Of a DNA stretch of 32,742 bases, positions 1-32,742 are shown piece after piece. This DNA is from an uncultured Oscillospiraceae bacterium. Its GTDB lineage: Bacteria; Bacillota; Clostridia; Oscillospirales; Oscillospiraceae. The notes beneath the pieces were generated by a model that ran no database searches, was not told the DNA's origin, and was given only the letters and a program-made list of their open reading frames with translations. The position numbers and the translations under genes are program-made. The stretch covers positions 1-32,742 of the forward strand of contig CALXCR010000106.1 of the NCBI GenBank assembly GCA_944386855.1, read 5' to 3'. Every line of letters starts with the position of its first letter. Within the stretch, counting starts at the first letter, position 1.

Positions 1-14
1 ATAAAAGTACCATT

Positions 15-44
15 TTGTCAAAAAAGCCTACTCTAGTTTATAAT
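15..44 (+). promoter_or_regulatory. Probable housekeeping sigma promoter of the S10 operon
   Basis: A -35 box TTGTCA (15-20, five of six consensus bases) is followed after 18 bp by a perfect -10 box TATAAT (39-44). Transcription would begin near base 51 and give a leader of about 410 nt before rpsJ. It is the best promoter match upstream of the ribosomal genes, and the AT-rich surroundings fit. Further promoters upstream of the window are possible. Confidence 0.7.
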
Positions 45-322
45 ATCGCTTTCAAAAAGCGGATACACCGCACACATCTGCAGCAAATAAAATTTTTTCG
101 CGGAAAATATAAAAAAATATTAAAAAAAAAGGTATATTTTGCTATCCTATCAGGGCGCAACGCGGGCAGGTATGCCCAAAATGCGCAATATATGCGATGA
201 TACGGGAGATTGCAGGCATCGCCTGGTCACTTCCGTGGAGTATGTCCGGCACCGTTTTCACGGTGTGCAATCGGGCGGCTGAGAAATTACCATGCATGGC
301 GTATATCGTCTGTGTAAGGGGA

Positions 323-355
323 AGACCGGCCAAAAATGCGCCGGTTTGCTTTTTG
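323..355 (+). terminator. Attenuator-like hairpin in the S10 leader
   Basis: Arms AGACCGGC (323-330) and GCCGGTTT (340-347) pair over 8 positions, two of them G-U or A-U at the base, around a 9-nt loop, and are followed by GCTTTTTG. This is the form of a modest intrinsic terminator placed inside a leader, before the first gene. It could set readthrough into the ribosomal operon (inference). Confidence 0.45.
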
Positions 356-399
356 AGCAGAAGTGATACGCACGGCAGAGTGTATGGAAATGTTCTCAC

Positions 400-440
400 C
401 GTACGAGAAAGACGACGGCGGATACCGCCAAGATCGTACG
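400..440 (+). promoter_or_regulatory. Two-part stem directly before the rpsJ ribosome binding site
   Basis: Outer arms CGTACGA (400-406) and TCGTACG (434-440) are perfectly complementary and enclose an inner stem GGCGG/CCGCC (417-421/425-429) with a 3-nt loop. The structure ends 7 nt before AGGAGG, a natural place for a translational operator or mRNA stabiliser. Function is inferred from position only. Confidence 0.45.
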
Positions 441-462
441 TTTATTTAGGAGGAAAAACAAA

Positions 463-777
463 ATGGCATCCAACAAGAAAATGATCCGCATCAGATTAAA
501 GGCTTATGATCATCAGCTCATCGATCAGACGGCCGAAAAGATCGTCGAGACAGCAAAGCGCACGGACGCGAAGGTCTCCGGCCCTATCCCGCTTCCGACA
601 AAGAAAGAAGTAATTACGATCCTCCGCGCTGTCCATAAATATAAAGACAGCCGTGAGCAGTTTGAGCGCAGAACTCATAAGAGACTCATCGACATAATGA
701 ACCCGACGCAGAAGACCGTCGAATCCCTCATGTCACTGGAAATCCCGGCGGGCGTAGAGATCGAGATCAAGCTGTAA
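463..777 (+). CDS. rpsJ: 30S ribosomal protein S10
   Basis: Small-subunit protein of the 30S head that also acts as NusE in transcription antitermination. At 104 residues it matches the family's usual 102-105. The opening [15 protein letters not shown] and the central [28 protein letters not shown] region with the basic RTHKRLIDI stretch are hallmark S10 sequence. The ATG follows AGGAGG by 9 nt. It is the first gene of the unit, as usual, but is separated from rplC by an unusually long structured gap, so its synthesis could be uncoupled from the genes downstream. Confidence 0.99.
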
Positions 778-922
778 GGAAGTTCTTTGTGTGCCGGACG
801 AAACCCGGTCCGGCTGTATAATCACTCAGTCAGAACCACATCCCGCCGCAGCTGACGGCGGGAGGGTCAAGTTGTCGGATGGAGTTGATCCGTCAACCAA
901 TAACCTTTAAGGAGGAAATAGA
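778..922 (+). promoter_or_regulatory. Structured rpsJ-rplC intergenic region with three hairpins
   Basis: Three successive stem-loops fill this gap: GCCGGAC/GTCCGGC (793-799/808-814), CCCGCCG/CGGCGGG (842-848/856-862), and a 10-bp stem with one T-T mismatch, GTTGTCGGAT/ATCCGTCAAC (871-880/888-897). None has a T-run, so they are not intrinsic terminators. The last ends 13 nt before the rplC ribosome binding site AGGAGG (910-915). Neighbouring junctions are only 1-20 nt long, so the gap is probably a regulatory mRNA segment, or possibly a processing site. A TATAAT at 817-822 lacks a good -35 box. Confidence 0.5.
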
Positions 923-1618
923 ATGAAAAAGGCAATCATCGGCAAAAAGGTCGGCATGACGCAGATCTTCGATGAAAACGGCAAGGTCATACCGGTAACG
1001 GTGATCGAAGCCGGTCCGTGTGTTGTCGTTCAGAAAAAGACCGACGAGAAAGACGGATACAACGCCCTCCAGCTCGGCTACGAGGACGTTAAGGAGAAAA
1101 AGCTCACGAAACCCGAGCTCGGACATCTGAAAAAAGCGGAAGTCGCACCCAAAAAGCACCTCAGAGAGTTCCGCCTCGAGGATTGCAGCACCTACAATGT
1201 CGGCGACGAGGTCAAGGCGGATGTTTTCGCCGAGGGCGACAAAGTTGATGTAACCGGCATATCCAAAGGTAAAGGCTACGCCGGCGTTATCAAGAGATGG
1301 AACGCACAGCGCACGCCGACGACACACGGCGGCGGCCCTGTACACAGACATGCGGGTTCCATGGGCTCCGGCACAGACCCGTCAAGGATATTCAAGGGCA
1401 AGATCGGCGCCGGCCATATGGGCGCCGAGCAGGTCACGGTACAGAACCTCGACGTGGTTAAGGTCGATCCCGAACTCAATATGATCGTCGTAAAAGGCGC
1501 TATCCCCGGACCGAAGGGCGGCATCGTCTATATCAAGAACACCGTCAAGAACAACAGAGTCAAGAACGCGGTCGTAACGGTAAGCACCAACCCGCAGAAG
1601 GCCTCTGCAAGACGATAA
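923..1618 (+). CDS. rplC: 50S ribosomal protein L3
   Basis: Early-assembly large-subunit protein whose loop reaches the peptidyl transferase region. It has 231 residues, slightly above the usual 205-215; the extra length lies in the acidic/basic middle and a short C-terminal tail. It starts [20 protein letters not shown] and carries the signature [15 protein letters not shown], followed by the [13 protein letters not shown] motif. The start is preceded by AGGAGG with 7-nt spacing. It follows a structured 144-nt gap and sits 16 nt before rplD, in the standard order. Confidence 0.99.
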
Positions 1619-1634
1619 GGAAGGAGAGAGTTAA

Positions 1635-2258
1635 ATGCCAACAGTTAAAGTTTACAATATGGCCGGCGAAGTCACCGGCGAAATCGAGCTCTCCGAAGCG
1701 GTTTTCGGTATCGAGCCGAACGAGCAGGCTCTCCATGCCACAGTTAAAAATCATCTGGCCAACAAGCGTCAGGGAACACAGAGCGCCCTTACAAGAGCGG
1801 AAGTTTCCGGCGGCGGCATAAAGCCGTACCGTCAGAAGGGAACGGGCCGCGCGAGACAGGGCAGCATCCGCGCCCCGCATTATACGCACGGCGGCGTCGC
1901 TTTCGCTCCGAAGCCGAGAGATTACAGCTATTCGCTCAATAAAAAGCTCAAGAGACTCGCGCTGAAGTCAGCCCTCTCGCTCAAGGCGGCTGAGGAAGCC
2001 GTCATCGTGGTTGACGGGCTTGAGATGAGCGAAATCAAGACAAAGACGTTCAAGGCGTTTTTAGCCGCTGTCGGCGCGGAGGGTAAATCCCTCGTCGTCA
2101 CTCCGGAACTCAATAAGAACGTCGTACTCAGCGCGCGCAATCTTCCCGGTGTGCAGACGACTATCGCGACAATACTGAGCACCTATGACGTCCTCAACGC
2201 TGACAAATTCGTAGTGGACAAGGCGGCTCTCTCTAAGATTGAGGAGGTATACGCATAA
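1635..2258 (+). CDS. rplD: 50S ribosomal protein L4
   Basis: Large-subunit protein lining the exit tunnel; in E. coli it represses its own S10 operon. The 207-residue length is typical. The tunnel-loop signature is clear: KPYRQKGTGRARQGSIRAPH followed by the GGVAFAP motif. The C-terminal half has the usual Rossmann-like VIVVDGLEMSEIKTKTFKAFL pattern. The stop codon shares one base with the rplW start (TAATG), which suggests translational coupling. Confidence 0.99.
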   Translation: MPTVKVYNMAGEVTGEIELSEAVFGIEPNEQALHATVKNHLANKRQGTQSALTRAEVSGGGIKPYRQKGTGRARQGSIRAPHYTHGGVAFAPKPRDYSYSLNKKLKRLALKSALSLKAAEEAVIVVDGLEMSEIKTKTFKAFLAAVGAEGKSLVVTPELNKNVVLSARNLPGVQTTIATILSTYDVLNADKFVVDKAALSKIEEVYA

Positions 2259-2554
2259 TGAAATCGGCATACGACATAGTTATCCGCCCAATCATCACTG
2301 AACAGTCCATGGAACAGGCAGACATCAAAAAGTACGCTTTTGAAGTGGCGATCGATGCCAACAAGATAGAGATAAAGAAAGCTATCGAGGAGATCTTCGG
2401 CGTAAAGGTAATGAAGGTCACGACGCTCAGGATGGACGGCAAGAAAAAGCGCACCGGCAGATATCCCGAAGGGTCGCGCAAGAACTGGAAAAAGGCTGTC
2501 GTAAGACTGACAGAGGATTCCAAGACCATCGAATTCTTCGAGGGAATGGTATAA
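2258..2554 (+). CDS. rplW: 50S ribosomal protein L23
   Basis: Large-subunit protein at the tunnel exit and docking site for trigger factor and SRP. It has 98 residues, within the family range. Recognisable features are the opening YDIVIRPIITEQSM, the YAFEVAIDANKIEIKKAIEEIFGVKV core, and the basic loop GKKKRTGRYPEGSRKNWKKA before the last strand. The start overlaps the rplD stop by one base, and the upstream gene contains GAGGAGG as its ribosome binding site. Confidence 0.99.
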   Translation: MKSAYDIVIRPIITEQSMEQADIKKYAFEVAIDANKIEIKKAIEEIFGVKVMKVTTLRMDGKKKRTGRYPEGSRKNWKKAVVRLTEDSKTIEFFEGMV

Positions 2555-2568
2555 GGGAGGAAAAATAA

Positions 2569-3405
2569 ATGTCTATAAGAACTTATAAACCTACCACTCC
2601 GTCGAGAAGGCATATGTCCGTTTCCGGCTTCGACGGAATTGATAAGAAGGCAAAGCCGGAGCGCAAGCTTGTAGAAGTTTTAAAGAAACATTCCGGCCGC
2701 AACAACTACGGCAGGATCACCGTCCGCCATCAGGGCGGCGGCAACCGCAGAAAATACAGGATCATCGATTTCAAGAGAAATAAGCTCGACATGGAGGCAA
2801 AGGTCCTCCGCCTCGAGTACGATCCGAACAGATCGGCAAATATCGCCCTTGTCGAGTATGCAGACGGCGAACGCCGCTACATCCTCGCTCCCGTAGGGCT
2901 CAAGGCCGGCGATACGATCGTCTCGTCGGCCAGCGCCGATATCAAGCCGGGCAACGCTCTTCCGATATCGAGCATACCGGTAGGTACCGTTATCCACAAT
3001 ATTGAGCTTTACCCCGGCAAGGGCGCGCAGCTTGTCCGCAGCGCCGGCACGGCGGCACAGCTCATGGCAAAAGAGGGCGCTATGGCTCAGGTCAGACTCC
3101 CCTCCGGCGAATACAGGCTCATCCGCCTCGGATGCATGGCAACGATTGGTCAGGTCGGCAATATCGACCATGCCAACATCTCGATAGGCAAGGCCGGACG
3201 CAAACGCCATATGGGCATCCGTCCGACGGTCCGCGGTTCCGTTATGAACCCGGTAGACCATCCGCACGGCGGCGGCGAGGGCAAGAGCCCGATCGGACGT
3301 CCGGGACCAGTTACCCCGTGGGGCAAGCCGACTCTCGGATACAAGACGCGCAAGACAAAGAACCGCACCGATAAGTTCATAGTCAAGCGCCGCGGCGCGA
3401 AATAA
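2569..3405 (+). CDS. rplB: 50S ribosomal protein L2
   Basis: Core large-subunit protein needed for subunit association and peptidyl transfer. The length of 278 residues is typical. It opens [20 protein letters not shown], has the OB-fold region with [19 protein letters not shown], and ends with [13 protein letters not shown], which holds the conserved histidine near the peptidyl transferase centre, then [25 protein letters not shown] stands 9 nt before the start. It lies in the usual order between rplW and rpsS. Confidence 0.99.
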
Positions 3406-3425
3406 TCGAAGGAGGTCAATATAAT

Positions 3426-3698
3426 ATGAGCAGAAGTATTAAAAAAGGCCCCTTTGTGGCGCCTGAGCTCTTAAAAAGAGTCGAAGAAATGAACAACAGC
3501 GGCGAAAAGAAAGTCGTTAAGACATGGAGTCGCGCTTCTACGATCTTCCCGGCGTTTGTAGGTCATACGATCGCCGTACACGACGGCAGACGCCATGTGC
3601 CGGTGTATATCACGGAAGACATGGTAGGTCATAAGCTTGGCGAATTCGCCCCGACGAGGACCTTCAGAGGTCACGCCGGAAGCAAAACATCGAAGTAA
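3426..3698 (+). CDS. rpsS: 30S ribosomal protein S19
   Basis: Small-subunit head protein that forms a complex with S13 near the A-site finger. It has 90 residues, close to the usual 92-93. Signature segments are [39 protein letters not shown] and the C-terminal [19 protein letters not shown]. The ribosome binding site GGAGG is 10 nt upstream. The gap to rplV is 13 nt. Confidence 0.99.
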
Positions 3699-3711
3699 GG
3701 AGGGCATCATA

Positions 3712-4047
3712 ATGGAAGCTAGAGCACAGGTCAAATATGCCCGTATTTCCCCCAGAAAGGTCAAGATAGTCTGCGACCTTATAAGAGGAAAGGACGCCGG
3801 TGCGGCGGCTGCGATCCTTATGCAGACCCCGAAGGCAGCGTCTGAAATTATGATAAAGCTCCTCAAAAGCGCGGTTTCAAACGCGGAAGTCAATCACGAA
3901 ATGGATCCGGAGAAGCTCTATGTAGCCGAAACGTACGCGACCGGCGGCCCTATCATCAAGAGATATATGCCGAGAGCGCACGGCAGAGCGTACAGAATAA
4001 ACAAGAGAACTTCTCACATCACCATTGTTGTGAAGGAAAGAGACTAA
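3712..4047 (+). CDS. rplV: 50S ribosomal protein L22
   Basis: Tunnel-wall protein contacting all 23S rRNA domains. I chose the ATG at 3712, which follows AGGAGG by 8 nt and gives 111 residues, the normal length. An open extension to 3637 would overlap rpsS by 62 bases and has no ribosome binding site. Features: EARAQVKYARISPRKVKIVCDLIRG at the N terminus, and the long tunnel hairpin ending PRAHGRAYRINKRTSHITIVV. Confidence 0.98.
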   Translation: MEARAQVKYARISPRKVKIVCDLIRGKDAGAAAAILMQTPKAASEIMIKLLKSAVSNAEVNHEMDPEKLYVAETYATGGPIIKRYMPRAHGRAYRINKRTSHITIVVKERD

Positions 4048-4062
4048 GGGAGGAGGCAGAAT

Positions 4063-4869
4063 ATGGGACAGAAAGTTAATCCCCACGGCCTGCGAGTAGG
4101 CGTAATCAAAGATTGGGATTCCCGCTGGTACGCGAGGGACGATAAAGTCGGCGATCTCGTAGTAGAGGACTACAACATCCGCAAGTATCTTAAGAAGACC
4201 CTGTATTCGGCAGGCGTTCCCAAGATCGAGATAGAAAGAGACAACGCGAAGATAAAGATCTATATCCACTGCTCAAGACCGGGCCTTGTCATCGGCAAGG
4301 GCGGCGCAGAGATCGAAAAGCTCCGCGCGGATATGGAAAAGCGTCTCGGCAAGCCCGTCGCGCTCTCCATAATCGAGGTAAAAACACCCGACACGAACGC
4401 TCAGCTCGTCGCCGAGAACATTGCGGCACAGCTTGAGAAGAGAATCAGCTTCAGAAGAGCGATGAAGAATGCCATGAGCAGAGCCATGCGCATGGGCGTA
4501 AGAGGCATCAAAATAATGGTGTCCGGCCGTATAGGCGGCGCGGAGATCGCCCGCAGCGAGAGCTATCACGAGGGAACGATCCCCCTCCAGACGATCAGAG
4601 CCGATATCGAGTACGGCTTTGCGGAGGCGGCGACGACCTACGGACGCATCGGCGTCAAGGTTTGGATCTACAAAGGCGAGATCCTCAACCAGACGCTCCG
4701 TACGACTCCGAGAACGATGGATACGCGCAATCAGAGAGACCGCCGTTCAAACGACAGAAGAAACAACCGCCAGGGCGGATACAACAGAGACCGTCAGGGC
4801 GGACGTCAGGGCGGCTATAACAGAGACCGTCAGGGCAATCAGACTCCAAGAGAAGGAGGCAACCGCTGA
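4063..4869 (+). CDS. rpsC: 30S ribosomal protein S3 with a repetitive Arg/Gly/Asn tail
   Basis: Small-subunit protein at the mRNA entry channel, with helicase-like activity together with S4 and S5. The body is typical: [23 protein letters not shown] at the N terminus, the KH-domain [14 protein letters not shown] loop near residues 72-85, and [22 protein letters not shown]. The protein is 268 residues against roughly 210-235 for many homologues. The surplus is a low-complexity C-terminal tail (about 220-268) rich in Arg, Gln, Gly, Asn and Tyr. Two 33-bp near-identical DNA repeats, 4768-4800 and 4804-4836 (36-bp period), encode part of it. The stop overlaps the rplP start by one base. Confidence 0.98.
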
Positions 4870-5294
4870 TGCTTATACCGAAAAGAGTTAAATACCGCAG
4901 AGTCCAGAGAGGCCGCATGAAGGGCAAAGCCACAAGAGGCAACACCGTGACATACGGCGAATACGGACTTCAGGCCACAGAGCCGTCATGGATCACCTCC
5001 AATCAGATAGAGGCGGCCCGTGTAGCCATGACCCGTTATACAAGACGTGGCGGTAAGGTTTGGATAAAGATCTTCCCGGATAAACCGGTAACGGAAAAGC
5101 CGGCCGAGACCCGTATGGGTTCCGGTAAGGGCTCGCCGGAGTACTGGGTAGCCGTTGTAAAACCGGGCAGAGTAATGTTCGAGATCGCGGGTGTTTCTGA
5201 AGAGGTCGCCCGTGAGGCGCTCCGCCTTGCCGGACATAAGCTCCCGTGCAAGACAAAGTTTGTGAAGCGCGAAACCGAGATGGGTGGTGAATAA
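4869..5294 (+). CDS. rplP: 50S ribosomal protein L16
   Basis: Large-subunit protein near the A site that helps position tRNA acceptor arms. Its 141 residues are typical. It begins [20 protein letters not shown] and contains [21 protein letters not shown] and [21 protein letters not shown], including the conserved glycine-rich loop. The start is coupled to rpsC through a TGATG overlap; AGAAGGAGG lies 9 nt upstream within rpsC. Confidence 0.99.
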
Positions 5295-5295
5295 G

Positions 5296-5490
5296 ATGAA
5301 GGCAAAAGAAGTACGCGAATTAAGCCCTGCCGAGCTGGAGACGAAACTCGCGGATCTGAAAAAGGATCTGTTCTATCTGCGTATGCAGCATGCGACGAAC
5401 CAGCTTGACAACCCTCTCAAGATATCGCAGGTCAAGAGAGATATTGCCCGAGTCAAGACGATTATCCACGAAAAGCGGCTCGAGCAGTAA
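5296..5490 (+). CDS. rpmC: 50S ribosomal protein L29
   Basis: Small helical-hairpin protein at the tunnel exit next to L23. I chose the ATG at 5296 (64 residues, MKAKEVRELSPAELETKL). In-frame GTG codons at 5284 and 5287 would add four residues and overlap rplP, and the family normally starts at MKAKE. The LADLKKDLFYLRMQHATNQL and KISQVKRDIARVKTIIHEK helices are diagnostic. It begins one base after the rplP stop, with a G-rich site (GGGTGG) inside the end of rplP. Confidence 0.98.
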   Translation: MKAKEVRELSPAELETKLADLKKDLFYLRMQHATNQLDNPLKISQVKRDIARVKTIIHEKRLEQ

Positions 5491-5504
5491 GGAGGAAAGT
5501 TTAA

Positions 5505-5768
5505 ATGAGTGAAAATAGAACGTCTTCCAGAAAGACAAGAGTCGGCAAAGTCGTATCCGATAAGATGGATAAGACAATCGTGGTCGCAGTTGAAGACCGC
5601 GTTCAGCATCCGCTGTATAAGAAGATTGTAAAGAGGACCTACAAGCTCAAGGCGCACGATGAGGAAAACTCCTGCGGCATCGGTGATACCGTAAGAGTAA
5701 TGGAGACTCGCCCGCTGTCCAAGGACAAGAGATGGAGACTTGTAGAGATCGTAGAGAAAGCGAAGTAA
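5505..5768 (+). CDS. rpsQ: 30S ribosomal protein S17
   Basis: OB-fold protein that binds 16S rRNA early in assembly. Its 87 residues fit the family. The core [20 protein letters not shown], the [20 protein letters not shown] segment and the terminal [20 protein letters not shown] are highly characteristic. AGGAGG lies 9 nt before the ATG. Spacing is 14 nt from rpmC and 12 nt to rplN. Confidence 0.99.
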
Positions 5769-5780
5769 GGAGGCGGCAAT

Positions 5781-6149
5781 ATGATACAGCAGGAAACATA
5801 TCTTAAGGTCGCCGACAATACCGGCGCAAAGGAAATTAAATGTATCCGCGTTTTAGGCGGATCGAAGAGAAAATACGGCAATATCGGCGACGTTATCGTT
5901 GCATCCGTCAGAAAAGCGGCTCCCGGCGGCACGGTTAAGAAAGGCGAGGTCGTCAGGGCTGTCATAGTACGCACCGCAAAAGGCGTCCGCCGCGCCGACG
6001 GAACATATGTCCGTTTTGACGAGAATGCAGCAGTTCTTATCAGAGAAGATAAGAACCCGCGCGGAACCCGTATATTTGGGCCTGTAGCCCGTGAGCTCCG
6101 TGATAAGGATTATATGAAGATCCTGTCACTCGCTCCTGAAGTAATATAG
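5781..6149 (+). CDS. rplN: 50S ribosomal protein L14
   Basis: Beta-barrel protein at the subunit interface forming a bridge with 16S rRNA and contacting ribosome silencing factor. Exactly 122 residues, the standard length. It starts [19 protein letters not shown] and ends [20 protein letters not shown] plus LAPEVI, both near-invariant in the family. It opens the spc portion of the cluster; an AGGAGG lies 8 nt upstream. Confidence 0.99.
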
Positions 6150-6161
6150 GGAGGGCGCAAG

Positions 6162-6470
6162 ATGAACATCAGAAAAGACGATAAAGTAGTAGTTCTTTCC
6201 GGCAAAGATAAGGGCAAAGAGGGCAAGATCCTCACCGTATATCCGAAAGACGGAAAGGTCATCGTTGAAGGCGTAAGCGTCGGCAAGCGCCATAAAAAGG
6301 CCCGCCGTCAGAACGAGGAGAGCGGCATCATCAGAGTCGAGACTCCCATCTACGCCAGCAAGGTCATGCTCGTATGCCCGAAGTGCTCCAAAGGCACGAG
6401 AATCGGACATAAGTTCAACGAAAAAGGCGAAAAAGTCCGCGTTTGCAAAAAGTGCGGCGCCGAAATGTAA
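6162..6470 (+). CDS. rplX: 50S ribosomal protein L24, four-cysteine type
   Basis: Assembly initiator protein with an N-terminal KOW motif ([20 protein letters not shown], about residues 5-24). Its 102 residues are typical. The C-terminal half has two CxxC pairs, C72/C75 and C95/C98 (VCPKCSKG and VCKKCGAEM), which can form a zinc ribbon; many homologues lack them. Zinc binding is inferred from the spacing. It follows rplN by 12 nt with GGGAGG as the binding site. Confidence 0.98.
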
Positions 6471-6487
6471 GGGAAGGGGAGATTATC

Positions 6488-7030
6488 ATGGCTAGAATGA
6501 AAACAAAGTACAAAGAAGAAGTCGCCCCCGCCCTTATGGAAAAATTCGGTTATAAAAGCGTAATGCAGATACCGAGACTTGAGAAAATAGTCGTAAACGT
6601 AGGCTGCGGCGATGCGCGCGACAACGCGAAAGCGCTCGAGGCCGTCGTAAACGATATAACCGCCATCACCGGTCAGCGCGCCGTTATCACAAAGGCGAGA
6701 AAGTCGGTCGCGAACTTCAAACTCCGTGAAGGCATGGCCATCGGCGTCAAGGTAACGCTCCGCCACGATAAGATGTGGGAGTTCCTCGACAGGCTTTTCA
6801 ACGTCGCCCTCCCGCGTGTAAGAGACTTCCGCGGCATCAGCGCGAACTCCTTTGACGGCCGCGGCAACTATGCCCTCGGCCTCAGAGAGCAGCTGATCTT
6901 CCCCGAGATCGATTACGATAAGATCGAGAAGATCAGAGGTATGGATATCGCCATCTGCACGACGGCGAATACCGACGAAGAAGCAAGAGAGCTGCTTAAG
7001 CTTTTAGGCGCTCCGTTCATTCAGGCGTAA
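6488..7030 (+). CDS. rplE: 50S ribosomal protein L5
   Basis: Central protuberance protein that binds 5S rRNA with L18 and contacts the P-site tRNA. From the ATG at 6488 it has 180 residues, the standard length; an upstream in-frame start at 6443 would overlap rplX and has no support. Landmarks are [40 protein letters not shown] and the C-terminal [26 protein letters not shown] precedes the start by about 9 nt. Confidence 0.98.
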
Positions 7031-7047
7031 CAGGGAGGATTTGAGTT

Positions 7048-7233
7048 ATGGCTAAAAAATCAATGATTTTAAAGCAGCAGAGAGAACCCAAGTTCTCAAC
7101 ACGCCGCTATAACCGCTGCAAGATCTGCGGCAGACCGCACGCATACCTCAGAGATTACGGAGTATGCCGTATCTGCTTCAGAGAGCTGGCATACAAGGGT
7201 GAGATCCCCGGCGTCAGAAAAGCAAGCTGGTAA
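7048..7233 (+). CDS. rpsN: 30S ribosomal protein S14, zinc-type short form
   Basis: Small-subunit head protein of the 61-residue class with a zinc knuckle. The cysteines C24, C27, C40 and C43 form two CxxC pairs ([11 protein letters not shown] and VCRICFREL), which classes it as the zinc-dependent form rather than the roughly 89-residue zinc-free paralogue. Many Firmicutes switch to that paralogue under zinc shortage, but none is present in this window. It follows rplE by 17 nt and is followed by an unusually long 222-nt gap. Confidence 0.98.
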
Positions 7234-7455
7234 AAAAGCAAAATCCGGCCGCAAGGCCCTAAAAACGATGACGAAAGGTCACTTCCAATCCCCGTCTTGT
7301 CCGGCGGAAGAGACGTTGCCGAATAAAACGGCAAAGCTATCCGGCGGAGCGCAAAGGTCGGCTGTATGCCGCCGGTGCGGCGACGGTATTGGTTGTGATA
7401 CCTCGTCACGGAAACAGGCAAAAGCCTGTAACTCTAACAAGGAGGATAACACAAT
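7234..7455 (+). promoter_or_regulatory. Structured 222-nt gap between rpsN and rpsH
   Basis: Most neighbouring junctions are 1-36 nt, so this gap stands out. It contains TTGCCG/CGGCAA (7316-7321/7329-7334, A-rich loop) and ACAGGC/GCCTGT (7414-7419/7424-7429, loop AAAA), plus GC-rich repeats around 7365-7384 that can pair. The last stem ends 11 nt before the rpsH ribosome binding site AAGGAGG. No T-run or convincing reading frame is present. In E. coli S8 represses the spc operon through an mRNA site near rplE; a comparable site here is possible but not demonstrated. Confidence 0.45.
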
Positions 7456-7854
7456 ATGCAGATCACAGATCCCATTGCGGATATGCTCACCAGAATCAGA
7501 AACGCAAATTCCGCAAAGCACGCGACAGTAGATATCCCCGCATCAAACATGAAGAAGGCAATTGCCGAGATTCTTCTTGAAGAGGGATACATTAAGAGCT
7601 ATCAGATCGTAAACGACGGAGCTCAGGGTGTAATCAAAGTCACTCTGAAGTATGTGAACGGCACTGATAAGGTCATCACCGGACTTCGCAGAGTTTCAAA
7701 GCCGGGTCTCCGCGTGTACGCGGGCGCAGACGAGCTTCCGAGAGTTCTCAAAGGTCTCGGTATAGCGATCATCTCAACGTCAAAGGGCATTATGACCGAC
7801 AAAAAGGCGAGAGAAGCCCATGTCGGCGGCGAAGTCCTGGCGTTTGTCTGGTAA
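7456..7854 (+). CDS. rpsH: 30S ribosomal protein S8
   Basis: Primary 16S-binding protein of the platform, and a translational repressor of the spc operon in E. coli. Its 132 residues are typical. Diagnostic segments are [20 protein letters not shown] at the N terminus, [20 protein letters not shown] in the middle, and the C-terminal [20 protein letters not shown] followed by EVLAFVW. AAGGAGG lies 9 nt before the start. It follows a structured gap that may be a site of control. Confidence 0.99.
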
Positions 7855-7869
7855 GGGGAGGTTAAGATT

Positions 7870-8409
7870 ATGTCTAGAATAGGAAGAGCTCCCATTGCGA
7901 TCCCGGCAGGCGTTGAGGTCAAGGTAAACGATGAGAACGTCGTAACCGTAAAAGGACCGAAGGGTGAGCTTACAAAGCAGTTTAAGCCTGCTATGAAAAT
8001 AACGGTAGAGGACAATGTCATCCATGTCACAAGACCGGATGACCTCAAGGAAAACCGTTCTCTGCACGGACTTACAAGAACGCTTATCAACAACATGGTC
8101 GTCGGCGTAACGCAGGGCTTCCAGAAAGAGCTTGAAGTAAACGGCGTCGGCTACAGAGCCGCAAAAGAGGGCAATAAGCTCGTTATGAACCTCGGCTTCT
8201 CACATCAGGTATTCATGGAAGAGAACGAGGATATAAAGATCGACGTTCCGAATCCCAATAAGATTGTCATCACGGGCATCGATAAGCAGAAGGTCGGACA
8301 GTATGCAGCGGAAGTAAGAGGCAAGAGGCCGCCGGAGCCGTATAAGGGCAAGGGCATCAAGTACGCCGATGAAGTCATCCGCCGCAAAGAAGGCAAGACA
8401 GGTAAATAA
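7870..8409 (+). CDS. rplF: 50S ribosomal protein L6
   Basis: Large-subunit protein near the factor-binding site, formed of two related domains. Its 179 residues are standard. The N-terminal [20 protein letters not shown], the central [20 protein letters not shown] and the C-terminal signature [20 protein letters not shown] identify it. It is 15 nt from both rpsH and rplR, with GGGGAGG as the ribosome binding site. Confidence 0.99.
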
Positions 8410-8424
8410 GGGAGGTGTGCCTAA

Positions 8425-8784
8425 ATGATTAAGAGACCGGATACAAAAGCAAAGCGCTTGAGGAGACATAAGAGGATCAGAGCTAAGGTTTCGGGCACTC
8501 CCGAAAGACCGCGTCTGAATGTGTTCCGCAGCGAACGGCATATATATGCACAGATAATCGACGATACGACCGGAGTAACGCTTTGCTCCGCATCCACCGT
8601 TGAAAAAGGATTTGAGGGCCTCGGCAGCAATAAAGAAGCTGCGAAAAAGGTAGGCATGGCAGTCGCCGAAAGAGCGAAGGCGAAAGGTATAGACACGGTC
8701 GTGTTCGACCGAGGCGGCTATATCTATCACGGACGCGTACAGGCGCTTGCAGAGGGAGCCCGTGAGGGCGGTCTCGAGTTTTAA
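8425..8784 (+). CDS. rplR: 50S ribosomal protein L18
   Basis: 5S rRNA-binding protein of the central protuberance that works with L5. Its 119 residues are normal. It has the basic N terminus [20 protein letters not shown], then [19 protein letters not shown], and ends with [20 protein letters not shown] plus [14 protein letters not shown] lies about 10 nt upstream of the ATG. Confidence 0.99.
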
Positions 8785-8802
8785 CGGGGAGGAGGAAGAG
8801 TT

Positions 8803-9327
8803 TTGCCTTATAACAATAACAGAAGAGACAACAGACGCGAGGAAACTCAGCCTGAATTTATCGAAAAAGTAGTCTCTCTTAACAGAGTTTCAAAAACCGT
8901 CAAGGGCGGTCGTATCATGAAGTTCTCGGCTCTCATCGTCGTAGGAGACGGAAAGGGAAGAGTCGGATTCGGCCTCGGCAAGGCCGGTGAAGTTTCCGAA
9001 GCTATCCGCAAGGGCATCGAGGACGCGAAGAAGAACATTGTTACCATTACGCTTTCCGGCACAACGATCCCCCATGAGGTCATCGGCGCATTCGGCGCGG
9101 GCAGAGTTCTCATGAAGCCTGCCCCGGCCGGTACCGGCGTTATCGCCGGCGGCGCGGTCCGCGCGGTAGTAGAGGCAGCCGGCATTTCGGATATCAGGAC
9201 GAAGTGCCTGCGCTCCAACAACCCGCAGAATGTTGTCGCAGCGACTATGGAGGGGCTTAAATCCCTCAGAGACGCCGAACAGGTAGCAAAGATCCGCGGA
9301 AAGACCGCGGAGGAAATAATTGGTTAG
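8803..9327 (+). CDS. rpsE: 30S ribosomal protein S5 (TTG start)
   Basis: Protein of the 30S body involved in decoding accuracy and mRNA unwinding. It has 174 residues, the usual size. The only sensible start is the TTG at 8803, preceded by GGGGAGGAGG with about 7-nt spacing; no ATG occurs before the conserved domain. After an Asn/Arg-rich N-terminal extension come the double-stranded RNA-binding region [40 protein letters not shown], and the Gly-rich [20 protein letters not shown]. Confidence 0.98.
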
Positions 9328-9338
9328 GAGGTTCGGAC

Positions 9339-9518
9339 ATGGCTAACATTAAGATCGAACTTGTCAAGAGCCTTAACGGCAGGCTTGATAAGCATATAGC
9401 AACTGCCAAGTCGCTCGGACTGACCAAGATCGGCGATAAAACGGTACAGCCCGACAACCCTCAGACCAAGGGCAAGATAGCTCAGATAGGCTATCTTCTC
9501 AAGGTAACTGAAGAATAA
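9339..9518 (+). CDS. rpmD: 50S ribosomal protein L30
   Basis: Small large-subunit protein absent from some bacterial lineages. The frame encodes 59 residues, exactly the family length: MANIKIELVKSLNGRLDKH, then AKSLGLTKIGDKTVQPDNPQ and the terminal GYLLKVTEE. The ribosome binding site TAGGAGG sits 8 nt before the ATG and overlaps the rpsE stop. The rpsE-rpmD-rplO order is conserved in Firmicutes. Confidence 0.97.
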   Translation: MANIKIELVKSLNGRLDKHIATAKSLGLTKIGDKTVQPDNPQTKGKIAQIGYLLKVTEE

Positions 9519-9530
9519 GGAGGCAGAGAA

Positions 9531-9971
9531 ATGAAATTATATAATCTTTCTCCAGCAGCCGGTTCAACGCATGTGTCAAAGCGTAAGGGCAGAGGACCCG
9601 GAACAGGCAACGGAAAAACAGGCGGCCGCGGACATAAGGGACAAAAAGCCCGTTCCGGCGGCGGAGTCAGAGTCGGATTTGAAGGCGGCCAGATGCCTCT
9701 TGCCCGCCGTGTCCCGAAGAGAGGCTTTAACAACATATTTGCAAAGCCGCTTGAGGCGATAAACGTATCCGCGCTCGACAAGTTTGAAGACGGCGCGACA
9801 GTAGACGCGCAGGCGCTCTTGGATGCGGGAATCCTCTCAAAATGCCGTTACGGCGTAAAGATACTCGGCAAAGGCGAGATCACAAAGAAGTTGACCGTAA
9901 AGGCGTCTGCTTTTTCCGAGTCTGCCAAAGAAAAGATTGAAAAGGCAGGCGGAAAGGCAGAGGTGATCTGA
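9531..9971 (+). CDS. rplO: 50S ribosomal protein L15
   Basis: Late-assembly large-subunit protein. Its 146 residues are standard. Identified by [20 protein letters not shown], the Gly-rich [20 protein letters not shown], and [19 protein letters not shown]. The stop codon lies one base before the secY TTG, suggesting tight coupling. AAGGAGG is 8 nt before its own start. Confidence 0.99.
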
Positions 9972-9972
9972 A

Positions 9973-11259
9973 TTGCTGAAGACGATACGAAACGCCTGGA
10001 GAGTTGAAGAGATCAGACAGAAGATAATATTTACATTCTTCATCATTCTTCTCTACCGTTTGGGAAATGCAGTGCCGGTACCGTGGGTGGACACCGCTCT
10101 GCTTCAGGATTATTTCAGATCCCTGCAGAACACGATACTGGGGCTTTATAACGTAATGTCCGGAAGCGCGTTCTCTCAGGCGACGATATTTGCACTTTCA
10201 ATTCAGCCATATATCAACGCATCGATCATTATACAGCTTCTTTGCGTTGCGATACCTGCACTCGAGCGCATGTCTAAGGACGAGGGCGAAGAGGGCAGAA
10301 AAAAAATCGCCAGCATCACGCGCTATGCTACGGTTGGCATTGCGCTGCTACAGGGCTTCGCATATTTCATACTCATCAGGAACAATAATCTGCTTGTATC
10401 CGACGCTCCGACGATCTGGGCAGGCATCGTGATCGTCATGACGTTCACGGCCGGCTCGGCTCTTCTGATGTGGCTCGGCGAACAGATCACAGAATTCGGC
10501 ATTGGCAACGGTATATCGATCATACTTTTCGTAAGCATCGTTTCGCGTATTCCGAATACAGTGGCATCGGTCATAAGCCGCCTCATAGAAGATCCCGCCC
10601 TCTGGTGGCTGTATCTCCTCTTCCTGATCGGAAGCCTTGCGATAATCGTGCTTATAGTTATCGTAAACGATTCGGAGAGAAGGATACCGGTACAGTATGC
10701 GAAGAGAGTCGTTGGGCGCAAGGTGTACGGCGGTCAGGCGTCGCACCTTCCGATAAAGGTCAATATGGCGGGCGTTCTCCCCGTTATATTCGCCCAGTCG
10801 ATAGCGTCTATACCGGGTACATTCACGGCGTTCGTAAGCGAGTGGCAGGACAGCTGGTTTGCGAGGATAACGGCAACGACCAGTCCGCTTTACGCGATAT
10901 GCTATTTCCTGCTGATTCTGTTCTTCAGTTATTTCTATTCAACGATACAGTTCAATCCTGTTGAAGTATCAAATAACATCAAAAAGAACGGCGGTTATAT
11001 TCCCGGCTTCCGTCCGGGCAAACCGACGGCTGACTTTATCGATAAGGTGCTGAAAAAGGTAACGCTGTTCGGCGCTATATATCTCGCGATAATCGCCGTA
11101 ACGCCGGTTGTGCTCAGCGCGTGCTCGGAAACGGTGCGCAACGCCGGTGTGTCGTTCGGCGGGACATCGCTTATCATCGTTGTAGGTGTTGCCATAGAAA
11201 CGGTTAAGGCTCTTGAAGCACAAATAATGATGCGTCATTATAAGGGCTTCCTCGAATAA
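9973..11259 (+). CDS. secY: Protein translocase subunit SecY (TTG start)
   Basis: Pore-forming subunit of the Sec translocon in the cytoplasmic membrane. It has 428 residues and about ten hydrophobic spans. The N terminus MLKTIRNAWRVEEIRQKIIF leads to TM1; further landmarks are the SIQPYINASIIIQLL segment, the GIGNGISIILFVSIV region, the cytoplasmic loop ending in YGGQASHLPIKVNMAGVLPV, and the C-terminal MMRHYKGFLE. TTG at 9973 is the only start consistent with the family N terminus and follows an AGGTGAT site inside rplO. It lies in the normal spc position before adk. Confidence 0.98.
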   Translation: MLKTIRNAWRVEEIRQKIIFTFFIILLYRLGNAVPVPWVDTALLQDYFRSLQNTILGLYNVMSGSAFSQATIFALSIQPYINASIIIQLLCVAIPALERMSKDEGEEGRKKIASITRYATVGIALLQGFAYFILIRNNNLLVSDAPTIWAGIVIVMTFTAGSALLMWLGEQITEFGIGNGISIILFVSIVSRIPNTVASVISRLIEDPALWWLYLLFLIGSLAIIVLIVIVNDSERRIPVQYAKRVVGRKVYGGQASHLPIKVNMAGVLPVIFAQSIASIPGTFTAFVSEWQDSWFARITATTSPLYAICYFLLILFFSYFYSTIQFNPVEVSNNIKKNGGYIPGFRPGKPTADFIDKVLKKVTLFGAIYLAIIAVTPVVLSACSETVRNAGVSFGGTSLIIVVGVAIETVKALEAQIMMRHYKGFLE

Positions 11260-11274
11260 GGGAGGTACTGTGAA

Positions 11275-11907
11275 ATGAAACTTATTCTGTTAGGCGCTCC
11301 GGGAGCCGGCAAAGGCACCCAGGCGGAGATAATCAGCAAGTCCCAGAATATCCCGTCGATCTCGACAGGCAATATCCTGAGAGCTGCAATCAAAAACGAA
11401 ACGCCGGTAGGGCTTGAGGCAAAAGCGTACATGGATAAGGGTGCGCTTGTGCCGGACGAAGTCATTATAGGCATAGTTAAGGAAAGGCTTGCAGAGCCTG
11501 ACTGTGCCGGCGGTTATATTCTCGACGGTATGCCGAGAACAATCGCTCAGGCTCAGGCATTGGAAGATGCGGGCATAGATATTGACGCGGCAGTGCTTCT
11601 CGACATCGCTGACGAGGTCATCGAAGCGAGAATGACAGGCCGCCGCGTGTGCCCGAACTGCGGTTCAAGCTATCATGTTGAGGCTAACCCACCGAAACAG
11701 GACAATGTTTGTGATAACTGCGGTTCAGGACTTACAATCCGTAAGGATGATACGCCGGAAACCGTCAAGAGCAGACTGAAGGTGTATCACGAGGAGACAG
11801 AGCCTCTCATTGACTTCTATGAGAAGAGAGGCAAGCTCCGCAGGGTCGACGGCGCTCTGCCGCTTAGCGAGGCCACCGACCAGATATTCAAGGTACTGGG
11901 GCTCTAG
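11275..11907 (+). CDS. adk: Adenylate kinase with zinc LID
   Basis: Interconverts ATP plus AMP and two ADP in the cytoplasm. The 210-residue protein has the P-loop GAPGAGKGT (residues 7-15), the AMP-binding region ending LDGMPRT (83-89, where Phe is more usual than Met), and a LID domain with CPNC (126-129) and CDNC (146-149), the four-cysteine zinc form common in Gram-positives. The LID is followed by DDTPETVKSRLKVYHEETEP. It is 15 nt from secY and one base from map, the classic secY-adk-map order. Confidence 0.98.
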   Translation: MKLILLGAPGAGKGTQAEIISKSQNIPSISTGNILRAAIKNETPVGLEAKAYMDKGALVPDEVIIGIVKERLAEPDCAGGYILDGMPRTIAQAQALEDAGIDIDAAVLLDIADEVIEARMTGRRVCPNCGSSYHVEANPPKQDNVCDNCGSGLTIRKDDTPETVKSRLKVYHEETEPLIDFYEKRGKLRRVDGALPLSEATDQIFKVLGL

Positions 11908-11908
11908 G

Positions 11909-12664
11909 ATGATAAAACTTAAATCCCCAAAACAAATCGAAAAGATGCGCCGGGCGGGTAAAATTACCGCGGCAGCCCGTGCTTTGGCAGGGAAAATGGT
12001 AGCCCCCGGCGTAACAACCCGCGAAATAGACAAAGCAGTACACGATTTCATTCTTTCGCAAGGCGCAACACCCACGTTTTTGGGTTACAGCGGATACCCC
12101 GCAAGCCTGTGCATCTCGATAAACGACGAGGTGATCCACGGCATACCCGGCAAACGGGTCATACGCGAGGGCGACGTCGTAAGCATTGACGTAGGCGCTA
12201 CTAAAGACGGTTTTGTGGGGGATTGCGCAGCGACCTTCATAGCGGGAAAAGGCAGCGCGGAGGCGCATCGTCTCGTCGAAGTAACTCGGCAGAGCTTCTT
12301 TGAGGGGATAAAGTATGCCAAAGTCGGATACAGAGTGTCCGATATCGGCGCTGCTGTCCAAAGCTATGTTGAAAAAAACGGATTTTCAGTCGTCAGGGAC
12401 TATGTAGGTCATGGCGTCGGAGAAGTGATGCACGAAGATCCTGAGATCCCGAATTACGGGAAGCCGGGACACGGGATGCGGCTGCTGGCCGGAATGACCA
12501 TCGCCGTAGAGCCGATGGTAAATGCCGGAGGCTATCCCGTAAAAGTCTTAAAAGACGGTTGGACCGTCGTGACAAGAGACGGCAGCCTCTCCGCGCACTA
12601 TGAAAACACGATCCTTATCACTAACGGCGAGCCGGAAATATTGACTGTGGCCGGGGAGCAGTAA
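11909..12664 (+). CDS. map: Type I methionine aminopeptidase
   Basis: Removes the initiator Met from nascent proteins. The ATG at 11909, one base after the adk stop, gives 251 residues starting MIKLKSPKQIEKMRRAGKI, the expected N terminus. An open extension upstream lies within adk. All five metal ligands are visible: D94, D105, H168, E201 and E232, with active-site H77 in the VIHGIP motif. It lacks the N-terminal SEC-C zinc extension of some homologues. Confidence 0.98.
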   Translation: MIKLKSPKQIEKMRRAGKITAAARALAGKMVAPGVTTREIDKAVHDFILSQGATPTFLGYSGYPASLCISINDEVIHGIPGKRVIREGDVVSIDVGATKDGFVGDCAATFIAGKGSAEAHRLVEVTRQSFFEGIKYAKVGYRVSDIGAAVQSYVEKNGFSVVRDYVGHGVGEVMHEDPEIPNYGKPGHGMRLLAGMTIAVEPMVNAGGYPVKVLKDGWTVVTRDGSLSAHYENTILITNGEPEILTVAGEQ

Positions 12665-12665
12665 A

Positions 12666-12962
12666 ATGGAAATCCGAAAATCATCGATAGTGCGTTCGGT
12701 CGCCGGACATGACAGCGGCGGACTGTATTTCGTCCTTGAGACGGACGGTGTATACGCCGATATCGTAAACGGCAAAACGAGGCGCATTGAAAAACCGAAA
12801 CGCAAGAAGCTTAAGCACTTGCGCTACGAGAGTCAGGGCTGCGGAACAGCAGGTGAAAAGCTGCGCTGCGGCGAAGCTGTGACGAACAAAGAAATCAGAA
12901 GGGGACTTGCAGAGTACACTGCATACCCGGCGGAGAAGATGGAGGTATGTAAAAATGGCTAA
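12666..12962 (+). CDS. KOW-domain RNA-binding protein (L14e-like)
   Basis: A 98-residue basic protein of the type often found between map and infA in Firmicutes. The N-terminal half shows a KOW-like barrel: [19 protein letters not shown], then [20 protein letters not shown], a pattern related to archaeal and eukaryotic L14e. The C-terminal half is less conserved. Its role is unknown; ribosome or rRNA association is inferred from the domain and position. It begins one base after map, and its end overlaps infA by 8 nt, so infA translation is probably coupled to it. Confidence 0.85.
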
Positions 12963-13173
12963 AGATGACGTAATTGAGCTTGAAGGTACAGTTATCGAAT
13001 CGCTGCCAAACACTATGTTCCAGGTAGACATCGGAAACGGACACATAATACTGGCGCATATTTCCGGAAAACTTCGGATGAACTTTATTCGAATTCTTCC
13101 GGGTGATAAAGTCACAGTACAGATGTCCCCGTATGATTTGACGCGCGGCAGGATAACCTGGCGCAGCAAGTAA
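12955..13173 (+). CDS. infA: Translation initiation factor IF-1
   Basis: OB-fold factor that occupies the 30S A site during initiation. From the ATG at 12955 it has 72 residues, exactly the family length. It reads [19 protein letters not shown], then [19 protein letters not shown] and [20 protein letters not shown], all diagnostic. GGAGGT, inside the upstream KOW gene, lies 8 nt before the start. Confidence 0.98.
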
Positions 13174-13323
<150 letters not shown>

Positions 13324-13359
13324 TTCGTTATAAATGAACGAAAGGAATGATTGACAAGT

Positions 13360-13728
13360 ATGGCACGTATTTCCGGCGTTGACCTGCCAAGAGACAAGAG
13401 AATCGAGATAGGGCTCACCTATGTATACGGCATTGGGCTTGCAAGCTCGAGAAAGATTCTGGCAGAGACAGGTATCGACCCCAATACAAGAGTAAAAGAC
13501 CTCACGGAAGAGCAGGAGAGCAAGCTCCGCGAATGCATCGACAGAAACTACATTGTTGAAGGCGACCTCCGCAGGACTGTAGCTCTCGATATCAAGAGAC
13601 TTACTGAGATCGGCTGCTACCGCGGCATGAGACACAGAAGAGGCCTTCCCGTAAGAGGGCAGAGAAGCAAGACGAACGCGAGGACAAGAAAAGGCCCGAA
13701 GCGTACGATAGCTAATAAGAAGAAGTAA
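13360..13728 (+). CDS. rpsM: 30S ribosomal protein S13
   Basis: Head protein contacting P-site tRNA and forming inter-subunit bridges. I chose the ATG at 13360 (122 residues, [19 protein letters not shown]), the family start. Its spacing from AAAGGA is long, about 13 nt. A TTG at 13351 would have 4-nt spacing and add three residues, so the start is slightly uncertain. The helix-turn-helix region [20 protein letters not shown] and the basic tail after [19 protein letters not shown] confirm identity. Confidence 0.97.
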
Positions 13729-13742
13729 GGGAGGGATATGCA

Positions 13743-14144
13743 ATGGCAACAGCTAAGAAAGGCAAGGCGGTAAGGACTCGCCGCCGTGAGCGTAAAAACA
13801 TAGAAAAGGGTGCAGTTCATATCCGCTCCTCTTTCAACAATACCATGGTAACTATTACCGACGTAAACGGAAACGCAATATCGTGGGCGTCGGCAGGCGG
13901 TATGGGCTTCCGCGGCAGCAAGAAATCGACGCCGTTTGCCGCGCAGACGGCTGCTGAAACGGCTGCCAAAGCCGCTATGGAGCATGGGCTCAAAACAGTA
14001 GAAGTGTTTGTTAAAGGTCCCGGCTCAGGCAGAGAGGCCGCTATCCGCGCGCTGCAGTCCGTAGGGCTTGAGGTAACGATGATAAAAGACGTTACACCGA
14101 TCCCGCACAATGGCTGCCGTCCGCCGAAAAGACGTAGAGTTTAA
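13743..14144 (+). CDS. rpsK: 30S ribosomal protein S11
   Basis: Platform protein next to the E site. Its 133 residues are typical. Signature segments include [59 protein letters not shown] and the C-terminal THE-like [21 protein letters not shown] is 9 nt upstream; 14-nt gaps lie on both sides. Confidence 0.99.
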
Positions 14145-14158
14145 GGAGGTAAAAGCAT

Positions 14159-14785
14159 ATGGCAAGATATACCGATGCGGTTTGCCGCCTTTGCCGCAGA
14201 GAAGGACAGAAGCTCTTCCTGAAAGGCGACAGATGCTATACAGATAAGTGCGGAGTAACGCGCAGAGCGTATGCCCCCGGCCAGCACGGCCAGGGCAGAA
14301 CGAGAGCGTCCGAATACGGAAGCCAGCTCCGTGAAAAACAGAAGGTAAAAAGATATTACGGCATACTGGAAAAGCAGTTTGAAGGCTACTTTGAGATGGC
14401 CAGCAAAAGACAGGGTAAGACAGGTGAAAACCTTCTCTCTATCCTTGAGTCGAGGCTTGACAACGTAGTGTACAGACTTGGTTTTGCGATGAGCAGAGCA
14501 GAGGCAAGACAGCTTGTCCGCCACGGTCATTTTACGGTCGACGGCAAAAAGGTAAATATCCCGTCGTTCCTTGTTAAACCGGGCATGGTCATAGCCCTTA
14601 AAGAGGGAAGCCGTAGCCTTGAGAAGTTCAAGGCAAACGTAGAGGCTAATATGTTCCGTCAGCCGCCGAAGTGGCTCGACTACGACGCCAATACGCTTAC
14701 GGCTAAGGTAGCGGCTGCACCTGCAAGAGATGATATCGATCTGCCGGTCGAGGAGCAGCTGATAGTTGAGCTCTATTCTAAGTAA
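14159..14785 (+). CDS. rpsD: 30S ribosomal protein S4, four-cysteine type
   Basis: Primary 16S-binding assembly protein. It has 208 residues. The N terminus has C9, C12, C26 and C31, the spacing of the zinc-binding S4 form. Later come [20 protein letters not shown] and the S4 RNA-binding domain [20 protein letters not shown] with [19 protein letters not shown] 73-nt gap with no visible gene separates it from rpoA. In Bacillus subtilis rpsD is transcribed elsewhere; here it sits in the alpha cluster. Confidence 0.98.
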
Positions 14786-14858
14786 TATACTGACCCTCAA
14801 ATTGGTAAGCTGGGGAAAAAAGCGCAAATGCGTTCGACTTAAAGGAGGGTACTAGGTT

Positions 14859-15809
14859 ATGATCGAAATAGAAAAGCCGCGTATAGAATGTATCGAAACA
14901 CCGGAAGACATTTCATACGGGAAATACGTTGTAGAGCCTCTTGAAAGGGGCTATGGCACAACACTTGGAAACTCACTGCGCAGGATACTACTGTCTTCCC
15001 TCCCCGGAACGGCAGTGACAACAGTTAAGATCGCGGGTGTTCAGCATGAGTTTTCCACGATTCCCGGAGTGAAAGAGGATGTAACGGAGATTATCTTAAA
15101 TATCAAGAAATTGATAGCCCGTCTCCATTCCGAAGGGACAAAAACTATTTATATCAGCGCGATGGGAGAGGGCGAAGTGACTGCCGGCGACATAAAGGCC
15201 GATGGAGAGGTAGAGATACTCAATCCCGAGCTTCACATCGCAACGCTCGGCCCGGATGCGTCGCTCAATATAGAGATGACGCTGGGACACGGCCGCGGTT
15301 ACGTCTCTGCAGAGCGTAACAAGCTTCAGCAGCCGGTTATAGGCGTTATTCCCATCGATTCTATATATACGCCGGTAACAAAAGTTAACTATACGGTAGA
15401 AAATACCCGTGTAGGCAATATGACTGACTTTGATAAACTTACAATAGAAGTATGGACAGATAAGACGATTTCAGCACGCGACGCAGTTTCCCTCGGAGCG
15501 AAGATACTGTGCGATCATTTTATGTTGTTCACGGATCTGTCGGATACGATAGGGAACAAGTCAACGGTTGTAGAGAAGGCCGAAGCGTCGCGCGACAAGG
15601 TTCTCGATATGACGATAGAAGAGCTTGACCTGTCCGTCCGCAGCTTTAACTGCCTCAAGAGAGCAAATATCAACACGGTCGCCGATCTCATATCAAAGAC
15701 CGAGGAAGAGATGATAAAAGTTAGAAATCTCGGCCATAAATCTCTTGAAGAAGTAGTGCATAAGCTCGCCATGATGGGACTTTCTCTGGCGAGTGAAGAG
15801 AACAACTAA
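14859..15809 (+). CDS. rpoA: RNA polymerase subunit alpha
   Basis: Alpha subunit whose dimer scaffolds RNA polymerase assembly. It has 316 residues. The N-terminal domain carries [20 protein letters not shown] and [20 protein letters not shown] (about 27-67), and [19 protein letters not shown]. The C-terminal domain (about 250-310), which contacts UP elements and activators, has [20 protein letters not shown] and [24 protein letters not shown] precedes the ATG by about 10 nt. It is 34 nt upstream of rplQ. Confidence 0.99.
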
Positions 15810-15843
15810 AGCACTCTGAAATTGTTTTAAGGAGGAAAACGAA

Positions 15844-16185
15844 ATGCCCGGAACAAGAAAGCTTGGCAAGCCGACAGACCAGCGCATGGCTATGCTCAGA
15901 CAGCAGGTTACCGATTTTCTGGCAAACGGAAGAATGGAAACTACAGTTACAAGAGCAAAAGAGATCGCGCCGCTTGCTGAGAACATGATAACGCTCGGCA
16001 AAAAGAATACACTGGCAACGCGCCGCCGCGCGCTCGCCTTTATAACGCGAGAAGAAGTTGTCGTAAAGGTTTTTGACGAGCTTGCAAAAACATATGCAGA
16101 CCGTAACGGCGGTTATACCCGCATTACAAGAATCGGTCCGCGCCGCGGTGATGCCGCCGAGATGGCCGTCATCGAGCTCGTATAA
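15844..16185 (+). CDS. rplQ: 50S ribosomal protein L17
   Basis: Tunnel-exit-side large-subunit protein and the last gene of the ribosomal cluster. Its 113 residues match the short bacterial form. The segments [39 protein letters not shown] and [20 protein letters not shown] identify it. AAGGAGG precedes the ATG. It is followed by an intrinsic terminator 25 bases downstream and then spoVAC, rather than the energy-coupling-factor ATPase and truA genes that often follow. Confidence 0.99.
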
Positions 16186-16210
16186 TAAAAATTATACAAT
16201 AAAAATAATA

Positions 16211-16253
16211 AACACCTCTCAAACGGGAAAAATACCGATTGAGAGGTGTTTTT
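16211..16253 (+). terminator. Terminator of the ribosomal operon, overlapping the spoVAC ribosome binding site
   Basis: Perfect 12-bp arms AACACCTCTCAA (16211-16222) and TTGAGAGGTGTT (16239-16250) close a 16-nt loop that can add three more pairs (CGG/CCG), followed by TTT and T-rich sequence. This is a strong intrinsic terminator after rplQ. Its 3' arm contains GAGAGGTG, which is also the ribosome binding site of spoVAC. Confidence 0.85.
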
Positions 16254-16697
16254 ATGAAAATGACAAATAAAGATTATAATGAATATGTTAAGCAGAAATC
16301 ACCGAACTCACCGATCTGGGCAAATATGATAAAGGCTTTCATCGTCGGAGGAACGATCTGTTGCATAGGTCAGGCGCTGCTGGACGGTTACAAGGGGCTC
16401 GGCGTTGAGGAGGATATAGCAGCGACATGCACGTCGGTAACGCTTGTTTTTCTCGGAGTGCTGCTAACGGGGCTCAGGGTGTACGACAATATCGCCAAAT
16501 TTGCCGGCGCTGGAACGCTCGTCCCGATAACTGGGTTTGCAAACTCCGTTGCGTCCCCCGCGCTTGAGTTCAAGTCGGAAGGTTTTATCACCGGTATGGC
16601 GGCAAAGATGTTCGTCATTGCAGGACCTGTAATAGTATATGGCATTTCATCTAGCGTCGTGTGCGGGATAATACTTTATCTGTTCGGTATGGTGTAA
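16254..16697 (+). CDS. spoVAC: Stage V sporulation protein AC
   Basis: Membrane protein of the SpoVA system, which moves dipicolinic acid into the forespore; SpoVAC itself has been described as a mechanosensitive channel. From the ATG at 16254 it has 147 residues, near the family norm of about 150. It reads YVKQKSPNSPIWANMIKAFI then VGGTICCIGQALLDGYKGLG, with four or so hydrophobic spans and the conserved GFANSVASPALEFKSEGFIT stretch. It stands alone: spoVAD and spoVAE are not next to it. Its start lies immediately after a terminator that contains its ribosome binding site, and its stop codon overlaps the edge of a repeat element. No clear forespore sigma promoter was found. Confidence 0.88.
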   Translation: MKMTNKDYNEYVKQKSPNSPIWANMIKAFIVGGTICCIGQALLDGYKGLGVEEDIAATCTSVTLVFLGVLLTGLRVYDNIAKFAGAGTLVPITGFANSVASPALEFKSEGFITGMAAKMFVIAGPVIVYGISSSVVCGIILYLFGMV

Positions 16698-17012
16698 AAA
16701 ACGGCTTGGATCATTATCCAGGCCGTCGGCGTGTCGAACAGGTTCGACACGCTTCTCGAAAATGCAAGCATTTTCTCGAGGGGGGGCTGCCTGCTGCAGC
16801 GCACTCGCTGCACTTGCACGTTTGCAGGCAGAGAAGGCAAAATTCCGAGGCGCGTGTCCCCGGAATTTTGGAAATTTGACCTTATTTCGCCGCCTGCGGG
16901 CGGCGAAACTCTGCCGAGGGCGTTTTCCTATGCAGGAAATTTTTCTTTTCTTGCAGGACGCCATCCTTTTTCGACAGTCTGCGGCTTGGATAATGATCCA
17001 AGCCGTTTTTTA
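16695..17012. mobile_element. 318-bp palindrome-rich element with 31-bp terminal inverted repeats (MITE-like)
   Basis: The ends 16695-16725 and 16982-17012 are inverted copies with one mismatch in 31, beginning TAAAAAACGGC. Each end is itself a hairpin (CGGCTTGGAT/ATCCAAGCCG type). Inside are further palindromes: 16731-16739/16742-16750 (GTGTCGAAC), 16755-16765/16768-16780, 16787-16794/16824-16831 (CTGCCTGC), 16839-16847/16861-16869 (AAAATTCCG) and 16885-16894/16899-16908 (TTTCGCCGCC). The TA at both outer edges is what a Tc1/mariner-type insertion would leave. No transposase is present, and open frames across it follow the palindromes and look non-coding. The mobile nature is inferred from structure. 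Confidence 0.65.
16982..17011 (+). terminator. Intrinsic terminator formed by the right end of the repeat element
   Basis: CGGCTTGGAT (16982-16991), loop AATG, ATCCAAGCCG (16996-17005), then six T. It can end spoVAC transcripts. The left end of the element has the same form facing the other way (T-run on the minus strand at 16696-16701), so it can end transcripts from greA. Confidence 0.75.
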
Positions 17013-17029
17013 TTTAATGAATAAATTAA

Positions 17030-17533
17030 TCAGTATTGCAGGATCGGTGCTGTACCGTCGTCCTCGCCCTTTTCAATGGATTTAACGACAACGGTATAGC
17101 TGTACGAGTCGTTCACCTTGACAGTCATGGAATCTCCGACGCGGCTGCCCAAAACAGCGATCCCGAGCGGCGACTCCTTGCTTATAAGGCCGTTCAAAGG
17201 GTCACATCGTATAGTTGTAACTATCTGGATCAATTCGGTGGAGTTATCGTCAGGCATAAAAAGCTCCACTTTGTCATACAGGCCTACCTGACCGTCATCG
17301 GCCGTGTCTTCTATGATACGAGCCGATTTTATCATCGCCGTGAGATAGCGTATACGGCTGTCGTTGCGGTTTTTTGCGCGCTTTGCCTCCTTGTACTCAA
17401 AATTTTCGCTCAGATCACCGAAAGCTCGCGTGCGTTTTACTTCTTCAATAAGCTGCGGCCGAAGCTGATTCGACCGGTAATCAAGCTCCTCCTGCATCTT
17501 CTCTATATCCTTGCGTGTAAGCTCATCATTCAT
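17030..17533 (-). CDS. greA: Transcription elongation factor GreA/GreB family
   Basis: Rescues backtracked RNA polymerase by stimulating transcript cleavage through the secondary channel. It has 167 residues, slightly above the usual 155-160. The N-terminal coiled coil contains LTRKDIEKMQEELDYRSNQL and the tip motif FGDLSENFEYKEAKRAKNRN, with the conserved acidic tip residues. The C-terminal FKBP-like domain contains ESPLGIAVLGSRVGDSMTVK. A GAGG site precedes the ATG by about 8 nt. It is downstream of the XpaC-like gene on the same strand (55-nt gap) and may be cotranscribed with it. Confidence 0.93.
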   Translation of the reverse strand: MNDELTRKDIEKMQEELDYRSNQLRPQLIEEVKRTRAFGDLSENFEYKEAKRAKNRNDSRIRYLTAMIKSARIIEDTADDGQVGLYDKVELFMPDDNSTELIQIVTTIRCDPLNGLISKESPLGIAVLGSRVGDSMTVKVNDSYSYTVVVKSIEKGEDDGTAPILQY

Positions 17534-17588
17534 AATAAAGCCTCATTTCATGTGCTGATAAAGCGGACGGAGAAACTAATGCGAGAGA

Positions 17589-18905
17589 TCAGCCCTCAGT
17601 CTCAAATTTCATACCGCCGCCGAGACCGTCCTTTGCCATCATCGCCTCAAGCACCTCGATATCGGTGGAGATGTCGAGATAATCTGATTTGAACAGCAGA
17701 TCAAGCTGCTGTGAAAAGCCTTTGACTATGTTGTCGAGGACGCCCTCGATGTTCTTTTTGGCGGCGTCAATATTTTCACCGCCGACACCCTGACGTTCGA
17801 GCGTGACGTATGAGCGCAGAAGCTTGAGCGTTGTCGGAAGATAATAGCTCATAAAGCTTTTTATCTGCGGGAGCTTTTCCGGCTTATCCTCAACAATGCG
17901 GAATATTTTCGCTGTGATTTCCTCGATCTTGTTCACGCGCGCGGAGACAGACGGATCGGCAATCGCCAAATTAAGCTCGCGTATCTCTTTTATAATAGTA
18001 TAGTACTGGCTTTCGGCTTTGCCGGCGGTGGGGGTGTCCTCTTCTGTCTCCTCGGCCCGTTCATCATACTCGTCCTCAGCCGGGTTGTCGGCCTCATAAG
18101 CATCGTGGGACAGCACGAGGAAATTGTCACCGTGGTCTATGTAAGCCTGCTTGCCCATAAGGCCTTTCTCAATAAATTTCTGAAGATCTTTTTTGACGGT
18201 TTCGCGGTTCAACCCTGCGGCGTCGGCAAGATCATCTATGGAAATATAGCCCTTCGTGCCGATTATTGTCCTGTATGCGATGAAATGACTGTTTAGCTTT
18301 GACAGCTTGTGCCGCACAAAAAGGAGTATGACACCGATAGAGAGTGTTATAAGAAAATTACTCCACTCATCGGCAAAGAAAAAACCGTATACAAGGCTTT
18401 CTATAGCCACTAATCCCACTGTAAGGGAGGAAATAACAAAAAGGATGCCAAAAACTAAAAGAGCGGTCAGTTTACCTTTTGTTACATACGGTTTAGTGGA
18501 AATCACAGATCTAGGACGCGCCGGCTTTTTCGTTTCGGACTTTTTCTTCGCAGACGCGGTGTTTTTTTCAGCGGCCGCAGCGCCGGCGCGGACGTTGTTG
18601 ACAACGGTGTTTTTCACTGTGTTTATGAAATCGGCGGCATTATAGCCCGAGCCTGGCATAGGTATAGCGTCGGAACCGGGAGAGCGGATTATAAGCATCT
18701 TGTTGAAGTAATCTATATACGCATCGCGCCCAAAATACCCCATAGCGACGAGCGCCTGAAGCTCGGCAATAGCCGTCTTTGTAGGGACGCTTACCGCCGC
18801 GGCCAGATATTCTATAGACATAGCTTCGTTGCCGTCTGTGAAGATCGAATATTTATCATACAGGTGTTTTAAATCAGCGTTCGTACCGTTAAAATTGATG
18901 TCCAT
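17589..18905 (-). CDS. XpaC-like membrane protein with two winged-helix-like repeats
   Basis: 438 residues. The C-terminal part (about 300-430) matches the XpaC family (5-bromo-4-chloroindolyl phosphate hydrolysis protein; true function unclear): KSFMSYYLPTTLKLLRSYVT and DISTDIEVLEAMMAKDGL. Two hydrophobic spans lie at about 147-168 and 182-197. On either side of them are two related modules, about 15-75 and 208-268, each with a short helix-rich DNA-binding-like pattern ending in an AYID motif followed by a hydrophobic strand (GRDAYIDYFNKMLII and GKQAYIDHGDNFLVL). A Lys/Ala-rich linker (106-135) and an acidic linker (270-295) separate the parts. XpaC genes often sit beside telA; none is seen here. 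AGGAGG stands 8 nt before the ATG. Confidence 0.8.
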   Translation of the reverse strand: MDINFNGTNADLKHLYDKYSIFTDGNEAMSIEYLAAAVSVPTKTAIAELQALVAMGYFGRDAYIDYFNKMLIIRSPGSDAIPMPGSGYNAADFINTVKNTVVNNVRAGAAAAEKNTASAKKKSETKKPARPRSVISTKPYVTKGKLTALLVFGILFVISSLTVGLVAIESLVYGFFFADEWSNFLITLSIGVILLFVRHKLSKLNSHFIAYRTIIGTKGYISIDDLADAAGLNRETVKKDLQKFIEKGLMGKQAYIDHGDNFLVLSHDAYEADNPAEDEYDERAEETEEDTPTAGKAESQYYTIIKEIRELNLAIADPSVSARVNKIEEITAKIFRIVEDKPEKLPQIKSFMSYYLPTTLKLLRSYVTLERQGVGGENIDAAKKNIEGVLDNIVKGFSQQLDLLFKSDYLDISTDIEVLEAMMAKDGLGGGMKFETEG

Positions 18906-18969
18906 TTTGCAAGCCTCCTGTTATCTTTCGTATACGGTAAGCCGCGCGCAGTATTACGCGGCGCGATCG

Positions 18970-19377
18970 CTATTTGTCGAGAGAGATATTCTCAACGCCG
19001 TTAAGCTGAAATTCCGTCATATAATCGTCGATCCTCTGGTTGAGTTCAGAGTAGTTGTCAGACGTGACTGGCTGAAAGCCCATGTCGCGGCGGGCAAGTT
19101 CCTCAGCCAGTATTTCAAAGAACACGGTGTCCTCATAGTCGATTATGGCCTCGTGGATGCCACCGTTTTCAAATGCCACTGACGGAACGACGTTGCCGTT
19201 TTTTATCTCAAAAAGCGAGTACATACCGTTTTTAAGGCACTGTGCAAATAACTTGCTCTGGACATGGTCATAATCCTCGAATCTGTCGTTTCCGCGTATG
19301 GAGTTAAGTATCCAGTTCCCGATGTACACCATATCGAGAAGATGGCGGAATTCTTTATCAGAGAGATGGATATTCAT
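18970..19377 (-). CDS. Unrecognised 135-residue protein
   Basis: I do not recognise a named family. The ATG at 19377 follows AGGAGG by 7 nt and gives 135 residues; the open frame extends seven codons further without a better site. The protein is soluble-looking and acidic. It begins MNIHLSDKEFRHLLDMVYIG and has two predicted helical segments, FRHLLDMVYIGNWILNSIRG and TVFFEILAEELARRDMGF, and no signal peptide or membrane span. It is upstream of the XpaC-like gene on the same strand (64-nt gap), so the three minus-strand genes probably form one unit read from the promoter near 19445. Confidence 0.75.
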   Translation of the reverse strand: MNIHLSDKEFRHLLDMVYIGNWILNSIRGNDRFEDYDHVQSKLFAQCLKNGMYSLFEIKNGNVVPSVAFENGGIHEAIIDYEDTVFFEILAEELARRDMGFQPVTSDNYSELNQRIDDYMTEFQLNGVENISLDK

Positions 19378-19444
19378 AGTCAAGCCTCCTAAACACAAGC
19401 GGCGGACGCGTTATACGCGCCGTGCAGGTATCATCTCATATTAT

Positions 19445-19453
19445 AGTATACCA
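19445..19453 (-). promoter_or_regulatory. Extended -10 promoter element for the minus-strand unit
   Basis: On the minus strand the sequence reads TGGTATACT, an extended -10 element (TGnTATAAT-like), followed directly by a second TATAAT. No clear -35 box lies upstream, which is acceptable for extended -10 promoters. It is about 70 nt upstream of the 135-residue protein gene. Confidence 0.5.
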
Positions 19454-19545
19454 GAAACAAAAAAGAAATTCTACATAACTACTTGTTTTATTGGCGCGAA
19501 TAGAATATCATGTTGAGGTAAAATTTTCAAAAGGGATGTGAGACG

Positions 19546-20361
19546 GTGGATAACAGACCGATAGGGGTGTTTGATTCAGGACTCGGCGGTCTTACGGCCG
19601 TAAAAAAACTGAAAGAGGTTCTGCCGGGCGAAGATATTGTATATTTCGGCGATACAGGCAGAGTGCCGTACGGCGGCCGCTCGCGTGAGACGATAATAAG
19701 GTATACACAACAGGACATAGCGTTTCTGCTCAGCATGGATATAAAGGCGATAATCGTAGCGTGCGGTACGGCGACGACAAACGCGCTCGATTATGTAAAA
19801 GACTCATGTCCTGTTCCGATATACGGAGTAGCAGACCCCGCAGCCAAAAGAGCGGCGGAGATCACGAAAAACAAAAAGGTCGGCCTGATAGGGACAGAGG
19901 CGTCTATAAGGAGCGGAGCGTATGAACGGCTGATTTGCCGCTACGACAGCGATATCGAAATGACCGGCGTCGGCTGTCCGCTTATTGTCCCTATGGTAGA
20001 AGAGGGCAGGATAAGCAGAGATGATAAGATCCTTTATCATACTGTCGAAGAGTATCTGACGCCGCTGAAGGAGAAGGGCGTCGACACGCTCATAATGGGC
20101 TGTACGCACTATCCCATAATAAGTGACGTAATAGGCGATATAATGGGAGAGGGCGTTGCGCTTATAGACCCGGGGGCCGAAGCGGCAAAGCTGATGAAAG
20201 AGGAACTTGCGGCGCTGGAGCTTCTGAACGATCAGGAGCGGCAGGCACTCAGCGTATATTATGTAAGCGATGTCGTGTATGAGTTTACGAAGACAGCGTC
20301 GATATTTCTCGGCGAAAACGTTGACGATATCACAATACGCATAGATATAGAGCACTATTGA
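19546..20361 (+). CDS. murI: Glutamate racemase (GTG start)
   Basis: Makes D-glutamate for peptidoglycan. It has 271 residues. It opens with RPIGVFDSGLGGLTAVKKL. The two catalytic cysteines are C73 in IIVACGTATTNAL and C186 in IMGCTHYPII; the PYGGRS motif is also present. The GTG at 19546 is preceded by AAGGGATG with roughly 8-nt spacing and gives the family's N terminus. It is followed by a repeat region and not by a clean terminator. Confidence 0.96.
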   Translation: MDNRPIGVFDSGLGGLTAVKKLKEVLPGEDIVYFGDTGRVPYGGRSRETIIRYTQQDIAFLLSMDIKAIIVACGTATTNALDYVKDSCPVPIYGVADPAAKRAAEITKNKKVGLIGTEASIRSGAYERLICRYDSDIEMTGVGCPLIVPMVEEGRISRDDKILYHTVEEYLTPLKEKGVDTLIMGCTHYPIISDVIGDIMGEGVALIDPGAEAAKLMKEELAALELLNDQERQALSVYYVSDVVYEFTKTASIFLGENVDDITIRIDIEHY

Positions 20362-20402
20362 CACGTTGCCGTATCCGCGCCGGTTGATAGCATTTGTGAA
20401 AC

Positions 20403-20640
20403 ATGGTATAATATCCGCACAGCGGATATTATACTTTAATTTAAGTCCTTTTTCTCGCCGCTTTCGCGGCAACCGAAAAAGCTGACAATTATACCATTCC
20501 GGCGGTTGCCGTCATGGTATAATATCCGCACAGCGGATATTATACTTTAATTTAAGTCCTTTTTCTCGCCGCTTGCGCGGCAACCGAAAAAGACGACGAT
20601 TATACCATTCCGGCGACGCCGTCATGGTATAATATCCGCT
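20403..20640 (+). repeat. 111-bp tandem repeat, two full units and a partial third
   Basis: Units start at 20403, 20514 and 20624 (periods 111 and 110). Each full unit (20403-20497, 20514-20608) is bounded by ATGGTATAAT and ATTATACCAT, a 10-bp inverted repeat. Each contains a 13-bp perfect hairpin GTATAATATCCGC/GCGGATATTATAC with loop ACA, then a GC-rich hairpin with GCCGC/GCGGC flanked by CTTTTTC/GAAAAAG. Spacers of 15-16 nt (TCCGG...CCGTC) separate the units. The third unit stops after 17 bases. The two full units differ at only a few positions, so duplication is recent. The form suggests a small palindromic intergenic repeat or MITE inserted or duplicated in tandem. Confidence 0.8.
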
Positions 20641-20738
20641 AGTCGCGCAAGCGTGCCTGAAAGGAACTCGATAAAACGCTTGCATTTTATCGACAAGACC
20701 GCGCGGTGGAAATTCATTCAAATGGAAAATGGTGTTTA
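20641..20738 (+). promoter_or_regulatory. Leader with mutually exclusive stems before the DUF1934-argS pair
   Basis: GCAAGCGT (20647-20654) pairs perfectly with ACGCTTGC (20676-20683), while CGATAAAA (20669-20676) pairs perfectly with TTTTATCG (20685-20692). The two 8-bp stems share bases, so only one can form at a time. CCGCGCGG (20699-20706) is a further palindrome. No T-run follows. A regulatory role is inferred. Confidence 0.35.
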
Positions 20739-21170
20739 ATGAAAGATGTTATAATATCAATAAAAAACTTCGAGCAAACGGACAGAGGGCTTGAAGAGGT
20801 CGTAGAGTTCGTAACGGAAGGGCAATACGAGTTTTCGCAGGAGAAAGCACTTATTGCCTACGAAGAAGTGGAGTTTACTTCGTCAGGCGGCTGTTTCACG
20901 ACATATACGGTCGAAAATGACACGATAATGATGACGCGAGTTGGCGTGGTAAATATGCAGATGCTGTTTCAGGAGGGGAAAAGACACTATTTTGTACACG
21001 AGACCCCATACGGGAAAATATCCATGGGAGTCGATACAAGCGGGATTATAAACCGCCTTAATTATGACGGCGGATATCTGGAGATAAGGTGCACTGTTGA
21101 ATTTATAAACTATGCAGTTTACAGCAATGTATATAAGATAAACATTAAAGAGAAAAAGGATGATAACTGA
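20739..21170 (+). CDS. DUF1934 (YwiB-like) calycin-fold protein
   Basis: A 143-residue protein matching the DUF1934 pattern: an eight-stranded barrel with MKDVIISIKNFEQTDRGLEE at the start, YEFSQEKALIAYEE in the middle, and DTIMMTRVGVVNMQMLFQEG plus the late YGKISMGVDTSGIINRL. The function is unknown. The ATG at 20739 was chosen because the homologous region begins there; the ribosome binding site is weak. The Bacillus subtilis relative ywiB also precedes argS, so this pairing is conserved. Its stop lies one base before the chosen argS ATG. Confidence 0.82.
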   Translation: MKDVIISIKNFEQTDRGLEEVVEFVTEGQYEFSQEKALIAYEEVEFTSSGGCFTTYTVENDTIMMTRVGVVNMQMLFQEGKRHYFVHETPYGKISMGVDTSGIINRLNYDGGYLEIRCTVEFINYAVYSNVYKINIKEKKDDN

Positions 21171-21171
21171 G

Positions 21172-22869
21172 ATGGCAAATATGATAGAGGCGGCAAAAAA
21201 GCAGATAGACGAGCTTGTAAACGCCGCGTATAAAACTGCGGCGGATAAGGGAAAACTCCCGTCCGGCTGTACGCTGAAGGGTACGGTAGAGATTCCGAAA
21301 GACACGTCGCACGGCGATTACGCCTGCGGATACGCCATGGCCGCCGCAAGGGATATGAAAATGCCGCCCCGCAAGATCGCTGAGGCGCTTGCCGAGGAGA
21401 TCCGCCTTGAAAACAGCTTTTTTGAAAGCGTCTCGATCGCCGGCGCGGGATTTATGAATTTCAAGCTCTCGCACAAGTGGTATGAAGAGGTTTTAAAAGA
21501 GATAGAGGCCGAGGGCGATAGTTACGGCAATATCGACGAAGGCCACGGTGAACGTGTAATGGTCGAATTTGTGTCCGCAAACCCGACAGGGCCGATGACG
21601 ATCGGAAACGCGCGCGGCGGCGTGCTGGGCGATACGCTCGCCTCTGTTTTGGAACGCGCCGGATATAACGTATGGCGCGAGTTTTACGTCAACGACGCCG
21701 GCAATCAGGTCGACCTGTTCGGAAAATCAATAGAAGCGCGCTATCTCCAGATCTGTCTCGGCGAGGATGCCGTCGAGTTTCCCGACAACGGCTACCACGG
21801 TGACGATATAAAAGATCTCGCGCGTATGATATACGAAAAGGACGGCGACAAATATGTAAACGTCGAAAGCGAAGAGCGCAGGAAGGCGTTTACCGATTTT
21901 GCGCTGCCGTATAATATCGCGCTTATGAAAAAACATCTCGAACGGTACAGGATAAAGTTCGACGAGTGGTTCTTGGAGAGCAGCCTGCATAAGAGCGGCT
22001 ATGTCGCCGAAACCGTAAAGCTCCTCGAGGATAACGGCTACACATATGAGAAAGACGGTGCGCTCTGGCTTAAAAATACCGAGCTCGGCGCCGACAAGGA
22101 CGAGGTTTTGCGCCGCGCGAACGGGTTTTACACATATTACGCCGTCGATATCGCGTATCACCGCAATAAATTTGTCGAGAGAGGTTTCGACCGCGTGATC
22201 GACGTATGGGGCGCCGACCACCACGGCCACTCGATACGCTTCAAGGCCACGATGGGCGCAAAAGCGCTCGGCATAGATAAGGACAAGCTCGATTTTCTGA
22301 TCATGCAGATGGTTCGCCTCGTGCGCGACGGCGAAACCGTGAAAGTTTCGAAGCGTACCGGCAAGGCGCTCACGTTAAACGACCTGCTCGACGAGATATC
22401 GGTAGACGCCTGCCGCTTCTTCTTCAACGCAAAGCCCGATACGCACCTTGAGTTCGATCTCGACCTTGCCGTGCGGCAGGACAGCGAAAATCCCGTGTAC
22501 TACGTCCAGTACGCGCACGCGCGCATATGCAGTCTGATAGCGACCCTGCTCGCAGACGGCAACGCCGTGAAGCCGATGGCCGGTATCGACGCCGGACGCC
22601 TTACCGCTCCGGAGGAGATAGACCTGATAAAGCAGCTCTCGCTCCTGCCGGAGGAGATACGCCTCGCCGCGCGCGATTACGACCCGTCGCGCATCAACAG
22701 ATATGTGTGCGAGGTCGCTGCGCGCTTCCACAGGTTCTATAACGCCTGTCATATAAGGGGCGAGGAGCAGGAACTGCTCGACGCAAGACTGAAGCTTGCC
22801 GACAGCGCCCGAACCGTTATCAAGAACTGCCTGACTATCGTCGGCGTAACGGCTCCGGAAAAAATGTAA
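21172..22869 (+). CDS. argS: Arginyl-tRNA synthetase
   Basis: Class Ia synthetase that charges tRNA-Arg. From the ATG at 21172 (AAAGGA about 11 nt upstream) it has 565 residues; an ATG at 21160 overlaps the upstream gene and would have almost no spacing. Order: N-terminal Add1-like domain, the SANPTGP motif followed by the signature MTIGNARGG, the catalytic core with the WGADHHGHSIRFKA segment, KVSKRTGK (KMSKS equivalent), and a C-terminal DALR anticodon-binding domain. The first His of the HIGH-type motif (usually HxGN or HxGH) is Thr here, which is unusual; all other motifs are intact. Confidence 0.96.
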   Translation: MANMIEAAKKQIDELVNAAYKTAADKGKLPSGCTLKGTVEIPKDTSHGDYACGYAMAAARDMKMPPRKIAEALAEEIRLENSFFESVSIAGAGFMNFKLSHKWYEEVLKEIEAEGDSYGNIDEGHGERVMVEFVSANPTGPMTIGNARGGVLGDTLASVLERAGYNVWREFYVNDAGNQVDLFGKSIEARYLQICLGEDAVEFPDNGYHGDDIKDLARMIYEKDGDKYVNVESEERRKAFTDFALPYNIALMKKHLERYRIKFDEWFLESSLHKSGYVAETVKLLEDNGYTYEKDGALWLKNTELGADKDEVLRRANGFYTYYAVDIAYHRNKFVERGFDRVIDVWGADHHGHSIRFKATMGAKALGIDKDKLDFLIMQMVRLVRDGETVKVSKRTGKALTLNDLLDEISVDACRFFFNAKPDTHLEFDLDLAVRQDSENPVYYVQYAHARICSLIATLLADGNAVKPMAGIDAGRLTAPEEIDLIKQLSLLPEEIRLAARDYDPSRINRYVCEVAARFHRFYNACHIRGEEQELLDARLKLADSARTVIKNCLTIVGVTAPEKM

Positions 22870-22880
22870 AACATACAAAC

Positions 22881-22920
22881 GGCGCAGAATGCCAAAAAGC
22901 GGCATTTTGCGCTGTTTCTG
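22881..22920 (+). terminator. Probable terminator after argS
   Basis: A 13-bp stem, GGCGCAGAATGCC (22881-22893) with GGCATTTTGCGCT (22901-22913), contains two G-U pairs and closes a 7-nt loop. The following GTTTCTG is only moderately T-rich, so efficiency may be limited. Confidence 0.6.
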
Positions 22921-22974
22921 CATTTACAGGAGTACCGCATAAGAAAGAAAAATGTTATTTTGTTATTAAAACTG

Positions 22975-23003
22975 TTGACACAGATATATAAGTATTGTAA
23001 AAT
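22975..23003 (+). promoter_or_regulatory. Strong housekeeping promoter of the peptidase cassette
   Basis: Perfect -35 TTGACA (22975-22980), 17-bp spacer, -10 TAAAAT (22998-23003), in AT-rich sequence. It gives an approximately 115-nt leader before the secreted peptidase gene. This is among the best promoters in the window. Confidence 0.75.
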
Positions 23004-23127
23004 GTTAGTAATATAAATTGACTGAGGGGCTGGTTAAAATGGTAATGTAATATCACAAATGAGAAGGTGAGTAGACAGCATAAGGTGTAGCATTATAAAA
23101 AGTAATGCGGAAAGGAATCGAGTAAAA

Positions 23128-24216
23128 ATGAAAAAAACGCATAAGAGAACCGTATCTTTAGTGTTAGCAATCGTAATATGCCTTTCGTTTTCGGTTTCTG
23201 CGTTTGCAGCGGCGATGCCTTCTTTGCTTGTCAGTGAAGTGACTGAAATAGTCAACTCTATAATGACTGCGATAGAGCCAAATAAATCGATGTACGGGCT
23301 CGGCGGGGTAGATTTTACTGATCTTACGCTGGGACAGGAGATACCGGCCTATGAAATGAAATCATCAGGGCCGGCAAGACTGACCGAGGTTCATTATTTC
23401 CCGATTCTCAGTGCGGGACAGTGGGTCGCAACCGCGACGGTTTCATATAATGAAGAGGGAGAAACGAACGTAACGGTTTCGCGGGATTACATAGATACAT
23501 ATGAAGCCGCAGCGACATCCGTAAATACCGGCGCCGCAATCATTTTTGATACAAACAGTGCGTATATCTATACGGGCGCTGAGGTAGAAGTGGTCGAGAT
23601 GTCGACCGAGGCGACAGCCGGCCGCGTCACACTTAATCGGAATGTGGCTATGCCGGTAATAGCTATGTCAAACTTCGCCACGGTTGCGGATATCGAATTG
23701 GAAAATGTGGCGGCAACGACGAGCTCAGATGTTACAGGCACATTTCTTCTTAATGTTCCTGCTGTACAACAACCTACCGCATATACTTGTTGGGCAGGTG
23801 CGCTGTCATCAATATTCAGGTATTACGGCACTAATTTAACACCTACACAAATTATGTCTAGATCTGGCTATGGGAATCAGATGATTTCTATAAGTAGTGC
23901 GGTGGGATACGCCCAAGATGAAGGATTTAACACAGGCTATGTGTATTGGCCGTCCCTGCTTACATTATCGTTCATTAGAGACGTAACGCAAGGTGACAAG
24001 CATCCTATTTATGCCTCGTTTTCTAACAATGGGATTGGCCATGCGGTTGTAATACGGGGTTATAGCGCGACGACAAGTAATCCAATAATATCATATATGG
24101 ATCCTGCAAGCGGCACATACAAGGCAAGCAACTACCCGTCAGATGGCACACCGACTTATGTAACTGCATCAGGCACTACGCTTTATTTAGATGGTGGATT
24201 CGCGCCGTATAAATAA
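23128..24216 (+). CDS. Secreted C39-like (papain-fold) cysteine peptidase
   Basis: 362 residues with a clear Sec signal peptide (KKTHKR, a hydrophobic core, cleavage near AFA-A at about 27-28). An Ala/Thr/Val-rich segment (30-205) of unknown fold, possibly a propeptide, precedes a C-terminal peptidase domain (about 205-350). The likely triad is C221 in AYTCWAGALSSIFRYYG, H305 in GIGHAVVIRGYS and D325 in ISYMDPASGTY, with Q213 or Q214 as oxyanion-hole candidates. This is the C39-like/staphopain-type pattern, not an ABC-transporter peptidase, because no membrane or ATPase domain is present. The 3' half is visibly more AT-rich than the 5' half. It has its own strong promoter and leads three lipoprotein genes. 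Substrate unknown. Confidence 0.8.
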   Translation: MKKTHKRTVSLVLAIVICLSFSVSAFAAAMPSLLVSEVTEIVNSIMTAIEPNKSMYGLGGVDFTDLTLGQEIPAYEMKSSGPARLTEVHYFPILSAGQWVATATVSYNEEGETNVTVSRDYIDTYEAAATSVNTGAAIIFDTNSAYIYTGAEVEVVEMSTEATAGRVTLNRNVAMPVIAMSNFATVADIELENVAATTSSDVTGTFLLNVPAVQQPTAYTCWAGALSSIFRYYGTNLTPTQIMSRSGYGNQMISISSAVGYAQDEGFNTGYVYWPSLLTLSFIRDVTQGDKHPIYASFSNNGIGHAVVIRGYSATTSNPIISYMDPASGTYKASNYPSDGTPTYVTASGTTLYLDGGFAPYK

Positions 24217-24244
24217 GCATATGCATATAATGAGGAGAACGATG

Positions 24245-24919
24245 ATGAAGAAAAGTGTTTATATTCTCATAATATGTTTGTTGACTCTCACCCTCTCCTC
24301 GTGCGGGCGGGATATCGGTTATTTCCGTGAAGTAGGCGACGTGTGTACGCTTGAAGTGGTGTCAGAATCTTCGGAAAACGATGAAAGAATGGAACAAAGC
24401 TTAAGCTTTACCGTAACGGAAAATTCCGCGCCGATATATGGACTGCTATTGGACTTTCTTGATGATGACGGAATGTACCATGGGAGCGAAGATGGCCGCG
24501 AAATAGCAGAAATCAATCTGGAGCTTGGATATCGGGGTTTTGAAGCGGTTTTTTGTTCGCGAGAGCCGTTTGAGATGGAATACACGATGGCAATGTCTCG
24601 GTACGGGCTTGACTCGGATGAACTTATATATGTCAGCGATAATGAAGAGACCGTGCGGACATTGTCGGGTGACGTTATAATTAAATGTTCGGACGGTGAT
24701 TGGTATGCCGGTAAAATTCTGGTCAGCCCATATGCTGGATATACCATTGAAGGTGATTTTTCGGAGGTTGCGCCTTTTTATGAAGCGTATGAGCCGGACT
24801 ATGATACAACGCACAGTGAAACGGTGATAGACAATAAAAACTGGGATATACCATTGACCGGATACACTCAAGAGGCGTTACAGTACTATATCGAGCAGTA
24901 TTTGACCGAAGAACAATAA
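24245..24919 (+). CDS. Lipoprotein paralogue 1 (unrecognised family)
   Basis: 224 residues from the ATG at 24245 (GAGGAG 7 nt upstream; the adjacent ATG at 24242 is also possible). It has a lipoprotein signal with lipobox LSSC, acylated C20. After it come GYFREVGDVC, a beta-rich middle with a second conserved Cys in AVFCSREPFEM, the EVAPFYEAYEPDY motif and a C-terminal helix ALQYYIEQYLTEEQ. All of these recur in the next two genes. It is the most diverged of the three and lacks their YNG and GLLYGDEAF stretches. It would be membrane-anchored on the outer face. Function unknown. Confidence 0.75.
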   Translation: MKKSVYILIICLLTLTLSSCGRDIGYFREVGDVCTLEVVSESSENDERMEQSLSFTVTENSAPIYGLLLDFLDDDGMYHGSEDGREIAEINLELGYRGFEAVFCSREPFEMEYTMAMSRYGLDSDELIYVSDNEETVRTLSGDVIIKCSDGDWYAGKILVSPYAGYTIEGDFSEVAPFYEAYEPDYDTTHSETVIDNKNWDIPLTGYTQEALQYYIEQYLTEEQ

Positions 24920-24922
24920 AAA

Positions 24923-24955
24923 CTCACCTCCGGCGGTTCACACGCCGGAGGGGAG
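24923..24955. terminator. Hairpin between lipoprotein genes 1 and 2
   Basis: CTCACCTCCGGCG (24923-24935) pairs with CGCCGGAGGGGAG (24943-24955), with one A-G mismatch. The plus strand has no T-run after it, so it may be a weak terminator or mRNA stabiliser. The same GC core reappears after lipoprotein gene 3, which suggests it was duplicated with the gene. Confidence 0.5.
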
Positions 24956-24977
24956 TTCGCTAAGGAGGTGACCGCAC

Positions 24978-25745
24978 ATGAAAAGACTGATATCGCTTAT
25001 TGCGATATGTGCACTTTTGTTCACCCTCTCCTCGTGCGGGCAGGCGGACAGTCAGACCTCGGAGCAGAGCGCATCAGACAGCAGCGTTGTTCAGGCGGAG
25101 CCGGGCGAGAACGGCTACTTTTACGAGATAGACGATAGCTGTGTCATCCTCTACAACGGGCGCTATGCGGACGAGTCGAGAGATGATGTGTACGGCTTTG
25201 AATGGACGATAACGCTACTCGAAAACAGCGCCCCTGTCTACGGGATAGCCCTTCCACAGCTGGATGAAACCGGCCTGCTTTACGGCGACGAGGCGTTCAG
25301 AGAGTTCAGCGATTGGCTTGCGGAGCTTCCAAAGTCGGGATCCACGTATTATTCGGTGGAGTTTCTTTTCTGCTCCAAATCTCCGTTTATGTACAACCTT
25401 GCGATAAAAGATTTTCAAAGCCGCGTCGGAGAACACTCCACTCATGAGACGCTGTACGATCTTTATAGTGAAGACCTTGACAATACCTTTACGCTGGAAG
25501 CAGGCGGCGAGACATGGTATGTTGCAAGGCGCGGCAACAACCTGTACAGAGATGGGGAGATAGACGTTGAAAATGTAGATTTCCCCGGCGTCGCGCCGTT
25601 TTGGCACGGTTACGAGCCTGAGCCGATAGAAAATCCGGTCGTCGGCGTCCAGGACAATAAAGAAAAATACGGCGAAGAGGGCGAGTACGGCGGCTATTAC
25701 TACGAGGCGCTGCAGCACTATATCGAGCAGTATTTGGTTGATTAA
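24978..25745 (+). CDS. Lipoprotein paralogue 2 (unrecognised family)
   Basis: 255 residues. The ATG follows AAGGAGGTG by 7 nt. The lipobox is LSSC with C20. It has a longer Ser/Gln/Glu-rich linker after the Cys (about 22-44), then NGYFYEIDDSCVILYNGRY, SAPVYGIALPQL, GLLYGDEAF, FLFCSKSPF, a WYVAR segment, FPGVAPFWHGYEPEP and a Tyr-rich C terminus, YYYEALQHYIEQYLVD. It is clearly paralogous to gene 3 and more distantly to gene 1. Exported, acylated, beta-rich; function unknown. Confidence 0.75.
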   Translation: MKRLISLIAICALLFTLSSCGQADSQTSEQSASDSSVVQAEPGENGYFYEIDDSCVILYNGRYADESRDDVYGFEWTITLLENSAPVYGIALPQLDETGLLYGDEAFREFSDWLAELPKSGSTYYSVEFLFCSKSPFMYNLAIKDFQSRVGEHSTHETLYDLYSEDLDNTFTLEAGGETWYVARRGNNLYRDGEIDVENVDFPGVAPFWHGYEPEPIENPVVGVQDNKEKYGEEGEYGGYYYEALQHYIEQYLVD

Positions 25746-25779
25746 AAGCCTGCGGCCGAAAGAGAGGAGGACTCATTAT

Positions 25780-26481
25780 ATGAAAAAGTCTATAGCGCTG
25801 CTTCTAGTGATCGCACTGGTTGTGACCCTCTCCTCGTGCGGCTCGGCCGACGTCGGATATTTCTATGAAATAGACGAGACCTGTACCATCGTGTATAACG
25901 GCTCGTATAGCGACGACGGGCAGGAGGATACGGACAATATAAGCTGGACGGTGACGATATTGGAAAGCGAAAGCCCCGTGTACGGGATAATCTTTCCCGA
26001 AGTCGATGAAAACGGCCTGCTTTACGGCGACGAGGCGTTCGCCGGAGAGCGTGCGGACGGTTCGGACGATGCGGATTACACGATGGATTTCTGCCTGTGC
26101 TCGAAATCGCCGTTTACATATTCGGTCAGCATCGACAAGCTTATGATCGACACCACGCCGACCGCCACGGTGGAGCATCCGTACGACTATGAAAGCGAGG
26201 AAGAGAGACCGTTTAGGGTCAGAGCGGGCGGAGAAATATGGTATATCGACCGTTTGCCGGCGTTCCCTTTGTATGACGATTGGGAAATAGACGTGGAGAA
26301 CGCCGATTTTTCGGGCGTCGCACCGTTTTACGACGGCTATGAGCCGGAACCGGTGGCCGGCCCGGGAGGTTACGGCGTAGTTGACGACAAGGAGAGCTAC
26401 GGCGAGGCCGGCGACTTTTCCGGATACTATTACGAGGCGATGCAATACTATATCGAGCAGTATCTGACCGAAGAACAATAA
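25780..26481 (+). CDS. Lipoprotein paralogue 3 (unrecognised family)
   Basis: 233 residues. The ATG at 25780 follows GAGGAGG by about 8 nt; upstream in-frame starts overlap gene 2. The lipobox is LSSC with C20. It shares VGYFYEIDETCTIVYNGSY, GLLYGDEAF, CLCSKSPF, EIWYIDR, FSGVAPFYDGYEPEP and the C-terminal YYYEAMQYYIEQYLTEEQ with its neighbours. The last 30 or so bases before the stop nearly match those of gene 1 at DNA level. It is strongly acidic. Function unknown. Confidence 0.75.
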   Translation: MKKSIALLLVIALVVTLSSCGSADVGYFYEIDETCTIVYNGSYSDDGQEDTDNISWTVTILESESPVYGIIFPEVDENGLLYGDEAFAGERADGSDDADYTMDFCLCSKSPFTYSVSIDKLMIDTTPTATVEHPYDYESEEERPFRVRAGGEIWYIDRLPAFPLYDDWEIDVENADFSGVAPFYDGYEPEPVAGPGGYGVVDDKESYGEAGDFSGYYYEAMQYYIEQYLTEEQ

Positions 26482-26483
26482 AA

Positions 26484-26524
26484 AATCCCCTCCGGCGTGT
26501 AAACGCCGGAGGGGATTTCGTTTT
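26484..26524. terminator. Bidirectional terminator between the lipoprotein and copper units
   Basis: AATCCCCTCCGGCG (26484-26497) and CGCCGGAGGGGATT (26504-26517) form a perfect 14-bp stem with a 6-nt loop. The plus strand continues TCGTTTT and the minus strand continues with six T. It serves the lipoprotein unit on one strand and copZ on the other. Confidence 0.85.
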
Positions 26525-26529
26525 GCGCC

Positions 26530-26724
26530 TTATTTTACGGTCGCCTCAAAGCCGAGATCGTCAAGCTCGGAAATTGCGGTCTTGACGCAGTTTTCACAGC
26601 CGTCTATAGTGACGGTCTTGTCGTCGAGCGAGACGGTAAAGGTAAGGCCGGCGGCGTTTAGGCCGTCGGTAATTCTTTTGACGCAATTGTCACAGTGCAT
26701 CCCGGGTACGTTTAAAACAGTCAT
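26530..26724 (-). CDS. CopZ-like heavy-metal-binding protein with a second CxxC
   Basis: A 64-residue single HMA domain. The metal-binding loop is GMHCDNC (C11, C14), with the expected beta-alpha-beta-beta-alpha-beta length and a C-terminal LGFEATVK. It probably carries Cu(I) to CopA, whose gene begins upstream on the same strand with a 15-nt gap. Unusually there is a second CxxC, C43/C46 (DGCENCVKTA), in the second half, where standard CopZ proteins have no cysteines. AGGTATTT-type spacing supports the ATG. Confidence 0.88.
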   Translation of the reverse strand: MTVLNVPGMHCDNCVKRITDGLNAAGLTFTVSLDDKTVTIDGCENCVKTAISELDDLGFEATVK

Positions 26725-26739
26725 AATAAAATACCTCCA

Positions 26740-28983
26740 TTAAAGTTTTTTTGTTTTTAATCTCAAAGCGTTTGTAACAACGCAGACAGAGCTAAGCGAC
26801 ATGGCAAACCCCGCGAGCATCGGGTTGAGCAGAATATGAAAAGCGGGGTAAAGCACGCCTGCGGCAATCGGTATGCCGATAGTGTTGTAGAAGAACGCCC
26901 AGAAGAGGTTCTGCTTTATATCGCGCAGCGTGAGGCGGCTGAGCCGCACCGCGCGGTAGATATCGTTCAGATCGGAGCGCATAAGCACGATGTCGCCCGA
27001 TTCGATGGCGATATCGCTGCCCGAGCCCATAGCGACGCCGACGTTGGCCTGCGCAAGTGCGGGCGCGTCGTTAATACCGTCGCCGGCCATAAGGACGATT
27101 TCGCCCTGTTCCTGAAGCTTCTGCACAACGGAAGCCTTATCGTCAGGCAGTACCTCCGCGAACACATGGTCTATCCCCGCGGCCTTTGCCGCGGCATTGG
27201 CGGCGCCCTTACTGTCGCCGGTGAGCAGATATACGCCGATGCCGAGTTTCTTGAGGTTTGCGACCGCCTCGCGGCTTCCCTCTTTTATCGTGTCGGCGGT
27301 CGCGATAATGCCGAGGAGTTTGCCGTCCTGCGCGGTGAATATCGGAGTCTGCCCGTCGCGTGCGATCTCGGCGATGACATCCGCCTGCGCCGACAGATCG
27401 ATCCCCAGCTTGCGCATGAGGTGCTCGTTTCCGACCGTGACGGAGCTTCCGTCGTCAAACTCCGCTTTAAGGCCGAGTCCCGACAGGTTTTCAAAATTTG
27501 CGACGGTTTTAAGCGGCAGTCCGCTTGCCTTTTCCGTGATTGCGGCGGCGAGAGGGTGAGACGACATCGCCTCGGCCGATGCGGTGATTGATAAAAGCTC
27601 TTCCTCCAAGCACGCGGCGGGGACTATGCGCATAACGCTGTGCGCGCCGGTCGTAACAGTGCCAGTCTTGTCTAGCACGACGGCCGTCGTCTTATGTGCC
27701 GTTTCAAGCGCTTCTCCGCTTCTTATGAGTATGCCGTGGGACGCGCCGAGCCCCGTGCCGACCATGATCGCGGTCGGCGTCGCAAGCCCCAGCGAGCACG
27801 GGCAGGCAATAACGAGCACGGACGTGAAAACGCGCAGTATAAACGATATGTCCTGACCGGCGATCGCCCATACGACGGCGGCAATTATCGCGATAGCGAT
27901 AACCGCGGGGACGAATATACCCGCGACCTTGTCGGCCAGCCGCGAAATAGGCGCTTTTTTCGCCTGGGCATCCTCAACGAGCTTTATTATTTTTGCAAGC
28001 GTCGTATCGCTTCCCGTTCGGGTGATTTTTGCGTAAACAGCGCCGTTTGTGCATATGCTGCCGCCGGTTACGGGAGAGTCGGCCTCCTTTTCGGCCGGTA
28101 TGCTCTCACCTGTGAGCATCGACTCGTCGATGGAAGCAAAGCCCGAGGTGACGACGCCGTCGGCAGGAACTTTCTGTCCCGATTTAATGAGCACAATGTC
28201 GCCGGGCTTGAGCGTTGACGCCGCAACCTCAGAGACGGTGTCGCCCTGCACAAGCAGAGCCGTGTCCGGCGCAAGCTCCATGAGCTTTTTGATGGCGCTT
28301 TTTGTTTTACGGCGGCTTCCCGCCTCAAAATATTTGCCGAGCATGACAAGCGTGATGACAATCGCCGCGGACTCGTAATAAAGGCTGTGGACAAGGCTTG
28401 CGTCGTTTGGTATCATGTAAGTTATGATAAGACTGTAGATAAACGACGCGGTGCTTCCGACCGCCACGAGCGAATCCATGTTCGGATTGAGATGCCACAG
28501 AGCTTTGAAACCGTGTATGAAAAACGCGCGGCCGAAATACAGTATCGGTATCGTAAGCAGAAGCTGCGTGAGCGCGAAGTTTTCAGGGCTGTCGTTCATA
28601 TCCATTATACTCGGGACGGGCAGCCAGCTGAAAAACATCTGTCCCATAGAGATGTACAGCAGTATAACGGAAAAAATACCCGCACCTATAAGGTTGCGCC
28701 GCCGTTCGATAAGATCAAGCTCCTCTTTATCAACTTCAGGCGCGGCGACAGCCTGCCGCTCCTCGGCCGGCACGAACAGCGAAATTCCGAAACCGGCTTT
28801 TTTCACCTTTGCCATTATCATATCCGGCGTAACCTTCGTCTCATCATATTTGATGAGCATTTTGTTCGTCGTGAGGTTTACATCACTTTGCACAACGCCG
28901 TCGAGCTTTCTCGTTACGCGCTCAACAGAGCTTGAGCACGCGGCGCATGTCATACCTTCTATAAGATACGTCTGCTCAGTCAA
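26740..28983 (-). CDS. copA: Copper-exporting P1B-type ATPase
   Basis: Pumps Cu(I) out of the cytoplasm. From the TTG at 28983 it has 747 residues; in-frame GTG (28992) and TTG (29013) starts are possible, and the GGAAGG site does not settle which is used. Order: one N-terminal HMA domain (MTCAAC, C13/C16), a membrane block, the actuator LTGESIPAEK, the transmembrane CPC (C394/C396), the phosphorylation site DKTGT (D438), the nucleotide-binding SSHPLAAAI, the hinge GDGINDAPA, and a last TM with MSLSSV then NALRLK, typical of Cu(I) selectivity. It is followed 15 nt later by the chaperone gene. Confidence 0.95.
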   Translation of the reverse strand: MTEQTYLIEGMTCAACSSSVERVTRKLDGVVQSDVNLTTNKMLIKYDETKVTPDMIMAKVKKAGFGISLFVPAEERQAVAAPEVDKEELDLIERRRNLIGAGIFSVILLYISMGQMFFSWLPVPSIMDMNDSPENFALTQLLLTIPILYFGRAFFIHGFKALWHLNPNMDSLVAVGSTASFIYSLIITYMIPNDASLVHSLYYESAAIVITLVMLGKYFEAGSRRKTKSAIKKLMELAPDTALLVQGDTVSEVAASTLKPGDIVLIKSGQKVPADGVVTSGFASIDESMLTGESIPAEKEADSPVTGGSICTNGAVYAKITRTGSDTTLAKIIKLVEDAQAKKAPISRLADKVAGIFVPAVIAIAIIAAVVWAIAGQDISFILRVFTSVLVIACPCSLGLATPTAIMVGTGLGASHGILIRSGEALETAHKTTAVVLDKTGTVTTGAHSVMRIVPAACLEEELLSITASAEAMSSHPLAAAITEKASGLPLKTVANFENLSGLGLKAEFDDGSSVTVGNEHLMRKLGIDLSAQADVIAEIARDGQTPIFTAQDGKLLGIIATADTIKEGSREAVANLKKLGIGVYLLTGDSKGAANAAAKAAGIDHVFAEVLPDDKASVVQKLQEQGEIVLMAGDGINDAPALAQANVGVAMGSGSDIAIESGDIVLMRSDLNDIYRAVRLSRLTLRDIKQNLFWAFFYNTIGIPIAAGVLYPAFHILLNPMLAGFAMSLSSVCVVTNALRLKTKKL

Positions 28984-29023
28984 GATAAACACCGTCCTTC
29001 CATATAAGATCAATACTGTTTAT

Positions 29024-29052
29024 ATGATATACTTTTTGCAAAAACGAGTCAA
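29024..29052 (-). promoter_or_regulatory. copA promoter with a palindrome in the spacer
   Basis: On the minus strand TTGACT (29047-29052), a 17-bp spacer and TATCAT (29024-29029) form a good housekeeping promoter about 40 nt upstream of copA. A perfect 12-bp palindrome, TTTTTGCAAAAA (29033-29044), fills most of the spacer and could be an operator. It does not match the CopY site TACAnnTGTA or known CsoR sites. Confidence 0.6.
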
Positions 29053-29177
29053 TAATGTTCGCTTTTTACAAAAAATTCACCCATATCGTAAATATTGTAA
29101 TATAATTATGGTTAGAGAACAGTAACTCAATCACATAAAATGAAAATTTTCATAAATTAGCGGAGGAGGCGCGCGGT

Positions 29178-29870
29178 ATGCCGAAAAAAATACTTGTTAT
29201 TGAAGATGACACAAACATTGCGGAGCTTTTGCGTCTGTATCTTGAAAAAGGGGGGTACGAGGTCTCAAATGCATACGACGGCGGCAAGGGACTGTCTGAA
29301 TTTGAGAGGTTTAAGCCGGATCTTGTGCTGCTTGATATAATGCTGCCCGTTATGGACGGCTGGGCGGTGTGCAACGAGATAAGGCTCACGTCCAAAACTC
29401 CGATAATCATGCTGACGGCCAAAGGCGAGACGTTTGACAAGGTCAGCGGGCTTGAGATGGGGGCCGACGACTATATTGTAAAACCGTTTGAGATGAAAGA
29501 GCTTCTCGCCAGGGTAAAGGCAGTCCTGCGCCGGTACAACGACGAAGAAAAGCCAAGCGAGAGAAAGCTTGTTTTTGATAAGCTTGAGATAAATATGGAC
29601 TCTTTCGAGCTTATCGTTGACGGCAAAAAGGTCGATACTCCGCCAAAGGAGATGGAGCTTTTGTTCCACCTTGCCTCGTCTCCGAACAGGGTGTATACGA
29701 GAAACCAGCTGCTTGACGAGGTGTGGGGATTTGACTATTTCGGCGACTCGCGAACGGTCGATGTACATATAAAGCGGCTGCGCGAAAAGCTGGAAAACGT
29801 CAGTGATCAGTGGTCGCTAAAGACAGTATGGGGCGTCGGATATAAATTCGAGCTCAACGAGAAGAAATAA
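29178..29870 (+). CDS. OmpR/PhoB-family response regulator
   Basis: 230 residues: receiver domain 1-118 and winged-helix DNA-binding domain 130-228. Receiver residues are D10/D11, the phosphoacceptor D53 (LLDIMLP), T80 and K102 (VKPFEMKEL). The effector shows the PPKEMELLFHLASSPNRVYT and DSRTVDVHIKRLREKL motifs. GGAGGAGG precedes the ATG by about 9 nt. The kinase gene follows after 47 nt. A TATAAT at 29101-29106 may be the -10 box, but its -35 is weak. Divergent from copA; the target genes are not evident. Confidence 0.93.
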   Translation: MPKKILVIEDDTNIAELLRLYLEKGGYEVSNAYDGGKGLSEFERFKPDLVLLDIMLPVMDGWAVCNEIRLTSKTPIIMLTAKGETFDKVSGLEMGADDYIVKPFEMKELLARVKAVLRRYNDEEKPSERKLVFDKLEINMDSFELIVDGKKVDTPPKEMELLFHLASSPNRVYTRNQLLDEVWGFDYFGDSRTVDVHIKRLREKLENVSDQWSLKTVWGVGYKFELNEKK

Positions 29871-29917
29871 TCCTGCGCTCCTGCGGCAAAAAAGAACTAT
29901 AGGCAGGTAGACAGACA

Positions 29918-31354
29918 ATGAAAAAAATAAGGCGTCTATATATGCAGACGTTTTTGACCATATCCGTTACGCTTGTCATAAGCTTTATGATACTCGGCGT
30001 GGCGTTTACCTCGCTGAGCTATAATCTTCTCATGAATGAAAGACGCGCCGCGTTATACAAGACGGCGGAGGAGGTCGAAAAGATCACCTCCGCCTATACC
30101 TCGGAATGGGAGATCGGCGGGCTTGAGCTGCGCATGGTCATATCCGGTATGTCATACGCGTCAGGATATCATATAATGATATGCAATCCGAACGGCACAA
30201 TAGTGTCGTGCTCCGATATGAAGATGGACTGCGACCATATGAGGAAGACAGTGCCGGAATCGGTGCTGGACACGGTGGAAAGCGGCGGCGAATTTGCGCG
30301 TGTGACCAATTTAAACGGCATTTTTGCCGGAAAGAGATACACCGTAGCACTACCGCTGCGTTCCGACCTCAGCAATGAGACAATAGGATACGTCCTATTG
30401 TCGAGCGCGCCGTCGTCAATGGCGGAGATGTGGACTCAGTTTGCGAAGATGTATGTCGCTATCGCGCTCGTCGTGCTGACACTTGCGTTTGTTTTATCAC
30501 TAATAACGTCAAAAAAGCAGACCAAACCGATCAACGACATGGCAAATGCGGCGCACAGGTTTGCGCGCGGTGACTTTTCCGTCAGGATAGACGACAGCGG
30601 CCGGCGCGACGAGATCGGTGAGCTGACAGACGCGTTCAACGCGATGGCCGACTCGCTCGAGCGTTCCGAAAATCTGCGGCGTGAGTTTATAGCGAATATC
30701 TCGCACGAGCTTAAAACGCCTATGACGACAATAACCGGCTTTGCTGACGGGATAATAGACGGCACTATACCGTATGAAAAGCAAAATGACTATCTGAAGA
30801 TCATATCGTCCGAGACGAGGAGGCTGTCAAGGCTTGTACGCAATATGCTTCAAATGTCACAGCTGCAGTCGGTCGACGCGTCCGTTATAGCAAAAAGCAG
30901 TTTCGATATAACGGAGGTCGTGCGCCTCGCGCTTTTGAGTCTTGAGCCGAAGATATCGTCCCGCGGGCTCGACGTTCAGGCGCAGATACCTGAAGAGGCG
31001 ATAATAACGCGCGGCGACAAGGACTCTATAACACAGGTTGTGTACAACCTCATAGACAATGCGACAAAATTCGCAAAAGAGGGATCGGAGCTTAAAATAG
31101 ACATTTGGAAGCAGGAAAACAAGGCGTACGTCTCCGTCGAGGACGAGGGGGAGACGATACCTGAAAACGAGCTCCCGATGATATTTGACAGATTCCATAA
31201 GACGGATAAATCGAGGAGCATGGATAAAGACGGCGTCGGCCTTGGACTCTATATCGTAAAATCGATACTCGATAATCACAACGAGGACATTTTCGTCACA
31301 AGCCGCGACGGCGTCACGAAATTCATGTTCACGCTGACGCTGTGGAAGGATTAG
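29918..31354 (+). CDS. Sensor histidine kinase
   Basis: 478 residues, partner of the upstream regulator. TM1 at about 12-33, an extracytoplasmic sensor region (about 35-175), TM2 at about 178-197, a HAMP domain (about 198-250), HisKA with phosphoacceptor H263 (ANISHELKTPMTTI), and an ATPase domain with the N box (VVYNLIDNATKFA), DEGETIPENELPMIFDRFHK and GVGLGLYIVKSIL. The sensor region holds a cluster of sulfur and His residues, C89, C98, M101, M103, C105, H107 and M108. The signal is unknown. Confidence 0.92.
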   Translation: MKKIRRLYMQTFLTISVTLVISFMILGVAFTSLSYNLLMNERRAALYKTAEEVEKITSAYTSEWEIGGLELRMVISGMSYASGYHIMICNPNGTIVSCSDMKMDCDHMRKTVPESVLDTVESGGEFARVTNLNGIFAGKRYTVALPLRSDLSNETIGYVLLSSAPSSMAEMWTQFAKMYVAIALVVLTLAFVLSLITSKKQTKPINDMANAAHRFARGDFSVRIDDSGRRDEIGELTDAFNAMADSLERSENLRREFIANISHELKTPMTTITGFADGIIDGTIPYEKQNDYLKIISSETRRLSRLVRNMLQMSQLQSVDASVIAKSSFDITEVVRLALLSLEPKISSRGLDVQAQIPEEAIITRGDKDSITQVVYNLIDNATKFAKEGSELKIDIWKQENKAYVSVEDEGETIPENELPMIFDRFHKTDKSRSMDKDGVGLGLYIVKSILDNHNEDIFVTSRDGVTKFMFTLTLWKD

Positions 31355-31404
31355 GCTGCGCATTCCCTCATAAAATCTCATGTTTTAGCCTTTGCTGATA
31401 GAAT

Positions 31405-31444
31405 AAAAACCGCCGGACAGAGAAAACTCTATCCGACGGTTTTT
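31405..31444. terminator. Bidirectional terminator between the kinase and ilvE
   Basis: AAAAACCG (31405-31412) and CGGTTTTT (31437-31444) close a longer stem with two mismatches around an AAAA loop. A-runs and T-runs on the two sides let it end both the kinase transcript and the convergent ilvE transcript. Confidence 0.8.
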
Positions 31445-31465
31445 AGTTTAGTCATAGAGAAATTT

Positions 31466-32554
31466 TTAGAAGCCGAGCGGATATGTCCAGCCCATGTCGT
31501 CCTCGACAGTGCCGGTCTGGATGCCGTACAGTGTGTCGTAAAGCTTCTGGGCGATAGGGCCGACTTTCGTGTCGGCAACCTCGTAATCCTCGCCCTTGAA
31601 GTTGAGCCAGCCGATCGGGGAGATGACCGCGGCAGTACCGGAGGCAAATACCTCCTGGAGGCTGCCGTCTTTCGAGGCGGCAAAAACGTCGTCTATAGAG
31701 AGCTTGCGCTCAGAGACTTTGACGCCCCACTTTTTAAGAAGCTGGATAACGGAATCTCTGGTGATGCCGGGCAGTATCGTGCCGCTTGTAAGAGGCGCTG
31801 TAATGACCTCGTCGTTGATGCGGAAGAAAGCGTTCGACGTACCTATCTCCTCAACGTACTTGTGCTCAATAGCATCAAGCCACAAGACGTCCTTGCAGTC
31901 ATACTGCATCGCTTTTTCAGATGCGCGCATGCCGCCGCCGTAGTTGCCGCCGACCTTGGCGTATCCTGTGCCGCCGGGGGCCGCGCGGATGTACTCGTCT
32001 TCAACGAAAATACGCGTCGTCGTGATACCGCCGTCGTTAGCGGCGTAGTATGAGCCTGTCGGGCTCAGGATTATCATGAATTTATAGTGTTTTGCCGGCA
32101 GAACGGAAAACGATACCTCGTCTCCGAACATGAACGGGCGGATATACATAGAAGTTCCGGGAGCGGACGGAATCCAATCGGCGTCTTCTTTTACTACCGC
32201 GGTGACGGCGGCGAGGAAGAGGTCCTCGGGGATTTCCGGCATGCACATACGCTCGCAGGTGTTTTTCATTCTCGCGACGTTGCGGTCCGGTCTGAAGAGC
32301 TGTATTTTTCCGTCCGGTCTGCGATATGCCTTCATGCCTTCAAACATCATCTGCGCATAATGCAGCACGGCGGAGGCGGGCTCTATCAGAAACGGCTCAT
32401 GCGGAACGATGCGTCCGTCGTGCCAGCCCTGACCCTCGTCATATTCCATGACGAACATGTGGTCGGTAAAAAATCTTGCGAAGCCGAGCTTTGTTTCGTC
32501 TTCCGGACGCGGCTTCGGGTGTGTAGTTCTTGTAACTGGGAAGTTATAAGACAT
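31466..32554 (-). CDS. ilvE: Branched-chain amino acid aminotransferase
   Basis: PLP enzyme for the last step of Val, Leu and Ile synthesis and the first step of their breakdown. It has 362 residues, the size of the larger BCAT class. The PLP lysine is K200 in GTGYAKVGGNYGG; other landmarks are HYAQMMFEGMKAYRRPDGKI, SMYIRPFMFG, EIGTSNAFF and SGTILPGITRDSV. AAGGAG lies 7 nt before the ATG. It follows the carbon-nitrogen hydrolase gene by 18 nt, suggesting one operon. Confidence 0.96.
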   Translation of the reverse strand: MSYNFPVTRTTHPKPRPEDETKLGFARFFTDHMFVMEYDEGQGWHDGRIVPHEPFLIEPASAVLHYAQMMFEGMKAYRRPDGKIQLFRPDRNVARMKNTCERMCMPEIPEDLFLAAVTAVVKEDADWIPSAPGTSMYIRPFMFGDEVSFSVLPAKHYKFMIILSPTGSYYAANDGGITTTRIFVEDEYIRAAPGGTGYAKVGGNYGGGMRASEKAMQYDCKDVLWLDAIEHKYVEEIGTSNAFFRINDEVITAPLTSGTILPGITRDSVIQLLKKWGVKVSERKLSIDDVFAASKDGSLQEVFASGTAAVISPIGWLNFKGEDYEVADTKVGPIAQKLYDTLYGIQTGTVEDDMGWTYPLGF

Positions 32555-32572
32555 GATGACTCCTTCTTTCTT

Positions 32573-32742
32573 TTAAAGATGATATAATTCCGGACGGCGA
32601 TCCTCAAATACGGGGATACTGCCGCGAATCTGCTGTATTGTACCGATATCGAACTCGGCTGAGATGATCTCTTCTTTGCCTCCGGCATGCGCGAGCGCCT
32701 GACCGAGCGGGTCGAGCAGTACGGAGCCGCCGCCGTAATTTT
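32573..32742 (-). CDS. Carbon-nitrogen hydrolase family protein, C-terminal part
   Basis: Only the last 55 codons are in the window; the gene continues beyond the right edge. The fragment reads NYGGGSVLLDPLGQALAHAG, then EEIISAEFDIGTIQQIRG and IPVFEDRRPELYHL, the C-terminal pattern of nitrilase-superfamily amidases (omega-amidase/YafV-like). The catalytic Glu-Lys-Cys residues lie outside. Its stop is 18 nt from the ilvE start, which fits linked amino acid/keto acid metabolism, but the exact substrate cannot be told. Confidence 0.8.
   Translation of the reverse strand, partial: NYGGGSVLLDPLGQALAHAGGKEEIISAEFDIGTIQQIRGSIPVFEDRRPELYHL

Follow-up and report, generated by a model that had tools for sequence, protein, structure and literature searches.

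An exported papain-like cysteine peptidase and the lipoprotein encoded directly behind it may form a functional pair, in which a secreted, zymogen-type peptidase is matched with a guard tethered to the cell surface (lipoprotein 1) and works like the C10 protease/inhibitor pairs of Bacteroides. This reading is held tentatively, with somewhat less than even confidence. The genes lie in the window (the whole stretch of 32,742 nucleotides that was analysed), which comes from a draft assembly of 174 contigs, and they form a cassette of four plus-strand open reading frames, the peptidase gene being followed by three lipoprotein genes (Table 1). The promoter that a sequence-only reading of this DNA had placed ahead of the peptidase was found as a near-consensus site that matches 11 of 12 consensus bases, and only three promoter-like sites as good occur across the whole window. 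An Rfam scan of the locus gave no match near any cut-off.

Table 1. Features of the peptidase–lipoprotein cassette and its flanks (window coordinates)
Feature	Position	Strand	Remarks
argS	21160-22869		upstream flank of cassette
Sigma-70-type promoter-like site, TTGACA-17-TAAAAT	22975-23003	+	upstream of peptidase; leader of ~118 bases
Exported papain-like cysteine peptidase, 362 aa	23128-24216	+	signal peptide, N-terminal domain, Peptidase_C70/C39_2 domain
Lipoprotein 1, 225 aa	24242-24919	+	lipobox LSSC; low GC3 like peptidase
G+C-rich hairpin	24927-24951		between lipoproteins 1 and 2; near copy of 26482-26519
Lipoprotein 2, 255 aa	24978-25745	+	lipobox LSSC
Lipoprotein 3, 233 aa	25780-26481	+	lipobox LSSC; beta-rich AlphaFold2 model, C-terminal helix
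Hairpin at cassette end	26482-26519		best terminator score on minus strand
HMA-domain protein gene	26724-26530	-	convergent with cassette
Copper-type ATPase gene	29013-26740	-	convergent with cassette

The peptidase begins with a signal peptide, and its catalytic domain (residues 208-331 in Pfam) passes the cut-offs of two families, Peptidase_C70 (PF12385; 33.3 bits for a cut-off of 19, 5e-8) and Peptidase_C39_2 (PF13529; 30.6 bits for a cut-off of 24, 6e-7). The match to PF03412, the peptidase C39 of bacteriocin ABC transporters, is weak and falls just under its cut-off (21 bits against 22), and no transporter domain was found by Pfam. The Cys221-His305-Asp325 triad put forward from the sequence holds up: all three residues sit at these positions together with Gln215, the probable oxyanion residue, and the active-site columns are conserved in relatives, with Gln215 and Cys221 invariant in four of them and His305 kept in three of the four. 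The region of residues ~27-200, which has no Pfam family but is common to relatives in other genera, is likely a pro-domain to judge from its position. At E <= 1e-5 the peptidase is the only C70-type match in the source genome; its single-sequence structure model was useless (pLDDT 34). Two related genes elsewhere depart from this architecture: one encodes the peptidase-type N-terminal domain alone, with an N-terminal membrane segment and no peptidase nearby (L061:5184-5822), and the other is a peptidase relative with the catalytic Cys and without the His (L015:4736-5809), which is probably inactive because the catalytic His is absent.

Each of the three lipoprotein starts has a ribosome-binding site and leads into a lipobox, and the first start lies 25 bases past the peptidase stop on the same strand. 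On the basis of the ribosome-binding sites and the position of the signal peptides, the starts of lipoproteins 1 and 3 given in Table 1 are likely to be correct, in preference to 24191 and 25738. The three proteins are true paralogues, with identities of 35-52% (52% for 2 and 3, 35% for 1 and 3). The motifs that had been described as common to them are so only in part, given that the C-terminal helix motif E-A-[LM]-Q-[YH]-YIEQYL ends all three, whereas SKSPF and GVAPF-GYEPEP occur only in lipoproteins 2 and 3, their counterparts in lipoprotein 1 being SREPF and EVAPFYEAYEPDY. From the lipobox Cys to the shared domain, lipoprotein 2 has a long linker rich in Ser, Glu and Gln, and lipoproteins 1 and 3 have almost none; no processing motif is common to the three.

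That these lipoproteins belong to no assignable family was borne out in every library searched, by profile, sequence and fold, and no match was found in Pfam, NCBIfam, PHROG, PADLOC or the PDB. The AlphaFold2 model of lipoprotein 3, built from three sequences and of modest confidence (pLDDT 63, pTM 0.67), consists mainly of beta structure and has a helix at its C-terminal end. A lipocalin-like beta-barrel, the fold of staphostatin and Bfi/Bti inhibitors, is no more than a possibility for this beta-rich model, which had no match at E <= 0.001 in the PDB or among viral models (Foldseek). The fold search with this modest model gave no sugar-binding match either, and a better model might yet uncover a known fold. 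Outside the source genome, no homologue turned up among 401 genomes from its family and a draw of 104 from its order, which were sampled and scanned with a loose first pass, and no second genome of the same genus appeared among the relatives. Nor was one found in pattern-based scans of GTDB and IMG/VR or in plasmid and phage collections; these scans were likewise silent for the peptidase, which does have relatives, and their silence is therefore weak evidence. The weaker profile matches of the lipoproteins were signal peptides or chance. With regard to the pairing drawn in the sequence-only reading, the data contain no lipoprotein homologue away from a peptidase, and no different function was confidently indicated by the structural searches.

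Base composition divides the cassette. The GC3 values of the peptidase (0.43) and lipoprotein 1 (0.46) do not differ (p = 0.5), and both differ from those of lipoproteins 2 (0.63) and 3 (0.68) with p = 3e-4 to 2e-9, argS having 0.70. Since they share a GC3 unlike that of lipoproteins 2 and 3 and argS, the peptidase gene and that of lipoprotein 1 appear to be one low-GC unit of single origin, while lipoproteins 2 and 3, with their host-like GC3, look like older residents. The hairpin behind lipoprotein 1 has a terminator score on the minus strand only and lacks a T-run on the plus strand, so that the ending of the peptidase message at this point is putative. The hairpin at the cassette end would, on the minus strand, terminate the convergent HMA-domain protein and copper-type ATPase genes. 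The final 60 bases of the lipoprotein 1 gene, together with the hairpin after it, closely repeat the corresponding stretch at lipoprotein 3 (local score 124, shuffled maximum 20). At the other end of the genes, the three lipoproteins, for all their divergence, have the same 17 bases over the lipobox, ACCCTCTCCTCGTGCGG (24290-24306, 25023-25039 and 25825-25841); these bases are absent from the rest of the genome even when one mismatch is allowed, which suggests exchange between the copies. Elsewhere, the codons of shared residues agree no more often than expected from codon usage in lipoproteins 1 and 2, and in 1 and 3 the excess is slight. Taken together, these patterns fit a duplication of the lipoprotein followed by exchange at the gene ends.

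Because the lipoproteins have no homologues, the neighbourhood survey was run from the side of the peptidase, with genes in the relatives' genomes called from open reading frames and ribosome-binding sites. Counting the window, 10 of 11 peptidase loci have, as the next gene on that strand, one for an exported protein anchored in the membrane; without it the figure is nine of ten relatives from other genera, against 16 of 72 background genes (binomial p = 1e-5, a value that is optimistic because exported proteins tend to cluster and the background may be too low). The proposal of a peptidase with a surface partner thus gains support as far as the anchored protein directly downstream is concerned; for the lipoproteins it is narrowed, since GC3 ties only the first of them to the peptidase. 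In six loci (L015, L043, L044, L047, L058 and L059) the neighbour has one N-terminal membrane segment, and several of these genes overlap that of the peptidase relative or start within 15 bases of it; behind the short peptidases of L016, L042 and L046 it has a signal peptide and a C-terminal membrane segment. The exception is L060, with a transposase-like gene. The pattern is absent from three exported C39-like proteins outside the clade (L094, L095 and L098).

The anchored neighbours belong to several differing families, and the window lipoproteins match none of those tested. A leave-one-out profile showed the neighbours of L015, L058 and L059 to be mutually homologous, although their family is present in only 12 of 121 genomes, and this argues that the adjacency is not random. 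The other members of the family mostly have no adjoining peptidase, in the source genome as well, and the idea that the family is dedicated to the peptidase was rejected for this reason; the source-genome member lies upstream of a cation-ATPase-like gene with no peptidase close (L083:4302-4793). The neighbours of L043, L044 and L063 were not recovered as members by the leave-one-out profile. A further candidate explanation, that the neighbours of the three short peptidases are split-off N-terminal domains in the manner of SpeB/Spi, is not put forward, since an initial 57% gave way to p = 0.04 after trimming of the signal peptides. A distant kinship of the window lipoproteins with the anchored family of the relatives, or with the lipoproteins near the L043 relative, was not supported either (hhalign probabilities of 0.3% and 0.2%), and their comparison with the N-terminal domain of the peptidase gave 0.4%, so the likeness to the enzyme's own pro-region that is typical of Spi-type inhibitors was not seen.

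Other arrangements were seen around the relatives. At L043:3695-11079 there are two tandem modules, each with its copy of a lipoprotein (45% identity), of a single-pass membrane protein (57%) and of a small exported protein (62%); one contains the peptidase, and in the other its place is taken by an exported protein (302 aa) that is unrelated. This cautions that lipoproteins encoded near such peptidases may be independent of them. A single-pass membrane protein and a small exported protein (~124-145 aa) adjoin the peptidase relatives at L016:2664-4695, L042:3687-5597, L043:6266-7464 and L015:2773-4628. The former is a candidate anti-sigma factor, with a sigma-factor-like gene in three cases, and the arrangement is possibly a regulated exported-peptidase cassette; neither protein is present at the window locus. 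The gene of a 159-aa lipoprotein is closely preceded by a short remnant of a peptidase at L063:2554-3373, and the same genome has a second copy of this lipoprotein with no adjoining peptidase seen (L086:4982-5461).

If the two genes do act together, the peptidase would be exported as a precursor, and its N-terminal domain, judging from the architecture, would probably hold it in a folded, inactive state until it has left the cell. Lipoprotein 1 would be translated from the same transcript, sit anchored on the outside of the membrane and bind the peptidase there, either shielding the producer's own surface or holding the enzyme at it. Lipoproteins 2 and 3, paralogues that have diverged, would belong to a second unit of host-like composition and could broaden the protection or perform a related surface task. 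The export signals, the catalytic residues, the paralogy, the adjacency and the anchored neighbour in relatives are observed; co-transcription, binding and inhibition are what we infer for the pair. Several observations favour this reading: a catalytic domain above two Pfam cut-offs with conserved active-site columns, lipoprotein 1 placed 25 bases behind with the same GC3, the anchored exported product of the next gene in nine of ten relatives, and the published parallel in Bacteroides (PMC3462683, PMC2873492). That the slot behind the peptidase is filled by differing anchored families is as expected if the producer needs a surface guard or tether.

The chief alternative, which is also possible though doubtful, is that the lipoproteins are a lineage-specific surface family, duplicated in tandem and unrelated to the peptidase, whose gene arrived beside them. 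The tie between lipoprotein and peptidase rests on one locus in one genome, and the lack of homologues in some 500 genomes of the family and order, and in the collections, is what fast-evolving orphans would give. The host-like GC3 of lipoproteins 2 and 3, the hairpin between the first two lipoprotein genes and the L043 lipoprotein, present in two modules of which only one has a peptidase, point the same way. The tethered guard is further weakened by the lack of likeness of the lipoproteins to the relatives' anchored neighbours, the L043 lipoproteins and the peptidase N-terminal domain; by their size, larger than that of staphostatin-like inhibitors, to which no PDB sequence match was found; by the differing families of neighbours, the homologous one being mostly without an adjoining peptidase; and by the clustering of exported proteins, which may make the background of 16/72 too low. 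Against an unrelated family stand the composition that lipoprotein 1 shares with the peptidase 25 bases ahead of it and the anchored protein that the relatives keep in that slot.

Two further roles have been considered for the lipoproteins. They could be substrates, freed from their lipid anchor as ectodomains by cleavage at the cell surface, for which the linker of lipoprotein 2 offers a plausible site; this is improbable, as lipoproteins 1 and 3 are nearly without a linker and no common processing motif exists. Still less probable is a toxin–immunity system, in which the peptidase would be released to attack neighbouring bacteria and the lipoproteins would confer immunity, their diverged tandem copies covering variants. 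Polymorphic toxin systems do include C39-like domains among their toxin domains (PMC3482391), and tandem diverging paralogues would suit an immunity array, but the peptidase is a plain exported protein in which the domain libraries revealed no delivery domain, repeat or toxin module.

Should lipoprotein 1 indeed be a guard, a peptidase clade with members scattered across the order, and with no described partner found in the literature, would gain an extracellular, membrane-tethered control of proteolysis; inspection of the gene just behind the peptidase would then be a cheap route to partners. A broader claim is considered unlikely: the three lipoproteins would form a new class of cysteine-peptidase inhibitors tethered to the surface, and it would be a rule in these bacteria that the gene of an exported C70-like peptidase, N-terminal domain included, directly precedes that of an anchored guard, taken from unrelated families in different genera. 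If the guard is an error, the locus none the less illustrates cleanly how an orphan lipoprotein family limited to one genus expands in tandem.

No peptidase–lipoprotein cassette of this type was found described in a literature search, and the comparison is therefore with partial parallels. The catalytic domain is that of Peptidase_C70 (PF12385) and Peptidase_C39_2 (PF13529), with the difference of an extra N-terminal domain absent from Pfam. With the peptidase C39 of bacteriocin ABC transporters (PF03412) it shares, by a weak match, the fold family, but the window peptidase is exported and free-standing. In staphylococci and streptococci, staphopain/staphostatin and SpeB/Spi also combine a secreted papain-fold peptidase with an adjoining, dedicated partner gene; the presumed site of action of staphostatin and Spi is the cytoplasm (PMC3462683), whereas the partner candidate here is an extracellular lipoprotein in three copies, and no match to the solved staphostatins in the PDB was obtained by profile or single sequence. 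Closest are the C10 proteases of Bacteroides, co-transcribed with small, beta-rich, exported and in part lipoprotein inhibitor-like proteins of staphostatin type (PMC3462683, PMC2873492). The Bfp/Btp proteases and their Bfi/Bti partners resemble the window in an exported papain-like peptidase with an N-terminal pro-region (a likely one in the window), a partner gene within tens of bases and, sometimes, more than one inhibitor-like gene per protease (PMC2873492, PMC3462683), and lipoprotein 1, like staphostatins and Bfi/Bti, is encoded on the same strand adjoining a papain-like peptidase (25 bases). They differ in that the window peptidase is C70/C39_2-like, not C10, and in that Bfi/Bti have 116-138 aa against the 225, 255 and 233 aa of the window lipoproteins. 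The claim is accordingly limited to a pair that, while outside the staphostatin type by size and sequence, may work like such a system.
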